A stretch of 64,000 nt of DNA. Source: Alkalispirochaeta americana (GTDB lineage Bacteria; Spirochaetota; Spirochaetia; DSM-27196; Alkalispirochaetaceae). Made by a program: the position numbers and the translations under genes. The stretch is from the NCBI RefSeq assembly GCF_900156105.1, contig NZ_FTMS01000008.1, forward strand, positions 62,001-126,000, given 5' to 3'. Shown one piece after another: positions 1 through 64,000 of the stretch. The number at the start of each line of letters is the position of its first letter. The first letter of the stretch is position 1. Below the pieces are notes generated by a model. It ran no database searches. It was not told the origin of the DNA and worked only from the letters and a program-made list of their open reading frames with translations.

Positions 1-104
1 ATCTGGTTGACGATCCGGTAGGCCACCAGAATCCCCCCTGCCACCAGGGCAAAGGCTACCAGGAGAGAAATAACGATAATGTTTATTTGCGATCGAATTT
101 TCAC
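1..104 (-). CDS. Membrane-anchored protein, N-terminus only (partial)
   Basis: Reading leftward from a GTG at 102-104, an open frame runs off the left edge. It begins with a short basic segment (VKIRSQ) followed by a strongly hydrophobic stretch typical of a first transmembrane helix or signal anchor. This layout is common in chemoreceptors, histidine kinases and GGDEF proteins, but only about 34 residues are visible and no domain can be named. It lies just downstream of dusA on the same strand. The start is weak: no Shine-Dalgarno sequence is visible, and an in-frame TTG at 138-140 is an alternative. Confidence 0.5.
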   Translation of the reverse strand, partial: MKIRSQINIIVISLLVAFALVAGGILVAYRIVNQ

Positions 105-132
105 AGTTGCTAGTGTAGTACGACCATCTGTA

Positions 133-1122
133 TCAGGCAAGGGATTCTTTTTGAACATCCCGGGGCACTGAGGCCAGAGCGTGTCCGAGGAGCTGCTCCG
201 GAGGGAGGTCGGGCAAGGCGCCACTCAGACCCCGTTTCCAGCTGCGGGCCCCGGGCCGTCCGGCGAAGAGCCCCAGCATGGGCGTGAAGACCCAGCGGGG
301 GGAGCCCCCCCGGGAACAAAGATCCTCCAGATAGGGGATCATCTGCTCTACCACCTTCTCCCGGGTCAGCCCCTCGGCCTGTAGCCGGAAATCTCCAAAA
401 ACCGCCCCATCCAGGCGCGCCAGCAGCGCCGGATCAGCAAAGGCGGCCCGTCCTATCATGACTGCGTCCAGATGCTTCAGGTGGTCCTGAACGTCCTGGA
501 GGGACCGCACCTGGCCGTTTATCTCGATCTTCAGATGGGGGCGATCTTCCTTGAGCCGGTAGACATCATCATACCGCAGGGGCGGCACCGATCGGTTCTG
601 CTTCGGCGAGAGCCCCCGGAGGACCGCGATTCTGGCGTGAACGGTAAAGCGCCGAACACCCGTGGCTGCCAGGGTGTCCACAAAGGAGAGCATATCCTCG
701 TAGCGGGGGGTCTCTTCCAGACCGATCCGGTGCTTCACCGTCACCGGTTTGTCCGTGGCCGAACGCATTGCCTGGAGAAGGCGCGCAACCAGAGGAGGGT
801 CTGCCATCAGGCAGGCCCCAAAGTTCCCCTTCTGGACCCGTTCGCTGGGACATCCCGCGTTGAGGTTATACTCGTCGTACCCGAAAGGCTCGGCCAGCTC
901 CACGGCCCGGGCCAGCTCATCGGGATCGTCCCCGGCGAGTTGAAGGCTCAGGGGGTGCTCGTCGGGATGGAAGGCCAGGAGCCCCTCCCGATTACCGTGG
1001 ACCACCGCCGCCGAGGTGACCATCTCGGTATACAGAAGCGTTCGCCGGGTAAGCCGCCGGGCAAAGTAGCGGTAGTGCCGATTGGTCCAGTCCAGCATGG
1101 GAGCCACGCTTACGGGGATCAC
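133..1122 (-). CDS. dusA: tRNA-dihydrouridine synthase A
   Basis: FMN-dependent enzyme that reduces uridine to dihydrouridine in the D-loop of tRNA; cytoplasmic. The protein (about 329 residues) opens with the family-typical VSVAPMLDWTNRHYRYF, has the NAGCPSERV motif with the proton-donor Cys at about residue 91, a KHRIG phosphate-binding segment and a MIGRAAF motif near the end of the TIM barrel. I chose the GTG at 1120-1122 over an upstream ATG (1164) because it forms a GTGA overlap with the mnmA stop, has GGGAGGA about 7 bases upstream, and gives the normal DusA N-terminus. Translational coupling to mnmA makes a two-gene tRNA-modification operon. Confidence 0.93.
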   Translation of the reverse strand: MIPVSVAPMLDWTNRHYRYFARRLTRRTLLYTEMVTSAAVVHGNREGLLAFHPDEHPLSLQLAGDDPDELARAVELAEPFGYDEYNLNAGCPSERVQKGNFGACLMADPPLVARLLQAMRSATDKPVTVKHRIGLEETPRYEDMLSFVDTLAATGVRRFTVHARIAVLRGLSPKQNRSVPPLRYDDVYRLKEDRPHLKIEINGQVRSLQDVQDHLKHLDAVMIGRAAFADPALLARLDGAVFGDFRLQAEGLTREKVVEQMIPYLEDLCSRGGSPRWVFTPMLGLFAGRPGARSWKRGLSGALPDLPPEQLLGHALASVPRDVQKESLA

Positions 1123-2204
1123 GGGTAATCCTCCCGGGGCAGAATCATTCCCGAGCCGAGACACTCCAGGGATCGGTAGAAGACTGCAAACTGGCCCGGA
1201 GCAACGCCCCGGTCGGCCCGCTCCATGGTGACTTGAAATCCCCGGGCCGAGGGTTCAAGACGACAGGGAATGAGATCCGGCCCGTGGCGAAGTTTCAGCT
1301 GCAACGATGATGATCCCGCCCATTCCCCGGGCGGGTCGGCCAGGGCGTTCACGGAGCCGACCTCGAAGGTATCCCGCGCCTGATGAGCCACCCGTTCGGC
1401 GTGGGAGACCCTGACCAGGTTGGTATCGATGTTCCGGTCCGTTACGTACCAGGGGCCGTTGCCGAGGCCCAGCCCCTGACGCTGACCCACGGTGAAGAAC
1501 CAGGCTCCCCGGTGACGGCCCAGCTCGCGGCCCGTCTCGTGCTCCACAATGAGGCCCTCCTGCTCACCCAGGTAGTGGCGGACAAAATCGCTGTAGCGAA
1601 TTTTCCCCAGAAAGCAGATCCCCTGGCTGTCGGGGCGATCCTGGTTGGAGAGATTCAGCCCCACGGCCCGCTCGCGGACCTGCGCCTTTGTGAGCTCCCC
1701 CAGGGGAAACTCCGCCCGGGCAAGCTGCTCCTGGGAGAGATGGGAGAGGAAATAGGTCTGATCCTTCACGGGATCCGGTGCCATTGCCAGACGGGCGAGC
1801 CCCCCACCTTCATCCCGGTATACCCGGGCGTAGTGGCCCGTGACGACACGATCGGCCTCCTCCTGGAGGGCATCAAAAAACGCTCCGAACTTGATTCGCT
1901 GGTTGCAGAAAATGTCCGGCGAGGGGGTGCGACCCGCCCGGAGTTCATCCAGGGTGTAACTCACCACCCGCTGGTAATACTCCTCCTGGAGGGGAACCAC
2001 CTCCAGCGGAACCCCCGCCGAGGCGCACACTGCCCGGGCGTGGTGAAGATCCTCCTCCCAGGGACAGGCCCCCAGAAAGGAGAGTTCCTCTTCGAGCCAG
2101 ATTTTCAGATAATAAGCCCGGACGCATCCCGGGGCCTGGCGCGCAACCTGGTGGAGCGCCACGGCGCTGTCGACCCCGCCCGAGACCAGCGCGGCGTACC
2201 TCAT
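1119..2204 (-). CDS. mnmA: tRNA-specific 2-thiouridylase MnmA
   Basis: Forms the 2-thio group of s2U34 in the wobble position of Glu, Gln and Lys tRNAs, using ATP and a relayed persulfide. 361 residues, normal for the family. The N-terminal PP-loop SGGVDS lies at residues 8-13. The two catalytic cysteines are visible: C100 in IFCNQRIKFG and C197 in DSQGICFLG. The conserved TGHYAR and VKDQTYFL segments lie between them, and the C-terminal beta-barrel follows after FTVGQRQGLG. The ATG at 2204 is preceded by GAGGT at suitable spacing. It overlaps dusA by four bases. Confidence 0.95.
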   Translation of the reverse strand: MRYAALVSGGVDSAVALHQVARQAPGCVRAYYLKIWLEEELSFLGACPWEEDLHHARAVCASAGVPLEVVPLQEEYYQRVVSYTLDELRAGRTPSPDIFCNQRIKFGAFFDALQEEADRVVTGHYARVYRDEGGGLARLAMAPDPVKDQTYFLSHLSQEQLARAEFPLGELTKAQVRERAVGLNLSNQDRPDSQGICFLGKIRYSDFVRHYLGEQEGLIVEHETGRELGRHRGAWFFTVGQRQGLGLGNGPWYVTDRNIDTNLVRVSHAERVAHQARDTFEVGSVNALADPPGEWAGSSSLQLKLRHGPDLIPCRLEPSARGFQVTMERADRGVAPGQFAVFYRSLECLGSGMILPREDYP

Positions 2205-2509
2205 GGCGCAGACCTCGCGCCGTATGTTTCACAGGACAGGTTCATAGTCAGACATGGTTGCAAATTTATTCCGCCGGGGCAAGTTATTACCGGATTATTA
2301 CCGGATTATTCCCTGTGGCAGGACCCCGCAGGACACCTTTTTTTGTATATTTTTCTCAAGAGAAGCAAACTCCATGGTACGGTAAGACCTGGTATGGCAC
2401 GGAGCGAGTACCGGACACCGATGGAGACGGCACGAGGCCGGGAGAAAAAACGATCAGCCCATAAGAGATCAGCAGATTAACGACAGATTAACGACAGAAG
2501 GAGTGTTTC
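2205..2509. other. Divergent intergenic region with short tandem repeats
   Basis: About 300 bases between the divergent mnmA and PfpI genes without a supported gene. It contains two small tandem duplications: ATTACCGG-type units near 2285-2310, and a 12-base AGATTAACGACA unit repeated just before the PfpI start (2467-2496). It presumably holds both promoters, but I could not single out a convincing -35/-10 pair. A 68-codon open frame at 2258-2464 has no visible ribosome site or family resemblance, so I do not call it. Confidence 0.5.
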
Positions 2510-3019
2510 ATGGTAGTAGCAAGTCTGATTCACCACGATTTTGAAGACCTGGAGTTCTGGTACCCCAGCCTTCGCTTGCAGGAGGCAGGCCATACCGTGC
2601 ACGTTCTGGGAGAGCGGGCCCGTGAGACCTGGCGCGGAAAATACGGAGTCCCCGCCGAGAGCACCCACAGTTTTGAAGAGGTCTCGGCCGACCACTACGA
2701 TATGCTCCTCGTTCCCGGCGGCTGGGCTCCCGACAAACTCCGGCGCTTTCCTGCAGTGCTGGACCTGGTTCGCACCATGAACGACTCGGGGAAGATCATC
2801 GGCCAGATCTGCCACGCCGGGTGGGTTCTGGCCTCGGCAGGTATCCTTCAGGGACGAACCGTCACGAGCACCCCCGGCATTCGCGACGATATGACCAACG
2901 CCGGGGCGATCTGGGTTGACAAACCGGTGGTGGTAGAGGGCAATCTCGTCTCCAGCCGCCGCCCGCCCGATCTGCCCCACTACGGGAAGGCTCTGGTCGA
3001 GGCCCTTCTCGGCCGTTGA
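2510..3019 (+). CDS. DJ-1/PfpI family protein (YhbO-like)
   Basis: Class I glutamine-amidotransferase-like fold. Family members act as glyoxalase/deglycase or stress-protective enzymes and some as proteases, so the exact activity is uncertain. 169 residues, the usual size of single-domain PfpI proteins. The nucleophile elbow GQICHAGW places the catalytic Cys at residue 101, and LLVPGGWAPD and the early acidic FEDLEFW segment match the family. A strong ribosome site (AGAAGGAG) precedes the ATG. Its stop codon overlaps the -35 box of the mevalonate operon promoter, so it is probably a separate unit. Confidence 0.88.
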   Translation: MVVASLIHHDFEDLEFWYPSLRLQEAGHTVHVLGERARETWRGKYGVPAESTHSFEEVSADHYDMLLVPGGWAPDKLRRFPAVLDLVRTMNDSGKIIGQICHAGWVLASAGILQGRTVTSTPGIRDDMTNAGAIWVDKPVVVEGNLVSSRRPPDLPHYGKALVEALLGR

Positions 3020-3044
3020 ACCGACAGACCGGGAACGGTATATT
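3016..3044 (+). promoter_or_regulatory. Sigma-70-type promoter of the mevalonate operon
   Basis: TTGAAC at 3016-3021 and TATATT at 3039-3044 are separated by exactly 17 bases. The pair lies at the end of the PfpI gene and about 85 bases before the mvaS start. The leader contains a GC-rich inverted repeat (CCCCGGG at 3064-3070 with CCCGGGG at 3084-3090) that could fold in the mRNA. No transcription start data support this; the call rests on box quality and position. Confidence 0.6.
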
Positions 3045-3129
3045 TGGAAGGAATACAGACGCCCCCCGGGAATCTGATGAGGCCCCGGGGAGTTCCTGGA
3101 GCCCGGAGCCGACCAAGAAAGGACTTTGA

Positions 3130-4404
3130 ATGACTGGAAAACCGGTTGGAATCAGCGATATGACCCTCTTCGTGCCAACCCCGAAGATAGATCTCTCTAC
3201 CCTCCTTGAAACTCGCGCCGCTGCAGATCCCCGCTTCGCGCGGCGCCTGCGGCTGGCCATCGAATCGACCAACCAACTGGCGATGCGCTTCCCCGCTCCC
3301 TGGGAGGACCCCGTCACCCTGGCAGCCCAGGCCTCGGATGAACTCCTTCGCCGCGGCGGCGATGCCGAGGGCCGGGCCCGGTCCCTTCGGTTTCTGGCCA
3401 CAGGAACCGAGACCTCCGTGGATATGTCGAAACCGATCTCCGCCTACGTCCAGGGCGCGCTCCAGCGAAACGGTCATGATCTGCCCCAGACCCTCTCAAC
3501 TTTCCAGGTACAGCACGCCTGCGCCGGGGGAACCCTGGCGCTGATGAGCGTGGCCTCGCTCCTGCAAACAACGGGCCGCCAGGGTGATCGGGGGCTTGTT
3601 ATGTGCACCGATATCGCCCGCTACGAGACTCCTTCCACGGCGGAGATTACCCAGGGAGCAGGCGCGGTGGCCATGCTGGTCGAGGAAAACCCCCGGTTGC
3701 TGGAGATGAACCTAGCATCCACGGGCTTCTCCTCGAGCGATGTGGACGATTTTTTCCGTCCTCTGGGGTCTGTTACAGCCCGGGTGAAAGGCCGCTACTC
3801 CGTGGACTGTTACAACGAGGCTCTGGAGATAGCCTTCCTGGACCACTGCGCCAGGGCAGGAACCGATCCGGCGCGCACCCTGAAAGAGACAGACCTCTTT
3901 GTGGTACACGTCCCTTTCCACAAGATGGCCCTCATGGGGATGTCCCGTCTGGTGGAGCGCTACCTGGAAACAGCTCCGGCCGAAACCAGGGCCTTCCTTC
4001 AGGAGCGCAATTTTCAGGCCGGAATCGAGGCGATCCGGCATATCGGGAATACCTACTCTGCCTCGGCCTTCATATCCCTCATGTTCACCCTTGCCGAACG
4101 CTACCAGGCAGAGGGTGATGCCCTGGCGGGAAAAAAGATTCTCCTGGCATCCTACGGATCGGGCAACACCATGTCGGTGGTTTCCCTTACGGTGGCCCCC
4201 GATGCCCCACAGGTTCTGGCCTCCTGGGATATGGAACACGTCCTGAGTGAAGCCCGGCCCGCCAGTTTTGCCGATTACCAGACCTTCGTGGGAGAGGTTC
4301 CCCCGAAGGAGACCAGCGACACCTCTTCGATACCCCCGGGCCGGTACTACCTCAAGGAGATCAGGGACGACCAGTACCGGATCTATGAATGTAGCACCCC
4401 ATGA
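3130..4404 (+). CDS. mvaS: Hydroxymethylglutaryl-CoA synthase
   Basis: Condenses acetyl-CoA with acetoacetyl-CoA to HMG-CoA, first dedicated step of the mevalonate pathway. 424 residues with a thiolase-like fold. The three catalytic residues can be placed: E94 in GTETSVD, nucleophile C131 in QHACAGGT, and H260 in VHVPFHKM. AAAGGA lies upstream of the ATG. The C-terminus is somewhat longer than the approximately 390-residue bacterial forms. It is the first gene of the operon and its stop overlaps the fni start (ATGA). No acetoacetyl-CoA thiolase gene is adjacent; it must be elsewhere. Confidence 0.93.
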   Translation: MTGKPVGISDMTLFVPTPKIDLSTLLETRAAADPRFARRLRLAIESTNQLAMRFPAPWEDPVTLAAQASDELLRRGGDAEGRARSLRFLATGTETSVDMSKPISAYVQGALQRNGHDLPQTLSTFQVQHACAGGTLALMSVASLLQTTGRQGDRGLVMCTDIARYETPSTAEITQGAGAVAMLVEENPRLLEMNLASTGFSSSDVDDFFRPLGSVTARVKGRYSVDCYNEALEIAFLDHCARAGTDPARTLKETDLFVVHVPFHKMALMGMSRLVERYLETAPAETRAFLQERNFQAGIEAIRHIGNTYSASAFISLMFTLAERYQAEGDALAGKKILLASYGSGNTMSVVSLTVAPDAPQVLASWDMEHVLSEARPASFADYQTFVGEVPPKETSDTSSIPPGRYYLKEIRDDQYRIYECSTP

Positions 4405-5573
4405 ACCACCTCGAAGCGGATAATCCCCAGGCGGATCACCCTGATGTGAGCGTCCCCGAAGCGGGGGGCCTCGCTCAGCGCAAAGCACAGCATCTGGAAA
4501 TATGCCTGGACCAGGAGCGGTTTGCCGTAGAGACCTCCCGCACCCGCCTGGACGAGGTCCGGTTGGTCCACCGGGCCCTTCCCGAGGTTGATGCCTCAAA
4601 GGTGGATACGGGGGTATCTTTCCTGGGAATGCCCTGTCGCCTGCCTTTCTTTATCTCCTCCATGACGGGGGGGTCCAGCCAGAGCTACCGGACCAACAAG
4701 GATCTTGCCACTCTGGCTGCGGAACTGGGAATTCCCGTAGGCATGGGCTCAATCCGGATTCTCCTGCGGAAACCCCAGGTGATCGATGATTTCCGTCTCA
4801 AACGGTTTGCTCCCTCGGTGCCGGTTTTCGCCAATATCGGGGGGGTTCAGTTACCCCGTACTTCCCACGACCCGCTGTACCGGCTTCTGGAGACGCTCCA
4901 GGTGGATGGCGTTGCGATTCACCTGAATCCGGGACAGGAGCTCTTTCAGCCCGAGGGAGACCGAAACTTCCAGGGAGTTCTGGATGCGATCGCCCGGTTC
5001 ATTGAGAGATCACCCGTGCCGGTCATGGTGAAGGAGACAGGCTTCGGAATACCGCCCCGGGAAGTGGAACACCTCTTTGCGGCGGGAGCCACCTATGTTG
5101 ATCTGGCCGGAGCAGGCGGAACCAATTGGGTTCGAGTGGAGTCCTTTCGAAGCGAGAACCCGGTGGAGCAGAGGGTTGCCCGGGAGTTCGATACTTGGGG
5201 CATACCCACCGGTCTGGCCCTGGCCGCCCTGGGGCGACACCGGCGGGGTGTTCTGGCCTCGGGAGGTATCCGCACAGGCCTGGAGGTGGTAACCTGCCTT
5301 GCTCTGGGGGCGGAGGCCGTGGGAATGGCGTTGCCCTTTGTCCGGGAGTTGGCCCGGGGGGGAATTCCGCAGGGCCTGGCTTTCGGCGAGGCCCTGGCTC
5401 AGGTAATCCGGAACGCCCTGGTGCTCACGGGGTGCACCCGAGTTGAGGAGTTGCGCCGGGTTCCGTTGCTGCCGGGGGAGGCCCTTCTTCGGGATGCAGC
5501 GATCCTTCGGGCCGATTCAGGAGATATCGGAGCCGATTCGCTGGAAAAAAGCAGCCCCGACCCCTCAGAATAG
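4401..5573 (+). CDS. fni: Type 2 isopentenyl-diphosphate delta-isomerase
   Basis: FMN- and NADPH-dependent enzyme that interconverts IPP and DMAPP. 390 residues. Recognisable segments are FFISSMTGGSSQSYRTNKD (substrate/FMN site), GIPVGMGS, PVFANIGGVQ, the HLNPGQELFQPEGDR region and the GGIRTGLEVV flavin phosphate site. The ATG overlaps the mvaS stop, so translation is coupled. A type 2 isomerase inside a mevalonate operon is the usual bacterial arrangement. The last 20 or so residues are a Ser/Asp-rich tail without evident function. Confidence 0.94.
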   Translation: MNHLEADNPQADHPDVSVPEAGGLAQRKAQHLEICLDQERFAVETSRTRLDEVRLVHRALPEVDASKVDTGVSFLGMPCRLPFFISSMTGGSSQSYRTNKDLATLAAELGIPVGMGSIRILLRKPQVIDDFRLKRFAPSVPVFANIGGVQLPRTSHDPLYRLLETLQVDGVAIHLNPGQELFQPEGDRNFQGVLDAIARFIERSPVPVMVKETGFGIPPREVEHLFAAGATYVDLAGAGGTNWVRVESFRSENPVEQRVAREFDTWGIPTGLALAALGRHRRGVLASGGIRTGLEVVTCLALGAEAVGMALPFVRELARGGIPQGLAFGEALAQVIRNALVLTGCTRVEELRRVPLLPGEALLRDAAILRADSGDIGADSLEKSSPDPSE

Positions 5574-5594
5574 ATATTGAAAAGCAGGTATCCC

Positions 5595-6983
5595 ATGGCT
5601 GATAGAGCAGACAGACAAGACGAGTTTTTTTCCCGAACCTTCTCTGCGGAATCTCCCGGGTTGCCCCGGAACTTCCGAAAATTGCCGGTGAGGCGCAAGC
5701 GGGATCTTTTGAGGCACATGCTGGAAATTTCTCCCCAGGAAATGGAAGCCTCCGGCGGGGATATGCTGGATCTGGCCGATGTTATGGTGGAGTCCGCCCT
5801 GGGTGTCATGCCCGTGCCCCTGGGGGTGGCTCCGGGATTTCTTATCGACGACCATGTCGTTAACATTCCCCTGGCCGTGGAAGAGCCGTCGGTGATCGCC
5901 GCTGCCTCCTTTGCGGGACAACTGGTCGCCAGACGTGGCGGCGGCTTCTGCACCACGGGAACCGGCCAGGTCATGACTGCCCAGATCGCCCTGGATCAAC
6001 CCCTGCCGGGGGCGGAAGAGGCCATCGCAGGAGCCGAGCGGGAGCTCCGCAAAGCCCTCCAGGGGATTCTCGCCCCCATGACACAGCGGGGAGGAGGCTA
6101 CCGGGGCATCGAGGTCTCCCGTCTTCCCGAGGAAGATATGCTGGTGGTCTATCTGCACGTGGATACCTGCGATGCCATGGGCGCCAATATCATCAATACC
6201 GCAGCCGAGGCGTTGCGGGCTCCCCTGGAGCGCTTGAGCGGCGGCTCGGTGCTCATGTCGATTCTGACCAATGCTGCGCCCCGCCGCCGGGCCCGGGCAT
6301 CTTTTTCGATCCCCCTGCGACACCTGGCGCGTCCACCCTTTGACGGCCCACTCATGGGACAACGAATTGTCCGGGCGAATCACTTTGCCCGGGCCGACCG
6401 CCTTCGGGCCGTGACGCATAACAAGGGAATCATGAACGGGATTAGCGCACTGGCGACGGCTACAGGAAACGACACCCGGGCGGTGGAAGCCGCAGCCCAC
6501 GCCTACGCATCCCGGAGCGGGACCTACCAGGCCCTTACGGAGTACCAGATCGTGGGAGACCATCTGGAGGGGGAGCTGGAACTCCCCCTGGCTCTGGGGA
6601 TCGTAGGAGGAGCCACGGGCCTCCACCCGGTGAGCAGCCTCTCGCTCAAGATTCTCTTCATGGACCCCAGGCTGGAACGTTCCGCCAGCCGGCTTGGACG
6701 AATAGCAGCCTCGCTGGGGCTGGCCCAAAATCTGGCGGCCCTGATGGCTCTGGTCAGCGAAGGAATCCAGAAGGGCCATATGCGCCAGCACGCCCGCCGT
6801 CTGGCCTGGGCAAGCGGCGCCCGGGAGGAAGAGATTCCCCTTCTCGCCGAAGACCTCTGGAACCAGGGAGTTTTTAACCTTGAGGCGGCCCACAGGCTGC
6901 TTCAAACCCTGCGGGCCGGCCTGCAGCCGGACCGCGGCCAGGCCAGGGCCAGCCGGAATCCAGGAGACCACCATGAGTCATGA
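5595..6983 (+). CDS. mvaA: Hydroxymethylglutaryl-CoA reductase, class II
   Basis: Reduces HMG-CoA to mevalonate with a nicotinamide cofactor. About 462 residues from the ATG at 5595; an in-frame TTG at 5577 is possible but has no better ribosome site. Class II features are visible: VPLGVAPGF, the EEPSV catalytic glutamate segment (about residues 96-100), DAMGANIINT cofactor motif (193-202), lysine K277 in HNKGIMNGI, aspartate D293 in GNDTRAVEA and a late GHMRQHAR segment carrying the catalytic histidine. There are no membrane segments, unlike class I. The stop overlaps the start of mvaD by 11 bases. Confidence 0.94.
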   Translation: MADRADRQDEFFSRTFSAESPGLPRNFRKLPVRRKRDLLRHMLEISPQEMEASGGDMLDLADVMVESALGVMPVPLGVAPGFLIDDHVVNIPLAVEEPSVIAAASFAGQLVARRGGGFCTTGTGQVMTAQIALDQPLPGAEEAIAGAERELRKALQGILAPMTQRGGGYRGIEVSRLPEEDMLVVYLHVDTCDAMGANIINTAAEALRAPLERLSGGSVLMSILTNAAPRRRARASFSIPLRHLARPPFDGPLMGQRIVRANHFARADRLRAVTHNKGIMNGISALATATGNDTRAVEAAAHAYASRSGTYQALTEYQIVGDHLEGELELPLALGIVGGATGLHPVSSLSLKILFMDPRLERSASRLGRIAASLGLAQNLAALMALVSEGIQKGHMRQHARRLAWASGAREEEIPLLAEDLWNQGVFNLEAAHRLLQTLRAGLQPDRGQARASRNPGDHHES

Positions 6984-8055
6984 CCCGGGTCAAGGCCCCG
7001 AATCCTTTCCCAGAACGATCAGCGCCACGGCTCATCCATCCCTGGCTGTGGCAAAATACTGGGGGAAACAGACGGGAGCGATCAACACGGCGGCAACCCC
7101 GAGTGTAGCCATAACCCTGGGAGCAATCGCCGCCCGCACAACCCTCACCGTGGACTGCGCAAGTGAGGGGGATCAACCCTGCCGGGACCAGGTGGTTCTC
7201 AACGGGGTCTCCCAGGACCCGCGACGGTTCCGGCCCTTCTTCGATGCCGTGAGAGAGGTGATCACCCTCAATTGCCCCCACCAGGACGGAGGATCCGATC
7301 AAGCGGGGGAATGCCTTTTCTTTACCGTTCGCTCCGATAACGACTTCCCCACCGCCGCCGGTCTTGCCAGCTCTGCCGCAGGCTTTGCTGCCCTGGCAGC
7401 AAGCGCCCTCACGGCGACCCTGGGAGAACGCCCCCCCGAAGAGATCTCCCGCCTGGCACGGATCGGCTCCGGCTCGGCCTGCCGGAGCGTCTACGGCGGC
7501 TTTACCCGATGGGATGCGGGAGCCCCTGCGGCAGAACAACTCTATCCCGAGACGTGGTGGCCCGATCTGCGTGTGGTGGTGCTCCCCGTGAGCTCCGCCG
7601 AGAAACCGCTCTCCTCGCGGGATGCCATGAACCGAACCAGAGACACCTCACCCTTCTACGACGCCTGGGTCGCTGATGCTCCTTCCCTGGCCGGAGAAAC
7701 CCGGGAAGCGATCGCCCAACGTGATCTGGAGAGGCTGGGTCAGACCGCCCGCCTGAGCTATCTGCGGATGTTCAGCACCATGTTCGCAGCAGCCCCCCCC
7801 ATCATGTACTGGCTTCCCCAATCGCTTGAGATCATTCGGGGACTGGAAGAACTGCGCCGAATGGGTCTCCCCGTGTGGGAAACCATGGACGCCGGGCCTC
7901 AGGTGAAAGTCATCACCGATGCTGCCCACGCCCGCCAGGTGGCCGAAGAGTTCCGGGACCTTCTGGTATCACCGGCCATAATCAGCGAAGTGGGGCCTGG
8001 TGTGACGGTAGGCACGGCTTCGGACAGGACCGTGAGCGGGGGCGATCACGCGTGA
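6973..8055 (+). CDS. mvaD: Diphosphomevalonate decarboxylase
   Basis: ATP-dependent decarboxylation of mevalonate diphosphate to IPP; GHMP kinase superfamily. About 360 residues. The N-terminal AHPSLAVAKYWGK segment, the phosphate loop region DFPTAAGLASSAAGFAA, the SGSACRSVYGGF motif and the late ETMDAGPQVKV segment identify the family. The start at 6973 has AGGAG seven bases upstream and overlaps the mvaA stop; the longer open frame beginning at 6880 would extend deep into mvaA and is not supported. The stop overlaps the next gene as GTGA. Confidence 0.93.
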   Translation: MSHDPGQGPESFPRTISATAHPSLAVAKYWGKQTGAINTAATPSVAITLGAIAARTTLTVDCASEGDQPCRDQVVLNGVSQDPRRFRPFFDAVREVITLNCPHQDGGSDQAGECLFFTVRSDNDFPTAAGLASSAAGFAALAASALTATLGERPPEEISRLARIGSGSACRSVYGGFTRWDAGAPAAEQLYPETWWPDLRVVVLPVSSAEKPLSSRDAMNRTRDTSPFYDAWVADAPSLAGETREAIAQRDLERLGQTARLSYLRMFSTMFAAAPPIMYWLPQSLEIIRGLEELRRMGLPVWETMDAGPQVKVITDAAHARQVAEEFRDLLVSPAIISEVGPGVTVGTASDRTVSGGDHA

Positions 8056-9143
8056 CCTACAGCGTTCCTGCGTCCCTGCTCCTGGCGGGGGAATACGCCG
8101 TTACCCGCCCCGGCGGAGAAGGGCTCGCCCTGGCGGTCTCTCCCCGGGCGTGGGTCTCTCTTCAGGGTGATCTGAGTTCCCGGGGGAGGGCCGCCTTCCG
8201 GCGGGATCTCTTCCGGGAGCGCCCCTGCCTGGGGGTACAGGCCCTTCAGGGGTCGGCAGGCACCAGCCACTGGCCCGACGATCCCCTGCCGGTGGTTCAG
8301 CCTGTCCTGACAGCTCTCACGGAAATCCTTCCCCGGGATATCCCGGATCAGAACCCGCCCGAGGACCAGCCTCCGCAACCCGGGACGCCACCCCGGAAGA
8401 AAGACCCCCTCTGGACCATCACGATCGATACAAGCCGGTTTTTCTCTGCCCGGGGGGGGCTCAAACAGGGCCTGGGCTCCAGCGCGGCCGCCACAGTCCT
8501 TCTCACGGTGGCCGTGCTTCATCTGATCGGCCTGGACCCTTTGCGAAACAAGCCGCTTCTCTTCCGGATTGCTCACAGGGCGCATCGTCTCCTGCAGGGA
8601 GGCCGTGGCAGCGGCTACGATCTGGCCTGTTCCATCACGGGAGGAACAATCCACTTCACGGGGGGAGACCCTCCCGAGTGGACCCCCCTGGAGCTGCACA
8701 CCCAATGGGCCGCGACAGGACTCTCGCTTTTCTCTTCAACTTCGGGAACACCCGTGAAGAGCTCAGCCGCCGTGGAAGCCTTCAACAAGGCCTTTCCCCC
8801 CGGTTCCGGGATAGATAATCATGCTCTGAAACGGTTTCTAAAACGAAACAACGCTGTCGTGGAGGCCCTAAGACAGGCAACATCGTCGGAAGAGCTCTTC
8901 TCTGCCCTGGCTCGGGCCAGGGAGATCTCCCGGCACCTGGGAGAGCAGATAGGGGTGCCCGCCGCCGCACCTATCCCCTCTCCCGGCTCTCACTGGCAGG
9001 CGAAAACCAGCGGGGCCGGCGACGAACAGATCATCATCTTCGCTACCGGATCGTCCCGGGAGGGCGCCCCGGAAGACTACCCCGGGGAAAGCACCAGCCT
9101 GACGGTGGAGCCCCTGGGGCTGATCAGGGAGGAGCACCCGTGA
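8052..9143 (+). CDS. Phosphomevalonate kinase (ERG8-type GHMP kinase)
   Basis: Phosphorylates 5-phosphomevalonate to the diphosphate. About 363 residues, starting at the GTG that overlaps the mvaD stop (GTGA). The N-terminus (PASLLLAGEYAVTRPGG) and the phosphate-binding KQGLGSSAAAT segment at about 138-148 mark a GHMP kinase of the phosphomevalonate type, and GRGSGYDLACSITGG matches the second family motif. A Pro/Gln-rich insert at roughly 97-117 is unusual. Assignment as phosphomevalonate rather than mevalonate kinase rests on this ERG8-like motif pattern and on the next gene supplying the latter. Confidence 0.86.
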   Translation: MTYSVPASLLLAGEYAVTRPGGEGLALAVSPRAWVSLQGDLSSRGRAAFRRDLFRERPCLGVQALQGSAGTSHWPDDPLPVVQPVLTALTEILPRDIPDQNPPEDQPPQPGTPPRKKDPLWTITIDTSRFFSARGGLKQGLGSSAAATVLLTVAVLHLIGLDPLRNKPLLFRIAHRAHRLLQGGRGSGYDLACSITGGTIHFTGGDPPEWTPLELHTQWAATGLSLFSSTSGTPVKSSAAVEAFNKAFPPGSGIDNHALKRFLKRNNAVVEALRQATSSEELFSALARAREISRHLGEQIGVPAAAPIPSPGSHWQAKTSGAGDEQIIIFATGSSREGAPEDYPGESTSLTVEPLGLIREEHP

Positions 9144-10159
9144 GAGACATATCCCTGGAAGCACCGGGAAAACTTCTGCTCTTTGGGGAACACGCCGCCG
9201 TCTACGGATTCCCGGCCCTGGGGCTTCCTCTGGATCGGGGCGTCCGCCTGAACTATCGGCCCGGTTCGGACTGGGCCTTCCGCGTCTACACCGGGGAAAT
9301 TCCGGGCCTGGCATCGCCCTCGGGAGCACCAGGAACGCCCCCTGCCCCCCGGGAGATTCCTCCCCCCCGAGGGGTCGAGGGGTTTTTTCCCCATCTGCAA
9401 GCGGTCTTGTCTCGTTCTCTGGCGCCCCTGGCAGCCACAGGAGGGTTGCCTCCCGGCACGCTGGAGCTCCAGACCCGCCTTCCCCTGGGAAGCGGCTTCG
9501 GCTCCAGCGCGGCCCTCTGCACAGCCCTGGCACGCCTGGGTATCAGCTGGGCCTGGCCGGATTCGGAGGCCCATCCTGCGTCACCTCAAGAGGTCTGGCA
9601 GATAGCCCACGACCTGGAGCGGTTCTTTCACGGCACCCCCAGCGGAATCGATACGGGCTTGAGCACCCTGGAAAGCCCCCGGGCCTTTTTCTTCTCCTCC
9701 CGAGCAGAACTGCCCCGGGCGATCCCTCTGACGCTCCCGCCGCTGAATCTGGTGGTGGGCTCGATCCCCCGACAAAAAAAGACAGCCCAACTGGTAGCCG
9801 CTGTGGCAGAACGGCGCAAAACCCGCCCGGAGGAGACAGAAGGTCTTCTGCAAAATCTGGGAGCAATTGCACGCACGATCATCACCGATGATCCCCCGCC
9901 CCCCCCGGATGAGTGGGGCCGGGCTGCCTCGGAAGCCCAGGAAGCCCTCTGGCGCCTGGATCTCTCCACCCCCGAGCTTGACCATCTGCTTCGGGAAGGG
10001 TGCCGGGCAGGAGCCCTGGGGGGAAAACTCAGCGGAGCCGGAGGGGGCGGCGCCTTCTTCCTGATCTGCCCTCCCGAAGAGGGCGGGGATATCCCCGTCC
10101 TGAAGGCTCTGGCGCCATATATCCCCCCTGAAGGAACGCTCTTCTCCCTGCGGATTTAG
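9140..10159 (+). CDS. Mevalonate kinase
   Basis: Phosphorylates mevalonate to 5-phosphomevalonate. 339 residues from a GTG that overlaps the previous stop and has GGAGGAG upstream. Family motifs appear in order: APGKLLLFGEHAAVYG at the N-terminus, LPLGSGFGSSAAL phosphate loop near 110-122, FHGTPSGIDTG with the catalytic aspartate, and KLSGAGGGGAFF near the C-terminus. It closes the operon; its TAG overlaps the stop of the convergent DUF6320-like gene by two bases. With the five genes before it, the operon covers every step from acetoacetyl-CoA to IPP and DMAPP. Confidence 0.9.
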   Translation: MRDISLEAPGKLLLFGEHAAVYGFPALGLPLDRGVRLNYRPGSDWAFRVYTGEIPGLASPSGAPGTPPAPREIPPPRGVEGFFPHLQAVLSRSLAPLAATGGLPPGTLELQTRLPLGSGFGSSAALCTALARLGISWAWPDSEAHPASPQEVWQIAHDLERFFHGTPSGIDTGLSTLESPRAFFFSSRAELPRAIPLTLPPLNLVVGSIPRQKKTAQLVAAVAERRKTRPEETEGLLQNLGAIARTIITDDPPPPPDEWGRAASEAQEALWRLDLSTPELDHLLREGCRAGALGGKLSGAGGGGAFFLICPPEEGGDIPVLKALAPYIPPEGTLFSLRI

Positions 10160-10839
10160 AGGTGCAGGCGCCGCCGCAGGTCAATATACCGCAATACCGT
10201 GGCGTGAAAAATCAGAAAGAACAGCGCTGCCGGGAGAGCCGTGAGCAGGACCAGCCCGGACCACCCCGGGTGCAGAGGCTGCCCCCGGTAATTCCTGATA
10301 ACCAGATCGACTCCCACGCAGACCACCCCCGCCATGGCCAGGGAAACGGCAAGACGCACCCCTCCCCGAACCCGCTGTACCGCCACCACCGTGACCGCGA
10401 TCACCAGAGCGCACACCAGAAGAATCGGCAGGGCCACATCGAGGTACCAACTCCAGGTCCCCCCCGTGGCGTGGGCGATACCGTAGAGCAAGGCTGCCAC
10501 GGCTATGACATCCAGAAGATAGGCCCCCCAGGGGGGAACTTCCGTAAAAGGCAGAGCAAGAAAAACCCAGGCGGTGCCCAAGCTGTAGATCACCAGAGGC
10601 GACCAGGAAACTCCTCCATTAAACAGGCCATCAACCACCAGGACCACCGCCCCGGCGGCGACAAGAAGGAGTGTAATGAAGCGAAAAACGATCTTCCGTC
10701 CCGAAGGGATCTCGCCCACCTGCGGATTCTCGGGATACTCCGTGAGGCCAGGCACCTCCTCCTGCAACTCTTCCATGCCGCACAGAGGGCACCGCTCCCG
10801 GTGGGGCTCCAGCCTGACACCACAGTGTGTGCAGAACAT
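10156..10839 (-). CDS. Zinc-ribbon plus multi-helix membrane protein (DUF6320-like)
   Basis: 227 residues. The first 24 residues form a double CxxC zinc ribbon (CTHC and CPLC), followed by a short acidic linker and about six hydrophobic segments from residue 50 to the end. This matches what I recall of DUF6320 proteins, which often sit beside condensation-fold acyltransferases, as here (36 bases downstream of one). The function is not known; a role in envelope lipid or glycolipid synthesis is only a guess from the partner. GGAGG precedes the ATG. Confidence 0.7.
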   Translation of the reverse strand: MFCTHCGVRLEPHRERCPLCGMEELQEEVPGLTEYPENPQVGEIPSGRKIVFRFITLLLVAAGAVVLVVDGLFNGGVSWSPLVIYSLGTAWVFLALPFTEVPPWGAYLLDVIAVAALLYGIAHATGGTWSWYLDVALPILLVCALVIAVTVVAVQRVRGGVRLAVSLAMAGVVCVGVDLVIRNYRGQPLHPGWSGLVLLTALPAALFFLIFHATVLRYIDLRRRLHL

Positions 10840-10875
10840 CTTTATGTACCTCCGCTTTTCTCCTGCCGCGCAGGG

Positions 10876-12219
10876 TCAATTCGTTATGAGATCCCCCTGG
10901 ATTCCCAGGGATGCCAGGGTCTGGAAGAAACTCCGCTCCACCACAGGATCGCGTCGGAGACTTCCAAAACTCACCGAGACGATTCCCCGAAAGGAAACAA
11001 GCGTCATGTTCGGCCCCGTCACAGCCGAGGGGGGCGGCAGAAAGTCGAAATCGAGAACCTTCCCGGCGGTCTCCCGGGAGAGCGAAACCTCACCCAGATT
11101 GGAAAAACTCGCCGTATTAACCGCCTCGCCCTGGAAGCGATAGACTCCCCGCAGGATCAGATCCTTCAGGAAGACCGGAATTGACCGGTTGAACCAGTTT
11201 TTCCGGGCGGCCACGTTGCGCGCCACCTGCTTTCGCAGACTCCGGGGATCCAGCTGCGCCCGAAGCTGATGGTGCACGTTCCGGGCGATTTCATCCACCT
11301 GGTAGACCCCCAGCCGCTGATCAAGTTCCACCATGGCGTAGACAAAAAAGTTCCGCATCGTCCGCAACCCCGTGCCAGGACGCATATCCACGGGAACCAG
11401 AATGCGAAGGGGCCGTCGATGCCGCCGGGGCTGGTGCTCCCGGTGGTAACATATCTGGAAGGCGTACATGAAAAGAGCCAGGAAGAGATCCGTTACAGAA
11501 ACGCCCATGCCACGAGCGATCTCCTTGACCCGCTCCAGGGGATAACGTCCGGTGGTGACACGATAACGCCCCCGCGCAAGCAGAGGACCAGGCACATGCC
11601 AGGCCAAGGAATAGGAGGGCGGATGCGGCTGCCCCGGCCGATAGAAAAGCCTGCTGGCGTAGCGGGTCTCCCAGGACTCGGGTTCGCCCGGCCGCAGGAT
11701 ATCGCCAACCCCGGGGGGATGCCGGTCTTCGCCGGAACGTTCACTGTCCAATTGAGAAGCACCATCGAAGGGTTCACCCCGGAGGACAGCGCTGTACATC
11801 TCCAGAAGAGTCCTCAAGAAGAGCAGCGCGCCCCTTCCGTCGGTGAGGACGTGGGAGACCTCCACCGCTATGCGGCATCCCCGGGCCCGCACCACAATAA
11901 GAGGCCGAGCCCCACCCCGCTTGGGAAAATCCATGCAGGGAAACCCGTCGTCCCGGAGCACTCCCGCAGGAGGACACTCTTCCAGATAGTACCAGAAAAG
12001 CCCCTGCCGGAGTCGAACACAGAAATAGGGTGCGCGACGATAGAGCGCAGCCGTTGCCTGCTCCAGTGAAGCAAGATCAACAGGCTCTTCCAGACGCGCC
12101 GAGATTCTGAAGACCGTGGTAAAACGGGAGGAGAGGGCCGGGGGAAAGATGATCGCCGTAGTATCAAGCGGATACCAGCGCAGGGAGTGTTCTCCCCGCG
12201 CTGCACCGAAGGATATCAC
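10876..12219 (-). CDS. Condensation-fold acyltransferase (alcohol acetyltransferase-like)
   Basis: 447 residues of the CoA-dependent acyltransferase superfamily. The hallmark HxxxDG motif is present as SHVLTDGRG (H123, D127, G128), and the N-terminal RWYPLDTTAIIFP opening is typical of the alcohol-acetyltransferase/condensation-like group. A second half-domain with a DLFLALFMYAF segment and IPVDMR-like RILVPVDMRPG supports two tandem CAT-like lobes. The substrate is unknown. The start is a GTG with a weak ribosome site, 12 bases after the fba stop, so this gene, fba and the DUF6320-like gene look like one operon. Confidence 0.72.
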   Translation of the reverse strand: MISFGAARGEHSLRWYPLDTTAIIFPPALSSRFTTVFRISARLEEPVDLASLEQATAALYRRAPYFCVRLRQGLFWYYLEECPPAGVLRDDGFPCMDFPKRGGARPLIVVRARGCRIAVEVSHVLTDGRGALLFLRTLLEMYSAVLRGEPFDGASQLDSERSGEDRHPPGVGDILRPGEPESWETRYASRLFYRPGQPHPPSYSLAWHVPGPLLARGRYRVTTGRYPLERVKEIARGMGVSVTDLFLALFMYAFQICYHREHQPRRHRRPLRILVPVDMRPGTGLRTMRNFFVYAMVELDQRLGVYQVDEIARNVHHQLRAQLDPRSLRKQVARNVAARKNWFNRSIPVFLKDLILRGVYRFQGEAVNTASFSNLGEVSLSRETAGKVLDFDFLPPPSAVTGPNMTLVSFRGIVSVSFGSLRRDPVVERSFFQTLASLGIQGDLITN

Positions 12220-12231
12220 CGGCTGATCCGA

Positions 12232-13311
12232 TCAACCAAGATCAAACTGATCAAAAGCGTTCAGGTCCCGGAAGGCCTGAACCAGGCGTTCGGCATACCC
12301 CTTCTCGCCCGCCACCATCCAGGCCCGGGGATCGATATACTTCTTGTTGGGCTTGTCCTCGCCCTCGGGGTTTCCGATCTGAGCCATCAGGTAGTCATGG
12401 TTTGCATCCATGTACTCCCGGACAGGCCGCGTGAAGGCCCACTGGGTATCGGTGTCGATGTTCATCTTGATCACACCGTACTCGATCGCCTCGGTGATCT
12501 TGGCCTGCTCCGAGCCGGACCCTCCGTGAAAAACCAGATCCAGGGGCTTCTCCTCGCTTCGGCCCCGCTCCTGACGGATCATGGCCTGGGAATGCTTGAG
12601 AATCTCGGGACGAAGCATCACGTTACCGGGCTTGTACACCCCGTGGGTGTTTCCGAAAGCGGCAGCCACGGTGAACTTGCCAAGAGGGTTCAGGGCATCG
12701 TAGGCCTGGAGCACCTCTTCCGGCTGGGTGTAGAGACGGGAAGAATCGATGTGGCTGTTGTCCACGCCATCCTCTTCGCCACCGGTAACACCCAGTTCGA
12801 TCTCCAGAGTCATGTTGATCTTTGCCATGCGCTCCAGGTACTCGGCGCAGGTCTTGATATTTGCCTCCAGATCCTCTTCCGAGAGATCCAGCATGTGGGA
12901 GCTGTAGAGGGGCTCTCCTGTGGACTTGAAGTACTCTTCGCCCGCCTCGAGCATACCGTCTACCCAGGGAAGAAGCTTCCGTGCGCAGTGGTCGGTATGA
13001 AGAATCACGGGAACCTCGTAGAGCTTGGAAAGCATCCGAATGTGATGCGCTCCTGCCACAGCCCCCGCCACGGCCGCACGCTGGTTGGTGTTGTCCAGGT
13101 ACTTTCCTGCGTTAAAGACAGCCCCGCCGTTGGAAAACTGAATAATAATAGGACTATTTGCCTGTTTTGCTGCGTACATAGCTGCGTTGATCGTGGACGA
13201 ACCGATCACGTTCACCGCAGGAAGGGCACACTTGGTCTCCTTACAGTAGGCAAAAACCTCCTGCAACTCGTTGCCGGTAAGAACTCCCGACCGTACTTTC
13301 ATTTTAGACAT
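12232..13311 (-). CDS. fba: Fructose-bisphosphate aldolase, class II
   Basis: Zinc-dependent cleavage of fructose 1,6-bisphosphate in glycolysis and its reverse in gluconeogenesis. 359 residues, the FbaA (class IIA) length. The zinc and catalytic site segment VILHTDHCARKLLPW, the glutamate-rich ELGVTGGEEDG, VFHGGSGS and the phosphate-binding KMNIDTDTQWAF segment are all visible. Codon choice includes fewer very GC-rich runs than neighbours, consistent with high expression. It has its own promoter about 100 bases upstream and leads the acyltransferase genes. Confidence 0.96.
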   Translation of the reverse strand: MSKMKVRSGVLTGNELQEVFAYCKETKCALPAVNVIGSSTINAAMYAAKQANSPIIIQFSNGGAVFNAGKYLDNTNQRAAVAGAVAGAHHIRMLSKLYEVPVILHTDHCARKLLPWVDGMLEAGEEYFKSTGEPLYSSHMLDLSEEDLEANIKTCAEYLERMAKINMTLEIELGVTGGEEDGVDNSHIDSSRLYTQPEEVLQAYDALNPLGKFTVAAAFGNTHGVYKPGNVMLRPEILKHSQAMIRQERGRSEEKPLDLVFHGGSGSEQAKITEAIEYGVIKMNIDTDTQWAFTRPVREYMDANHDYLMAQIGNPEGEDKPNKKYIDPRAWMVAGEKGYAERLVQAFRDLNAFDQFDLG

Positions 13312-13393
13312 ACCGTCTCTCCTTCGTGGGAACTGGAATTGTGATTATCCAAACTGCTTGCAAGCTCACCCTGGCGGGAATGCCCGGGCCAGA

Positions 13394-13407
13394 GTGTTTA
13401 CAAACAC
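13394..13407. promoter_or_regulatory. 14-base palindrome at the predicted fba transcription start
   Basis: GTGTTTACAAACAC is an inverted repeat with six-base arms around a two-base centre. It lies immediately downstream of the -10 box of the fba promoter, where a bound repressor would block initiation. The regulator is not identified. Confidence 0.45.
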
Positions 13408-13414
13408 CTCGGGT

Positions 13415-13443
13415 ATTGTAGACCAATGAGGACAACCGTTCAA
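13415..13443 (-). promoter_or_regulatory. Sigma-70-type promoter of fba
   Basis: On the minus strand TTGAAC (13438-13443) and TACAAT (13415-13420) are spaced by 17 bases, a near-consensus promoter pointing to fba. The predicted start is close to 13408, giving a leader of about 95 bases. Confidence 0.65.
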
Positions 13444-13466
13444 GAACGTTGGTTCAAGATGTAGAT

Positions 13467-14258
13467 TCAGGAACGTCGGCGCTGAAGAAGATGCATAATC
13501 CGGCGTGCTGCCCACCGGGGGAGCCGCGGCCCTGCCATCGACCAGACCCAGGCTCCTGCCCCCACGGGCACCACGGCGTTCCCCCGGCGGATCGCCCCCA
13601 TCACCCGGGCCGCCACCGCGTCGGCCCCGGGCAGCCGCCCTGCGGGACCAATCCCTGCAGCGGCGTGGAAGCCACTCTGGAAGGGGCCGGGACAGACCGC
13701 CACAAAGCGGATTCCCCGGGACCGATATTCCTCCCGCAAGGACTCCGAGAGGCTCAGGGCGTAGGCCTTGCTTGCGTAATAGACAGCCATGAGCGGCCCC
13801 GGCGTAAAGGAAGCCACGGAGGCCACAGTACAAACGGTGCTTCCCCGTTTCATCCGGGGAGCAAAGCGGTGAATTGCCTGGGTGACAACGCAAACATTCA
13901 GGGCGATGGTCTGCTCGATTCGCTCCCGGGAAAGCTCCTGGAAGGGACCGTAATCGCCCACACCGGCGTTATTGATCAACAGGTTGATCTCTTCGGGATC
14001 CACCCCCTGCTCTGCCAGGCTTCGCTCCAGAACATCCACCGCCGAAGGCACGGAAAGATCAAGGCAAACCAGCCGTATCCGCCGCGAGGTACAACGCTCA
14101 ACCAGCTCCCGGGTGATCTCCCGCTCCAGTTCCTGCAAAACCGCATCGCGGCGAGCCACCAGCACCAGGTCCCACCCGGCCAGGGCGCACCGTCGGGCCA
14201 GCGCTCTCCCCAGGCCAGAGGTAGCTCCTGTGATCAGGGCCCACCCCGGAGCGGTCAC
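13467..14258 (-). CDS. SDR-family NAD(P)-dependent oxidoreductase
   Basis: 263 residues with a classical short-chain dehydrogenase pattern: cofactor motif GATSGLGRA at 11-19, NNAGVG at 96-101, a catalytic serine in the VASVAS strand and YYASK with Y160 and K164. The C-terminus is basic and may be membrane-proximal. The substrate is unknown; the sequence resembles the broad DltE/YqjQ-like SDR group. The GTG start overlaps the telA stop (GTGA), so translation is coupled to telA, an unusual partner for an SDR. Confidence 0.85.
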   Translation of the reverse strand: MTAPGWALITGATSGLGRALARRCALAGWDLVLVARRDAVLQELEREITRELVERCTSRRIRLVCLDLSVPSAVDVLERSLAEQGVDPEEINLLINNAGVGDYGPFQELSRERIEQTIALNVCVVTQAIHRFAPRMKRGSTVCTVASVASFTPGPLMAVYYASKAYALSLSESLREEYRSRGIRFVAVCPGPFQSGFHAAAGIGPAGRLPGADAVAARVMGAIRRGNAVVPVGAGAWVWSMAGPRLPRWAARRIMHLLQRRRS

Positions 14259-15394
14259 AACGACCGGTCCTCCCGGGAGGATTCGTTGCTTTCGGCGGTT
14301 ATCCGCTGGAGCCTCCGGGACAGGGTGCTCTCCATTTCAGCCAGAGCCACCTCGGCCTGGGCGCGCTTTTCCCGTCCCTCCTGCTGAATCTGGAGCGTCT
14401 CCTCAATCGTGGCGATCAGCTCGTCGTTCACCGACTGAAGGGTCTCGATCTCTACAATGGACCGCTCACTCTCCCGGGCCACACCGGTTGAGCCTTCCCG
14501 CAGCATTCGGGCATTCTTCTGCAGAAGCTCGTTGGTGGTATCCGTAACCTGGCGTTGCAACTCCAGAGCCTTTTTCTGCCGCACCAGCCCCAGGGCGATC
14601 ACCACCTGGCTCTTCCAGAGGGGAATCGTTGTGAGGATCGAACTCTGGATCTTCTCCACCAGCGTCTCGTTGTTCCCCTGGATGAGGCGGATCTGGGGAG
14701 CTGTCTGAATTGCCACCATGCGGGAGAGCTGCATATCGTGGAGTTTTTTCTCGAACCGGGAAACAAGCTGGTTCATGTCCTGGAGCTCCTGCGCCCGGGA
14801 GGGATCCCCCGAAGTACGAGCCCGTTCCTGATATTCGGGAAGGACCGTGTCGCGCACCTCCTCAAGAAGCAGCTTGCCCGCCGCGATATGAACATCCAGC
14901 TCCTGAAGATACTCGCCGTTCTTGGTGTAGAGCGTATCCAGGAGCGCAATATCCCTGAGCAACCCCATGCGGGCCTGCTCCAGCTCGCGCACGATCCCGT
15001 CAATTTGAGTAGCCAGAGTCTCGTAGCGCTGAAGAAAGGCGTTAACCCGGCGTTTTGCCCCCCCAAAGAGCCGCCCCAGTCCGGAGGGTTCAGTGGCAAG
15101 ACTCCCCACATCGGCCGCACGAATTGTGGTGACCAGACCGCTGAGAATCGCCCCCGCCTCGCCTCCGTCCTTGGTCCGAACCTCGGAGAGAACCTTTTCA
15201 GCAAACTCCGAGATACGCCGCTGGGGAGCCACCCCGAATTGAACAACGGTCTGACGATCCCGGACATCGACCGTCGAGGCAACCTCACGGGCACGATTCT
15301 GAAGCTCCGGAGCAAGATCCTCGATACTGATCAGTTCCTTCTCCGGCGAAGCCGGTTCGGTCTCGGGTCGGGTTTTTCCTGTGTCCTCTGTCAT
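14255..15394 (-). CDS. telA: Toxic anion resistance protein TelA family
   Basis: 379 residues, mostly charged and helical, with the TelA/KlaA pattern: an acidic N-terminus, an AFLQRYETLATQID segment, LLRDIALLDTLYTKN, LSRMVAIQTAPQIRLIQGNN and IPLWKSQVVIALGL. TelA proteins were linked to tellurite resistance but are widespread and their biochemical role is unresolved. The upstream XpaC-family gene is a common TelA partner. AAGGGG lies before the ATG. The stop overlaps the SDR start. Confidence 0.88.
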   Translation of the reverse strand: MTEDTGKTRPETEPASPEKELISIEDLAPELQNRAREVASTVDVRDRQTVVQFGVAPQRRISEFAEKVLSEVRTKDGGEAGAILSGLVTTIRAADVGSLATEPSGLGRLFGGAKRRVNAFLQRYETLATQIDGIVRELEQARMGLLRDIALLDTLYTKNGEYLQELDVHIAAGKLLLEEVRDTVLPEYQERARTSGDPSRAQELQDMNQLVSRFEKKLHDMQLSRMVAIQTAPQIRLIQGNNETLVEKIQSSILTTIPLWKSQVVIALGLVRQKKALELQRQVTDTTNELLQKNARMLREGSTGVARESERSIVEIETLQSVNDELIATIEETLQIQQEGREKRAQAEVALAEMESTLSRRLQRITAESNESSREDRSL

Positions 15395-15461
15395 AGCCTT
15401 ATCCCCTTGATACTAATACACCTTCCCGGACCAAAAATCAGGCCAGAGACGGCAGACCGTG

Positions 15462-16136
15462 TCAGGGCTCGCCGAGCCCTTCCATCCGGATGGTTTGTTC
15501 CAGGACCCGCAACTCCACGTCCAGATCCATCACATCGTCTTCCACAAGCTGAAGCAGCTGTTTCTCGTAGGCAATCCGTATCGTATCGAGGCTGGCTTCG
15601 GCACGGTGCAGGGCGGAATCCATCTCGGGACTCCGCACACCCCGGTTTGCCAGCCCTCCGTAGCGCTCGACCACCGTTATGGTAGCGTCCAGGTAATAGT
15701 CAAGAAACTTGCGAGCCTTTTGGAGGTTCTGCGGGTCCTGGCGAATCTCGCTAAGAATCCGTGCCGCTGCATCGCACACAGCCAGAGCCTTGGCACGAAC
15801 CCGCTGCTCCTCGACCACAGCCACGGCCCGGCGCAGTTGCACCAGTTTCCGGCTCCCCAGGGAGAGCGCTTCCAGAAGTTTTCGGTCCTCGGGGGAGGAA
15901 TCAGGCGATCCTTCTCCGGAATGGTCCGACCGACCACCCCGGGATGCCCCGGAGATCCGGGAAGAGCCAAAGGGAAACCGATCCCGAAGCCGGCGTGGCC
16001 AGGACTCGCCCAAGGCGGAGATCCCGGTGTAACAAAAGCCCGTCACGATCAGGGTCGAGACCAGTCCGAAAGAAAGAACGTGGCGAGAAACAACGAATAC
16101 GACGGCCGCTCCGAAGGCGGCAAGAGCCTTGGTCAT
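15462..16136 (-). CDS. XpaC-family (5-bromo-4-chloroindolyl phosphate hydrolysis) protein
   Basis: 224 residues: an N-terminal hydrophobic hairpin (about residues 5-40) followed by a soluble helical domain with RKLVQLRRAVAVVEEQ and the C-terminal ELRVLEQTIRMEG segment. This layout and the position upstream of telA match the XpaC family, named for a phosphatase-related phenotype without proven enzymology. AGAAGGAAACC precedes the ATG. Probably co-transcribed with telA and the SDR gene. Confidence 0.75.
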   Translation of the reverse strand: MTKALAAFGAAVVFVVSRHVLSFGLVSTLIVTGFCYTGISALGESWPRRLRDRFPFGSSRISGASRGGRSDHSGEGSPDSSPEDRKLLEALSLGSRKLVQLRRAVAVVEEQRVRAKALAVCDAAARILSEIRQDPQNLQKARKFLDYYLDATITVVERYGGLANRGVRSPEMDSALHRAEASLDTIRIAYEKQLLQLVEDDVMDLDVELRVLEQTIRMEGLGEP

Positions 16137-16251
16137 GGTTTCCTTCTCTCTCTGCTTATCTTATCCCGAATATACCATCGAAAGGTACTATCCAGAAGAT
16201 ACACCAGGGCTCCGCCTTGTACTACCTGATTGGGGTAACTCTGTTTCCGGT

Positions 16252-19239
16252 TCAGAGACCAAGCTCTGTGAGAACGAACTCCCCCGTCCTTCCTGGCAGG
16301 GTCTCGTCCCGGCGCAACTCCTTCAGGGCAGCCTTGCCACCCAGCACCGCCAGAGAAGCCTCCGAGAAGTTTTCCCCGAGCAACTCGGCCACCTGGCGGA
16401 TCTCGCCGGGCGAAACAGCCCGCACCTGATCGCGTGTCATCTGCCGCAGCTCGTCGTCGACCCCCAGCAGGCGTCGCCGAAAGTTCATAAAACCCGCTTC
16501 CCGTGGCGTCAGAGGTCGCAGCTCCCGGCCGAGCATACTCACCTTGGCCAGATCGAGAACTCCTGGAGATACCTCTTCCCGAGCCAGCTCCCGGAGCGAC
16601 TCCTGGTAGGCCCGGATCGTCCTGGCACAGTGAGGATCCCGGTAACTGGCAAAGCTGAAAACCCCTTCGGCGGTGCGGCTCTGGGCGAAAGCCCCGTAGG
16701 CACCGCCCTGCATACGGATCTTCTCCCAGAGCAGGCCTGTTCGAAGAAGATGGGCAACCACGTCCTGGGCCGCCGCCAGGGGCTCCCCGAAGGAAACACC
16801 CCGCAAGGCCGCTGCCACATAGGAAACTCCTGCCGAGGCCAAAAGATACTCCCGGCCCGGTGCGGTCCCGGGAGGCAGAATCACCCCGGGCACATCCCCC
16901 TCGCCGAGGAAGACCTCTTCTTCCAGGCCCCCTTCACGGGAGAAGGCCTCCCGTCGGCTTCGAAGGGTCTCCAGCAAAGAGGGGAGCCACCGGGAAAGCT
17001 CATCGGCCAGGGGCTTCGAACCGGTGATATTCACGTTCACCCGGGCAGGGTCCATCAGGCGCAGGGCAAGGGCCAGCAACTCCCGGCCCAGAGCATCGGG
17101 GTCCTCCTGAACCATCCGGCGCAGGTGCAGGAGTTGGGAGATACCGTTGATCTCTTCTTCCGCCGCCAGCAGACCGTTGAGCCCCCGCAGAGCCCTCAAC
17201 CCCGCGAAATAGTTCCCGGCAGGAACCACGCCGCCCAGCATCTCCTGAAGCATCTCCTCCAGAATTTGAACCAGCCGGGCAGAATCGGAAAAATCGATCT
17301 CCCCCAGGAGGCGCTTCAGGAGTTCCGCGCCCTCCTGCCAGGCCCGATCGAGAACCTTGAGCCGAACCATGAACAGGCGGCGCACCCGGGAAAGGTCCTT
17401 CAGGTGAGTCTGATTGGAAACGTAGACCGAGATGCCTCCCGTCTTGAGGTTCACCTGGCGGTTGAACTGATCAAAGGAGAGGCCCGGCAGACCTGTCTCG
17501 GTGAAGGCCCCGCCCAGAAGATTCAGGAGCGCCTCTTCCCGGGGGGAGAGCCGCCCGAAATCAAAAGCCAGATCCAGGTAGAGGATTCCCCGGGTAGCCT
17601 CGTTATGCCGATACAACGACGCCCCGGATCCCAGCGGCTCCAGCAGAAAGGGAGTACGGCGAATCTCCCGGGGAACATCCTCCAGGGAGAGAAAGGGAAC
17701 CGTCTCTACCGCGCGAGGATCGTCGGGCTCGGTCTGAAGCCTCTCCAGATCGGCCGTTTCCCGACGGATCTGCTCCTCTTCAGCCTCGATCAGGGAATCC
17801 CGACGCCGGGCCAGCTCCTCTCGGAGCGCCTCCTCTTCCCGCCGGGTCTGATCAGGATCGGGACGAACGATCACGGTAGAACGGTGGGTGTTGTCCAGAA
17901 GGAGTTCCTCTATCATCGCCTCAAAAAAGCGCGGGTCCCGGCTCAGGCGATCCCGCAGGGCCTCCAGATCCTCGCTGAAACGCAGACCCGCTGCGGGGCT
18001 CCCCCCGTACATCCAGGAGCGCAAAACCCTGTTCATCACCCGCATTCCGCTGGGACCGCTTTTCTGCTCCCGGTGGTGAAACTCAACCCGTCGAAGAGCT
18101 CCTTCCACCAGCTCCGGCTCGAAGCCCTTCCGGGCAAGATCACGGAGGGTCGAAAGGGTGAGCTCCTCGATAGCCTGAGCCTGGTCGGTATCGGTACCAC
18201 GGAGCCCCACGGAAAAAACTGCTTCGCGCAGATCCGTTTCCAGGCCAAACACGGGAGAGACATCCTGCCCCAGACCACTGTCGATCAAAGCCTTGGTGAG
18301 AGGTGCCCCGCTATTCCCCAGAAGAATCTCCGTCAGGATTGAGGCAGCAAGGAGCCGCCGTGTCTCGGTGACAGGGAAAAGCAGCCAGTTCAGGGTAACG
18401 GAGCTGCGCCGCGAGAGATCCTCCTGAGGCTCCACGGGATAGGTGGTCTCGAAAACCCGGGGAGCCTCCCACCGGGGCTGCTCGTCCTGAACCAGAAAGG
18501 TGGTGCTCTCCTGAAAGGCACCAAGGAACTCCCGATCCAGAAACTCAAGGTACTCCTCGGCAGGAATATCGCCGTAGAGGATAATCCGGGCATTCGAAGG
18601 GTGATAATACCGGCGGTGAAATTCTTCGAACTCCTCGAAGGTGAGCTCGGGAATTACCGCCGGATCGCCTCCGGAATCGTGACGATAGAGCGTATCGGGA
18701 AAGAGCGACTGGTAGCATTTCTCGGCAGCGATCGAATCCGGGCTGGAATAATTACCCTTCATCTCGTTGTAGACAATGCCCGTAATCTCCAGATCGCCCT
18801 GGGGGGTAAACTGCAAACGGTGCCCCTCCTGACGAAAAAACTCCGGTTTCAGAAGGGGGTGAAACACGGCATCGCCGTAGACCTTCATCATGTTGAACAG
18901 GTCCTGCCGCACGGGGCTCGCTGCGGGGTAGACAGTCTTGTCGGGGTAGGTCATGGCGTTCAGAAAGGTATTAACCGACCCCTTCAAAAGCTGGAGGAAG
19001 GGATCCTTCAGGGGAAACTCCCGGGATCCGCAGAGCACGGTATGCTCCAGAATATGGGCCACACCGGTGGAATCCTCGGGAAGAGTTGCGAAGGAGAAGG
19101 CAAACATATTTTCCGGATCGTCGTTGGCCAGATGGAACACCTGGGCTCCGCTCTTGAGGTGGCGGTACAGGGTACCTGTACCACGAAAATCGGGGAGCTC
19201 CCAGCTTTGGAGCACCCCATAGGTTGTATTACTGGACAT
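16252..19239 (-). CDS. M16C-family zinc metalloprotease (presequence-protease-like)
   Basis: 995 residues, close to the size of PreP/Cym1 and bacterial homologues. The inverted zinc motif HILEH places H62, E65 and H66, and the following TVLCGSREFPLKDPF is typical of the M16C subgroup. It has four roughly 240-residue lobes, with the M16C-associated middle region. There is no signal peptide, so it is probably cytoplasmic and degrades medium-length peptides. GAGGAAATC precedes the ATG. It stands alone between two intergenic gaps. Confidence 0.92.
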   Translation of the reverse strand: MSSNTTYGVLQSWELPDFRGTGTLYRHLKSGAQVFHLANDDPENMFAFSFATLPEDSTGVAHILEHTVLCGSREFPLKDPFLQLLKGSVNTFLNAMTYPDKTVYPAASPVRQDLFNMMKVYGDAVFHPLLKPEFFRQEGHRLQFTPQGDLEITGIVYNEMKGNYSSPDSIAAEKCYQSLFPDTLYRHDSGGDPAVIPELTFEEFEEFHRRYYHPSNARIILYGDIPAEEYLEFLDREFLGAFQESTTFLVQDEQPRWEAPRVFETTYPVEPQEDLSRRSSVTLNWLLFPVTETRRLLAASILTEILLGNSGAPLTKALIDSGLGQDVSPVFGLETDLREAVFSVGLRGTDTDQAQAIEELTLSTLRDLARKGFEPELVEGALRRVEFHHREQKSGPSGMRVMNRVLRSWMYGGSPAAGLRFSEDLEALRDRLSRDPRFFEAMIEELLLDNTHRSTVIVRPDPDQTRREEEALREELARRRDSLIEAEEEQIRRETADLERLQTEPDDPRAVETVPFLSLEDVPREIRRTPFLLEPLGSGASLYRHNEATRGILYLDLAFDFGRLSPREEALLNLLGGAFTETGLPGLSFDQFNRQVNLKTGGISVYVSNQTHLKDLSRVRRLFMVRLKVLDRAWQEGAELLKRLLGEIDFSDSARLVQILEEMLQEMLGGVVPAGNYFAGLRALRGLNGLLAAEEEINGISQLLHLRRMVQEDPDALGRELLALALRLMDPARVNVNITGSKPLADELSRWLPSLLETLRSRREAFSREGGLEEEVFLGEGDVPGVILPPGTAPGREYLLASAGVSYVAAALRGVSFGEPLAAAQDVVAHLLRTGLLWEKIRMQGGAYGAFAQSRTAEGVFSFASYRDPHCARTIRAYQESLRELAREEVSPGVLDLAKVSMLGRELRPLTPREAGFMNFRRRLLGVDDELRQMTRDQVRAVSPGEIRQVAELLGENFSEASLAVLGGKAALKELRRDETLPGRTGEFVLTELGL

Positions 19240-19318
19240 GATTTCCTCTGATTTCTGCTTTTCTGGTTGTGTCGTGCTATATCTTGATGGCTGTTACCAC
19301 AGGTGCTTCGGCGCCGGG

Positions 19319-19720
19319 CTAACTGGAAAGCGCACCGGTCCAGCGGTGGAGGGCGCCAAAATCGTAGACCCGCTGATACCCCAGGGAACGGAGAACCCGA
19401 GCCGCCTCGGCGCTGCGCCGGCCCGACCGGCAATAGAGAACCACCAGCTGCGTCCGGTCCCCCTGGGCCATCTCCTCTTCCAGAACCTGCAGATCCCGGT
19501 GGAGCGCCGCAGGAATATGGCCGTTCTCGTATTCATCCTGCGTCCGGACATCGAGGAGAAGGAACCCCGATGGAGGGTCATTGATCATGCCGGCAAGAAC
19601 ATCCACGTCCCGGGGATCGCCTAGGGCCGAATCCGGTTCCTGGGCAGGCAGGGCTACCGCTGCCGCAAAAGCAACCGTCACAGCGATCACCAGGGTGTTC
19701 AGAAAGATGCTTTTGGTCAT
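19319..19720 (-). CDS. Exported rhodanese-domain protein
   Basis: 133 residues. A signal peptide occupies about the first 25 residues, and the rest is a single rhodanese domain with LLLDVRTQDEYENGHIP and the active loop YCRSGRRS carrying the nucleophile Cys. Export suggests a periplasmic sulfur-carrier or regulatory rhodanese. The partner is not evident from the neighbours. The ribosome site is weak (AGG close to the ATG). Confidence 0.85.
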   Translation of the reverse strand: MTKSIFLNTLVIAVTVAFAAAVALPAQEPDSALGDPRDVDVLAGMINDPPSGFLLLDVRTQDEYENGHIPAALHRDLQVLEEEMAQGDRTQLVVLYCRSGRRSAEAARVLRSLGYQRVYDFGALHRWTGALSS

Positions 19721-19774
19721 GCCTGATAGAATTGCATCATTTCGGTCACTTGGGCAACCGCCTCACTCATCCTC

Positions 19775-22147
19775 TCACTCCGGTTTTGCTTCCGGGGCCG
19801 CCACCTCCAGGGGCTTTCCGGGAAGCAGCTTCAGGGGAGTTCCGCAAACGGTAATATCTGCGGGATCCCCCTCGATCAGCTCGAACCGGTAGCACTCCCG
19901 TTCAAGGGTTACCTCGATCCGGCTTTCGTGATACCGGATGCGAAAGGAGAGGCTGCCCCAGGTTGAGGGCAAACGGGGATCAAAGCTCAGGGCACCATTG
20001 TAATTCCGCATTCCCCCGAACCCGTAGGTAATCGCCATCCAGACTCCACCGGTGGACGCGATGTGGGCACCGTCCACCACATTGCCCGCCACGTTGGCCA
20101 GATCCATGAAAAGGGCGTACTGAAAATATTCCAGGGCCTTCTCTTCGTAACCGATCTCGGCAGCAAGAATAGACTGCACGCAGGCCGAGAGGGAGGAATC
20201 TCCTGTGGTGAGGGGATCGTAGTAGTCGAAGTTGCGTCGCTTGTCTTCCAGGGTAAACTCATCGCCCAGGAGAACCATGGCCAGGACCACGTCGGCCTGC
20301 TTGATCACCTGATGGCGGTAGATCACCAGGGGATGGAAGTGCAACAGAAGAGGATATCGGTCTATGGGCGTGCCGGCAAAATCCCAGCGCTCCTTTTCCA
20401 GGAAATTGTCGTCCTGGGGCAGAATTCCCCGTTCCATATCAAAGGGAATATACATGGCGTCGGCGGCAAGATCCCACTCGGCCCACTCAGTTTCAATGAG
20501 CCCTGTCTCGTGCACCAGGTGAGCGTAAGCCTCGGGCCGCTCTTCCCGCAGACGCCGCACCATGGCAGCAGCAAACCGCAGGTTCCGTCGGGCCATAAGG
20601 TTGGTAAAGGTATTATCGTTCACCACGGTGGTGTACTCGTCAGGACCGGTTACCCCGTGAATGTGAAAGTCCCCCGTTTCGGGGCTGAAGAAGCCCAGAT
20701 CACACCAGAGCCGGGCCGTTTCCACCAGAATCTCGGCGCCCACCTCGGCCACCAGGTCAAAATCGCCCCGGGCGTCGAGGTAATTCTTTATGGCGTAGGC
20801 AATATCGGCGTTTATATGGTACTGCGCCGTTCCGGCAGCGTAGTAGGAAGAAGCCTCTTCGCCGTTAATCGTCCGCCAGGGGAAAAGGGCTCCCGATTCC
20901 GAAAGCTCCCGGGCCCGATCCCGGGCGTGGCCCAGCATGGAATGGCGAAAGCGCAGCAGGTTTCGCGAAACCCGGGGGTCCGTATAGGTCAGAAAAGGGG
21001 TAACATAAATCTCGGTATCCCAGAAGTAATGCCCCTCGTAGGCCTGACCGGTGAGCCCCTTGGCGGGAATCCCCGTGGTCTCGGCCCGGGCCGAGGCCTG
21101 GCAGAGCTGAAAGATATTCCAGCGAATAGCCTGCTGAACCTGGGGCTCGGCATCCACCTGGACATCGGCATGGCTCCAGAACTCCCCCAGAAAAGATCGC
21201 TGCCGCTCTTCCAGATGCTGGTAGCCGTCACGCATCGCCCTGTCCAAAGTACGGCAGGCCCGGTCCACCACCTCAACGGCAGGAACGGTTCGGGAGGTGT
21301 GGTAGGTGAAAAACTTGGTAATGTTTATCGGCACATTTGGTCTGGCGTCCACAGTAAAGACCACCTTCCCCAGATCCTCGCTCCAGGATCGCTGCATCTG
21401 CCAGGGATTGTCGGTCTCCATAATGTGGTCCATGCCCGCCCCGAGAACCATGCCGGAATTAGTGGTGCGATAGCCCGTGCAGACCCGCAAATCCCGCTCC
21501 AGGTGGTGCCGGGCGTTCAGAACCCGCTGGGTAAACCCCTTGGACCGCCGGGGATCCGAGAGAGGCCCGCCGTTCCCCCGTTCGTCTGAAGCAAAGCTGT
21601 CCTGACGGTTCAGAAGTTGTGAGGAGATCACCACGGGAGCATCGGTATCGACGGTGACCTCGTAGGAGATCGCCGCCAGATGGCGGTACTCCAGAGAAAC
21701 CAGTCGCCGTGAGGTGATATAGACCTGCTTGCCTGACGGAGCGGCCCAATGAATGGTACGGGAAAGCACGCCGGTACGGAAATCGAGTTCCCGGTGGTAC
21801 TCCACCATGCGGGCCGTGGGAAGGAAGAACGGCTCGTCATCCACATACAGCTTGAGGAGCGTGGCATCGGGAACGTTCACCATGGTCTGTCCGGTGCGGG
21901 CAAACCCGTAGGCCTCCTCGGCGTGAACAATGGGCCAGGTTTCGTGAAACCCGTTGCAGAACGAGGCTGATTCGATGGTGGGACGCCCCTCCTCGGGAAG
22001 CCCCCGAACGCCAATAAAGCCATTGGAGAGCGCAAAGATCGTCTCGGCGTTACCCATCCAGGGCTGGGAAAAGGCGGTCTCCACAATGGCCCATTCCTGG
22101 GACGGATAGAGATGCTCGGGCAACAACTCAAACTTTCGCGGAATCAT
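19775..22147 (-). CDS. Glycoside hydrolase family 65 protein (disaccharide phosphorylase-like)
   Basis: 790 residues, typical GH65 length, with an N-terminal beta-sandwich and an (alpha/alpha)6 catalytic barrel. The segment GHYFWDTEIYVTPFL and the acid motif GVTGPDEYTTVVNDN place the general acid at E504. GH65 phosphorylases act on maltose, trehalose, kojibiose or nigerose and release beta-glucose 1-phosphate; the substrate cannot be fixed from sequence by eye. No beta-phosphoglucomutase or sugar transporter gene is adjacent. GAGGAG lies upstream of the ATG. Confidence 0.9.
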   Translation of the reverse strand: MIPRKFELLPEHLYPSQEWAIVETAFSQPWMGNAETIFALSNGFIGVRGLPEEGRPTIESASFCNGFHETWPIVHAEEAYGFARTGQTMVNVPDATLLKLYVDDEPFFLPTARMVEYHRELDFRTGVLSRTIHWAAPSGKQVYITSRRLVSLEYRHLAAISYEVTVDTDAPVVISSQLLNRQDSFASDERGNGGPLSDPRRSKGFTQRVLNARHHLERDLRVCTGYRTTNSGMVLGAGMDHIMETDNPWQMQRSWSEDLGKVVFTVDARPNVPINITKFFTYHTSRTVPAVEVVDRACRTLDRAMRDGYQHLEERQRSFLGEFWSHADVQVDAEPQVQQAIRWNIFQLCQASARAETTGIPAKGLTGQAYEGHYFWDTEIYVTPFLTYTDPRVSRNLLRFRHSMLGHARDRARELSESGALFPWRTINGEEASSYYAAGTAQYHINADIAYAIKNYLDARGDFDLVAEVGAEILVETARLWCDLGFFSPETGDFHIHGVTGPDEYTTVVNDNTFTNLMARRNLRFAAAMVRRLREERPEAYAHLVHETGLIETEWAEWDLAADAMYIPFDMERGILPQDDNFLEKERWDFAGTPIDRYPLLLHFHPLVIYRHQVIKQADVVLAMVLLGDEFTLEDKRRNFDYYDPLTTGDSSLSACVQSILAAEIGYEEKALEYFQYALFMDLANVAGNVVDGAHIASTGGVWMAITYGFGGMRNYNGALSFDPRLPSTWGSLSFRIRYHESRIEVTLERECYRFELIEGDPADITVCGTPLKLLPGKPLEVAAPEAKPE

Positions 22148-22207
22148 GGGCCTGCTCCTCGTGGTGGTCCGACGGACCCGGATATTCGGGAATCTATGGT
22201 AACAGGG

Positions 22208-22930
22208 TCAGGCCCTGCAGGGAAGTAATAATTGCAGAATCAGATCAAGATTTTCACCAGCCCTGCGGCACGATTCAGCAAAGGAGAGCCGTTCGTCCCG
22301 AAAGGGATCGTCCGAGATGTATCGAGCCGCCAGCCAGGGCACCCCGGCCTGATCGGCAGCAACCGCCCAGGCAGCGCTCTCCATATCCAGCGCCTGAGCC
22401 CGGGCTATCCGTTCCTGCCAGACCGGAGGCAGCTCAGCCAGAAGACGCGAGTCAAGAAAGCAATCTCCCGTGAGGATCACCCCCCTCCGCAGCTGGCCCC
22501 GGAGACGGCGATGGAGATGTCGATGGAGATCAGCCCCCACGACCAGATCGGGACTCAGCGGAGCATCCCGTTCCGGAGACTCTCCCTTGCGAAGCGCTCC
22601 CGGAGCAACTCCCAGGGCCGTTACATCAACCCCATAGAACCCCAAACGGTCGGCCAGAACCAGGTCCCCCGGGCGCGCACCATCGCCGCCCGCCGCAGCG
22701 ATCCCCCCCATGACCAGAGCCCGGGGCTTGACCTGACTCAGAAACCGGGCGGCCCCCAGAGCTGCGGCGATCGTTCCGGGGCCAGAGCAAAAGGCCGCCA
22801 AAGCCTCACCCTCAGCTCCCTCACCCCGGTAGACCACCCCCGTCCTGGGGCGACTCACCCCCCAGGACGCCACAAGGGGCGCCAGCTCCTGGGGCAGGGC
22901 CGTCAGAAGAGCCGCCCGGACCTGGCTCAT
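22208..22930 (-). CDS. MTA/SAH nucleosidase-like nucleoside phosphorylase
   Basis: 240 residues of the PNP/UDP superfamily. The segments ALVMGGIAAAGG, PGDLVLADR, TGDCFLDS and the purine-site ALDMESAAWA, followed by RYISDDPF, match 5'-methylthioadenosine/S-adenosylhomocysteine nucleosidases. A DxE-type pattern is kept (DMES). Its ATG overlaps the stop of the upstream MalY/PatB-like gene, and both could serve methionine or sulfur-compound turnover. Futalosine hydrolase is an alternative member of the same superfamily. Confidence 0.75.
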   Translation of the reverse strand: MSQVRAALLTALPQELAPLVASWGVSRPRTGVVYRGEGAEGEALAAFCSGPGTIAAALGAARFLSQVKPRALVMGGIAAAGGDGARPGDLVLADRLGFYGVDVTALGVAPGALRKGESPERDAPLSPDLVVGADLHRHLHRRLRGQLRRGVILTGDCFLDSRLLAELPPVWQERIARAQALDMESAAWAVAADQAGVPWLAARYISDDPFRDERLSFAESCRRAGENLDLILQLLLPCRA

Positions 22931-24129
22931 TTCCCCTCGGCCCGGCCACCGCGAAGGCCTTGTCCGTCGAAGAGTTCCAGCGTTCGCCGCAACCGCGAGA
23001 GACCCTCCCGGAGTATCCCCGGCGAGGTGGCCACGTTGACCCGCAGGTGTCCCTCACCCTCGGGCCCGAACTGCCTGCCCTGGGAGACCCAGACTCCCTC
23101 GCGACGGGCCATCAGACAAAACTGTTCACTGGCATCAGGCCGATTCTGCCACCGGACAGAGCAATCTACCCAGGGCACAAAAGTTCCTTCGGCAGCGTAG
23201 ACCTCCACCCCTGGCTCCCGGGCAAGATCCTGCCGCAGGAGCTGGCGGTTTTCCCAAACCGCCCGACACACCCCCTCCAGCCAGGAGGCTCCCCGGGAAT
23301 ACCCCGCCTCGGCAGCGGTGATCGCCAGAATATTGGACAGATCCTGCTTGCGCCGATGCAGGGCATCCAGAAAGAGTTGTCGTTCTTTCGCATCAGGAAT
23401 TATCGCCATCGCCGTGGGAAGGCCCGCAATGTTAAAGGTCTTGCTCGGGGCCTGGAGCGCCACATCCCGGGGGTCTGCACCACTCAGAGCGTGCCACGGA
23501 ACGAACCGCTCCCCGGGAAAGATCAGATCGCCGTGAATCTCGTCGGAGATAACCCGGACACCCCGCCGCCGGGCCGCCTCGGCTATGGTCTCCAGCTCCT
23601 GCCGGGACCAGACCCTTCCACCGGGGTTATGGGGAGAGCACACCAGGAGGACCCGGGCCTGATCCAGCGCCTGATCAAGACGATCAGGGTCAATCACCTG
23701 ACGAGGCCCCTCGGGCGTCCTCTCCACGCCCAGAGGAACTGTCACCACCCGTCGCTGGAGCTGCTCCACCACCTCGAAGAAAGGAAAATAGACGGGCGAA
23801 AACATTGCCACCGCCTCGCCCGGAGCGGTCCAGGCCTCGATCAGAAGAGAAATCGAGGGCATCACCCCCGGCGCAGCAACCAGATGATCCGGCGAGATCT
23901 CCCAGTGGTTCCGCTCGAGCTGCCACCGGCAGAAAGCCTGGTAATACGAGTCCGGCACCAGGGTATAGCCAAAGACAGGGTGAGCAACCCGCTCCTCCAG
24001 GGCCTCCACAATCCCGGGAGCCACGGGATAATCCATATCGGCGACCCAGAGGGGAATCTCTCCGGATTTGGCCAGGTCCCATTTGAACGCACCGGTACCA
24101 CGCCGGTTCGGAAGGTTCGTCATATCCAT
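22927..24129 (-). CDS. MalY/PatB-type PLP-dependent aminotransferase or C-S lyase
   Basis: About 400 residues, class I/II aminotransferase fold. The start MDMTNLPNRRGTGAFKWD and the phrase PLWVADMDYPVAP are signatures of the PatB/MalY cystathionine beta-lyase group. The substrate-binding VCSPHNPGGRVW and the PLP lysine in LQAPSKTFNIAG are present. The longer frame beginning at 24321 runs through the small acidic gene in another frame and is not supported. It is coupled to the nucleosidase gene by an ATGA overlap. Confidence 0.88.
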   Translation of the reverse strand: MDMTNLPNRRGTGAFKWDLAKSGEIPLWVADMDYPVAPGIVEALEERVAHPVFGYTLVPDSYYQAFCRWQLERNHWEISPDHLVAAPGVMPSISLLIEAWTAPGEAVAMFSPVYFPFFEVVEQLQRRVVTVPLGVERTPEGPRQVIDPDRLDQALDQARVLLVCSPHNPGGRVWSRQELETIAEAARRRGVRVISDEIHGDLIFPGERFVPWHALSGADPRDVALQAPSKTFNIAGLPTAMAIIPDAKERQLFLDALHRRKQDLSNILAITAAEAGYSRGASWLEGVCRAVWENRQLLRQDLAREPGVEVYAAEGTFVPWVDCSVRWQNRPDASEQFCLMARREGVWVSQGRQFGPEGEGHLRVNVATSPGILREGLSRLRRTLELFDGQGLRGGRAEGK

Positions 24130-24142
24130 GACCTGCAGTTTC

Positions 24143-24337
24143 TCAGCCTTCCCCGATCTCGTCCAGATCTTCCAGTTCACCGAAGGGACTCTTTTTCTCC
24201 TCCATGGGCGCCCCCTGATCGGACGGAGGCTGGAAGAACTCCTCTTCCAGGCGATCCAGATAGGCCCGGTCCTGCTCCTCGCAGTAGTCCTCGAGGTTCT
24301 CCAGGTCTTCCTCAAAATCATTCATCTCTTCACCCAT
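24143..24337 (-). CDS. Small acidic protein of unknown function
   Basis: 64 residues, very rich in Glu and Asp, ending in ELEDLDEIGEG, with no hydrophobic segment or recognised domain. It lies 13 bases upstream of the aminotransferase gene on the same strand and has AAGGT before the ATG; a second ATG five residues in is possible. Composition and position argue for a real gene, but I recognise no family. Confidence 0.5.
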   Translation of the reverse strand: MGEEMNDFEEDLENLEDYCEEQDRAYLDRLEEEFFQPPSDQGAPMEEKKSPFGELEDLDEIGEG

Positions 24338-24359
24338 AGCTATACCTTAATGGAGCGCA

Positions 24360-25373
24360 TTGTTTGATTCCACTCCTTTCGTGTATCTTCCCGGAATGAC
24401 CGGACCTTCAGCATCGATCGCGGCTCTCCAGGCGCGGGCAGAGATTCTGCGCCGCCTTCGCTCCTTCTTTGACACCCGGGGATACCTGGCGGTGGAAACC
24501 CCCCAGCTCACACGAACTCCCATCCCCGAGGCACACATCAAGCTCTTTGCTACGACCCTGGCCCCGGCCGGAGACCCGCTCTTTCTGTTGCCCTCACCGG
24601 AATACCACCTGAAACAGCTTCTGGCGGCCGGATCGGGGAGTCTCTACGAGATCACCCACAGCTTCCGCAACGCCGAGACCCCCGGCCCCTGGCACAGCCC
24701 GGAGTTCACCATGCTGGAATACTACACCGTAGATGCCGACAGCACCGACTCGCTGCACCTGACACAGGACCTCCTGCGGGAGCTGGGCGAGACCAACCAG
24801 CCCCTGGTGATCTCCATGGAAGAGGCCTGGCTCCGCTGGGCGGGCATCGGCCTGGCGGCAACCCTGGCAGGAGAAGAGCGGGAAAACCGGGAACGTCTTG
24901 CCCGGGAAGCACTTCAGCGAGGCCTTTGCCTGCAGATAGAACCCGGCGAGACCTGGGAGGACCTCTTTCAGCGCATCTTTCTGAGCCACGTGGAACCCGG
25001 GCTACCCAGGGACCGCCCCGTCTTTCTCACGGGCTATCCCGCAGCAGTTCCAACCCTGGCCCGGAACATCCCCGGAACCCCCTGGGCAGACCGGTGGGAA
25101 CTCTACCTGGGGGGGATTGAAATCGCCAACTGCTTTGGCGAGGAGACCAGCCCCGCCGTAATACGGCAGTTTCTGGAAGAGCAGTCGCGGGAGAAAAGCC
25201 CTCCCGGACTCGACCCCGGGCAGACGGAAGAACCCTGGGACCCCTCCTTTCTGCAACCTCCGGCCGAGCTTCCCCGCTCCTCGGGAGTTGCCCTGGGGGT
25301 AGACCGTCTGGTGATGCACCTCCTGAAAGAAGATTCCCTGAAAAGGGTGATATCTTTCACCCTTTTTGAGTAA
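24360..25373 (+). CDS. epmA: EF-P beta-lysylation ligase EpmA
   Basis: Class II lysyl-tRNA-synthetase-like enzyme that attaches (R)-beta-lysine to a lysine of elongation factor P; it lacks an anticodon-binding domain. 337 residues from the TTG at 24360, or 325 from the ATG at 24396; the second better matches EpmA N-termini (PSASI then a RAEILRRLRSFF helix), while the first has GGAG upstream. Motif 2 (EITHSFRNAE), PEFTMLEYY and the C-terminal SGVALGVDRLVMHLL motif 3 are visible. efp follows directly, giving a functional pair; epmB (lysine 2,3-aminomutase) is not in the window. Confidence 0.92.
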   Translation: MFDSTPFVYLPGMTGPSASIAALQARAEILRRLRSFFDTRGYLAVETPQLTRTPIPEAHIKLFATTLAPAGDPLFLLPSPEYHLKQLLAAGSGSLYEITHSFRNAETPGPWHSPEFTMLEYYTVDADSTDSLHLTQDLLRELGETNQPLVISMEEAWLRWAGIGLAATLAGEERENRERLAREALQRGLCLQIEPGETWEDLFQRIFLSHVEPGLPRDRPVFLTGYPAAVPTLARNIPGTPWADRWELYLGGIEIANCFGEETSPAVIRQFLEEQSREKSPPGLDPGQTEEPWDPSFLQPPAELPRSSGVALGVDRLVMHLLKEDSLKRVISFTLFE

Positions 25374-25435
25374 ACTGGGAGCAGGCCCGCCTGGAGGCGG
25401 GTCCAATCAATCACCCAAAGAGAGGAATCAAAGCC

Positions 25436-25999
25436 ATGATTAAAGGCGGAGCAATCGAGAAGGGAATGTATATTCTCTTCAAAGGGGACCCGTATCTTGT
25501 AGCGGATCGGGAGTTTGTGAACCCCGGCAAGGGCGCAGCTTTCACCCGGTGCAAACTCAAGAACGCAAAAACAGGATCGGTCCTGCGAGAGACGATCAAG
25601 ACCAGCGACAACGTGGAAGTTGCCGACGTCTACGACCGGGACGGCCAGTATATGTATGTGGACGGCGAATCCTACCATTTCATGGACGCCGAGAGCTACG
25701 AACAGTTCGAGATCCCCGCCGATGTTCTTGCAGAGACCGGCAAATACCTGAGAGAAGGGGATCAGTACCGCATCATCATGTGGGGCGAAAACCCTATCGA
25801 CGTGATCATTCCCATGAAGCTTGTCTACACCGTGACCGACGCTCCCGACGCGGTCAAGGGCGATACCGTTACCGGAGCCACCAAAACAGTTGTGGTAGAA
25901 ACAGGGCTGACCGTGCAGGTGCCCATCTTCATTAAAACAGGCGATAAAATCCGCGTGAACACCGAATCCGGTGAGTACGTCGAACGCGTAAACGACTAG
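25436..25999 (+). CDS. efp: Elongation factor P
   Basis: Relieves ribosome stalling at polyproline runs. 187 residues with the normal three beta-barrel domains. The modification loop reads NPGKGAAF, so K32 is the expected acceptor of beta-lysine, which agrees with the adjacent epmA. The C-terminal signature region GDTVTGATKTVVVETG is conserved. A short inverted repeat, AACCCC/GGGGTT at 26000-26016, follows the stop but has no T run. Confidence 0.97.
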   Translation: MIKGGAIEKGMYILFKGDPYLVADREFVNPGKGAAFTRCKLKNAKTGSVLRETIKTSDNVEVADVYDRDGQYMYVDGESYHFMDAESYEQFEIPADVLAETGKYLREGDQYRIIMWGENPIDVIIPMKLVYTVTDAPDAVKGDTVTGATKTVVVETGLTVQVPIFIKTGDKIRVNTESGEYVERVND

Positions 26000-26057
26000 A
26001 ACCCCTGTCCGGGGTTTCCGGGCCCTGGAGGCCCCAGGAGACCCCGGGACGCTCCTG

Positions 26058-26216
26058 CTACACCGTGATCTCCACCAGCCGATCCAGCCTGAAGCGGATT
26101 ACCACCATCGTCACCAGCATGATCAGAAGACCCGTCAGGTAAAGCACCACCAGAGCCCGGTTGGTCCAGGACGGGGCCCCTGCCGCCCGGCCCCGCTTGA
26201 AACGGAATATCTTCAT
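26058..26216 (-). CDS. 52-residue single-helix membrane protein in an ABC operon
   Basis: A short frame not covered by a 60-residue cut-off. The ATG at 26214-26216 lies five bases after the stop of the ABC permease, with AGGGG eight bases upstream, and the TAG is at 26058-26060. The product has a basic N-terminus (KIFRFKRGR), one hydrophobic helix at about residues 21-40 and a short charged tail. This positive-inside layout suggests a one-pass protein, perhaps an accessory subunit of the transporter. No family is recognised. Confidence 0.6.
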   Translation of the reverse strand: MKIFRFKRGRAAGAPSWTNRALVVLYLTGLLIMLVTMVVIRFRLDRLVEITV

Positions 26217-26220
26217 TGCA

Positions 26221-27021
26221 TCACCCCTGGGTTTCCCGAAACCGCAACACCGCCAGCCCCCAGCATATCAACACCACCGCAATATTGAATAACCCGTAGA
26301 GGGGCTCTTCCAGAAAAAGCGCCTCGGGAGCAACCCGTGCCCAGACGTTGCCACTCAAAAGAGACCCCTCGAAGCCGTCCAGAGCGATCCCCTCGATCCG
26401 GGGCGCCGCCACAGTGCCGTAGCGACCCGACAGATAGGGCAGGAAGACAATCTGCACCATGATGGCCCCCAGGAGGACGTAACTCACAAGCCAGGCCACA
26501 CCCGCCAGGAGGGTCCTTCCCAGAGGGTTTCGTCGAAAATAGACCGCTCCGAAGGTGAAGATCGCCTGCACCGGCAGATATCCCCAAAAGCTCTCGGCGG
26601 CCCGCTGAATCCACCGGCCCCGGTCCAGAAAGACCAGGGGGTTCCCCTGCCCTCCCAGAAGAAGGTAGCCGCCCAAGGCCAGGAGCGAGGCCACGGCATA
26701 GGCCACGGTCAGAAAGGCGGCAAAGATCACCGTGGAAACCAGCACCTTGGCCCCCACCTTCTCCCAGGCCGCAGCCGGTCGCAGGAGAATCTCTTCCCGG
26801 CGACGGGGGTCACGCATATCCCCGAAAGCTCCCAGGGTGATCAGAACCCCTGCCAGGATCATCACCGCGCCAAAGGACCCCCAGATATTGAAAAGTTGAG
26901 GCCCCCGGGCCCAGCGGAGCAATTGCAAGGCCGTCACCGCCCCGGCGATCCCCCCGGCCGTCAGCAGAAGAGACCGGAACTGGAGCACCACCTCATGGCG
27001 CAGGACATGAAGGAATCTCAC
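26221..27021 (-). CDS. ABC-2-type transporter permease
   Basis: 266 residues with about six hydrophobic segments in the ABC-2 pattern: an N-terminal RHEVVLQFRSLLL amphipathic start, a cytoplasmic DMRDPRRREEILLRP loop after helix 2, and a final helix ending near the C-terminus. The GTG start overlaps the ATPase stop (GTGA), so the two subunits are made together. The substrate is unknown; such single-permease ABC-2 systems often export lipids, peptides or drugs. Confidence 0.82.
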   Translation of the reverse strand: MRFLHVLRHEVVLQFRSLLLTAGGIAGAVTALQLLRWARGPQLFNIWGSFGAVMILAGVLITLGAFGDMRDPRRREEILLRPAAAWEKVGAKVLVSTVIFAAFLTVAYAVASLLALGGYLLLGGQGNPLVFLDRGRWIQRAAESFWGYLPVQAIFTFGAVYFRRNPLGRTLLAGVAWLVSYVLLGAIMVQIVFLPYLSGRYGTVAAPRIEGIALDGFEGSLLSGNVWARVAPEALFLEEPLYGLFNIAVVLICWGLAVLRFRETQG

Positions 27022-28022
27022 CGATCACCTCCCGGGCAGACGGCGGCCAGGGCCTCGGGGTTGGTCATGGCTGCATGGAAGAGCAGTTCCAGATCAAGCT
27101 CCTCCCCAGCCGGGGTTGTCCGGTCCCTGGGGACCACCGCCACGGGAACGCCAAACCGGACCTCCCAGGCCAGAGCCCCTGCCTGGCGAGCCTCCTCCTC
27201 GGAGGAGAAGCGCCGCAGCTCCAGTTCCTCAAGGAGGGTCCTGCGGGAGGCCTGGAAGAGAACCTTCCCCCCCTCCAGAATGATCACATGATCGAGCAGC
27301 TTGGCCACATCCTGCACCTGATGGGTCGAGACCACCACGGAGCACCCCTCCTGGGTAGCCTGGGAGATCAGCTGGCGGAAAACCCGCTTGGAGGGGATAT
27401 CCAGTCCGTTGGTGGGCTCATCCAGGATAACCAGATCCGGGCCGCAGGCCAGGGCGGTCACCAGAAGCGCTTTCTTTTGCTGGCCATAGGAGAGAGACGG
27501 CAGAGCCTGATCCAGGGGGATCTCGAACTGCTCGGCCCAGGTCTCGGCCCGGGCCGGATCGAAGGCCGGATAATAGCCTGACTGGAGATGAAAGTATTGA
27601 ACCAGCGTCACCGGCGGAGGCGCGATCTGCTCCGGGATAAAGACCAGACGCGAGAGAATAGCGGGGCGCCGTCGCCCTGCGGGTGATCCAAAGAGGGAGA
27701 CCCGGCCCTCCCGGGGAAAGAGAAGGCCCATCCCCAACTTGAGCAGGGTGGTCTTGCCCGCACCGTTTCGTCCCAGAAGCCCCACCACCCCTCCCGCAGG
27801 AAGGGTAAAATCAAGATCCTGGAAGAGCGGCCGTTTCCGGGAATAGGCAAAGCGAACCCCCTCCATCTCCAGGGGAGCTGGCTCCAGAGGAACTGTCTCC
27901 GGGGGAACTGCCTCCGGGGGAACTGCCCCCGGGAGAGATGCCTCCGGGCCGTGGCCCTCCCGGCACGGAGCCAGCGAGGCCTGATCCCGGAAGGGCAGGG
28001 TCCAGCGAGTCCCGCCGGTCAT
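27018..28022 (-). CDS. ABC transporter ATP-binding protein with Pro-rich N-terminal repeat
   Basis: 334 residues. Walker A is GRNGAGKTT, the signature is the variant LSYGQQKK, and Walker B is LVILDEPTNGLD, followed by an H-loop in VVVSTHQVQ. Before the domain (which starts near MEGVRFAYS) lies a 50-residue extension containing four PPE/PLE-type repeats encoded by imperfect 15-base DNA repeats (about 27880-27945). The ATG at 28022 is supported by an ATGA overlap with the upstream asparaginase stop, so the extension is probably translated. It pairs with the permease next to it. Confidence 0.86.
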   Translation of the reverse strand: MTGGTRWTLPFRDQASLAPCREGHGPEASLPGAVPPEAVPPETVPLEPAPLEMEGVRFAYSRKRPLFQDLDFTLPAGGVVGLLGRNGAGKTTLLKLGMGLLFPREGRVSLFGSPAGRRRPAILSRLVFIPEQIAPPPVTLVQYFHLQSGYYPAFDPARAETWAEQFEIPLDQALPSLSYGQQKKALLVTALACGPDLVILDEPTNGLDIPSKRVFRQLISQATQEGCSVVVSTHQVQDVAKLLDHVIILEGGKVLFQASRRTLLEELELRRFSSEEEARQAGALAWEVRFGVPVAVVPRDRTTPAGEELDLELLFHAAMTNPEALAAVCPGGDR

Positions 28023-28504
28023 AGAGTCTCCTCGAAGCAGCCCTGGCCCCGGTTTTTCTGAACCCTGCCAGCGGGAAAAACCTGGCCGTGCATCACAATG
28101 TAGACCCCCGGGGGGCAGGTCCGGGCCGCCACAATGGCACCTCCCAGGTTAAAGAGCGCATCGGAGCCGCTCACCGTGAAGGGCACCATGGCTCCCGTGA
28201 GAACAATCGTCTTGTCCAGCCCCTCCTGGAGAAGCCGCTCCGCCGTGAGGGTCATGGAATCTGTTCCGTGGGTGATCACGATGGACCGCTCCGGGGCGGC
28301 CCGGCAGGCCTCGGCCACGGCCTGGCGGTCCTCGTCTCCCATATAGAGGCTGTCCACCAGGCGGCATATTTCCAGCTCGAGCGGCACGGTGCAGCGCACC
28401 GTCTCCAGAATCTGGGGGAGGTGGGTATCCCGAAAGGTGAGTTCCCCCCGGACCGCATCGTAGTGTTTGTCGAAGGTTCCCCCCGTGATAAGAAGGCGCA
28501 GCAT
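28019..28504 (-). CDS. Single-domain asparaginase-like protein
   Basis: About 161 residues, half the length of normal L-asparaginases: only the N-terminal catalytic domain is present. The first threonine motif LLITGGTFDK and the second THGTDSMT motif are both visible, along with VLTGAMVPF. The start MLRLLITGGTF at 28504 was preferred over an in-frame GTG at 28543, though neither has a strong ribosome site. Short asparaginase-domain proteins exist in other bacteria and their substrate is not established. The stop overlaps the ABC ATPase start, so it heads that operon. Confidence 0.75.
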   Translation of the reverse strand: MLRLLITGGTFDKHYDAVRGELTFRDTHLPQILETVRCTVPLELEICRLVDSLYMGDEDRQAVAEACRAAPERSIVITHGTDSMTLTAERLLQEGLDKTIVLTGAMVPFTVSGSDALFNLGGAIVAARTCPPGVYIVMHGQVFPAGRVQKNRGQGCFEETL

Positions 28505-28608
28505 GGGCCATTCTTGCCCGAGGAGCAGGCCCTGCGCAAGCACCAGACGAAAGACGCCCCCGGAGAATCTTCCCCGGGGGCGCGTGAATGGGCCAGAGAA
28601 CGGCGGCC

Positions 28609-29613
28609 TCAGAGCTGGATACGTGCTCCCAGGGTTCCGCCCACGGCACCGGAGGTGAGGTTATACATGGCGCTCACGTCAAAGCGCATGAAGGGCAGGT
28701 TCAGCGAGGCACCGCCAAAAATACGGGTGCTGAAGGGGGTCACGTCCTTGGAGACACCGATGTTGTCTTTCTTGATATCCACGCCCGAGATTGATTTCAG
28801 GTCATCAAGGTTGGCACCGTCAACCTCAATATCGCCATCAAACCCGGCGTTGGTCGAGGCCCGGCCGTAGGAGGCGCCCATCCCCAGGTGGGGCTCGATC
28901 ACAAAGAACTGCTTGCTCACCTGGACCTTCACATCAAAGACGTGGGCCTCCCAGTCAAAATCGATGTCGGGGTCCTTGAGCGTTACCGTTGCAGTTTCGT
29001 CAGGAGGAGCACCATCGTAATCGACATTGCCGATATCAACATCGCCCAGCCCCATAGGCGCCTTCACGGACCCCGAGAGGTAGTTGTACCCCACCCCCAC
29101 GGAAACCTTGGGCATCACCCAGCCCCCGGAGAGGACGGCGTAGCGCAGATCCACCCCCACGTTGGTGTACCCCACCTCGACATCGCCAATCTTGGTATCG
29201 GGGATGGTGCCAAACTTGATCCCCACGTCGAAGGGAAAGAGGATTCCCCCGATCCGGGCATCGAAGGCGTAGCCCGGCAGGGGGATGCCCATGCTGGGGA
29301 TATCCCCCAGGGCCGAGCCGGAATCGAGGCCCAGATCGTCCACCATATCCTCCAGAACCTTCAGGGGAATTGTGGTGAACCCCGTGGTAATACCCACGCC
29401 CACGCTGGGCAGGGGCAAGATCTGGCCGATATAGGCATCGGACCAGTTGAGCCCGATGGTGCTATTCATGGGCAGCGAATTGGCAAACTCCTTGGAGAAG
29501 TCCTCAAAAGCCCCCTTGAAGACATTAAGATCATCAATGGTATCTGCCGAAACCGGCATCGCTGCCAGCACAAGAGCCCCCGCGAACAGAGCAGCAATTC
29601 CTTTTCGTTTCAT
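28609..29613 (-). CDS. Outer-membrane beta-barrel-like protein with signal peptide
   Basis: About 334 residues. The ATG at 29613 has a perfect AGGAGG site; a longer frame upstream is unlikely. A signal peptide (KRKGIAALFAGALVLAAMPVSA) ends near residue 24. The rest is rich in Gly, Asp and alternating hydrophobic residues with strand-like segments such as VSVGVGYNYLSGSV, and ends with GTLGARIQL, as expected for a barrel C-terminus. It has no close similarity that I recognise beyond general outer-membrane protein character. Confidence 0.7.
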   Translation of the reverse strand: MKRKGIAALFAGALVLAAMPVSADTIDDLNVFKGAFEDFSKEFANSLPMNSTIGLNWSDAYIGQILPLPSVGVGITTGFTTIPLKVLEDMVDDLGLDSGSALGDIPSMGIPLPGYAFDARIGGILFPFDVGIKFGTIPDTKIGDVEVGYTNVGVDLRYAVLSGGWVMPKVSVGVGYNYLSGSVKAPMGLGDVDIGNVDYDGAPPDETATVTLKDPDIDFDWEAHVFDVKVQVSKQFFVIEPHLGMGASYGRASTNAGFDGDIEVDGANLDDLKSISGVDIKKDNIGVSKDVTPFSTRIFGGASLNLPFMRFDVSAMYNLTSGAVGGTLGARIQL

Positions 29614-29771
29614 AGTCTTCCTCCTGCGTATTTCATAGTACAGTGTAACACCGGGAGCCAGGTATTTCGAGGTTTCTCCCAAAAAAAGATTTTATCCCGC
29701 CCCCCGGGGCAAGACTGCCGGCCTGGCGCCTTGTACGGGCCTGTCCAACCATGGGTGTTCATTTCAACTAA

Positions 29772-29800
29772 TTGACAGCCCCGTCGTTGATTCGTAGACT
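29772..29800 (+). promoter_or_regulatory. Promoter of tRNA-Arg(CCU)
   Basis: A perfect TTGACA (29772-29777) is followed after 17 bases by TAGACT (29795-29800). The predicted start is about 13 bases before the mature tRNA. Confidence 0.65.
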
Positions 29801-29819
29801 CTCGGGGAAAGATCGGAAC

Positions 29820-29893
29820 GCCCCGGTAGCTCAGCAGGATAGAGCAACGGCCTCCTAAGCCGTAGGTCACCCGTTCGAATCGGGTCCGGGGTA
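29820..29893 (+). tRNA. tRNA-Arg, anticodon CCU
   Basis: A full cloverleaf of 74 bases can be drawn. The acceptor arms GCCCCGG and CCGGGGT pair with one G-U; the anticodon stem is ACGGC/GCCGT with loop CTCCTAA, so the anticodon is CCU and reads AGG. The T arm has TTCGAAT in a five-pair stem. The CCA end is not encoded. It has its own promoter. Confidence 0.95.
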
Positions 29894-29998
29894 ACCCTTC
29901 TGGCACCCGCGCCACAAGGCAGCACCGTACAGGGCACCACTCCCCGGTGCAGCAAAGCCTGGGGCGGTAAAAACCCGTGCAAAATAAAGAGGATGCCC

Positions 29999-31126
29999 AT
30001 GAGCGATCGTGCCCCTATCCGCCCCATGGAACCCGGCGAAAAACCTGCGGTAAAACGCCTGGCTCGCCGCGCTTTCGGGCCCCTTCAGGGAAGCCTTGTC
30101 ACGCTGACCCGCCACACCTTCCTCTGCGAGATCTCGGGAGAACTTGCCGGGGCAGTGGTCCTCGAGACCTTCCGATATAAACGCAATCAGCTCGGGGGGG
30201 TGATAAAATGGCTCTTCACCGACCCCGAAGCTCAGGGACAGGGGGTTGCAGCCGCCCTGGTCAGGGAAGGTGTCGCCAGGCTCCAGGAACTGGGGTGCCA
30301 CGAACTCTTTACCACGGTGGAGGGGTTTAACACTCCCTCGAGCAACCGCTTCGCCGACCTGGGGTTCGCTCCGCTGAGCCCCTGGCAGCAGCTCCGCCGA
30401 TACGGCCTCAGCCTCCTCAGAATCGGCCCTCCCACCTTTCACACAATTGATACTGGCCATTTTCTCTGGTCCCGGAGCGCTGCAGAGCCGCCCCGGGAGC
30501 AGGAGCGCACCGTACCGGGCGGCGGAGCCCTGCCATGGGTGGCAAACGTGATATTCGTGGCGGCCCTTGTCGCACTCCATCGTCTGCGGGTGGGTGCGGC
30601 CGGGGAGTTGCATCTTCACCTTCTGTGGCAACTGCCCCTTGCGCTGAGCCTGGTCTTCGGAGTGCGTTCAGGAGCGATGAAGCTCACCGCCCGTGCCCTG
30701 GGGCTCTCCTTGCGTTACCGGATCTGGGAAACCGGCCTCGTTCTTTCCCTGATTATCACCGTTCTCTTTGGCGGCCTCTTTCCCACCCCGGGATCACACT
30801 ATCCCGTGGAAACCCGCTGGAACTACCGGAGCAAACTCCCGCGACTGGCAGCAGTGGCCTTCTCCGGGGCCTTTGCGGTGCTTGCCCTGGCATGGTTTCT
30901 GCTTGCCTGCGAGACCTGGGGGCTTGCGCAGAGCCCCCGTGCCCTGGCCAGCATCCTGGCCCTGGCGGTAGCGCCCGTCCAGGCCCTCCTGGTCTTCGAA
31001 GTCCTCCTGCCCTGGTTTCCCTTTGCTTCGTTCAACGGACGGCGCGTGCTGGATCATCACCGTCTGCTCTGGGCAGGTCTGGCCATCGGGACGGCAGCCC
31101 TCTTCTGGGTCCGCTACGCCGGGTAG
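29999..31126 (+). CDS. GNAT acetyltransferase fused to a membrane domain
   Basis: About 375 residues. The first 150 are a GNAT domain with the acetyl-CoA loop motif EAQGQGVAAALV and the late SSNRFADLGF segment. The rest contains about five to six hydrophobic helices and includes a GVRSGAMKLTARALGL loop. The combination is unusual, and the membrane half resembles no family I can name with confidence. The ATG at 29999 has AAAGAGG at six bases. Part of its N-terminal coding sequence recurs in the rearranged patch near 34.8 kb. Confidence 0.75.
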   Translation: MSDRAPIRPMEPGEKPAVKRLARRAFGPLQGSLVTLTRHTFLCEISGELAGAVVLETFRYKRNQLGGVIKWLFTDPEAQGQGVAAALVREGVARLQELGCHELFTTVEGFNTPSSNRFADLGFAPLSPWQQLRRYGLSLLRIGPPTFHTIDTGHFLWSRSAAEPPREQERTVPGGGALPWVANVIFVAALVALHRLRVGAAGELHLHLLWQLPLALSLVFGVRSGAMKLTARALGLSLRYRIWETGLVLSLIITVLFGGLFPTPGSHYPVETRWNYRSKLPRLAAVAFSGAFAVLALAWFLLACETWGLAQSPRALASILALAVAPVQALLVFEVLLPWFPFASFNGRRVLDHHRLLWAGLAIGTAALFWVRYAG

Positions 31127-31202
31127 CCCTGCCCCTTGACACTCGGAGGGATTCAGCGGTCAATGGTATACATCATCCAAAAATATTCGAATCGAGGAAT
31201 CC

Positions 31203-32906
31203 ATGATATCTTTTGACCAGCTGGGCCTGATCCCGGCCCTGCTCGACGCAATCAGCGCCCGCGGCTTTGAAACACCAACTCCGATACAAGCCGAGATGAT
31301 CCCCTTCCTCCTGACCGAGCAGCGGGATGTTACCGGACTGGCTCAGACAGGAACCGGCAAGACCGCTGCCTTCGGACTGCCCCTTCTGCAAAATATCGAC
31401 CTTTCAAGCCGCACAACCCAGGCACTGATCCTCACCCCCACTCGTGAGCTTGGACTGCAGGTCTCGCGGGAGATTGCAGAGTATGGAGCAAATCTCCCGA
31501 GCCTTCGGACGACAGCCGTCTATGGAGGCGCTCCCTTCGGGGCCCAGATACGCGATCTGAAGGCGGGGCCCCATATTATCACGGCCACACCGGGACGGCT
31601 GAAGGATCTCCTGGATAAGGGCATTGCCGACCTCTCGGCTCTCCGGTTTCTGGTACTCGACGAGGCGGATCAGATGCTCGACATGGGGTTCAAGGACGAG
31701 CTCGATGCCATTCTTGCCGCTGCAAACCCCGAGCGTCGCACCCTGCTCTTCTCCGCGACCATGCCCCCCGAGGTGGCCAGAATCGCTGCGACGTACATGA
31801 CCGATCCCCACGAGATCGTCTCCGGTCACAAGAACCAGAGCGCCGGTACCGTCACGCACTATTACTACCGCGTCCATGCCCACGATAAGTACGAGGCTCT
31901 CAAGCGGCTGATCGATGTGAAGACTGGCATGTACGCCATCATCTTCTGCCGCACCCGGGAAACGGTAAAGGACATAACGGCTCGCCTCTCGCGCGACGGC
32001 TACACCGCCGATGCGCTTCACGGCGAACTGGCCCAATCCCAGCGCGACACCGTAATGAGCCGCTTCCGGGAAGGGAATCCGTCGCTCCTGGTCGCTACCG
32101 ACGTTGCAGCCCGTGGCCTCGACGTGAACAACCTGACTCACGTCATCCACTACGACCTTCCCGACGAGGTTTCCGCCTACACCCACCGGAGCGGACGGAC
32201 CGGCCGGGCCGGCAGAAGCGGTGCGTCGCTCGCCCTCGTACATATGCGCGAGGGGCACCGAATCGCCTACATCGAGCGGACTATCGGCCGGAAAATGGAG
32301 GAAGCCAAAATCCCGCGCGGCCATGATATCTGCGAAGCCCGGCTGATGGAGCTTCTCTCCCGGGTGAAAGAGGTCGAGGTGAACGAGGAGTCCGTTGGAC
32401 CGTACCTGCAGGCCGTTCGGGACTCTCTTGCCGGAATCGAACGGGAGGAACTGCTGCAACGGTTTATCTCGGTGGAGTTCAATCGATTTCTGGAACAGTA
32501 TGCCGATGCTCCGGACCTTAATCCCTCGCTCAGCAAGACCCGGCCCAAACGGATGGAGGCTGACTCCATGGTCTGGTTCCGTCTGAACATCGGCCGCCGC
32601 CAGTCGGTGCTCCCGCCCCAGATTATTGGACTGATCAACAAGGCCACCGATTCCGGCAATATCAACATCGGGCGGATCAATATCAACACCGACTCATGCG
32701 AGGTGCAGGTCGACGGAGCCATGGCCAGGCAGGTTGAAGACGCACTGGCCGGGTACTCCTATCAGGGCACGAGGATACGTGTAGAACGCGTCACCAACCA
32801 GCGTCCCGCAGGAAAGCAGCGCGGCCCCCGCCGCCCGGCGGGGAACGGCCCGCCTCAGGCACGTCGCCCCAAGGGGCGCAAGGGAAAGCCGAACCGCCGC
32901 AATTAG
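31203..32906 (+). CDS. DEAD-box ATP-dependent RNA helicase (DeaD/CsdA-like)
   Basis: 567 residues. All main motifs are visible: Q motif region PTPIQAEM, Walker A AQTGTGKT at 47-54, PTRELGLQ, TPGRL, DEAD box VLDEADQMLD, SAT, and HRSGRTGRAG. After the helicase core a linker leads to a DbpA-type RNA-binding domain (about 455-530, starting VWFRLNIGRR) and a basic Arg/Gly/Pro-rich tail. This architecture is typical of CsdA/DeaD helicases in ribosome assembly and cold adaptation. GAGGAATCC precedes the ATG. Confidence 0.95.
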   Translation: MISFDQLGLIPALLDAISARGFETPTPIQAEMIPFLLTEQRDVTGLAQTGTGKTAAFGLPLLQNIDLSSRTTQALILTPTRELGLQVSREIAEYGANLPSLRTTAVYGGAPFGAQIRDLKAGPHIITATPGRLKDLLDKGIADLSALRFLVLDEADQMLDMGFKDELDAILAAANPERRTLLFSATMPPEVARIAATYMTDPHEIVSGHKNQSAGTVTHYYYRVHAHDKYEALKRLIDVKTGMYAIIFCRTRETVKDITARLSRDGYTADALHGELAQSQRDTVMSRFREGNPSLLVATDVAARGLDVNNLTHVIHYDLPDEVSAYTHRSGRTGRAGRSGASLALVHMREGHRIAYIERTIGRKMEEAKIPRGHDICEARLMELLSRVKEVEVNEESVGPYLQAVRDSLAGIEREELLQRFISVEFNRFLEQYADAPDLNPSLSKTRPKRMEADSMVWFRLNIGRRQSVLPPQIIGLINKATDSGNINIGRININTDSCEVQVDGAMARQVEDALAGYSYQGTRIRVERVTNQRPAGKQRGPRRPAGNGPPQARRPKGRKGKPNRRN

Positions 32907-32925
32907 CCCCCTCCGTGGTGTGCCC

Positions 32926-33112
32926 CGTGGCCGATCAGTCTTCCCCTGCCCTGGCGGCTGCGGCAGGAAAGGCCCGAACGAACCGGTCGGTAAGATCGTG
33001 GCCGATCAGTCTTCCCCTGCCCTGGCGGCTGCTGCGATCATCCGGAGATTATCGGGAAAAGCCCCGTCGGAACCCGGCCCCTATCGAACCCCGGCGTCGA
33101 CCTCATCGTGAT
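32926..33112 (-). pseudogene. Fragments of a second serine-hydrolase gene
   Basis: The stretch 33002-33112 is clearly similar to the 3' end of the serine-hydrolase gene at 36900-36990 (shared GATCAGTCTTCC, CATCCGGAGATTAT and the GTCGAC-to-GATAAC end). Its first 36 bases also occur 71 bases earlier (32926-32961). Between the two copies, 32976-32997 resembles the 5' part of the same gene (38064-38085), so this may be a decayed tandem copy with internal deletions. No frame survives. The strand given is that of the parent gene. Confidence 0.6.
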
Positions 33113-33164
33113 AACAGCATCCTTCTTTGGGGGGCTCGGGGCGGGTGAAGGAAGCGCCGAGCTC

Positions 33165-33596
33165 TTAGCCGAGCCCGAGATAACCCAGGTATCCACCCCC
33201 CAGCGTGACCAGGGCCAGCATGAGGCTGATCACCATGAACCAGCGGTTGCTGAAGCGGTGCATGTCCTCAAAGCGTTTGTCTATTTGTTCAAAACGGTTG
33301 TCGATTTGCTCAAAGCGTTTGTCCACCTGTTCAAAGCGCTTTTCCACCTGTTCAAAGCGCCTGTCTATTTGTTCAAAGCGTTTGTCTATTTGCTCAAAGC
33401 GCTTTTCCATGAGGGCAAATCCCTGTTGCATGAGCTCGCGCTGCCCCTTGAGCTCTTCCTCAAGACGAACCATTCGCTCGTTCAGTTGAACGTCTCGCTG
33501 GGTATAGACCTCGCCCATCCAGACCGGGAGATTGCTCCGTACGTACCGTCCTATGACTTCCAGCTGTTCCAGCGATAGATCCATGCTCTGCTCCAT
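33165..33596 (-). CDS. Coiled-coil, C-terminally membrane-anchored protein (long paralogue)
   Basis: 143 residues. An N-terminal helical segment (MEQSMDLSLEQLEVIGRY), a middle coiled coil of seven heptads of the type KRFEQID, and a C-terminal hydrophobic helix ending GGYLGYLGLG. The heptads are encoded by seven 21-base tandem units. Proteins with KRFEQ-type heptads and a terminal helix are widespread and uncharacterised, loosely like DUF1640 proteins. It is nearly identical to the shorter product at 34265-34570 outside the repeat. AGGAGGA lies upstream of the ATG. Confidence 0.72.
   Translation of the reverse strand: MEQSMDLSLEQLEVIGRYVRSNLPVWMGEVYTQRDVQLNERMVRLEEELKGQRELMQQGFALMEKRFEQIDKRFEQIDRRFEQVEKRFEQVDKRFEQIDNRFEQIDKRFEDMHRFSNRWFMVISLMLALVTLGGGYLGYLGLG
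33268..33414. repeat. 21-base heptad-encoding tandem repeat, seven units
   Basis: TCAAAGCG-type starts recur at 33268, 33289, 33310, 33331, 33352, 33373 and 33394, a strict 21-base period. Each unit encodes one coiled-coil heptad on the minus strand. The paralogous gene has a single unit, so the 126-base length difference is exactly six units, which points to in-frame slippage or unequal recombination. Confidence 0.92.
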
Positions 33597-33796
33597 CCGT
33601 TCCTCCTGCAGTCTCTACAGAAGGACTACAGGCAAAAGGGCCTCCACGCTTGCTCTACCTGAAAGAATACCGAAAAACCCGGGCAATAGCCAGCAATCCT
33701 GATTCAGGCCGTGGCGCCGGGCGACAACAATCCTGCACTGGAAAAACCTCTATCCCGGTATTGAACACAGACCTTTCCGGGGGCTACTATGCATGG

Positions 33797-34144
33797 ATGA
33801 CCAAAGAAGATCTCCTTGAACTTGCAAAACGCATCGAAGAGGAAACAATGGCGACACAGCAAAGCATCCCCTACCTCACCCGGGAAAGCCTTCCGGTAGA
33901 ACCAAGCGTCGCCCTTGGACGCCTGACACGCATGGAAGCGATCAACGACAAGGGTGTGAACGAGGAAATGCTGCGTCAGGCCCAACGCCGACTTGAACGC
34001 CTCAACAATGCGACAAAGCGAATGAAGGACGGGTGCTACGGCCTCTGCATCCGTTGCAAAAAGGAGATCGCCTTCGAACGGCTCAAGGCCATCCCCGAGG
34101 CACTGATGTGCATTGCCTGCGCCGATAAATCATCGACCCGTTGA
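33797..34144 (+). CDS. DksA/TraR-family C4 zinc-finger protein
   Basis: About 115 residues from the ATG at 33797. A helical N-terminal half (TKEDLLELAKRIEEE, then RQAQRRLERLNNATKRM) is followed by the family zinc finger CYGLCIRCKKEI ... ALMCIACAD; the ordering and the IPEALMC segment are typical of DksA/TraR proteins, which bind RNA polymerase through its secondary channel. Upstream in-frame codons back to 33650 lie partly inside the duplicated module and are not supported; the ribosome site is weak. It sits between the two copies of the duplicated module. Confidence 0.82.
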   Translation: MTKEDLLELAKRIEEETMATQQSIPYLTRESLPVEPSVALGRLTRMEAINDKGVNEEMLRQAQRRLERLNNATKRMKDGCYGLCIRCKKEIAFERLKAIPEALMCIACADKSSTR

Positions 34145-34178
34145 GATGTTTCTTCAAGAACCAACATAAGCCCGGGTA

Positions 34179-34195
34179 GTAAAGCGCCTGGCGCG
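34179..34195 (+). pseudogene. Possible 5' piece of a broken GNAT-gene copy
   Basis: Seventeen bases match 30050-30066 of the GNAT fusion gene at 15 positions. Alone this would be negligible, but the parental sequence continues without a gap into the part that reappears at 34794-34849. The two pieces therefore look like one fragment split by what lies between them. Confidence 0.35.
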
Positions 34196-34240
34196 ACAGC
34201 TAGCCAGGGGGCCGAAGACTGTTCTTCCGGAGGATCGCCG

Positions 34241-34709
34241 GCGGGTGAAGGAAGCGCCGAGCTCTTAGCCGAGCCCGAGATAGCCCAGGTATCCACCCCC
34301 CAGTGTGGCCAGGGCCAGCATGAGGCTGATCACCATGAACCAGCGGTTGCTGAAGCGGTACATGTCCTCAAAGCGTTTGTCCATGAGGGCAAATCCCTGT
34401 TGCATGAGCTCGCGCTGCCCCTTGAGCTCTTCCTCAAGACGAACCATTCGCTCGTTCAGTTGAACGTCACGCTGGGTATAGACCTCGCCCATCCATACCG
34501 GGAGATTGCTCCGTACGTACCGTCCTATGGCTTCCAGCTGTTCCAGCGATAGATCCATGCTCTGCTCCATCCGTTCCTCCTGCAGTCTCTACAGAAGGAC
34601 TACAGGCAAAAGGGCCTCCACGCTTGCTCTACCTGAAAGAATACCGAAAAACCCGGGCAATAGCCAGCAATCCTGATTCAGGCCGTGGCGCCGGGCGACA
34701 ACAATCCTG
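34241..34709. repeat. Duplicated module, copy 2 (469 bp)
   Basis: Second copy of the segment at 33141-33735, lacking six of the seven 21-base units. Both copies share the coiled-coil gene, its leader with CAGTCTCTACAGAAGGACTA, and the first minisatellite unit at the right end. High identity outside the repeat indicates a recent duplication. Confidence 0.85.
34265..34570 (-). CDS. Coiled-coil, C-terminally membrane-anchored protein (short paralogue)
   Basis: 101 residues, identical or nearly so to the 143-residue product at 33165-33596 except that only one KRFE heptad remains before the C-terminal hydrophobic helix. The same N-terminal MDLSLEQLEAIGRY and TQRDVQLNERM segments are present, with the same AGGAGGA site. 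The exact loss of 42 residues keeps the frame and the helix register, so both forms could be functional. Function unknown. Confidence 0.68.
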   Translation of the reverse strand: MEQSMDLSLEQLEAIGRYVRSNLPVWMGEVYTQRDVQLNERMVRLEEELKGQRELMQQGFALMDKRFEDMYRFSNRWFMVISLMLALATLGGGYLGYLGLG

Positions 34710-34792
34710 ATTCAGGCCGTGGCGCCGGGCGACAGCAAGCCTGATTCAGGCCGTGGCGCCGGGCGACAACAATCCTGATTCAGGCCGTGGCG
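34669..34792. repeat. 34-base minisatellite, about 3.6 units
   Basis: Units begin at 34669, 34703, 34737 and 34771, with only one or two changes between them. Each unit contains the near-palindrome CCTGATTCAGG followed by a GC-rich CCGTGGCGCCGGGCG core. A single unit plus a few bases ends module copy 1 at 33695-33735. The period is not a multiple of three, so it is not coding. There are no spacers, so it is not a CRISPR array. Confidence 0.9.
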
Positions 34793-34793
34793 A

Positions 34794-34849
34794 GCCGTGC
34801 TTTCGGGCCCCTTCGGGGAACCCTTCTCACGCTGACCCGCCACACCTTC
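34794..34849 (+). pseudogene. 56-base fragment of the GNAT-membrane fusion gene
   Basis: 52 of 56 bases match 30066-30121, encoding the SRAFGPLRGTLLTLTRHTF part of the GNAT domain. The flanks do not continue the similarity on the right. It follows directly on the minisatellite and is a remnant of a duplicated or recombined copy. Confidence 0.75.
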
Positions 34850-34874
34850 GTCACTACACATCCGGTCACTGTTC

Positions 34875-36563
34875 TTATTCAAGCAAATCCCGGTAATCGT
34901 CATATATACCGTAGACACGGGGATACTCATCAAGTCGCTCATCATACGCGTGAATCATGGCCCCCCATCCTTCACGAGCCATGTGCTCGCTTGTGGCAGG
35001 AATGGTGCTTCCCTCCGGACGCTCCCCTACCGGCAGGCGAATACCGTAGCGTTTTCGGGTTCGGGCCTCCACCTCACGAACCAGATCCTCACCAAGCTCA
35101 AGACTTTCAAGCAACCGCCTGTGAACGTTGTCGGTAATAACAGAACGAGCTCGCTCCTCGAAGCCTGCCTCATATAATCCCAAGACTCGCCGTTCAAGAG
35201 ACTCCCGTTCGGCAAGAAGGATCTGCTCAAAGAATTCGATCTCGCCCGTAACGGCTCGCAGAAAATCAATCGGATGTTCCGATGTAAAATAAAGAAGCCG
35301 CTTGAAGGTACGCGTGGCGTACCGAGTCGCCTCAAGCATACGGTAATCCGGATCAAGAAAATGCGAAGACCCATCTTTCGTCATGTATCGGTGCTGACTA
35401 AACTCGGGAGGAACGCTCTCGGCTGCAATTGGAATTGGCACAAAGGGAGTGGTAAGACTGGTGGTGATCGCTGTCCAGAGCGTTTGAAGCTCTCCGTGTG
35501 TATCCGGTCGCAGGTGCGCAACCTGGCCGTAGCCTGCAAAATCTGTGGACCAGCGAGGATCACGAACATAGGCAAGCATATCCTCAAGACTCACGGGGGC
35601 CATCTCGTATAGCTCGGCCTCAAGAGCGAGGGGATTTCGGGCTTCCTCATAAAAATCCGGGTAATATCCCTCGGGATCGTCGGCGGGGAAGGGGCGACCA
35701 AACACGTCCTGGAGGTTCATGAACTCTCCCTCTCCGTCCCACCAACCCTGAGCCCTGGCAAACTCTACAAGATTGCTGGAGGCCATATAACCGTCGTGGT
35801 CCTCGGGATTCACCGGGAAATCATGGATATAACCGGGATAGAGGACACGGATTTCATCTGAGCCAAGCCGTTCTGCCGCCCACAGCCCCTCTCCTCCGGC
35901 ATAGTTAATGAAAACCCATCCCTCCTTCTGGTCGGCAAAGATATGGGAGTTTCCTCCGTAGGTAGAAAAGCCGTATTCATCGATAAGACCACCCACGACC
36001 TCAACCGCTTCGCGAGCTGTCGTGGCTCGCTCCATGGCAGCCCGGGCAAGGTCACTGTACTGCGGTCCTGTCTGGGGAGCAGCCCGCTCGGACATCTCCA
36101 CCAGTTCCGGTCGTGACGGAGACCATATGTCACGAGCGGAAACGCCGTGCTCGTTGAGACCTCCATTGGTCAAAGGCGGGGGGAAACCGGCAAACTCGGA
36201 ATAATGCGAGGTAATATACTTGTAGGTCGTCGCCACCTGGGGAATCTCTATAAGCCTGCCGGGAATCGATGCATTTTCGGTAACACCCACGCTCCAGGTA
36301 GCCCCTTGAGGATGTTCTTGCCGGGGGACAATCTCGATCCAGTGACTGGAAGGCTCGTGCCCGAAGCCGCCGAGCAGAACAGAACCATCACTGGTAAGTT
36401 CGCTCCCCACATACATTCCGATGCTCTTCTGGTTTGGATGCCCCTGGGCAACACCGTGAGCATCCCTGGGTAGTCCTGCAACAACTCCCGCAGCAAGCAG
36501 GAACGCACAAACGATACCCACCACAGCTGTGGTGCGCATCCGCGAGTAAACGGGGTTTTTCAT
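34875..36563 (-). CDS. C69-family (dipeptidase-like) peptidase with Ser at the nucleophile position
   Basis: 562 residues with a signal peptide over roughly the first 38. The Ntn-hydrolase start region reads KSIGMYVGSELTSDGSVLLGG; in C69 dipeptidases the residue aligned with S47 is the N-terminal nucleophile Cys (for example CTxxxVGKxAS-DGS). The rest follows the family: GLNEHGVSARDIW, GYGFSTYGGNSHIFAD-like substrate region, and DFPVNPEDHDGYMASSNLVEFA. It could use Ser as nucleophile or be inactive. AAGGAG precedes the ATG. The product is probably periplasmic. Confidence 0.82.
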   Translation of the reverse strand: MKNPVYSRMRTTAVVGIVCAFLLAAGVVAGLPRDAHGVAQGHPNQKSIGMYVGSELTSDGSVLLGGFGHEPSSHWIEIVPRQEHPQGATWSVGVTENASIPGRLIEIPQVATTYKYITSHYSEFAGFPPPLTNGGLNEHGVSARDIWSPSRPELVEMSERAAPQTGPQYSDLARAAMERATTAREAVEVVGGLIDEYGFSTYGGNSHIFADQKEGWVFINYAGGEGLWAAERLGSDEIRVLYPGYIHDFPVNPEDHDGYMASSNLVEFARAQGWWDGEGEFMNLQDVFGRPFPADDPEGYYPDFYEEARNPLALEAELYEMAPVSLEDMLAYVRDPRWSTDFAGYGQVAHLRPDTHGELQTLWTAITTSLTTPFVPIPIAAESVPPEFSQHRYMTKDGSSHFLDPDYRMLEATRYATRTFKRLLYFTSEHPIDFLRAVTGEIEFFEQILLAERESLERRVLGLYEAGFEERARSVITDNVHRRLLESLELGEDLVREVEARTRKRYGIRLPVGERPEGSTIPATSEHMAREGWGAMIHAYDERLDEYPRVYGIYDDYRDLLE

Positions 36564-36899
36564 GAAACTTTCTCCTTGGCATGAATGACCTGACCAGGCA
36601 GACTATCAACCCGGCCAATTAAATTATTTCGTTCTCAAATTAATTTGAAGCGAAACAAAAGTCAACAGTTACAGACGTTCTTTCACGCAACTAAAAGAAG
36701 AAAATCAAGTTGTTGTATTACATAATATTAGAACACCATCTCCCTCGACTAAAAACATTAGAGCCTCTTTTCTTTGCCGGAAAAAATATCGTGCAGGAAA
36801 TAAAAATTCAGAAAAAACAAACCACGGCACACCACCACCGCCCCGACGGCCTTCCTCCGGGGAAGAACCATCAGGGCTCCAGAGGGCAGATCGGGGCGA
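36564..36899. other. AT-rich intergenic region upstream of the C69 gene
   Basis: About 335 bases between the 3' end of the serine-hydrolase gene and the start of the C69 gene (both minus). 36600-36830 is clearly richer in A and T than the rest of the window. It contains the palindrome at 36636-36647 inside a wider imperfect inverted repeat (TTTCG ... CGAAA). No supported gene; the plus-strand frame at 36710-36988 owes its end to the serine-hydrolase gene. Confidence 0.55.
36636..36647. promoter_or_regulatory. 12-base perfect palindrome, candidate operator
   Basis: CAAATTAATTTG is self-complementary and is flanked by TTTCG and CGAAA arms, about 75 bases upstream of the C69 gene start. Position and symmetry suggest a dimeric repressor or activator site; no regulator gene is adjacent. 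Confidence 0.4.
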
Positions 36900-38156
36900 T
36901 CAGTCTTCCACTGCAGCAGCGGCCGCAGCAATCATCCGGAGATTATTGGGCAAGGCCCCATCGAACCCCGGTGTCGACATCGTCATGATAACGGTATCGT
37001 GAGCCGGGTTATTCACGAACTTGGTACTCCAGAACCCCTGCCAACTGTAGGCGCCGGGGCCACCCAGATAGTGCAGGGACCCTGGCGGTGCGTTGACACC
37101 CTCCTGGATATCAAGCTGGTATCCCCACTTGTTCCCGGTGAGCTGCCAGTTAGTGAGGTCTCCAATCTGGTTGGAAGTCATCAGCTCCACCGACGCCCGG
37201 CTCAATACACGGACGCCCTCAAGAACCCCCTTGTTGAGCAACATCTGAGCAAAGCGGAAGTAATCATAGGTTGTGCCGTGCAATCCGGCGGCGCCACTAA
37301 AGTAGGTCTTGTGCGGACTGAAGGTATAATCGGGCCCCAGCATACCGAGGCCCAGGGGATGCTTCTCCACGTGCTTTTCCCCGGTACCCGCCCAGAACGC
37401 GGCCGGCACCCTGTGAAGTTCCTCCTCGGGCGGAAAGAACCAGGTCTCCCGCATCCCCAGGGGCTCGAAGATGTTCTCCTGCAGGTAGCGGTTAAAATCC
37501 ACCCCTGACACCACCTCAACCAGCCGGCAGAGCGTCTCGACACTATTGTTTGAATAGTCAAACATTTCACCGGGATGTGCAATCAGGGGCATCCTGGCCA
37601 GGATCTTCACGTTGTCCTCAAGGGTAATGTTCGGAGCATCCAGATCATCCATGAGCCCCGACTCTTTGTACAACTTGGGAACAACCCGATAGCAGTCCGG
37701 CGTGAAGAGATTGTACCACCAGGTGTTTGTCATGCCCGCGGTCATCGACAAGAGGTCATGGATGGTTATCTCCCGCTTGGCCCGCTCCATTCGTACGGCG
37801 CCCCAGTTTTCCAGGACCGCCACCTTCGGTTCACTAAACTCGGGAAGATACTTCGACACCGGCTCGTGAAGGCTTATCTGCCCCCGCTCAAAGAGCTGCA
37901 TCACCGCCACCGCGCTCGGCACCTTTGACATTGAGGCGAGCCGGAAGACAGCATCCTTCTTCAGGGGTTTGTCCTGGTCGGCCTCTCCGAAAGCCTTGAA
38001 ATAGCAGATCTCTCCGTGTCGCGCCACCAGAACGACCACACCACGGTAGGCCTTCTCCTGGATGAACCGGTGGGCAAGATCGTCAATATTCGACAAGTTC
38101 TTCGATGCCATGCCAACCGACTCCGGTCGCACAGCCTCGGGCAGGGTGATACTCAT
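36900..38156 (-). CDS. Serine hydrolase, class C beta-lactamase/esterase family
   Basis: About 418 residues from the ATG at 38156, which has AGGAGGA upstream. The SxxK motif is S75-M-S-K78 in FRLASMSK, the tyrosine motif is FDYSNN, and a late GGAAGLHGT-type loop supplies the third element. The family includes esterases, D-aminopeptidases and beta-lactamases; without a signal peptide this one is probably a cytoplasmic esterase-like enzyme. The C-terminus ends in an Ala run (IAAAAAAVED). Fragments of its ends recur near 33 kb. Confidence 0.85.
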   Translation of the reverse strand: MSITLPEAVRPESVGMASKNLSNIDDLAHRFIQEKAYRGVVVLVARHGEICYFKAFGEADQDKPLKKDAVFRLASMSKVPSAVAVMQLFERGQISLHEPVSKYLPEFSEPKVAVLENWGAVRMERAKREITIHDLLSMTAGMTNTWWYNLFTPDCYRVVPKLYKESGLMDDLDAPNITLEDNVKILARMPLIAHPGEMFDYSNNSVETLCRLVEVVSGVDFNRYLQENIFEPLGMRETWFFPPEEELHRVPAAFWAGTGEKHVEKHPLGLGMLGPDYTFSPHKTYFSGAAGLHGTTYDYFRFAQMLLNKGVLEGVRVLSRASVELMTSNQIGDLTNWQLTGNKWGYQLDIQEGVNAPPGSLHYLGGPGAYSWQGFWSTKFVNNPAHDTVIMTMSTPGFDGALPNNLRMIAAAAAAVED

Positions 38157-38309
38157 GAAAATCCTCCTGAGCGTTTTATCCAGTCTAGACCCCTTTGTAC
38201 GCGACAGCAACGCAATCTTCTCCCGATTCCCTCACGGCCCCGACCCATTCTGCACACCACTCATCCTTACAAACCGGAAAAAACCGTAGTAAAATCCACT
38301 ACAGTGAAA

Positions 38310-38714
38310 ATGTTTCGGATCAGCCACGAGCAGCAGCAAGAGATGATCATCCTCACCGTTGAAGGCGAGATAACCTGGCAGACAGGGCTTTTGATCGGCC
38401 AGGAGGCAACCAGAGTTGCAACAGAAACAGGGCTCCAACGGGTTCTTGTAGACCTTCGCCGGGCCCGCAACGTCTCAACGGTAATAGAGCATTATTCTTC
38501 ATCCTGGTCGTACCAGAAAATAGAAAAAAACCGCCTGCAGACAACGGGAGCCATGAGAATTGCCTTCCTCACGGCCCCGGACGACACCAGTCACGACGCA
38601 GCTCTTTCAGGACTGATCGGGCTCATCCCGAGCAGGGACGTCTACCTTCTGAGCAAGGACGAAGCCAGCGCCCGGGAGTGGCTGATGGCATCGCCCGAAC
38701 CCGACCCGGGCTAA
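38310..38714 (+). CDS. STAS/SpoIIAA-like protein
   Basis: 134 residues. Alternating strands and helices (MIILTVEGEITWQTG, then RVLVDLRRARNV, and IAFLTAP, VYLLSKDEASAREWLM at the end) fit the SpoIIAA-like STAS fold used by anti-sigma antagonists and lipid-binding relatives. No phosphorylatable Ser is obvious at the usual place. The start ATG has no strong ribosome site and a GTG two codons upstream is possible. Its role is unknown. Confidence 0.55.
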   Translation: MFRISHEQQQEMIILTVEGEITWQTGLLIGQEATRVATETGLQRVLVDLRRARNVSTVIEHYSSSWSYQKIEKNRLQTTGAMRIAFLTAPDDTSHDAALSGLIGLIPSRDVYLLSKDEASAREWLMASPEPDPG

Positions 38715-38808
38715 GAGTCTTCCCTGGCCAGGATTCTCGCCCCGCCTCTCTGACAGAGCTTTCCTGGACACCTCTCCAGACATCTCTGCGCCCCAGCAAT
38801 CATGTTTG

Positions 38809-38837
38809 TTGTGAAAACAGAAATTCACTTGTATCCT
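38809..38837 (+). promoter_or_regulatory. Promoter of the uracil/xanthine permease gene
   Basis: TTGTGA (38809-38814) and TATCCT (38832-38837) are spaced by 17 bases, 26 bases before the start codon, which leaves a very short leader. Confidence 0.5.
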
Positions 38838-38862
38838 GTGACAGCACACAGGAGGAAACACC

Positions 38863-40113
38863 ATGGCAGAACCAATCAAAAACGCCCCTATTGAAGACAT
38901 CAGCACACTGGGATACCACAAACAGCTCGCACTGGGAGTGCAGCACGTCTTTACACTCTTCGCATCCACCGTTCTGGTACCGATCATCACGGGACTCGAT
39001 GTAGGCGTGGCCCTGGTGATGTCTGGTGTGGGAACCCTGCTCTTTCACATGATCACCCAAAAGAAAGTGCCCGCCTATCTGGGGTCGTCTTTCTCCTTTA
39101 TCGCGCCGCTCCTTCTGGCCGGAGAGATGTACGGCCTGGCAGCAGCCCGAGGGGGAATCGTCGTGGCGGGACTGATCTACGCGATCCTGGCAGGGCTGAT
39201 CTCCAAGTTTGGTCCCGAAAAAATCCTGCGCTTCTTCCCGCCCGTCGTCACGGGCCCGATCATTATCGTCATCAGCATGACCCTGGCTCCGAATGCGATT
39301 AACATGGCCTCCCAGGACTGGTTGCTCGCGCTGATAACCCTCTCCGTCATCATCGGCGTAGCCTCCTATTCCCGGGGTTTCTTCAAGATCATTCCCGTTA
39401 TCGTAGGGCTCGCCGTGGGCTATATCGTGGCAGCTCTGCTGGGGCGCGTGGATTATACCGCGATCACCCAGGCCGCCTGGATCGGCATGCCGAACTTCGA
39501 GCTTCCCTCGTTTAACATCGGTGCCATCGCCATCGTGGCTCCCATCGCGCTGGTCACAGTGGTAGAACATGTGGGTGACGTGCTTGCCATGAGCGGTGTG
39601 GTGCGAAAAAACCTTTCCGTTGATCCCGGACTGGGGCGAACCCTCCTGGGCGACGGTATCGCCACCTCATTCTCCGCCTTTCTGGGCGGACCGGCCAACA
39701 CCACCTACTCCCAGAACACCGGTGTGGTGGCACTGACCAAGGTCTACGATCCCAAAGTTATGCGGATCGCTGCGGTGATAACCATTCTGATCGGTCTGAT
39801 TCCAAAACTGAACGCCTTCACCAGCACCATTCCAACTCCCGTTATCGGAGGAGCGGTGGTAATTCTCTTTGGAATGATCGCCTCCATCGGCGCCCGAACG
39901 CTGGTGAACAACCGGGTAGATTTCTCCAAGACCCGGAACATGATCATCGGAGCAGTCATCCTTGTTTTTGGTCTCGGCGGAGCCGTGATTCCCATCGAAA
40001 TTGGTATTGTGAAAATAAATGTCGTCGGCATGGCCCTGGCAGCGATCGTAGGAATCGGCCTGAACATCATTCTTCCCAAGGAAGAGGATGACGAAGCTGA
40101 ACTGAAGCTCTGA
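38863..40113 (+). CDS. Uracil/xanthine permease, NCS2 family
   Basis: 416 residues with about 12-14 membrane segments. The N-terminal LALGVQHVFTLFASTVLVPIITG, the PAYLGSSFSFIAPL segment and the signature region VEHVGDVLAMS ... DGIATSFSAFLGGPANTTYSQNTGVVALT belong to the UraA/uracil-type branch of NCS2. It imports a nucleobase with protons. A full AGGAGG site precedes the ATG. A GC hairpin follows the stop. Exact base specificity is not certain. Confidence 0.92.
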   Translation: MAEPIKNAPIEDISTLGYHKQLALGVQHVFTLFASTVLVPIITGLDVGVALVMSGVGTLLFHMITQKKVPAYLGSSFSFIAPLLLAGEMYGLAAARGGIVVAGLIYAILAGLISKFGPEKILRFFPPVVTGPIIIVISMTLAPNAINMASQDWLLALITLSVIIGVASYSRGFFKIIPVIVGLAVGYIVAALLGRVDYTAITQAAWIGMPNFELPSFNIGAIAIVAPIALVTVVEHVGDVLAMSGVVRKNLSVDPGLGRTLLGDGIATSFSAFLGGPANTTYSQNTGVVALTKVYDPKVMRIAAVITILIGLIPKLNAFTSTIPTPVIGGAVVILFGMIASIGARTLVNNRVDFSKTRNMIIGAVILVFGLGGAVIPIEIGIVKINVVGMALAAIVGIGLNIILPKEEDDEAELKL

Positions 40114-40120
40114 AGCAACC

Positions 40121-40142
40121 GCCCGGGGCTCACCCCCCGGGC
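40121..40142 (+). terminator. GC hairpin after the uracil permease gene
   Basis: GCCCGGGG (40121-40128) and CCCCGGGC (40135-40142) form an eight-pair stem with a six-base loop just after the stop. There is no strong T run, so termination efficiency is uncertain. Confidence 0.45.
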
Positions 40143-40165
40143 TTGAAATCTGACGACGGCAAACC

Positions 40166-40194
40166 TTGACCCTCCCTCTTGTATTTGGTTATAT
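40166..40194 (+). promoter_or_regulatory. Promoter of the thioredoxin-like/permease pair
   Basis: TTGACC (40166-40171) and TTATAT (40189-40194) are separated by 17 bases, about 38 bases before the start of the thioredoxin-like gene. Confidence 0.55.
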
Positions 40195-40231
40195 TGCCAA
40201 TTATACAGAACAAGCCACAGGAGGCCTGACA

Positions 40232-40474
40232 ATGAAGATTCAGATTTTGGGACCAGGATGCGCCAACTGCACAAACCTGGAAAAGAACGCCCGGGCAGCC
40301 GCAGAAACACTGGGTATCCAGGCAGAGTTTGAAAAAATCACCGACATGAACCAGATCATGGACATGGGGGTTCTGCGAACACCCGGCTTTGCTGTGGACG
40401 GCACCCTCGTAAAATCGGGCAAGGTCTTTTCCCCCGAGGAGATCGCCGAAGCCCTGGCCCCCTACGTCAGCTAA
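40232..40474 (+). CDS. Small thioredoxin-like redox-active disulfide protein
   Basis: 80 residues, the size of the TM0996/MTH895 family. The active site is GCANC near residue 10, followed by a helix, and the cis-proline region TPGFAVDG is at the usual place. AGGAGG lies eight bases before the ATG. These proteins often sit beside ArsP/YraQ-type permeases, as here. A role in handling thiol-reactive oxyanions or metals is plausible; it has only the two active-site cysteines. Confidence 0.87.
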   Translation: MKIQILGPGCANCTNLEKNARAAAETLGIQAEFEKITDMNQIMDMGVLRTPGFAVDGTLVKSGKVFSPEEIAEALAPYVS

Positions 40475-40547
40475 CCACCTGGTTAACCCTCCGGGCCCCT
40501 CCGGGGCGGTGGGCATGACCACCGTCCCGCCTTAAGAAGGACACCTT

Positions 40548-41747
40548 ATGAACCCGATCGTACGACTCTGGCAGGAACCCAAAAACCGGCTCCTGGCATT
40601 AATGGGCGCTGTATTTCTTGCTGCTTTTTTTATCCCCTGGGAGGCTCCCCGCCTGATGGCGGGGGTGCAGGAATCGTTCCTGCTCCTCAATTATTACGCT
40701 CGCGAACACGTTTTGCTGTGCCTGATTCCCGCTTTCTTTATTGCCGGCGCGATCACGGTCTTTCTGAACCAGCAGGCCGTTATCCGCTACCTGGGGCCGG
40801 ATGCTCCAAAGCTCCTGGCCTACAGTGTGGCCTCCGTCTCGGGGACTATCCTGGCCGTGTGCTCCTGCACCGTATTGCCTCTTTTCAAGGGGATATACAA
40901 GAAAGGAGCCGGTCTTGGTCCCGCTGTGAGCTTTCTCTACAGCGGACCGGCCATCAATATTCTCGCGATCATCCTCACCGCCAAAGTCCTGGGGCTGCAG
41001 CTGGGCATTGCCCGGGCTCTGGGAGCGATCGCCTTCGCCTTTATCATTGGTCTGGCTATGCACCTGATCTTTTTCCGGGAGGACCGGGAGCGAACCACCA
41101 ACGCCGCGATGTTCCAGGGTGACGAGAGCCAGGAACGATCGCTACCCCAGATGGGGCTCTATCTTGGGTCCATGATCGGTGTTCTGGTCTTCCTTAACTG
41201 GGCCCCTGGCGATGGAACTATCGGCTGGTGGGAGACGCTGCACCGGTTTCGCCTGGTGATCGCTGGTGGCTTTGGATTGCTTCTTTTGTATACGCTGGTT
41301 CGCTGGTTTACCCGGACCGAACTGGGAAACTGGGTGGCTGCCACCCGGGACTTTGCGGTACAGATACTTCCCCTGCTCTTTGCCGGTGTCATGGTTGCAG
41401 GTTTTCTCTTGGGCAGACCCGGTGAAATGGCCCTGATTCCCGAGGAGTGGATCGCTCGGGCTGTGGGAACCAACTCCCTGGCAAGCAATCTCTTTGCCTC
41501 CCTGGCGGGGGCACTCATGTACTTCGCAACGCTCACCGAGGTGCCCATTATGCAGGGCCTCCTGGGGGCGGGGATGAACCAGGGACCGGCCCTGGCGCTT
41601 CTTCTGGCAGGCCCCTCGCTCTCCCTGCCGGCTTTGCTGGTGATCGGCGGCGAACTGGGACCGCGCAAGACCCTCACCTACGTGGCCCTGGTGGTGACCC
41701 TCTCCACCCTGGCCGGCATGATCTACGGAAGTGTGATGGCCCTGTAA
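40548..41747 (+). CDS. ArsP/YraQ-type permease (DUF318)
   Basis: 399 residues with about ten hydrophobic helices in two repeats. The conserved first-repeat motif AVCSCTVLPLFKGIYKKGAGLGPAVSF and the second-repeat LTEVPIMQGLLGAGMNQGPALALLLAGPSLSL define the family, which includes the organoarsenical exporter ArsP. A CxC-type cysteine pair lies in the first motif. It follows the thioredoxin-like gene and precedes the arsR operon, so an arsenical transport role is likely but the substrate is inferred. Confidence 0.85.
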   Translation: MNPIVRLWQEPKNRLLALMGAVFLAAFFIPWEAPRLMAGVQESFLLLNYYAREHVLLCLIPAFFIAGAITVFLNQQAVIRYLGPDAPKLLAYSVASVSGTILAVCSCTVLPLFKGIYKKGAGLGPAVSFLYSGPAINILAIILTAKVLGLQLGIARALGAIAFAFIIGLAMHLIFFREDRERTTNAAMFQGDESQERSLPQMGLYLGSMIGVLVFLNWAPGDGTIGWWETLHRFRLVIAGGFGLLLLYTLVRWFTRTELGNWVAATRDFAVQILPLLFAGVMVAGFLLGRPGEMALIPEEWIARAVGTNSLASNLFASLAGALMYFATLTEVPIMQGLLGAGMNQGPALALLLAGPSLSLPALLVIGGELGPRKTLTYVALVVTLSTLAGMIYGSVMAL

Positions 41748-41784
41748 GAGCTTCTGCTGCAGGAACAGACCAGCGATACCCCTC

Positions 41785-41817
41785 GGCCTCCGGAAAGCCC
41801 CGTGCTTTCTGGAGGCC
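41785..41817 (+). terminator. Long hairpin after the ArsP-like permease gene
   Basis: GGCCTCCGGAAAG (41785-41797) pairs with CTTTCTGGAGGCC (41805-41817), 13 pairs with one G-T. It separates the permease gene from the ars promoter. A T run is missing. Confidence 0.55.
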
Positions 41818-41874
41818 TCTACCGTTAGATACCAGCTAAAACCCCGCAAACCCTGCAATTCCTTGACCACTCCC

Positions 41875-41903
41875 TTGACACGGCCAGCTCTCATGCCTAC
41901 ATT
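41875..41903 (+). promoter_or_regulatory. Promoter of the arsR operon
   Basis: A perfect TTGACA (41875-41880), 17 bases, then TACATT (41898-41903). This is the best promoter match in the arsenic region and directly precedes the operator-like repeat. Confidence 0.7.
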
Positions 41904-41905
41904 AC

Positions 41906-41929
41906 ATGCATGAAAGCGCATTTATGCAT
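41906..41929. promoter_or_regulatory. Candidate ArsR operator
   Basis: Two ATGCAT boxes (41906-41911 and 41924-41929) form a 24-base inverted repeat that starts two bases after the -10 box and covers the transcription start. This is the position and symmetry expected for the ArsR dimer that autoregulates the operon. Confidence 0.55.
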
Positions 41930-41968
41930 ACGGTGTACAAACCACCCGCAAAGGAGACGAACCATCCA

Positions 41969-42385
41969 ATGAACACCCTGGGCGGACTTTTCAAAACCCT
42001 GGCAGATGAAACCCGGCTGAGGCTGATATACCTCTTTCTGCGCAGTAGCGATTCTCTTTGCGTATGCGAACTGGTAGATGCCCTGGGCCTTCCACAGTAC
42101 CAGGTTTCCCGCCACCTGAGCGCACTCAAGGCAGCCGGTTTGGTACAGGCCACCAAACAGGGAACCTGGGCGTATCACTACCTTGAAGAAGGCTCGCCCC
42201 TGATTCAGGCACTGTGGACATTCCTGCGGGAAGCGCCCTTGAGCGCCGACTCACAGGAGCAAATTCAGCAGGATTACCAGGCCCTGACACACCGCCTTGC
42301 CCTGAGAAGCAACGGATGTTGTGTGGTGGGCCTCAACCCGAACCCTCTCAAAGACCCGACACCAAAAGGAGATACATTCATATGA
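41969..42385 (+). CDS. arsR: ArsR-family arsenite-responsive repressor
   Basis: About 138 residues from the ATG at 41969 (an upstream ATG at 41906 lies inside the operator). Winged-helix protein with the metal site SLCVCEL (C31, C33) at the start of the recognition region, matching the ELCVCDL type of As(III) sensors, and the helix YQVSRHLSALKAAGLV. A second cysteine pair (NGCCVVG) near the C-terminus is unusual. AAGGAG is 11 bases upstream. The stop overlaps the arsD start (ATGA). Confidence 0.92.
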   Translation: MNTLGGLFKTLADETRLRLIYLFLRSSDSLCVCELVDALGLPQYQVSRHLSALKAAGLVQATKQGTWAYHYLEEGSPLIQALWTFLREAPLSADSQEQIQQDYQALTHRLALRSNGCCVVGLNPNPLKDPTPKGDTFI

Positions 42386-42786
42386 GCGATACCGTAACCA
42401 TAGAGATCTTTGACCCGCCCATGTGCTGCCCCGGGGGCTTGTGTGGTCCTGCGATCGATCCGGCACTTCTGGATATGAACGAAACGATTCTGACGCTGAA
42501 AAACGACCACGGCATCGTGATTCAGCGGTACCTGTTGCAGCAACAGGGCCAAAAGTTCATGGAGAACCCGGCCGTTCTGGAGCTCCTTCAGAAGCATAAC
42601 ACCGATATCCTGCCCGTCACCGTTGTGAACGGCAAGGTAGTCAAGACAAAGGCCTTTCCAACCTGCCATGAGCTGCTTGCCTGGAGCGGAGGAGAAACGC
42701 CGGAACCAAAGGGCGCCGGAGCCGTAGCCGTAGCCGTAGCCGAAACCGATGCCGAAAGCACAACAAGCAAGGATGAATCACTATGA
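42382..42786 (+). CDS. arsD: Arsenite metallochaperone ArsD
   Basis: 134 residues. ArsD hands As(III) to the ArsA ATPase and weakly represses the operon. The required cysteines are present as MCCPGGLCG (C15, C16, C21), and the thioredoxin-like core ends with VVNGKVVKTKAFPT. The C-terminal tail after residue 110 is a low-complexity Ala/Val/Glu stretch encoded by short repeats. ATGA overlaps on both sides couple it to arsR and arsA. Confidence 0.93.
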   Translation: MSDTVTIEIFDPPMCCPGGLCGPAIDPALLDMNETILTLKNDHGIVIQRYLLQQQGQKFMENPAVLELLQKHNTDILPVTVVNGKVVKTKAFPTCHELLAWSGGETPEPKGAGAVAVAVAETDAESTTSKDESL

Positions 42787-44774
42787 CGAAAAACGATACA
42801 CACTATATCTTCTTCTCCGGTAAAGGCGGCGTGGGAAAGACCACCATGGCCTGTGCCACCGCCGTCCATAATGCCCAGGAAGGCAATCGGACCCTGATCG
42901 TAACAACCGATCCCGCGTCAAACCTCTCGGACGTCTTTGAAACCGAGATCGGTCACAATATCCGCCCCCTGGGAAAATCCCGGGGAATCGACAACCTCTG
43001 GGGTATGGAGATCGATCCGGATCGTGCCACCGAGGAGTACCGTGAACGCATTCTCGCACCAATGCGCGCGGTGATGCCGGAAAACGTGATGAAGGTGATG
43101 GAGGAGCAGTTTAACTCCCCCTGCACCACGGAGATCGCCTCCTTTGACCGTTTTGTGGACTTCATGTCTGGCGACGACGCATCCCGGGCAGCTCCAGGGG
43201 AAGATGGATCCCCTGGCGGCAGCGCTGGCGCAGCCTGGGACGTAGTAATCTTTGACACCGCTCCTACGGGCCACACCCTGCGTCTCCTGGAGTTGCCCGT
43301 GGACTGGAGCAAACATATCGAGGAAAGCGCCAGGGGGAGCGGGAACACCTGCATCGGCCCGGTGGCCTCAATCCAGGAAAACAAGGCCAAGTACGACGAG
43401 GCCACCCGCCTGCTGGGTGACCCCACCCGTACAGAGTTCACCTTTGTGTTGCAGCCGGAAGAAACGTCAATTTATGAGACCCGTCGATCCTCCAGCGAGC
43501 TTGCTGAAATCGGGGTCGCGAATACCCGGTTGATCGTCAACGGGATACTCCCGGAGGCTGTCTGCGAGCACCCCTTCTTCCGCAGCCGCTATGAGATGCA
43601 GCAACGCCATCTCCAACAGATTCGCAGCGAGTTTTCCGTCCCTCTGACCTTTATGTATCAGCGCGATGGTGAGATCAAGGGCCTTGCCGGTTTGCGCCAC
43701 GTGGCCAGAGATCTCTTTGCCGGCCAGGACCACAGGCCGGACTATCTGCTCCAGGCCGACACTACGGAGAATTCTCCGGAATCCCTCACCGACTCGCCCT
43801 CCTACGAGGAGCAGGATTCGCGCTCCTTGCTGGACACAATCAGCCCGGTCCGGGGAAAAACCAAGGCTCTGTTCTTTACCGGAAAGGGCGGCGTTGGCAA
43901 GACAACCGTCTCCTGCGCCACAGCCTTTGCCTTGGGACGCGCGGGATTCAAGACGTTGCTGCTCACCACAGACCCGGCATCGCACATTGGCCAGGTGCTG
44001 GAACAACCAATTGGCGACACGATTACTCCGGTGCAGGGAGCGGAAAACCTCGATGCCGTGATGATCGACCAGGAAGCTGCTGTGGCTGAGTACAAGGAGC
44101 GGATCCTCGCCGACGCCCGGAGGAAGTACTCCGAGGATATGCTGATAGCGGTCAAGGAGGAGCTTGAGTCGCCCTGCACCGAAGAGATGGCAGCCTTTGA
44201 CAAGTTCATGTGGTACGTGGAGCGCGAGGAATACGACCTGGTAGTCTTCGACACCGCTCCCACGGGACATACCCTGCGATTGCTGGAGTTACCCTTTGAC
44301 TACGCTGACCAGGTCGGGATGATGGTCACTACCACAGGAGAAGGGAATACCGCCAAAAGCGAGACCCAGGCCCGATTCGACAGGATCATCGCACAGATGA
44401 AGGACCCGGACCGCAGCGCCTTTGGTTTTGTGGTCTACCCGGAATCAACTCCCGTGATTGAGGCATACCGGGCGATGGTGGATCTGAGGGCTGCCGGGAT
44501 CGAGACGCAGTTTGTCGTGGCCAACCAGGTACTTCAGAAGGAATACTGCACCAACGATTTCTTCCGAAAGCGCCGGACGATGCAGGAAAAATACCTGGGC
44601 AAGATCAACCAGCGTTTTCAGTTGCCCGTGACAATTATGCCGCTCTTTGAGACGGAAATCACCGGCCTGGCCATGGTGGAACGCGCCGCCGACTCGCTCC
44701 TGGCAGGATCACTCCAGTCCGGCACGGCAGGGGACGGGACGCGGGTAAAGACAAAAACGGTAGCAGGAGGCTGA
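42783..44774 (+). CDS. arsA: Arsenical pump-driving ATPase ArsA
   Basis: 663 residues made of two homologous halves. Each has a deviant Walker A (GKGGVGKTT near 13-21 and 368-376) and a DTAPTGHTLRLLELP signature. The three cysteines that bind As(III) in the E. coli enzyme can be matched to C114 (SPCTTEIASF), C190 (CIGPVAS) and C465 (SPCTEEMAAF). A Gly/Ser/Asp-rich insert lies at about 130-150. Coupled to arsD. No arsB or acr3 follows, so its membrane partner is unclear. Confidence 0.95.
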   Translation: MTKNDTHYIFFSGKGGVGKTTMACATAVHNAQEGNRTLIVTTDPASNLSDVFETEIGHNIRPLGKSRGIDNLWGMEIDPDRATEEYRERILAPMRAVMPENVMKVMEEQFNSPCTTEIASFDRFVDFMSGDDASRAAPGEDGSPGGSAGAAWDVVIFDTAPTGHTLRLLELPVDWSKHIEESARGSGNTCIGPVASIQENKAKYDEATRLLGDPTRTEFTFVLQPEETSIYETRRSSSELAEIGVANTRLIVNGILPEAVCEHPFFRSRYEMQQRHLQQIRSEFSVPLTFMYQRDGEIKGLAGLRHVARDLFAGQDHRPDYLLQADTTENSPESLTDSPSYEEQDSRSLLDTISPVRGKTKALFFTGKGGVGKTTVSCATAFALGRAGFKTLLLTTDPASHIGQVLEQPIGDTITPVQGAENLDAVMIDQEAAVAEYKERILADARRKYSEDMLIAVKEELESPCTEEMAAFDKFMWYVEREEYDLVVFDTAPTGHTLRLLELPFDYADQVGMMVTTTGEGNTAKSETQARFDRIIAQMKDPDRSAFGFVVYPESTPVIEAYRAMVDLRAAGIETQFVVANQVLQKEYCTNDFFRKRRTMQEKYLGKINQRFQLPVTIMPLFETEITGLAMVERAADSLLAGSLQSGTAGDGTRVKTKTVAGG

Positions 44775-44777
44775 CCG

Positions 44778-45005
44778 GTGACCTACGAGTACCAATGCGA
44801 AAAGTGCGGGAACACCTTCGATGTCACCGCCTCCATCGCCGAGAAGGCGGCCGGCCTGGAGCCGGCCTGCCCGGAGTGCGGATCAAAACAGACGTCGCAA
44901 CTCTTTGGCGGAGTGGGAATACTCTCGGGCGCAGGCACCTCCAGCCCCGGCGGAAGTTTCGGCGGTGGCCTCTGTGGCCCCGGCAGGGGCTCCGGGTGCT
45001 GCTGA
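44778..45005 (+). CDS. FmdB-like zinc-ribbon protein with cysteine tail
   Basis: 75 residues from a GTG three bases after the arsA stop, with AGGAGG at seven bases. The N-terminal MTYEYQCEKCG and PACPECGS form the zinc ribbon typical of FmdB-type putative regulatory proteins. The tail is Gly/Ser-rich and contains LCGPGRGSGCC, ending in two cysteines; LCGP also occurs in ArsD. The tight spacing and this tail suggest a part in the arsenic operon. Confidence 0.75.
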   Translation: MTYEYQCEKCGNTFDVTASIAEKAAGLEPACPECGSKQTSQLFGGVGILSGAGTSSPGGSFGGGLCGPGRGSGCC

Positions 45006-45022
45006 ATCAAGGGAGCACAGCG

Positions 45023-45316
45023 ATGAATGCTGAACAGGTGGTGCGGATCTTTGTGCCACCTACCGGCGAGTGCGCCGGAGACAACACCTGGGAGAAGGCA
45101 GCCCGGGGGATCGAGGAACGGCTACGAAGACGAACCGGCATCAAGGTCCGATTCGAAACGATCTACCTCTTTAGCCCGGAATTCTTTGCCCACCCCGAGG
45201 TGGCCCAACTGATTCAATCAGGACAGAAGCCACCGATCATCATGGTCAATAACCGGATAATTCAGGCCGGCGGAAAGCTCCGGGAACGAACCATACGGGA
45301 AGCACTGGAAGGCTGA
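45023..45316 (+). CDS. Small thioredoxin-fold-like protein of unknown function
   Basis: 97 residues. The N-terminal strand VRIFVPPTGECAGDN contains the only Cys (C17), a helix follows, and the later PPIIMVNNRIIQAGG segment resembles the cis-Pro/strand part of thioredoxin-like folds. I do not recognise a named family; resemblance to YuzD-like proteins is possible. AAGGGAG lies before the ATG, 17 bases after the FmdB-like gene, so it is in the same operon. Confidence 0.6.
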   Translation: MNAEQVVRIFVPPTGECAGDNTWEKAARGIEERLRRRTGIKVRFETIYLFSPEFFAHPEVAQLIQSGQKPPIIMVNNRIIQAGGKLRERTIREALEG

Positions 45317-45386
45317 AATGCACGATCCCGGCAATAACGGATACGGATACGGCCGGATACGGACCAAAAACAACCAGGAGCACGAG

Positions 45387-45770
45387 ATGACGACAGACAC
45401 GACAATAAATCAGGATATAGCAACAGCAGCGCAGGCCTTTGCCGCCGGATTGTCGGAAACACCGGAATACAGGGAATACGAAGCGGCCTCCGAGGCGTAT
45501 CAGCAGGATGCGGAAGCCCGGGATCTATTGCGAACATTTCAAATGGCGCAAGAGCAGACTCAACGCACGACCGCCTGGGGCGGAACCGCCGACGATGCCC
45601 AAACCCTGGAAGATCTCCGGAGCCAGGTAACCTCCAACGCGGTACTCTCGCGTTTTTTCGCCTCCCAGGAGAATCTGGTGCACCTCCTGAAGGAAACCAA
45701 TACATATATGACAGAACGATTGGGCTTTGATTTTGCAACCCTCACCAAACCTGCCGGCGGATGTTGCTGA
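45387..45770 (+). CDS. YlbF/YmcA-family protein ending in GGCC
   Basis: 127 residues from the ATG at 45387, which has AGGAG at seven bases. An all-helical YlbF-type domain (YREYEAASEAYQQD, RTFQMAQEQTQ) followed by a flexible tail. The only two cysteines are the last two residues. In Bacillus the related RicA and RicF form an Fe-S-binding complex with RicT, so cysteines matter in this family. Placement in an ars operon is unusual. Confidence 0.75.
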   Translation: MTTDTTINQDIATAAQAFAAGLSETPEYREYEAASEAYQQDAEARDLLRTFQMAQEQTQRTTAWGGTADDAQTLEDLRSQVTSNAVLSRFFASQENLVHLLKETNTYMTERLGFDFATLTKPAGGCC

Positions 45771-45812
45771 CCCTCAGGTCCAGCACTGCCACACCAACGA
45801 AAGGACCCTGCC

Positions 45813-46178
45813 ATGACCAACGCACTAAAGCAAGCTACCGACACGTTCATCGCGGCGCTTGAAAAGGCTCCACCGGTACATACCTTCCAGGAAGCCAACC
45901 GCCTCTTTGAAAGCAGCGAGGAACTTCAGGGTTTGCGCGAACAGTACAGCGCCCTGGCGCACGAACTTCAGCAGAAACAGATGGAGGGCACTCTGACACA
46001 GGAGAACATCACCGAACTGCGCGCGATCCAGAACCAGGTAAACACCCACAAGATCACCGCAAACCTGCTGAGCACCCGGAACGAAGCTGTGACAACACTG
46101 GGTCTGGCAAACCGGACGATCAGCGAGATCGTAGGGTTTGATTATGCCGCCACTGCAGCACCGGCAAGGACGTGCTGA
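45813..46178 (+). CDS. Second YlbF-family protein with a single terminal cysteine
   Basis: 121 residues. The helical pattern (FQEANRLFESSEELQGLREQYSAL, then LQQKQMEGTLTQENITELR) matches the YlbF/YmcA fold and the upstream protein. The only cysteine is the final residue (APARTC). AAAGGA precedes the ATG. Both YlbF-type genes are the last of the arsR transcript, before a convergent hairpin. They may form a heterodimer; that is inference. Confidence 0.75.
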   Translation: MTNALKQATDTFIAALEKAPPVHTFQEANRLFESSEELQGLREQYSALAHELQQKQMEGTLTQENITELRAIQNQVNTHKITANLLSTRNEAVTTLGLANRTISEIVGFDYAATAAPARTC

Positions 46179-46242
46179 GAGGCTGCGAGGAAAGCGGATT
46201 CTGCCGGGCAACCGGCGGGATCGCCGCCCGCCAGGCAGCCTC
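46179..46242. terminator. Hairpin between the convergent ars operon and arsC
   Basis: GAGGCTGC (46179-46186) pairs with GCAGCCTC (46235-46242), with additional GC-rich inverted repeats inside. It begins directly after the last operon stop and ends close to the arsC stop, so it may terminate both directions. Confidence 0.55.
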
Positions 46243-46248
46243 CCCGCC

Positions 46249-46683
46249 TCAACCCAGGACCCGTTCCACGAAGTCCTTGCTCTTCGCCCGAATCTGGTCC
46301 CGGATCGGCCGCACGAAGGCAAGCTTCTCTTCCATGGTTCCGGTCGCCTTCGACGGATCCGGAAAGGGCCAGTGGAGCCGCTCCTTTTCAGCCGGAAAGA
46401 TCGGACAACGCTCAGCCGCTTCCTTGTCGCACACGGCTATCACATAGTCAAAACGCTCCCCGGCTGTATGCAGATCGAAGACGCTGCGGGTACTCTTGCC
46501 GGTTATATCGATCCCGTCTTCTTTCAGCAGCTCCACCACCACCGGGTTCAGCGTCCCCGGTTCGATTCCGGCACTCACGACCTCAAGAGAATCTCCGGCG
46601 GCTTGACGGATGAACTCTTCTGTCATTTGGCTTCGGGCGCTGTTATGTATGCAGATCGCCAACACTCGTGGTTTTAAACTCAT
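46249..46683 (-). CDS. arsC: Arsenate reductase, thioredoxin-coupled type
   Basis: 144 residues, low-molecular-weight phosphatase fold. The CX5R loop is CIHNSAR (C11, R17), and the two relay cysteines are C85 and C93 in VCDKEAAERCP, with DP in PFPDPS as the acid. It reduces As(V) to As(III), which the neighbouring operon would handle. It is on the opposite strand with its own promoter region (46684-46869), so it may be regulated separately. Confidence 0.93.
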   Translation of the reverse strand: MSLKPRVLAICIHNSARSQMTEEFIRQAAGDSLEVVSAGIEPGTLNPVVVELLKEDGIDITGKSTRSVFDLHTAGERFDYVIAVCDKEAAERCPIFPAEKERLHWPFPDPSKATGTMEEKLAFVRPIRDQIRAKSKDFVERVLG

Positions 46684-46869
46684 ATTCCGTCCTTATCGTC
46701 AGGTTTTAGATCCATCCTCAGGCCACAGATCGCAGACTACATCAACAGTAGCATCCTTAAGTTATAGCCATGTTAGCGATCTTTCAAACTATTTCGGGCA
46801 TAACCATACCATACAACTCATATATGGCACCACCGAGACATTCTGAACCCCACACGGTTCCCGTGGCGC

Positions 46870-47655
46870 CTAGCGGGATCTGGTAAAGGAGTACCCCAGG
46901 GATATGGTAAAAACCGTCACATCCTTTTCGTGTTGCACAATGGAACTGAGCGAAAGATTAAGCGGCCTGTAGAGAAGATCAAATCCAAAAATAACCGACC
47001 CGTACCCGTCGATAGATCCGGAGTCCCCGTCGGGACTGTCGTCACCGGAATACTCAGTGATATATCCACCGAAGGAATAGCGATACACGCCAAAGGGACT
47101 CAGTATGAAATCAGAGAGTAGAATGTTTGCCTGGACACCACCTCCCGGCACAAGAAGATAGTTGAGCATCTGCATGGTCATATCGGAATCGTCCATATCC
47201 AGAACAAAAAACGTGGCGTGCCCTCCCAGGACCCCAAAAACCAGCAGATCCAGATTATCCTGGTGGTAGGGACGCAGGATCGGTGTAAAATCGTAGAGCA
47301 GAGGAAGCCCGGTGAGATCTGCACCGGGAAGGTCTCCCCGGAGGATACCCCCTGTGAAGGTTTGCTGAAAGGAGAGATCCGACGAGGGCGATTCCTGTTT
47401 GGAATAGCTCCCCAAAAGGCCATCGAAGCTCCAATCTTCGTCGGTGCTGATGTTTATATAGGTTCCACGCAAAGAGTGGGTGGTCTGGCCCTGGTCAAAG
47501 ACGGGATAGCCCACGGGTGGTGGTGCAATGGTGAACTGAAACTCCGTATCCGCCGTGGCCCCGGCCAGAGTTGAAAAGAAAAAGAATACCAGGAAAAGAT
47601 TTGCAGGCTTCCACCACCTTTTATACATATCTGCGTTATACATATCTGCGCACAT
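46870..47655 (-). CDS. Probable outer-membrane beta-barrel protein
   Basis: About 261 residues from the ATG at 47655, with GGGGG six bases upstream; several nearby ATGs are possible because of a small local duplication. A signal peptide (WWKPANLFLVFFFFSTLAGATA) is followed by alternating strand-like segments and an aromatic C-terminal strand, TISLGYSFTRSR, though with a basic end. Asp/Gly-rich turns are frequent. No family recognised. Confidence 0.6.
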   Translation of the reverse strand: MCADMYNADMYKRWWKPANLFLVFFFFSTLAGATADTEFQFTIAPPPVGYPVFDQGQTTHSLRGTYINISTDEDWSFDGLLGSYSKQESPSSDLSFQQTFTGGILRGDLPGADLTGLPLLYDFTPILRPYHQDNLDLLVFGVLGGHATFFVLDMDDSDMTMQMLNYLLVPGGGVQANILLSDFILSPFGVYRYSFGGYITEYSGDDSPDGDSGSIDGYGSVIFGFDLLYRPLNLSLSSIVQHEKDVTVFTISLGYSFTRSR

Positions 47656-47733
47656 AAACATCCCCCTGCTCAATTCTACGATAGAACACCCGCGGAATGC
47701 AAAAACACCAGCAGGCACGCCTGCGGGGCGGCC

Positions 47734-47767
47734 CAAAATAAAACAGGCCGGTTCCGCTGAACCGGCC
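47734..47767 (-). terminator. Intrinsic terminator of the lipoprotein gene
   Basis: A perfect nine-pair stem, GGCCGGTTC/GAACCGGCC with a four-base loop (47746-47767), followed on the minus strand by a T-rich run (47734-47744). It lies about 60 bases after the lipoprotein stop. Confidence 0.85.
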
Positions 47768-47826
47768 CGCCTTGAGGTGATCACCTGACCACCTGTCAGG
47801 ATCAGAGTTCAGGTGTCACGGTGATA

Positions 47827-48402
47827 TCACTCGAAACTTTCGTACACAATCTGGCGAATCTCCTGGGCAGCGTTGTAGGCGTAGTTTTCCACCAACTTCT
47901 GCTGGGAATCGTTCACCGTAACGGTGAAGGAAGGCGCATCGTAGCGGACCTCCCGGGTCTTTGCCGTGACCAGGTTATCGTCCCGATCGTAGGTTCGAAC
48001 ACGGAAAGTTGCCGAGATGCTGCGAATCACATCGTTATCAGAGACCTGAATCACCGGGTTGGCAATCCGCACCTCGGTCTTGAACATGTAGTCAGCACCG
48101 GTACGGCGATCCTGAACGTTGAAAATACCGTCGGAAACAACATCTTCGATGAGCTGGTCCCGAATGCTTTGGGACAGACCCGAGGCGTAATTGTAACGCC
48201 AAATGCCGCTGGCCACCTCAAAGTCAATGTATATGGTCTGGCCTTCCCACTCGGGCTTTGCCGTGGGAACGTACTCAACCCGCTCTATCTCCGTGGGCTG
48301 GAACATCTCCGAGAGAGTTTCGCAGCTGCTCAGAACCAAAGCCCCCGCAAGAAAAATCAAGGCAACCAGTAAACGCCCCCGCACTCCCTTTCTTGTACTC
48401 AT
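47827..48402 (-). CDS. Lipoprotein of unknown function
   Basis: 191 residues. The ATG at 48402 has GAGGAGG upstream. The signal ends in the lipobox LSSC with C27. The mature part has several beta-strand-like segments (GQTIYIDFEVASGIW, ATFRVRTYDRDDNLV) and may be a periplasmic or outer-membrane-attached lipoprotein. It lies downstream of a LuxR-type regulator on the same strand, with a palindrome and two further inverted repeats between them. Confidence 0.75.
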   Translation of the reverse strand: MSTRKGVRGRLLVALIFLAGALVLSSCETLSEMFQPTEIERVEYVPTAKPEWEGQTIYIDFEVASGIWRYNYASGLSQSIRDQLIEDVVSDGIFNVQDRRTGADYMFKTEVRIANPVIQVSDNDVIRSISATFRVRTYDRDDNLVTAKTREVRYDAPSFTVTVNDSQQKLVENYAYNAAQEIRQIVYESFE

Positions 48403-48417
48403 ACGCGCCTCCTCATG

Positions 48418-48469
48418 ACCCGGGCTCCTCCCGGGTGTTTGACAGTAGTATCTCCCGGAAATGCTACTG
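48418..48469. promoter_or_regulatory. Two inverted repeats in the lipoprotein leader
   Basis: ACCCGGG (48418-48424)/CCCGGGT (48430-48436) forms a hairpin three bases upstream of the lipoprotein ribosome site. CAGTAG (48443-48448)/CTACTG (48464-48469) lies further upstream. They could affect translation or bind a regulator. Confidence 0.4.
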
Positions 48470-48488
48470 CCACTGAGACCGCGCCACA

Positions 48489-48506
48489 ATTGGCCGATCG
48501 GCCAAT
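48489..48506. promoter_or_regulatory. 18-base perfect palindrome, candidate LuxR-type box
   Basis: ATTGGCCGATCGGCCAAT reads the same on both strands. It lies 24 bases after the luxR-type stop and about 90 bases before the lipoprotein start. LuxR-type regulators bind 18-20-base dyads, so it may be the site of the neighbour. No T run follows, so it is not a good terminator. Confidence 0.5.
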
Positions 48507-48530
48507 AAAGGCAACATCGGCGCACAACAA

Positions 48531-49304
48531 CTAGAAGGGGTTCACCACCCCCAGATGGACCGCCCGGGCTACGCTCTCCACCACGGAAGCGGTTCCCAAT
48601 TTTTTAAAAATGTTCTCACAATGGCGCTTGATACAGGATTCGCTCACCGTCAGAAGATCTGCCACCTCGTTCTTTGACTTTCCCCAGGAGAGCCACAGAA
48701 GCACCTCCCGCTCGCGCGCCGTGAGAAGCGGGAGATCACGCGGTGAACGCTCGCGTTCCCTGCCCTGGGTTTCTTCACCGTCGCTACGGGCGGATTCCTC
48801 CAGAAGTGAGTAGGCTGTCTGAAAATGAACAGCTCCAGTCTTGAGGATCGCCAGGGCAGCCCTATCGGTCCTCATGTCCCCCGCGGAAGAAGCCAGGCCA
48901 AAGCCAATAATTATTCCACGGGGTCGATAGATCGAGAAACCAGCTCCGCCAACGATGGAAAACTCCCGGGCCTCTTCCATGACCAACTGTGACCGCTTTG
49001 CAGGAAACCGCTGGGCAGCCTCCTTCCAGGTGAAGGGCCGGTCATCGATCCGGGCCATGGCACAGACAGGATCGTGGTCATAGTGCTCTGCCGCTACGTA
49101 TCGGTCCAGCCAGTCCGAGGGATAATTACTGATGTTTTGGAGGGCCGTCTCCCGCATCTGGTGCGGTTCGCGGCAGGAAACATCACCGATCATGAACTGA
49201 TCAAAGCCAAAGCTCTTGATGAACCCCGCAAAACGCCCCAGCAGCTCTCCCGGAGACGCCGCCAGGAGGCAATCCTCCACAAAGGAAGGGACTGCGCCTA
49301 GCAC
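48531..49304 (-). CDS. LuxR-type quorum-sensing regulator (autoinducer-binding domain plus HTH)
   Basis: 257 residues. The N-terminal autoinducer-binding domain keeps the pocket residues known from TraR: W65, Y69, D78 and W93 at the same spacings (W57, Y61, D70, W85 in TraR). The C-terminal GerE-type HTH (about 190-257) starts with LTAREREVLLWLSWGKSKNEVA. No luxI-type synthase is in the window, so it is a solo. Start is GTG at 49304, with a near-consensus promoter upstream. Confidence 0.88.
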   Translation of the reverse strand: MLGAVPSFVEDCLLAASPGELLGRFAGFIKSFGFDQFMIGDVSCREPHQMRETALQNISNYPSDWLDRYVAAEHYDHDPVCAMARIDDRPFTWKEAAQRFPAKRSQLVMEEAREFSIVGGAGFSIYRPRGIIIGFGLASSAGDMRTDRAALAILKTGAVHFQTAYSLLEESARSDGEETQGRERERSPRDLPLLTAREREVLLWLSWGKSKNEVADLLTVSESCIKRHCENIFKKLGTASVVESVARAVHLGVVNPF

Positions 49305-49345
49305 GGACTCACCGGCAATACTATTTTCTCTTTCATTGAATCTAA

Positions 49346-49374
49346 ATTATAGGATCCTCCAGAAAAACCTGCAA
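49346..49374 (-). promoter_or_regulatory. Promoter of the LuxR-type gene
   Basis: On the minus strand TTGCAG (49369-49374), 17 bases, then a perfect TATAAT (49346-49351). The predicted start is about 35 bases before the GTG. Confidence 0.65.
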
Positions 49375-49463
49375 CAAAGGAGCTGTCAAAAAACGTCCAG
49401 GGCAGCCCCCGGTCAGAGCCGCTTGTGGTGATGATCTTCTTCAGATAAACTGACCGCTCCGTT

Positions 49464-50696
49464 ATGTTCAAATACTATCTCTTTCTCCGGGCGTATCCCG
49501 CCCACGTGGGGTTTGGCTTTGCCCTTACCTTTTTTTCGAGTCTGGGCCAGACTTTTCTCATTTCCCTCTACGTGCCCCATATCCTGGCCGATCTGGGCAT
49601 CTCCAACAGTGCCTTCGGCGGCATGTACGCCATCGCAACTATCGGATCGGCACTCCTGCTGATTCAGTTCGGAGGACTCATAGACCGCCGGCCCCTGCCA
49701 GGGTATGTCCTCAAGACCATCGCCATTCTGGGAGCCGCCTCAATTCTTTTGGGACTCACCCGCCATGCCCTGATCCTGCCCTTTGCACTTCTGGGACTCC
49801 GTTTCGGCGGCCAGGGGCTCATGAGTCACATCAGCCAGACCACTCTGGGCCGGTTCTTCCAGGAAGACCGGGGAAAAGCCCTGAGCCTGGCCTCGTTGGG
49901 GTTTCCCGCTGGAGAGATGGTGTTCCCCCTGGTGGTGGCCCTGCTGATTCCCCTGGTGGGATGGCGCGTAAGCCTGGCGGTGAACGCTGCGGTGCTTCTG
50001 GGCGTACTGGTCCCCGCACTCTATCTCTTCCCGCTTGATGATTTCGATCAGGCCAAAGGAGAAACCGCCTCAACCTCTCTCCTTGGCATCTCCCGGCGGG
50101 AAATCCTGAAGGATCCGAACTTCAGGCGCATTGCCCCTTCGGCCATCTTTCTGAGCTTCTCCAATACAGCAGTCTTCTTTTACCAGCTGGTCCTTGCCGA
50201 AAGCAGAGGCTGGCCAGTAGCCTGGTACAGCGCTGTCTTTGCCGGCTACGCTGCGGCACGCTTCGCCTTCGGGCTCCTGGGAGGGATTCTGGTGGATCGC
50301 TTCTCGGCCCGCAGGCTCTACGCAGTTCACTTTCTGCCCATGATTCTGGGGCTCCTGGTCCTGGCTGTTTCGCCGGACCGGTGGGTTGCCGTGGTCTTTC
50401 TGTGCTGCGCCGGCATCTCTCTGGGACTCCACAGCCCGATAAAGGCCGCTGTCATGGCCGAGGTTCACGGAACGGCAAACCTGGGAGCCATCCGCAGCGT
50501 CTATACCTCCTTTCTGGTGGGAGGAACAGCGCTGGGGCCCATGGTCTTCGGGCTTCTTCTGGATCAGGGGATTCCCTTTGGCGCCATCCTCACGGGAACG
50601 GCCCTGACCCTGGGGCTGACGGTGCTGCCTTCGGTTGCCCTGGCCTTTCCCGCCTGGGAGAGAGGCCCCCTTTGTTCAGCCAGAACCGGGCGCTGA
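49464..50696 (+). CDS. Major facilitator superfamily transporter
   Basis: 410 residues with 12 hydrophobic segments and the motif-A loop GGLIDRRPLPGY after helix 2 and GGILVDRFSARRL after helix 8. The substrate is unknown. The last ten residues (GPLCSARTGR) are encoded within the first 80-base direct repeat, so the original C-terminus may have been altered or duplicated there. No clear ribosome site is seen before the ATG. Confidence 0.85.
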   Translation: MFKYYLFLRAYPAHVGFGFALTFFSSLGQTFLISLYVPHILADLGISNSAFGGMYAIATIGSALLLIQFGGLIDRRPLPGYVLKTIAILGAASILLGLTRHALILPFALLGLRFGGQGLMSHISQTTLGRFFQEDRGKALSLASLGFPAGEMVFPLVVALLIPLVGWRVSLAVNAAVLLGVLVPALYLFPLDDFDQAKGETASTSLLGISRREILKDPNFRRIAPSAIFLSFSNTAVFFYQLVLAESRGWPVAWYSAVFAGYAAARFAFGLLGGILVDRFSARRLYAVHFLPMILGLLVLAVSPDRWVAVVFLCCAGISLGLHSPIKAAVMAEVHGTANLGAIRSVYTSFLVGGTALGPMVFGLLLDQGIPFGAILTGTALTLGLTVLPSVALAFPAWERGPLCSARTGR

Positions 50697-50743
50697 TCCC
50701 GGCGGGAGATTTTTCCTCTCATCCTTGCAGGACGGGAAAAGCT
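50664..50743. repeat. 80-base direct repeat, left copy
   Basis: Identical in all 80 bases to 51368-51447. It spans the last codons of the MFS gene and a following inverted repeat (CCGGG ... CCCGG, then a T run) that looks like that gene's terminator. The left copy is therefore probably the original sequence. Confidence 0.95.
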
Positions 50744-50774
50744 CAAGACCCTCACGGAAGTGCGGCAGGGGTCA

Positions 50775-50873
50775 TCAATCAGAGATATCCACCCGCATAC
50801 GCTTGAGAGCCCGTTCAATAATTGCGGCTTTGTTGATGAGAACGTTGTCGGGGGCCTCAGATGGTGTAGGCAT
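50775..50873 (-). pseudogene. hepT: Truncated HepT (DUF86) toxin
   Basis: A 32-codon frame starting at an ATG that overlaps the end of mntA. Its product contains NVLINKAAIIERALKRMR, the N-terminal helix of HepT RNase toxins, then stops at 50775. Normal HepT proteins are about 110-150 residues and carry the catalytic RX4-6H motif in their later part, which is absent here. Confidence 0.75.
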
Positions 50874-51246
50874 TCAGAATCTCCTGTCGTCCCTCGTTGA
50901 ACTCCAGGTACAAGCCCAAGAGATTTGCGGCATATAACGCCGCCGCTCCGGGGTCTCTCGAGTAGAGCTGGATGCCGGTGTGCAACACCTCGTTAGCATA
51001 GACAAGGTTTCTGGATGACAGCATTCCAAGATCGACCTGGCGCCCAAGACGGTAAGATAATGCTGCGGCAATCTGAGCCCTATCCAGCTCGGAGATGTGT
51101 ATACCTGGCTGCGTCATTATTGCTATGTCGATATCACTGTCGGCCCGCAAGCGCCCCGAGGCCGCGCTACCCAAAAGATAAATTGCGAGGATGCGTTGAT
51201 CTGTAGCAAGTTCGGCAGTAACGGCATCCCGAATCTTCTGGTGCAT
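50857..51246 (-). CDS. mntA: MntA-type nucleotidyltransferase antitoxin
   Basis: 129 residues from the ATG at 51246. The minimal nucleotidyltransferase motif GSAASGRLRADSDID (G26-S27, D38, D40) is intact, as in MntA antitoxins that AMPylate HepT. The longer frame back to 51426 would begin in the right 80-base repeat and is unlikely. Because HepT is broken, this is now an orphan antitoxin. No strong ribosome site is visible. Confidence 0.82.
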   Translation of the reverse strand: MHQKIRDAVTAELATDQRILAIYLLGSAASGRLRADSDIDIAIMTQPGIHISELDRAQIAAALSYRLGRQVDLGMLSSRNLVYANEVLHTGIQLYSRDPGAAALYAANLLGLYLEFNEGRQEILNAYTI

Positions 51247-51367
51247 TGCTTGTGTATTGTGAGAGTCCCTGTGTGAGTCCCGTGCCCGCAGCATACGTGC
51301 AGAGTAATGGATCGCCGGTTCAATGTCGACATGGCGCGTTGACCGCTTGAATGCGGGCACTTTATGC

Positions 51368-51447
51368 GGCCCCCTTTGTTCAGCCAGAACCGGGCGCTGA
51401 TCCCGGCGGGAGATTTTTCCTCTCATCCTTGCAGGACGGGAAAAGCT
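51368..51447. repeat. 80-base direct repeat, right copy
   Basis: Second, perfectly identical copy of 50664-50743, ending 33 bases before the DUF4203 gene. Without the insert the MFS gene, one repeat and the DUF4203 gene would lie close together. Confidence 0.95.
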
Positions 51448-51478
51448 GACCTAGACTGGTACCCCTGAGGAGGAGCCC

Positions 51479-52090
51479 ATGAATGTGTCACAGGAAATGA
51501 TGAGCGCCCTGGTGGGGGCAAGTATCCTGATTGGGGCGGTGCAGTGTTTTCTGGGATACCGGATCTTCAAAGTTGTCCTGGCCGTTACGGGGTTTCTTGC
51601 AGGAGGGCTGGTAGCCGGATCCATCACCTTCGCCATAACCGAGGTAGAAACGACAGCCCTCCTGGCCGGTGCGGTGGGTGGTGTTGCCGGAGCAGCGGTC
51701 ATGCTGGGGCTCTATGTCTTGGGGGTCTTTTTTATCGGGGCCCTTCTGGGAGCCGTCCTGGGGGTTTCCTTCTCTGCCCTGGGAGGGTTTGCACCGGAAC
51801 CGGTGGTTCTCCTTGTCCTGGCTGCTGCCACAGGGATCGCTGCCGTGGTATTGCAGCGGATCATGATCATTCTCTCCACCAGTTTTGCCGGTTCCTGGAG
51901 CGTTGTCATTGGCACGGCCTATTTTGTCACGGGTCGGGTAAATCCTGCTGATATGGGTGCGCTCCTCCGGATCGACCAGGGTCTGCTCTATGTGCTTTTG
52001 GGATGCTGGGTGGCCCTGGGTGTTGCCGGGGTGGTGGTGCAGCTGAAGACAACCACCGCCCGTTCCCGCCAGCGAACCTGGCGGTCCTGA
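51479..52090 (+). CDS. DUF4203/TMEM198-like membrane protein
   Basis: 203 residues with about seven hydrophobic helices and many Gly residues (FLGYRIFKVVLAVTGFLAGGLVAG). This pattern resembles DUF4203 proteins, related to TMEM198. The function in bacteria is unknown. GAGGAGGAG lies before the ATG. A charged C-terminus (KTTTARSRQRTWRS) is probably cytoplasmic. Confidence 0.72.
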   Translation: MNVSQEMMSALVGASILIGAVQCFLGYRIFKVVLAVTGFLAGGLVAGSITFAITEVETTALLAGAVGGVAGAAVMLGLYVLGVFFIGALLGAVLGVSFSALGGFAPEPVVLLVLAAATGIAAVVLQRIMIILSTSFAGSWSVVIGTAYFVTGRVNPADMGALLRIDQGLLYVLLGCWVALGVAGVVVQLKTTTARSRQRTWRS

Positions 52091-52133
52091 GTTTCGGGAA
52101 CAAGAGCCGCGCGAATCGAAAATCCAGGTTGAA

Positions 52134-52162
52134 TTGACGGCCCGCTCCGCCCGTGGTATCGT
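52134..52162 (+). promoter_or_regulatory. Promoter of the riboswitch-btuB transcript
   Basis: TTGACG (52134-52139), 17 bases, TATCGT (52157-52162), placed just upstream of the cobalamin riboswitch. Confidence 0.55.
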
Positions 52163-52171
52163 CAGACAAGA

Positions 52172-52325
52172 TCCGTATACGCGATACGAGGTCAGGGAAC
52201 CCGGTGAGAATCCGGGACAGTCCCCGCTACTGTGTTCGGTGAGAACGTTGGCACAGGCCACCGCAAGGGAAGGCGCCAACCGACAAAGACCCGTAAGTCA
52301 GGAGACCTGCCCAATCGCGAAACAC
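52172..52325 (+). ncRNA. Cobalamin riboswitch
   Basis: The leader contains the conserved core: AGGGAACCCGGTGAGAATC, GGGACAGTCCCCGCTACTGT, and the closing GTAAGTCAGGAGACCTGCC. Ends are approximate. It precedes a cobalamin-type TonB-dependent receptor by about 200 bases. The expression platform lies downstream; an inverted repeat around 52385-52425 may take part. B12 binding should lower receptor expression. Confidence 0.93.
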
Positions 52326-52525
52326 CGTACGGCCTCGGAGGAAGGCGTGACGCGACAACTCTACACAGACCCTCATGATTGGTGTGTACCCTCGCCCTGT
52401 GCCGGAGGGGAGGTACGCAGGTAGCATTAGCCATGATACTGCCACTACAGAAACCACGGAGAGGGACCCGTCCACAACGGGAACAAACACCACACAGCAA
52501 AAAACGAAAAGGAACGAACAAAGCC
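52326..52525 (+). other. Leader between riboswitch and receptor gene
   Basis: Two hundred bases with no supported gene. A partial inverted repeat (GTACCCTC ... GAGGTAC-type, about 52387-52425) could be the switch of the expression platform. A frame starting at 52379 runs into the receptor gene but lacks the signal peptide at its start. Confidence 0.45.
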
Positions 52526-54547
52526 ATGAAACGATATCTCGTGGGATTGGTGCTCCTGGCAGCGCCAGGGGTACTTCTCTACGCGCAAAATCAGGAGAAG
52601 GACCGGGAGGAAAAGCAGAAACCTGCCACCCTTGAGGTGGTTGTCACAGCAGACCGGATACTCACCGAAATAGTCTCTACCGCCGCAAACGTCACCGTTG
52701 TAACGGAAGAGGAGATCCGCAGCTCCGGCGCAACAAACCTGCCGGAACTGCTGGACCGCCAGGCGGGGGTCTCCTTCCGGAGCTACTCCAATGCCCCCCA
52801 GGCCACAGTAGACATGAGAGGCTTTGGCGAGGGGTCTGGCATGCGTGTTCTGGTTCTGGTGGACGGACGCCGCCAGAATAACCCCGATATGTCGGGAATT
52901 AACTGGCTGGGGATTCCCCTGGATTCCATAGAACGGGTCGAAATACTCCGCGGAGGCGCCAGCGCGCTCTACGGCAACCACGCCCTGGGCGGCGTGATCA
53001 ACATTATCACCAGAACTCCCTCGCCAGAGGTCCCCCTGGAACTGACGGGGTCTCTCGCACTGGGAAGCAACATGGAAAACCAGGAACGGCTGAACCTCTC
53101 CCTGGCCCGGGAGCGGTCCCGTTTGCGCGCCTCGGTCGAGCATTTTTCCACCGATGGCCACCGGGACCGTTCGGCCTACCGGGCTCTCAACTTCTCCATG
53201 GGTGCTCTTTTTGATCTCTCCGATACCCTGGAAGTGGGCTTAAGCGGTCGCTACAGCAATATCTTTTACGAGATGCCGGGAGGGCTCACCAGAGCACAGT
53301 ACAAGGATGACCCAAGCGATGCCACCAACACTGATGACGAAGCCAACGAACATCACTTTGGCCTGGACCTGGATCTGGTCTGGTACCCCACCCCGCTTGC
53401 CCGGGCCGAGATCGCTCTGGGCTACGCGGCAAAGCTGGTAGAGACCGATATGGAAAGTTTCTGGCCCCCTAACGAGTACACCGACAGGGATCTTCATACC
53501 TTCACGGCCTCACCGGCCCTCATTCTGGACTGGGATCTGGGAGCGGTGCCCCTGCGGACCCGCCTGGGGCTGGACTGGTCCTGGGCCCGCCAGGAGATCA
53601 CCGCCTGGGAGACCTCAAGCCGCAACACAAAGAATTACCGGGCCGATCTCTCCCAGTGGACCCTGGGAACAGTGGCCTCCACCACGGCCTACGTGACGGA
53701 GCAACTCGATCTGGGGGGAACCCTGCGCTACGACCGCAGCACCATCGGGGCCGAAAAGGACGACGAGGGAATCGATAGCGACACCACCCATCAGGCCCTG
53801 GTCTTTGCCCTGAACGCAGTCTACCGTCCCCTGGAATACGCCAAGGTTTTTGTCTCGGGGGGAACGCTCTTCCGCTATCCGGCCCTGGACGAACAGGCCT
53901 CGGTGCAAGGCTTTGGTGACCAGTTCATGAGCAATCTGGACCCGGAGCAGGGATTCACTCTGGAAGCCGGAGGGGGGCTCTATCTGGGGGCGCTCCTGCG
54001 GCTGAACGCGAGCCTCTACTGGATGGAGATGGAAGACGAGATCGCCTGGTTTACTATTGATCCTGTTACGTGGGAAGGCGAAAACAGAAACCTCGACAAG
54101 ACCCGCCGGCTCGGGGGAGACCTGCAGATACAGAGCGAACCCCTGGAACAACTCCGCATCTCCGCAGGCTACAGCTACATTATGGCCACCTTTGCTGGGG
54201 GAGACAACAAGGACAAGGAGGTTCCTCTGGTTCCCAACCACAGCCTGGACGCCCAACTGGCGGTGCGGCTCCTCCCCGAGCTGGGCCTGGAGTTCGGTCC
54301 GGCCCTCACCTTCCGCAGCAGGTCCTACCAGGGAGGGGATGATGCCAACAGCGAGGACCGGGTTGATGAGTACCTCCTGACAGATGTCTTTCTGCGGCTG
54401 CGGCCCCGGGGACTCCCGGGAGATCTGGCGGTGAGCGCCGAGGTGAAAAACATCTTCGACGAGACCTACGCGCCCTTCGTGAACTGGGACGCTTACTACC
54501 CCGCCCCGGGGCGGACCTTCCGCCTTGCTGCGTCCTACCGGTACTGA
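52526..54547 (+). CDS. btuB: TonB-dependent receptor, cobalamin type
   Basis: About 673 residues. A signal peptide over the first 20 or so, then a TonB-box-like LEVVVTADRI, a plug domain (NLPELLDRQAGVSFRSYS, GSGMRVLVLVDGRR, IERVEILRGGASALYGNHALGGVINIIT) and a 22-strand barrel ending in FRLAASYRY with terminal aromatic residue. The riboswitch indicates cobalamin or a related corrinoid as cargo. The start at 52526 is fixed by the signal peptide and AAGGA. The tonB gene follows. Confidence 0.92.
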   Translation: MKRYLVGLVLLAAPGVLLYAQNQEKDREEKQKPATLEVVVTADRILTEIVSTAANVTVVTEEEIRSSGATNLPELLDRQAGVSFRSYSNAPQATVDMRGFGEGSGMRVLVLVDGRRQNNPDMSGINWLGIPLDSIERVEILRGGASALYGNHALGGVINIITRTPSPEVPLELTGSLALGSNMENQERLNLSLARERSRLRASVEHFSTDGHRDRSAYRALNFSMGALFDLSDTLEVGLSGRYSNIFYEMPGGLTRAQYKDDPSDATNTDDEANEHHFGLDLDLVWYPTPLARAEIALGYAAKLVETDMESFWPPNEYTDRDLHTFTASPALILDWDLGAVPLRTRLGLDWSWARQEITAWETSSRNTKNYRADLSQWTLGTVASTTAYVTEQLDLGGTLRYDRSTIGAEKDDEGIDSDTTHQALVFALNAVYRPLEYAKVFVSGGTLFRYPALDEQASVQGFGDQFMSNLDPEQGFTLEAGGGLYLGALLRLNASLYWMEMEDEIAWFTIDPVTWEGENRNLDKTRRLGGDLQIQSEPLEQLRISAGYSYIMATFAGGDNKDKEVPLVPNHSLDAQLAVRLLPELGLEFGPALTFRSRSYQGGDDANSEDRVDEYLLTDVFLRLRPRGLPGDLAVSAEVKNIFDETYAPFVNWDAYYPAPGRTFRLAASYRY

Positions 54548-54592
54548 CGGGCAGACCGGCAGGGAAAGAAGAAACGAGGAGAGCGAGAAGCG

Positions 54593-55384
54593 ATGCAGAC
54601 CCCGAAACGACCGGGTTCTCCCCAGAGCCGTCGCCTCACGGCGGCTTTGGGACTCTCTCTGGCTCTCCATTTTCTCGTTTTCGCCGGGGCGCCCCTGATC
54701 CCCGGCGTTTCTGTTCCCCCCTCCGACCCGGCCTCTCCCACAACGGTAACAGTCAGCTTCCGTGACGTTCCTCAAGCGATATCCGAACCAGGCCAATCCT
54801 CCGAATCACCACAGCCACGGTCTGATCCTGAGGTGCAACCTTCCGAGGAATCTCTCCCTGCAAAACCGCAGCCGCCACAGCAAGAGGAGGAGACACCTCA
54901 AACAGAGCATCAATCATCCTTAGCCCTGCCGGAAACCATCCCGGAACCATCACCACCTCCGCAACCTTCCGATTTGATTCCGGAAAGCCGGAACGCCACC
55001 GCCCGGGACTTCAGGGACTCCCCGAGCACACCGTCCCCAGCCGGGTCAGCTCCCCTTTCAGTCAAGCCTTCGCATGAAAGAGGGCCTGCTACCCTGCGCG
55101 TCCACGAACCCCGCCCGGTCGAGCCAATTGTTCCCTCCTATCCCCTGGCAGACCGGCGTCGCGGAATTGAAGGAGAAGTCATCATTCGGGTGGTAATCTC
55201 TACCCGGGGAATCCCCCTGCAGGCAGAAATTGTCCAACCCGGTCCAAGCCGGAGCCTTACCCGAGCTGCCCTGAAGGCAGTTGAGTCAGCGCACTTTCAC
55301 CCGGGAACCATCGATGATACGCCCTCGGAGATGGATCTCCAGGTACGCATCGTCTTCACCCTCTCGAATGTTCCCGGAACCTGA
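54593..55384 (+). CDS. tonB: TonB energy-transducing protein
   Basis: 263 residues: an N-terminal helix (LTAALGLSLALHFLVFAGA) with the typical SxxxH spacing, a long Pro/Glu/Ser-rich spacer (about 60-170) and a C-terminal TonB domain (YPLADRRRGIEGEVIIRVVIS ... AALKAVESAHFHPG). It couples the proton-motive force to the receptor upstream. exbB and exbD are not in the window. GAGGAG lies upstream of the ATG. Confidence 0.9.
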   Translation: MQTPKRPGSPQSRRLTAALGLSLALHFLVFAGAPLIPGVSVPPSDPASPTTVTVSFRDVPQAISEPGQSSESPQPRSDPEVQPSEESLPAKPQPPQQEEETPQTEHQSSLALPETIPEPSPPPQPSDLIPESRNATARDFRDSPSTPSPAGSAPLSVKPSHERGPATLRVHEPRPVEPIVPSYPLADRRRGIEGEVIIRVVISTRGIPLQAEIVQPGPSRSLTRAALKAVESAHFHPGTIDDTPSEMDLQVRIVFTLSNVPGT

Positions 55385-55531
55385 CGTTTCCTGACTCAAG
55401 CTCCCGCCACATGACCCATCTCCCGGCAAAACGCTCCCCGATCAGCACTATTCCTCGACCTTTTTCGGCCTCGATGAGTATACTTGAGGGCACAGGATAA
55501 AAAACGCGGAGCATCATCAGGGAGGTCGATC

Positions 55532-56659
55532 ATGCCGACACACCACCATCCCCTTCGCCCCCTCCTCCTGACCCTGGCCCTCTATCTGGGCCTGGCCATG
55601 GCAACCCTCTCCCTGGCATCCTGCCGGCCCGGCCCCCCGCGAGGCTCCGCCCCAGATCCGGAGCAACCCCCGGAACAGGAACCCCGGCCCGTGCTGGTCG
55701 TGGCCGTGGAAGAGGCCCCCCTGGTCCGAACCATACGGGGCTCCGGCATGGTCTCGGGAATCAGGGAAGCCTCGGTGGTAACCGAAACAGAAGGCCCCCT
55801 GCAGCGGGTCTTCTTTGACCTGGGAGACCAGGTGCGCCAGGGCCAGATCCTTCTCTCCTTTGACAGCGAGCGCGAGACAGCCGAGGTCCTCCAGGCCCGG
55901 GCAGATCTGGACCTGGCCAGAATTGAACTGGCTGCTGCAGAATCGCTCCAGGATCGGGGCACCGTCTCCCGGGCCGAGGCAGCCCGCCGCCGGGCCGCCC
56001 TGAGCGGAGCCGAGGCACGCCTCACAGCAGCAGAAAAGCGGTACAACGATCGCCAGGTCCGGGCCCCCATCTCGGGCAGGATCGCCGCCAGGCCCATAGA
56101 TCTGGAAGAGGGAACCTACCTGGGCCGGGGTGTTCAGGCGGCACGCATCGTCGATACCAGCCGGCTACGCACCGAGATTGGTCTGGGAGAACGGGAAATC
56201 GCCCACGTCCGGGTAGGCTCCGAGGCCCAGGTCCGTGTCCCGGCCTGCTCCGATCTGTGGAGAGACGCCCGGGTCTCTGCCGTGGGGGCCGCTGCGGACC
56301 CCCGAACAGGATCCTTTCCCCTTCGTGTGGAGTGGGAGAACCCCTGTCCCCTGCGCACCCGGGCGGGAATGTCTGTCCAGGTACGTCTGGTTCCCCAGGC
56401 AGCACCCGATCACCTGGTGGTCCCCACGGAGGCAATCATCCGCAGGGGAGACGCCACATTCCTCTTTCTCCTGAAAGATAACAGTCTGGACCGGGAAGAC
56501 CGGGCGGTATTGCAGGAAGTAGAGGTGGTGGCCACCCTTGCCAACCGAGCCGCCCTGGCCGGAGCGATAGCCCCGGGCGATCTGGTGGTGGTGAGCGCCC
56601 TCTCGGCTCTTCGGCATGATGACCGGGTTATCGCGGCGCTCCAGGAGGGTACCCCGTGA
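55532..56659 (+). CDS. RND efflux periplasmic adaptor (lipoprotein)
   Basis: About 375 residues from the ATG at 55532 with GGGAGG upstream. The signal ends in LSLASC (lipobox). The hybrid barrel-sandwich begins at VVTETEGPLQRVFFDLGDQVRQGQILL, a coiled-coil hairpin (VLQARADLDLARIELAAAE) follows, and the second half of the lipoyl fold reads VRAPISGRIAARPID. Stop overlaps the pump start (GTGA). A possible -10 TATACT lies at 55479-55484. No outer-membrane channel gene is adjacent. Confidence 0.9.
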   Translation: MPTHHHPLRPLLLTLALYLGLAMATLSLASCRPGPPRGSAPDPEQPPEQEPRPVLVVAVEEAPLVRTIRGSGMVSGIREASVVTETEGPLQRVFFDLGDQVRQGQILLSFDSERETAEVLQARADLDLARIELAAAESLQDRGTVSRAEAARRRAALSGAEARLTAAEKRYNDRQVRAPISGRIAARPIDLEEGTYLGRGVQAARIVDTSRLRTEIGLGEREIAHVRVGSEAQVRVPACSDLWRDARVSAVGAAADPRTGSFPLRVEWENPCPLRTRAGMSVQVRLVPQAAPDHLVVPTEAIIRRGDATFLFLLKDNSLDREDRAVLQEVEVVATLANRAALAGAIAPGDLVVVSALSALRHDDRVIAALQEGTP

Positions 56660-59600
56660 GCATCGCCGGACGATCAGTGTCGAACCCGGTCCTTGTGAAC
56701 ATTCTCACCGTGGTCATCCTTGTTCTGGGACTTTTCAGCTATCAGCGACTCCCCCGGGAGCAGTTTGCCGAGGTCCCCTTCTATTTCATTACCATCGGCG
56801 TCCCCTACCCCGGCGTGGCAGCCGAAGACGTGGAACGGTCCGTCACAATCCCCCTGGAAGACGAGATGGCAAACCTGGACAGGCTGGACCGCATCCGATC
56901 CCGGACACGGGAGGGCTTCAGCTCGGTGACCCTGGAGTTTGACCAGGCCGTGTCTCGCCGGGAGTTTGACCGGCTCTTTCAGGAAGTTCAGAACCGTTTC
57001 AACCGGGTCTCCCTGCCCGCAGGGGTCCAGCAGGAGACGATTCAGGAGTTCTCCTCCAACGATTTCCTGCCCGTTATTGAGCTGGTCCTCTCGGGAGAAG
57101 CGCCCTACGGAGAACTGGTTGAGACGGCAGAGGCCTTCCGGGACCGTCTGAGAAGCATCCGTGGCGTCTCCCGGATCGAACTGGTGGGAGTCAGGGACCG
57201 GGAGATCACGGTTCGCCTGGATCAGGACCTTCTTGAGGCGTATCAGGTCTCGCTCTTTGAGGTGGTACAGGCCCTGCAACAACGGAACGCCACCGTACCG
57301 GGCGGAGTTCTCACCACGGGAGATCGGGAATACCTCTTGCGCACCGTGGGGGCAGTTCGTTCTGTCCGGGAACTGGAGGATACCGTGGTGCGCGGTCCTG
57401 AGGGAACGGGAAGCCACAGCCTTCAGCTTTCCAGCCTGGGAAGGGTGAGCGAGGAATACCGCCGGGAAGGGACCATGGCCCGGTTCAACGGAAAACCCGC
57501 CGTAAGCCTGCGGGTAACCAAACTGCCCCGGGCAAGCTCCATCGGGATTATCGACGCGATCCACCGGAGGGTTGCATCTCTGGAAGACGCTCTGCCCGCT
57601 GATATCACCCTGGACTATTTCAGCGACCAGTCCGTGCCGATCAACAACAGCCTGGACACGCTTCTCTCCAACGCGCTTCTGGGGCTTGTTCTGGTGGTCC
57701 TGGTGCTCTACGCCTTCCTGGGGCTGCGCAACGCCCTCATGACCGCCCTGGGCATCCCCCTCACCCTGGCCATGACCTTCCTGGTCCTGGATTCTCTGGG
57801 CGAGACCCTGAACAGCAACACCCTCTTCGGGCTGGTCCTGGTCCTGGGGCTGATTGTTGACCACGCTATCGTCAATGTGGAAAACAGTTACCGCCTCCAG
57901 CAACAGGGCCTCTCCCGGCGCGATGCCGCCGTGGCGGGGACGAATCAGGTGATTCTGCCCGTTCTTGCGGCCACGGCCACCACGGTAGCTGCCTTTTTGC
58001 CTCTGGCCTTTCTGCCAGGAGTGGTGGGGCGATTTTTGCGAGTTGTCCCCATTACCGTCTCCATCGCCCTGGTCGCCTCGGCGCTGGAAGCGTCGGTCAT
58101 TCTCCCCTCGCACTACGCCGACTGGCCCGGCAGGGAGAAAGCTCCCCGCCGCAGACTCATTACGGCGCTGCAGGACCGGTTCGAGGTGCTCCTGCGCAGA
58201 CTCTACCGCAGACGAGGCATCACCCTGACGGTGATCTTCCTGGCCATGGTAGCAGTCTTTTCCCAGGCGGGACGCGTTCCCCTGGATCTCTTTGCCTCGG
58301 AGGAGGTCTCTCTTTTTTATATCGAGATCGAGATGCCCCCGGGCAGCTCCCTGGAACGGACCTCCCGCACCACAGAGCTCTTCGAGAATCGGCTGCTTGA
58401 CTCCTCCCGCACCGATGATATCCGGGCCGTGAGCTCTTCAGTCGGCTTCTCCGGCGGAGGACGCTCGGGAGAGCGCCGGAGCAACCTGGCCCAGATCTCG
58501 GTGGAGCTCCGCACTCCCCAGGCGGGAAGAACCGCCTCTCTTCAGACAGTCATGGAGGATCTGCAAGAGGAAACAGCCCATATCGCCGGCCCCGAAGTTG
58601 TGGTCTTCCGGGAGCAACCCAGCGGCCCGCCCCGGGACCCGCCCGTTTCGTTCCGGCTCTTCGGCGACGATCTCCAGGCTCTTCGCCAGGTAGCCGAGCA
58701 GTTTCGCCTCCACCTGGAACAATACCCCGAGCTCTATAACATCACCGACAACTTTGACCGGGGAACACCGGAGGTTCGCATCACCGTCGATCACCAGGCG
58801 GCAGCCCGCTACGGCTTGAGCATTCAGGCAACGGGAGATTTTCTCCGGGGCGTTCTGGAGGGCGTCCCGGCCGGCTCGGTCTTTCTGGGCAACCGCGAGA
58901 CCGATCTCCGGGTTCGCTATAACCTGCCCGAAGATATCACCCTGGAAGAGGCCCTGCAGGTCCAGATAGCCGGCCCCCGGGAACGGATGATCCCCTTTTC
59001 CAGCGTTGCCTCAGCCCGGGTAGACCAGGGAATCTCCCTGATCCGCCGTGTTGACGGCACCAGGGAAGTAACGGTCACGGCCGAAGCGCGAACTACCGAC
59101 CGCCTGGGAGAGATCAACCGTGATCTTGACCGGCTCTGGCAGGAGGAGATTTCTCCGGGCTTTCCCGGCCTTTCCCTGACCCTGGAGGGGCGTTTTGCCG
59201 AGATTCTTACTATCTTTCTGGATATCCTGCGGGTCTTTCTGGTGGGGATCTTTCTCATTTACGCAATCCTGGGCACACAGTTCCGCTCCTATACGCAACC
59301 CTTTCTGATTCTCTTCTCCGTACCCTTTGCGTTTGTGGGGGTGATCGTCTTTTTGCTTATCTCGGCTGTTCCTCTCTCTTCGACAGTGATCTATGCGGGA
59401 GCTGCCCTGGCAGGAATCGCCGTAAACGACAGCATCGTTCTCCTGAGTTTTATCAACGAGCGGCGCAGTCAAGGCGATTCCGTGGCCGATGCCGTGGCCG
59501 GAGCGGCCCGGACACGGTTTCGGGCAATTCTGCTGACATCGCTCACCACCATAGGGGGACTCCTGCCCACCGCCCTGGGGCTCTTTGGGGAGTCTCCCCT

Positions 59601-59724
59601 CTGGGGGCCCATGGCGGGAACGATCGTCTTCGGGCTCCTCTTCTCCACCGTGACGGCCCTGCTGGTGATGCCCTGTCTCTACGGATTTTTCTATGATCGT
59701 CGGGGCGGATCACGGCTTGCGTGA
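56656..59724 (+). CDS. RND efflux transporter, HAE1/AcrB-like
   Basis: 1022 residues, with 12 helices and two large periplasmic loops. The N-terminus (SVSNPVLVNILTVVILVLGLFSYQRLP) and ERSVTIPLEDEMANLD match the family. In helix 4 the proton-relay motif reads GLIVDHAIVNVEN, so the second Asp of the AcrB pair (D407-D408) is His. The second half has GIAVNDSIVLLSFINERR. A hairpin with a T-rich tail follows the stop. Confidence 0.92.
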   Translation: MSIAGRSVSNPVLVNILTVVILVLGLFSYQRLPREQFAEVPFYFITIGVPYPGVAAEDVERSVTIPLEDEMANLDRLDRIRSRTREGFSSVTLEFDQAVSRREFDRLFQEVQNRFNRVSLPAGVQQETIQEFSSNDFLPVIELVLSGEAPYGELVETAEAFRDRLRSIRGVSRIELVGVRDREITVRLDQDLLEAYQVSLFEVVQALQQRNATVPGGVLTTGDREYLLRTVGAVRSVRELEDTVVRGPEGTGSHSLQLSSLGRVSEEYRREGTMARFNGKPAVSLRVTKLPRASSIGIIDAIHRRVASLEDALPADITLDYFSDQSVPINNSLDTLLSNALLGLVLVVLVLYAFLGLRNALMTALGIPLTLAMTFLVLDSLGETLNSNTLFGLVLVLGLIVDHAIVNVENSYRLQQQGLSRRDAAVAGTNQVILPVLAATATTVAAFLPLAFLPGVVGRFLRVVPITVSIALVASALEASVILPSHYADWPGREKAPRRRLITALQDRFEVLLRRLYRRRGITLTVIFLAMVAVFSQAGRVPLDLFASEEVSLFYIEIEMPPGSSLERTSRTTELFENRLLDSSRTDDIRAVSSSVGFSGGGRSGERRSNLAQISVELRTPQAGRTASLQTVMEDLQEETAHIAGPEVVVFREQPSGPPRDPPVSFRLFGDDLQALRQVAEQFRLHLEQYPELYNITDNFDRGTPEVRITVDHQAAARYGLSIQATGDFLRGVLEGVPAGSVFLGNRETDLRVRYNLPEDITLEEALQVQIAGPRERMIPFSSVASARVDQGISLIRRVDGTREVTVTAEARTTDRLGEINRDLDRLWQEEISPGFPGLSLTLEGRFAEILTIFLDILRVFLVGIFLIYAILGTQFRSYTQPFLILFSVPFAFVGVIVFLLISAVPLSSTVIYAGAALAGIAVNDSIVLLSFINERRSQGDSVADAVAGAARTRFRAILLTSLTTIGGLLPTALGLFGESPLWGPMAGTIVFGLLFSTVTALLVMPCLYGFFYDRRGGSRLA

Positions 59725-59745
59725 CCGATCCCGGCCCGGATCTCT

Positions 59746-59783
59746 CCCGAAGCCGGATTTCTTTCGGTTTTCGGGAGTTTTAT
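59746..59783 (+). terminator. Terminator after the RND pump gene
   Basis: CTCCCGAA (59744-59751) pairs perfectly with TTCGGGAG (59770-59777), with an inner CCG/CGG pair, followed by TTTTA and further T runs. It separates the efflux genes from the amino acid transporter genes. Confidence 0.7.
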
Positions 59784-59831
59784 CGCTCTTTTTCTGGACC
59801 TTTTTCCATCCGATCCCTTATTTTTTCGGTA

Positions 59832-60674
59832 ATGATTTTCTCTGATGCCCTGCTGTCCATTCCCGCTCCCCGCCGGCTCAGGCGGTGGCTCCGTTCCCCC
59901 TGGGCGGATCTGGCAGCATTCCTGGTGATCGCCACAGTTGTGGCTGCCCTTATGGCTCACAACACGGCGGCCCTGGGCTACCGCTGGCAATGGCACCGGG
60001 TGCCTCGCTATCTTTATACCGTGACAGACCGGGGGTGGCAGGCAGGCCCCTTGCTTCAGGGGCTGGCCGTTACCATGCGGCTCACGGCAGTATCGCTGGT
60101 GCTTTCTCTGGGTGTTGCCATGGTTACAGCCCTGTTCAGGCTTTCCTCGTCGGTTCTGGCCAGAGGCATCGCCCGGGTCTATCTGGAGGTAATCCGCAAT
60201 ACCCCCCTGATCGTGCAGCTCTTTTTCACCTATTTCGTGATCGCCCCCCTGATCGGGATGGACGGCTGGACCTCGGCAGTGATCGCCTTGAGCCTCTTTG
60301 AGGGCGCCTACGCGTCGGAGATCATCCGGGGGGGGATTGTGAGCCTGCCCCGGGGGCAGTGGGAGGCGGCCTACAGCACAGGACTCAGCCGGGGCGATGC
60401 CCTGCGCTTTATCATCCTGCCCCAGGCGTTCCGGCGTATCCTGCCGCCTCTGGTTGGGCAAGCGATCTCCCTGATCAAGGACAGCGCCCTGGTAAGCACC
60501 ATTGCAATTTACGATCTCACCATGCGCGGCCAGGTGGTGGTGGCTCAAACTTTTCTGGCCTTCGAAATATGGTTTGTGGTAGCCGGAATATACCTGGTTA
60601 TCACTATTTCACTCTCGGTAGCGGTATCGCTGCTGAAACACACCCTGGGAGATCCCCATGAGCAGCATAGCTGA
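59832..60674 (+). CDS. Polar amino acid ABC transporter permease (first)
   Basis: About 280 residues from the ATG at 59832. A GTG at 59721 that overlaps the pump stop would add 37 residues but reads through the terminator hairpin. HisM/GlnP-type protein with the EAA loop [35 protein letters not shown] and the helix [15 protein letters not shown]. An N-terminal extra region includes [17 protein letters not shown], which parallels the second permease and AapQ-like proteins. Overlaps the ATPase gene. Confidence 0.87.
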
Positions 60675-61434
60675 TACCTTTGAAACCGGCCCTCTCCCGC
60701 AGGAAGAGATCATCCAGGTTCAGGGGCTGACCAAAACTTTTCCAAACGGAGTGCGGGCCCTGGACGGGGTCAGCCTGAAGATACACCGCGGCGAAGTGGT
60801 TGTCCTGGTGGGGCCTTCGGGCTCGGGCAAGTCTACTTTCCTGCGCTGCCTCAACGGTCTGGAGAGCGCCGATTCCGGAACGATCGTGGTAGACGGGATT
60901 CCCCTGGACGATAACCCCCGAAATCGCCGGGCAATCCGCACCGAAGCGGGGATGGTCTTCCAGCAGTTCAACCTCTTTCCCCACATGACCGCTGGCAGGA
61001 ACATCGACCTTGCCCAGATCAGGGTCCGGGGAACATCCCCTCGTGAGGCCCGACAAACCACCCTGGAACTACTGAAAAAAGTGGGGCTCGCCGACCGCGT
61101 CGAGGCCTACCCGAGCCAGCTTTCAGGAGGCCAGCAACAACGTGTAGCCATAGCCCGGGCACTGGCACTGCGTCCCCGGGTGATGCTCTTTGACGAAGCA
61201 ACCAGCGCCCTGGACCCGGAGATGATCGGCGAGGTCCTGGACGTGATGCGAGATCTGGCCCGGGAGGGGATGACCATGGTGGTGGTTACCCACGAAATGG
61301 GCTTTGCCCGCGAGGTGGGGTCCCGGGCTGTCTTTATCGACGAGGGGCGTTTTGTTGAGATCGCTCCGGCACAGGACCTCTTTGACGCGCCCCGGGAGCC
61401 TCGGACCCGGGCTTTTCTGAGCAAAGTTTTATAA
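60658..61434 (+). CDS. Polar amino acid ABC transporter ATP-binding protein
   Basis: 258 residues of the GlnQ/HisP type. Walker [11 protein letters not shown]-loop [11 protein letters not shown], signature LSGGQQQR, Walker [15 protein letters not shown] and H-loop VVTHEMGFA are all present. GGGAG precedes the ATG. It overlaps the permease gene by 17 bases. Confidence 0.95.
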
Positions 61435-61501
61435 CCGACCCTGAACACATCCCCGAAGGGACATGTTCAGGACAACGAGTTCAAGACAAAGGAGACAGCA
61501 G

Positions 61502-62368
61502 ATGATCGAGACACAGAATCAACGACGAATCGGGAGACCCGCCTGGCTGATCCTGGCAACCCTTGCCCTGGCCCTGCTTTTGGCCTGCGTACCCGCCGGA
61601 CAGGATAAGGGAACTTCCCAGGGAGGGCCGGCCACCGGCCAGACCAGTCTTCTGGAGGCGATCCAGGAACGGGGAGTCCTGCGGGTTGGAATGTCCACCT
61701 TTGTTCCCTGGGCCATGCGCGATGCCCAGGACGAATTGATCGGCTTCGAGATCGACGTGGCCCGTCGCCTTGCCGAGGATATGGGCGTAGAAATTGAGTT
61801 TGTTCCCACCCAGTGGTCGGGGATCATCCCCGCCCTTCTGACGGGACGTTTCGACATGATTATCGGAGGCATGGGAATCCGCCCGGCCCGAAACCTCTCG
61901 GTGAACTTCTCCATCCCCTACGATCATTCGGGCATGGCCATTGCCGCCCACACGGAGATGGCCGCAGGCTTCGACAGCCTGGAAGATTTTAACGATCCCG
62001 AGGTGGTTATCACCGCCCGCATTGGAACCACCGCAGCCGACGCGGCCGAGCGAACCTTCCCCAGGGCGCAGCACCGGTTCTTTGACGATGAGTCCCGGGC
62101 CGTCCAGGAAATCCTCAATGGCCGGGCCCACGCCCTGGTTGCCTCGGCGCCGCTTCCGGCATTCCAGGTGGTGGAGAACCCGGACCGGCTCTTCCTGCCC
62201 ATCCAGGGAACCTTCACGCGGGAACCGATCGGTTTTGCCCTGCCCAAGGGGGACGTGGACATTCTGAACTTTGTGAACAGCTGGATCACCGTGGTTGAGG
62301 CCGAAGGCTGGCTTGCAGAGCGCAAGGCCTACTGGTTTGAAACCCGCGACTGGGCTGAACAACTTTGA
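61502..62368 (+). CDS. Amino acid ABC transporter substrate-binding lipoprotein
   Basis: 288 residues. The signal ends with LALALLLAC (lipobox). The family 3 solute-binding pattern is clear: GVLRVGMSTFVPWAM, LIGFEIDVARRLAEDMGVE, WSGIIPALLTGRFDMIIGGMGI and RNLSVNFSIPY. A polar amino acid is the likely ligand. AAGGAG lies eight bases before the ATG. Its TGA overlaps the next gene's TTG start. Confidence 0.92.
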   Translation: MIETQNQRRIGRPAWLILATLALALLLACVPAGQDKGTSQGGPATGQTSLLEAIQERGVLRVGMSTFVPWAMRDAQDELIGFEIDVARRLAEDMGVEIEFVPTQWSGIIPALLTGRFDMIIGGMGIRPARNLSVNFSIPYDHSGMAIAAHTEMAAGFDSLEDFNDPEVVITARIGTTAADAAERTFPRAQHRFFDDESRAVQEILNGRAHALVASAPLPAFQVVENPDRLFLPIQGTFTREPIGFALPKGDVDILNFVNSWITVVEAEGWLAERKAYWFETRDWAEQL

Positions 62369-63264
62369 TCGGACCCTACGCAGCCCGGCCATCCCGGCGA
62401 GTTTCCGCGCTTGATCTGCTGCTCCTGGCGTTGCTGGCAGTTGCGGCGGTTCGGATCGGCCTCCCCCTCATCAGCGGGGGAGGCTACCGCTGGGACTGGT
62501 CCGTGATCGGCCGCTACACCCTGCGGCGCGATCCCGCAGGCCGACTGGTTCCCAATGTATTACTCCAGGGGCTCTTCACAACCCTGCGACTCTCCATCTG
62601 GTCAGCGATCCTGGCTGTGGTGATCGGTCTGGCCATGGGAATCCTGGCAACCCGGAAGCGTCTTCTGGCACGAATGATCACCCGAACCTACGTGGAGTTT
62701 GCCCGAAACACACCTCCCCTGGTGCTGGTCTTCCTCTTCTACTTTTTTCTGGGAGAGCAGATAAACGCGATTCTGGGAATTGAACGCTGGGCATCGCAGC
62801 TCACACCCCTGGGAGCCAGGGTGGTGAGCATTCTCGCAGCACCACCCCGACAGCTCCCGGCCTTTGTCTCGGCCGTGATCACCCTGGGAATTTTTGAGGG
62901 AGCCTATCTCACAGAGATTATCCGTGCCGGAATTCAATCGGTTCCACGAGGCCAGAACGAGGCAGCCCAGGCCCTGGGGCTCACCGGGATTGACCGCTAC
63001 CGCTACGTGGTGCTTCCCCAGGCCTGGCGTGTTGTCCTCCCCGCTGCGGTGGGACAGTTTATCTCGGTCATCAAGGATTCCAGCATCGTGGCGGTCATCT
63101 CTATTCCGGAACTCACCTTCCAGGGGCTGGAAGTAATGGCAGGAACCTACCGCACCTTCGAGATCTGGATTACCATCGCCGTGATGTACTTTCTCTTGAG
63201 TTCCCTCTGCTCCTGGACGGCCCACCGAATGGAACTACGCCTGAACCGCACCGTTGCGACATGA
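62365..63264 (+). CDS. Polar amino acid ABC transporter permease (second)
   Basis: 299 residues, HisM/GlnP family, with YVEFARNTPPLVLVFLFYF and the EAA loop IQSVPRGQNEAAQALGLTGIDRYRYVVLPQAWR. The N-terminal GGGYRWDWSVIGRYTL parallels the first permease, so the two probably form a heterodimer, as in AapQ/AapM. The start is a TTG overlapping the stop of the binding-protein gene (TTGA); no strong ribosome site is seen. Confidence 0.88.
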   Translation: MIGPYAARPSRRVSALDLLLLALLAVAAVRIGLPLISGGGYRWDWSVIGRYTLRRDPAGRLVPNVLLQGLFTTLRLSIWSAILAVVIGLAMGILATRKRLLARMITRTYVEFARNTPPLVLVFLFYFFLGEQINAILGIERWASQLTPLGARVVSILAAPPRQLPAFVSAVITLGIFEGAYLTEIIRAGIQSVPRGQNEAAQALGLTGIDRYRYVVLPQAWRVVLPAAVGQFISVIKDSSIVAVISIPELTFQGLEVMAGTYRTFEIWITIAVMYFLLSSLCSWTAHRMELRLNRTVAT

Positions 63265-64000
63265 CCCTCCCTCTCCAGAGGATTTTATGAGCCCCAGAGC
63301 AATAACACAGGCCACTACCTCGGCAATAACCGGGGTGAGCCATATCCCTGGAACCCCCAGCCACAGGGGAAGAAGAAGAATCCCCGCAACAGGCAACACA
63401 AGCCCTCGCGCCAGGGCGATCACCAGAGATTTTCCGGCCTCTTCCCGGGCAGTAAAATAGACCGAAGCGATAATACCCAGGGGCATACACAGCGCCACCC
63501 AGCGGAAAAACGATGCGGCCTCAGCGGCTACCCTCTGGGCCTCACCATGGCCGGGCAGAAAGACCCCGGCAATCATCCGGGCCGGGGCCCCCAAAGAAAA
63601 CCAGAGAAGAACCCCCACCAGAAAGGAAACAACCAGAGTGATTTCCAGGGCCCGGCGCACCCGCAGAACCTCCCCCGCTCCGTGGTTGTAGCTGAAAACA
63701 GGCTGAACACCGCTCCCCAGGCCAAGCACAACCATCACCCCCAGCATCACCGGATACTGAACAACGGTAAATGCAGCAACCCCCAGGGCACCCAGAAAGC
63801 TCAAGAGAACCCGGTTGAACAGGAACGTGGTGACCCCTCCCGAGAGAGAATTAAGCAGCTCCGAGGCGCCGTTTCTGCAGATGGTGATCAGAGTCCGGGC
63901 ATCCCTCACGGGACGCCCCAGGGAAAGCCCCGGCGTTCCACGAAGAGTCTTGACCAGAAAATAGCCGAAAAAAACCAGGGCTGCCCCGGTCTGGGAGATA
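63235..64000 (-). CDS. MATE-family efflux transporter (C-terminal part)
   Basis: The frame is open from the right edge to the TAG at 63235-63237; about 255 residues are visible and the N-terminus lies outside the window. Hydrophobic helices, the GLGSGVQPVFSYNHGAGE segment and a late GVPGIWLTPVIAEV match the second half of MATE drug/sodium antiporters. Its 3' end overlaps the convergent permease gene by 30 bases. Confidence 0.82.
   Translation of the reverse strand, partial: ISQTGAALVFFGYFLVKTLRGTPGLSLGRPVRDARTLITICRNGASELLNSLSGGVTTFLFNRVLLSFLGALGVAAFTVVQYPVMLGVMVVLGLGSGVQPVFSYNHGAGEVLRVRRALEITLVVSFLVGVLLWFSLGAPARMIAGVFLPGHGEAQRVAAEAASFFRWVALCMPLGIIASVYFTAREEAGKSLVIALARGLVLPVAGILLLPLWLGVPGIWLTPVIAEVVACVIALGLIKSSGEGGSCRNGAVQA

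Follow-up and report, generated by a model that had tools for sequence, protein, structure and literature searches.

Behind arsA in an arsenic-resistance operon of Alkalispirochaeta americana lies a putative accessory module of four small genes that is conserved and linked to arsA in several bacterial phyla, and that recurs in a shorter form in haloarchaea. In its two YlbF-type proteins, here called YlbF-L and YlbF-S, the residues that never vary are the cysteines at their very ends, a pattern which suggests that these proteins grip arsenite for the pump. The module was found in a window of 64,000 nucleotides, the whole stretch of DNA that was analysed (contig NZ_FTMS01000008.1, positions 62,001 to 126,000). 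Our working view, which we hold with roughly even confidence, is that it serves as an accessory of the ArsA-type operon, a thiol relay or adaptor that links As(III) to the ArsA ATPase.

Between 41969 and 46178, the genes run in the order arsR-arsD-arsA-fmdB-p97-ylbF-L-ylbF-S, with an ArsP_1 permease gene upstream and a convergent arsC-like gene downstream (Table 1); the latter scores 114.6 bits against TIGR02691, below the cut-off of 174.3. From arsR, for which 41969 is the likely start, to ylbF-S, neighbouring genes either overlap or lie no more than about 70 nt apart. A consensus scan gave one promoter-like match upstream of the operon, adjoining arsR, but its two matches in total are not above chance (2.1 from shuffled sequence), and the operon structure is therefore judged from gene spacing. 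A first-pass annotation, made from the sequence alone, had placed four small genes directly after arsR-arsD-arsA, and all four open reading frames are indeed present, with family names backed by Pfam and NCBIfam matches.

Table 1. Features of the ars locus in the window.
Feature	Position	Strand	Basis
ArsP_1 / SO_0444-type permease	40548..41747	+	PF03773, 250 bits
Promoter-like TTGACA-17-TACATT, upstream of arsR	41875..41903	+	Consensus scan
arsR, As(III)-sensor type (LCVCE), C-terminal CVVG Cys	41969..42385	+	Pfam/NCBIfam and related loci
arsD, metalloid-binding C15-C16...C21	42382..42786	+	NF033727, 106.8 bits (cut-off 90)
arsA, two-domain ATPase	42783..44774	+	PF02374, 487 bits
FmdB-type zinc ribbon, tail ..CGPGRGSGCC	44778..45005	+	PF09723 and TIGR02605
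97-aa ArsD-like thioredoxin-fold protein (P97)	45023..45316	+	ArsD profile match, model, structural match
YlbF-L (HcsL-like), ends GGCC	45387..45770	+	PF06133, 63.4 bits
YlbF-S, ends in single Cys	45813..46178	+	PF06133, 46.6 bits
arsC-like low-molecular-weight phosphatase-fold arsenate reductase, convergent	46249..46683	-	PF01451

The three ArsD cysteines are invariant in our alignment, and the operon contains a true arsD. ArsA carries two PF02374 domains, and its C114, C190 and C465 are invariant among aligned ArsA proteins; we take them to be the equivalents of the metalloid site of E. coli ArsA (C113/C172/C422). Its best solved relatives are ArsA structures (1f48), and its nearest relatives in a scan of one genome per species come from Spirochaetota. 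ArsR has a CVC motif and, near its C-terminus, the stretch NGCCVVG. The extra CC remarked on in the first-pass annotation is thus present, but among related ars loci only the second cysteine, that of CVVG, is kept.

YlbF-L is better started at 45387, where CAGGAG lies upstream, which gives a protein of 127 residues; YlbF-S has 121, and both exceed the PF06133 (Com_YlbF) cut-off of 23.9 bits. As the first reading had it, cysteines occur only at the extreme C-terminus of each protein, as the last two residues of YlbF-L and the last residue of YlbF-S. The same positions stand out when arsA-linked relatives are aligned: C126 and C127 are the only invariant columns in YlbF-L (n = 24, with as little as 22% identity to the window protein), and C121 is the only one in YlbF-S (n = 22, as little as 16%). 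That the terminal cysteines should be the sole invariant columns across phyla at such identities is more than chance. In a predicted structure, YlbF-L forms a helical hairpin with a disordered C-terminal tail. A YlbF tree, which has few columns and many unresolved forks and was used for these two placements alone, splits L from S (95/95) and groups the haloarchaeal HcsL with L.

To see how widely the module accompanies arsA, we searched one genome per species with the ArsA alignment and annotated the best 80 ArsA loci with local HMMs. Of these 80, 25 had YlbF genes no further than 6 kb from arsA, which by phylum (as judged by record title) makes 4/10 loci in Spirochaetota, 4/9 in Ignavibacteria/Bacteroidota, 1/2 in Deltaproteobacteria and 15/23 in Chloroflexota, as well as UASB270. 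They were found in none of 21 Nitrospirota and none of 10 Firmicutes loci of this set; many of its contigs are short, which makes the presence counts lower limits. The YlbF pair as an obligate ArsA partner is ruled out by the Nitrospirota and Firmicutes loci, and more than half of the closest ArsA loci have no pair (some on contigs too short to tell), so that ArsA does not require it. A 117-aa gene after arsA on an Alicyclobacillus plasmid was also considered as a YlbF, a reading that its sequence does not support. FmdB and P97 accompany the pair in varying order and are sometimes present without it. Three Nitrospirota ArsA loci that lack the pair still have a CC-tailed FmdB (L093:3535-3741, L094:3398-3604, L114:9358-9540).

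Of 301 Chloroflexota genomes sampled, nine have true YlbF genes: four beside ArsA, including the one in the genome used as centre, and another three next to an ArsP_1 permease, which in two cases is joined by ArsR. Among 14 genomes picked for carrying an arsA-linked pair, that pair was the only YlbF in 11. Away from ArsA loci, some YlbF pairs have ArsP_1/SO_0444-type permeases, ArsR-type regulators or HMA proteins encoded nearby, as might be the case if the module genes were arsenic-inducible housekeeping for metal thiols (copper, zinc or other soft metals) that rides in ars operons without touching ArsA. We think this improbable, as the tightest and widest linkage is to arsD-arsA, the genes overlapping or nearly overlapping in archaea and Chloroflexota.

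Several other genes recur around the module. A CoaC-like flavoprotein gene lies beside it (L077:5029-5631 by family search; L084:6276-6875 and L118:12989-13561 by eye), and SufC-like and SufB/SufD-like genes occur close to the module and to an ArsP_1 permease, or between the two (L084:12994-14692, L218:3592-5408). A BshB/MshB-like deacetylase gene is another repeated neighbour (L129:8257-9072, family-searched; L134:13914-14732, L084:12270-13019) and hints at low-molecular-weight thiols.

The first-pass annotation had held that YlbF-type proteins were not known in ars operons. This proved wrong for haloarchaea, where NCBIfam has HcsL and HcsS beside arsA under the name 'halo-CC-star'; we found no paper on this form in the open-access literature. 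The two genes follow this ArsA in 24 of 24 haloarchaeal plasmid records, several of them from strains of one species, and the annotated order is arsD-arsA-hcsL-hcsS, as on pNRC100 of Halobacterium NRC-1. Window YlbF-L ends in CC behind arsA as HcsL does, but two small genes intervene, and neither window protein reaches the cut-off of 140 bits of the HcsL equivalog NF041416 (YlbF-L 72.0, YlbF-S 31.6). These intervening genes, fmdB and p97, accompany the bacterial form; neither was seen in the haloarchaeal annotated regions examined. We found no earlier account of the bacterial form, with its FmdB and ArsD-like proteins, and nothing relevant on YlbF, Com_YlbF, FmdB or HcsL in connection with arsenic turned up in the open-access literature.

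The FmdB protein, which starts with GTG, has the CxxC...CxxC of a zinc ribbon and scores above the cut-offs of both PF09723 (46.2 bits versus 34.4) and TIGR02605 (48.4 versus 31.3). It ends in GSGCC, and P97 has a single cysteine (C17), as first described. Across 24 loci, arsA-linked FmdB proteins have C7, C10, C31, C34, C66 and C75 invariant and C74 in more than 90%; seven of seven end in cysteine, six of them in CC, in one case followed by Gly. About 20 FmdB paralogues from the same genomes include none that ends in CC, which rules out the tail as a general FmdB feature. The CC tail is specific to the ars-linked copies.

P97 from the window has no match in Pfam. Its profile matches ArsD with 96.5% probability, and an AlphaFold2 model (pLDDT 93.6) has ArsD (3mwh) as its best match (Foldseek E 6e-4; VIA-align Z 9.3 over 86 residues, rmsd 3.2), followed by SA0789 (1xg8), with generic thioredoxins lower. 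A single loop cysteine is kept in all 32 relatives, as counted by eye. The CC...C triad of ArsD (C12-C13-C18 type) is absent, and P97 is thus, on profile and model, an ArsD-like protein with a thioredoxin fold and one conserved cysteine rather than an ArsD. Weak matches to DUF1462 (PF07315) occur in 14 of 30 relatives (best E 3e-4).

How might these proteins act together? As(III) prefers three thiolates. In the RicA-RicF pair of Bacillus, the C-terminal cysteines meet at an iron-sulphur cluster, and by analogy the tails of L and S would come together and offer CC plus C, the number of thiolates that As(III) prefers. This favours the As(III) relay or adaptor for ArsA. In such a relay, YlbF-L and YlbF-S would form a helical heterodimer, as judged from RicA-RicF, and their flexible tails, with at least three cysteines between them, could build a joint three-thiolate site for As(III). 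The FmdB tail and the single-cysteine P97 may be further thiol carriers or docking partners. As(III) would in this way be buffered, shielded from other thiols and passed on to ArsD/ArsA.

Another possibility is that the ligand is a cluster. The ligands of cluster 2 in B. subtilis RicAFT are C-terminal cysteines of RicF (C134, C146) and RicA (C141) together with C167 of RicT (PMC6751060). By the same token, the L/S pair could be Ric-like: with or without a RicT-type PSP1 protein, its terminal cysteines would ligate a [4Fe-4S] cluster, and the pair would protect, sense or repair clusters under arsenite stress. Encoded in the window genome (C16, ~67.2 kb) is a PSP1 protein whose CX4CCX30CX4CC motif is exactly that of RicT, and this genome has two YlbF pairs. 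The second of these (L003:1429-3145; C4, ~60.9-62.6 kb) ends in GGCC and SSCCG and is followed by a flavin/Fe-S oxidoreductase gene with a DHODB-type Fe-S domain, rather than by an ars operon. Other Cys-ended spirochaete pairs outside ars operons lie beside ApbC, malic enzyme, pyruvate dehydrogenase-type or tat genes, several of these neighbours having been identified by eye, and SufC/SufB-like genes also adjoin related pairs. Cysteine tails on YlbF pairs beside Fe-S-related genes mean that the ligand need not be arsenic. Against a cluster, RicAF alone takes none (PMC6751060), PSP1 was not found in 5 of the 14 genomes (drafts) with an arsA-linked pair nor in the H. volcanii control, and CC plus C is all that is left here of RicF/RicA's four-ligand pattern. 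On balance we regard the cluster as less likely than the relay, though a serious alternative and the strongest of them.

Cysteine tails exclusive to arsenic are ruled out by these same non-ars pairs. The first-pass annotation had raised the question of whether YlbF homologues elsewhere lack the terminal cysteine, and the answer is divided: no tail cysteine is found in any of 27 classical single YlbFs of Spirochaetota, and most Chloroflexota S-type or fused YlbFs away from ArsA have no terminal cysteine, but spirochaete pairs away from ars operons carry terminal cysteines. The tail therefore marks the paired YlbF group, of which arsenic is the most widespread setting and not the only one. At L034:7174-8619, a YlbF pair with Cys-rich tails is followed by an ArsR-type regulator ending in ..CVVGLQESCDC, with no arsA nearby. 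At three other loci, a pair stands directly behind an ApbC/Mrp-type Fe-S carrier ATPase (L055:9145-11200, L049:4744-6824, L054:3788-5997), which belongs to the same broad class of ATPases as its relative ArsA. More generally, YlbF pairs may act with ATPases that carry a cargo.

Membership of the RicA/RicF family also recalls the Bacillus Y-complex, and the pair could in principle be a specificity factor for RNase Y that tunes the stability of ars mRNA. Of the 15 genomes tested, 13 encode RNase Y, the window genome among them. However, haloarchaea have the module as well, a search of the H. volcanii control gave neither RNase Y nor PSP1, and two pair-bearing genomes have no detectable RNase Y and five no PSP1. 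Such a role is very unlikely in our estimation. The first-pass annotation had envisaged a new module for arsenite handling, cluster repair or an mRNA-level response; a conserved, arsA-linked module is what emerged, and the mRNA-level role is unlikely to be general.

As for the pump partner, no match to Acr3 or ArsB was found in the window genome (a draft, 95.6% complete). This leaves the ArsP_1 / SO_0444-type permease as a candidate, and no other possible pump was found close to the operon. A link between ArsA and ArsP has already been suggested by a survey (PMC2963123), and the As(III)/Sb(III) resistance that arsADRC gives Halobacterium NRC-1 owes nothing to ArsB, a novel transporter having been proposed (PMC3600143). 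ArsA is a textbook arsenite ATPase, but ArsB has no part in the resistance of NRC-1, and the window genome likewise lacks ArsB and Acr3 matches. We found no study of the module in the open-access literature, nor, for Halobacterium, of the two genes right behind arsA. As the boldest reading, we tentatively propose, at less than even confidence, an ArsA accessory common to both domains: a YlbF heterodimer with an intersubunit three-thiolate As(III) site on disordered tails, joined by an ArsD paralogue and a Cys-tailed zinc ribbon, with ArsA working without ArsB or Acr3 and perhaps with an ArsP_1-type permease. If true, the YlbF family, whose known work in Bacillus is in RNA processing, would gain a thiol or metalloid role, and the cysteine tails would be explained.

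Like Bacillus RicA/RicF (YmcA/YlbF) of RicAFT, the YlbF pair of the module comprises two different proteins of Com_YlbF fold with C-terminal cysteines that probably matter here too; the Bacillus pair, however, is not linked to arsenic, needs RicT for its cluster and has larger tails with more cysteines. With HcsL/HcsS (NF041416 and partner) it shares a YlbF-type pair behind arsA, the GGCC end of L and a common tree group, whereas haloarchaeal S has a CC end and a length of only about 61 aa, compared with the single terminal cysteine of the longer window protein. The FmdB protein is a zinc ribbon by its TIGR02605 score, but arsA-linked copies have a CGP..GCC tail in place of a Ser-rich or charged one. 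P97 has its second-best structural match in the YuzD/SA0789 family (DUF1462); the DUF1462 matches of its relatives are weak, and P97 itself has none. Finally, P97 shares both fold and sequence profile with the ArsD metallochaperone, but keeps one loop cysteine in place of the triad, and stands in an operon that has a separate, true ArsD.
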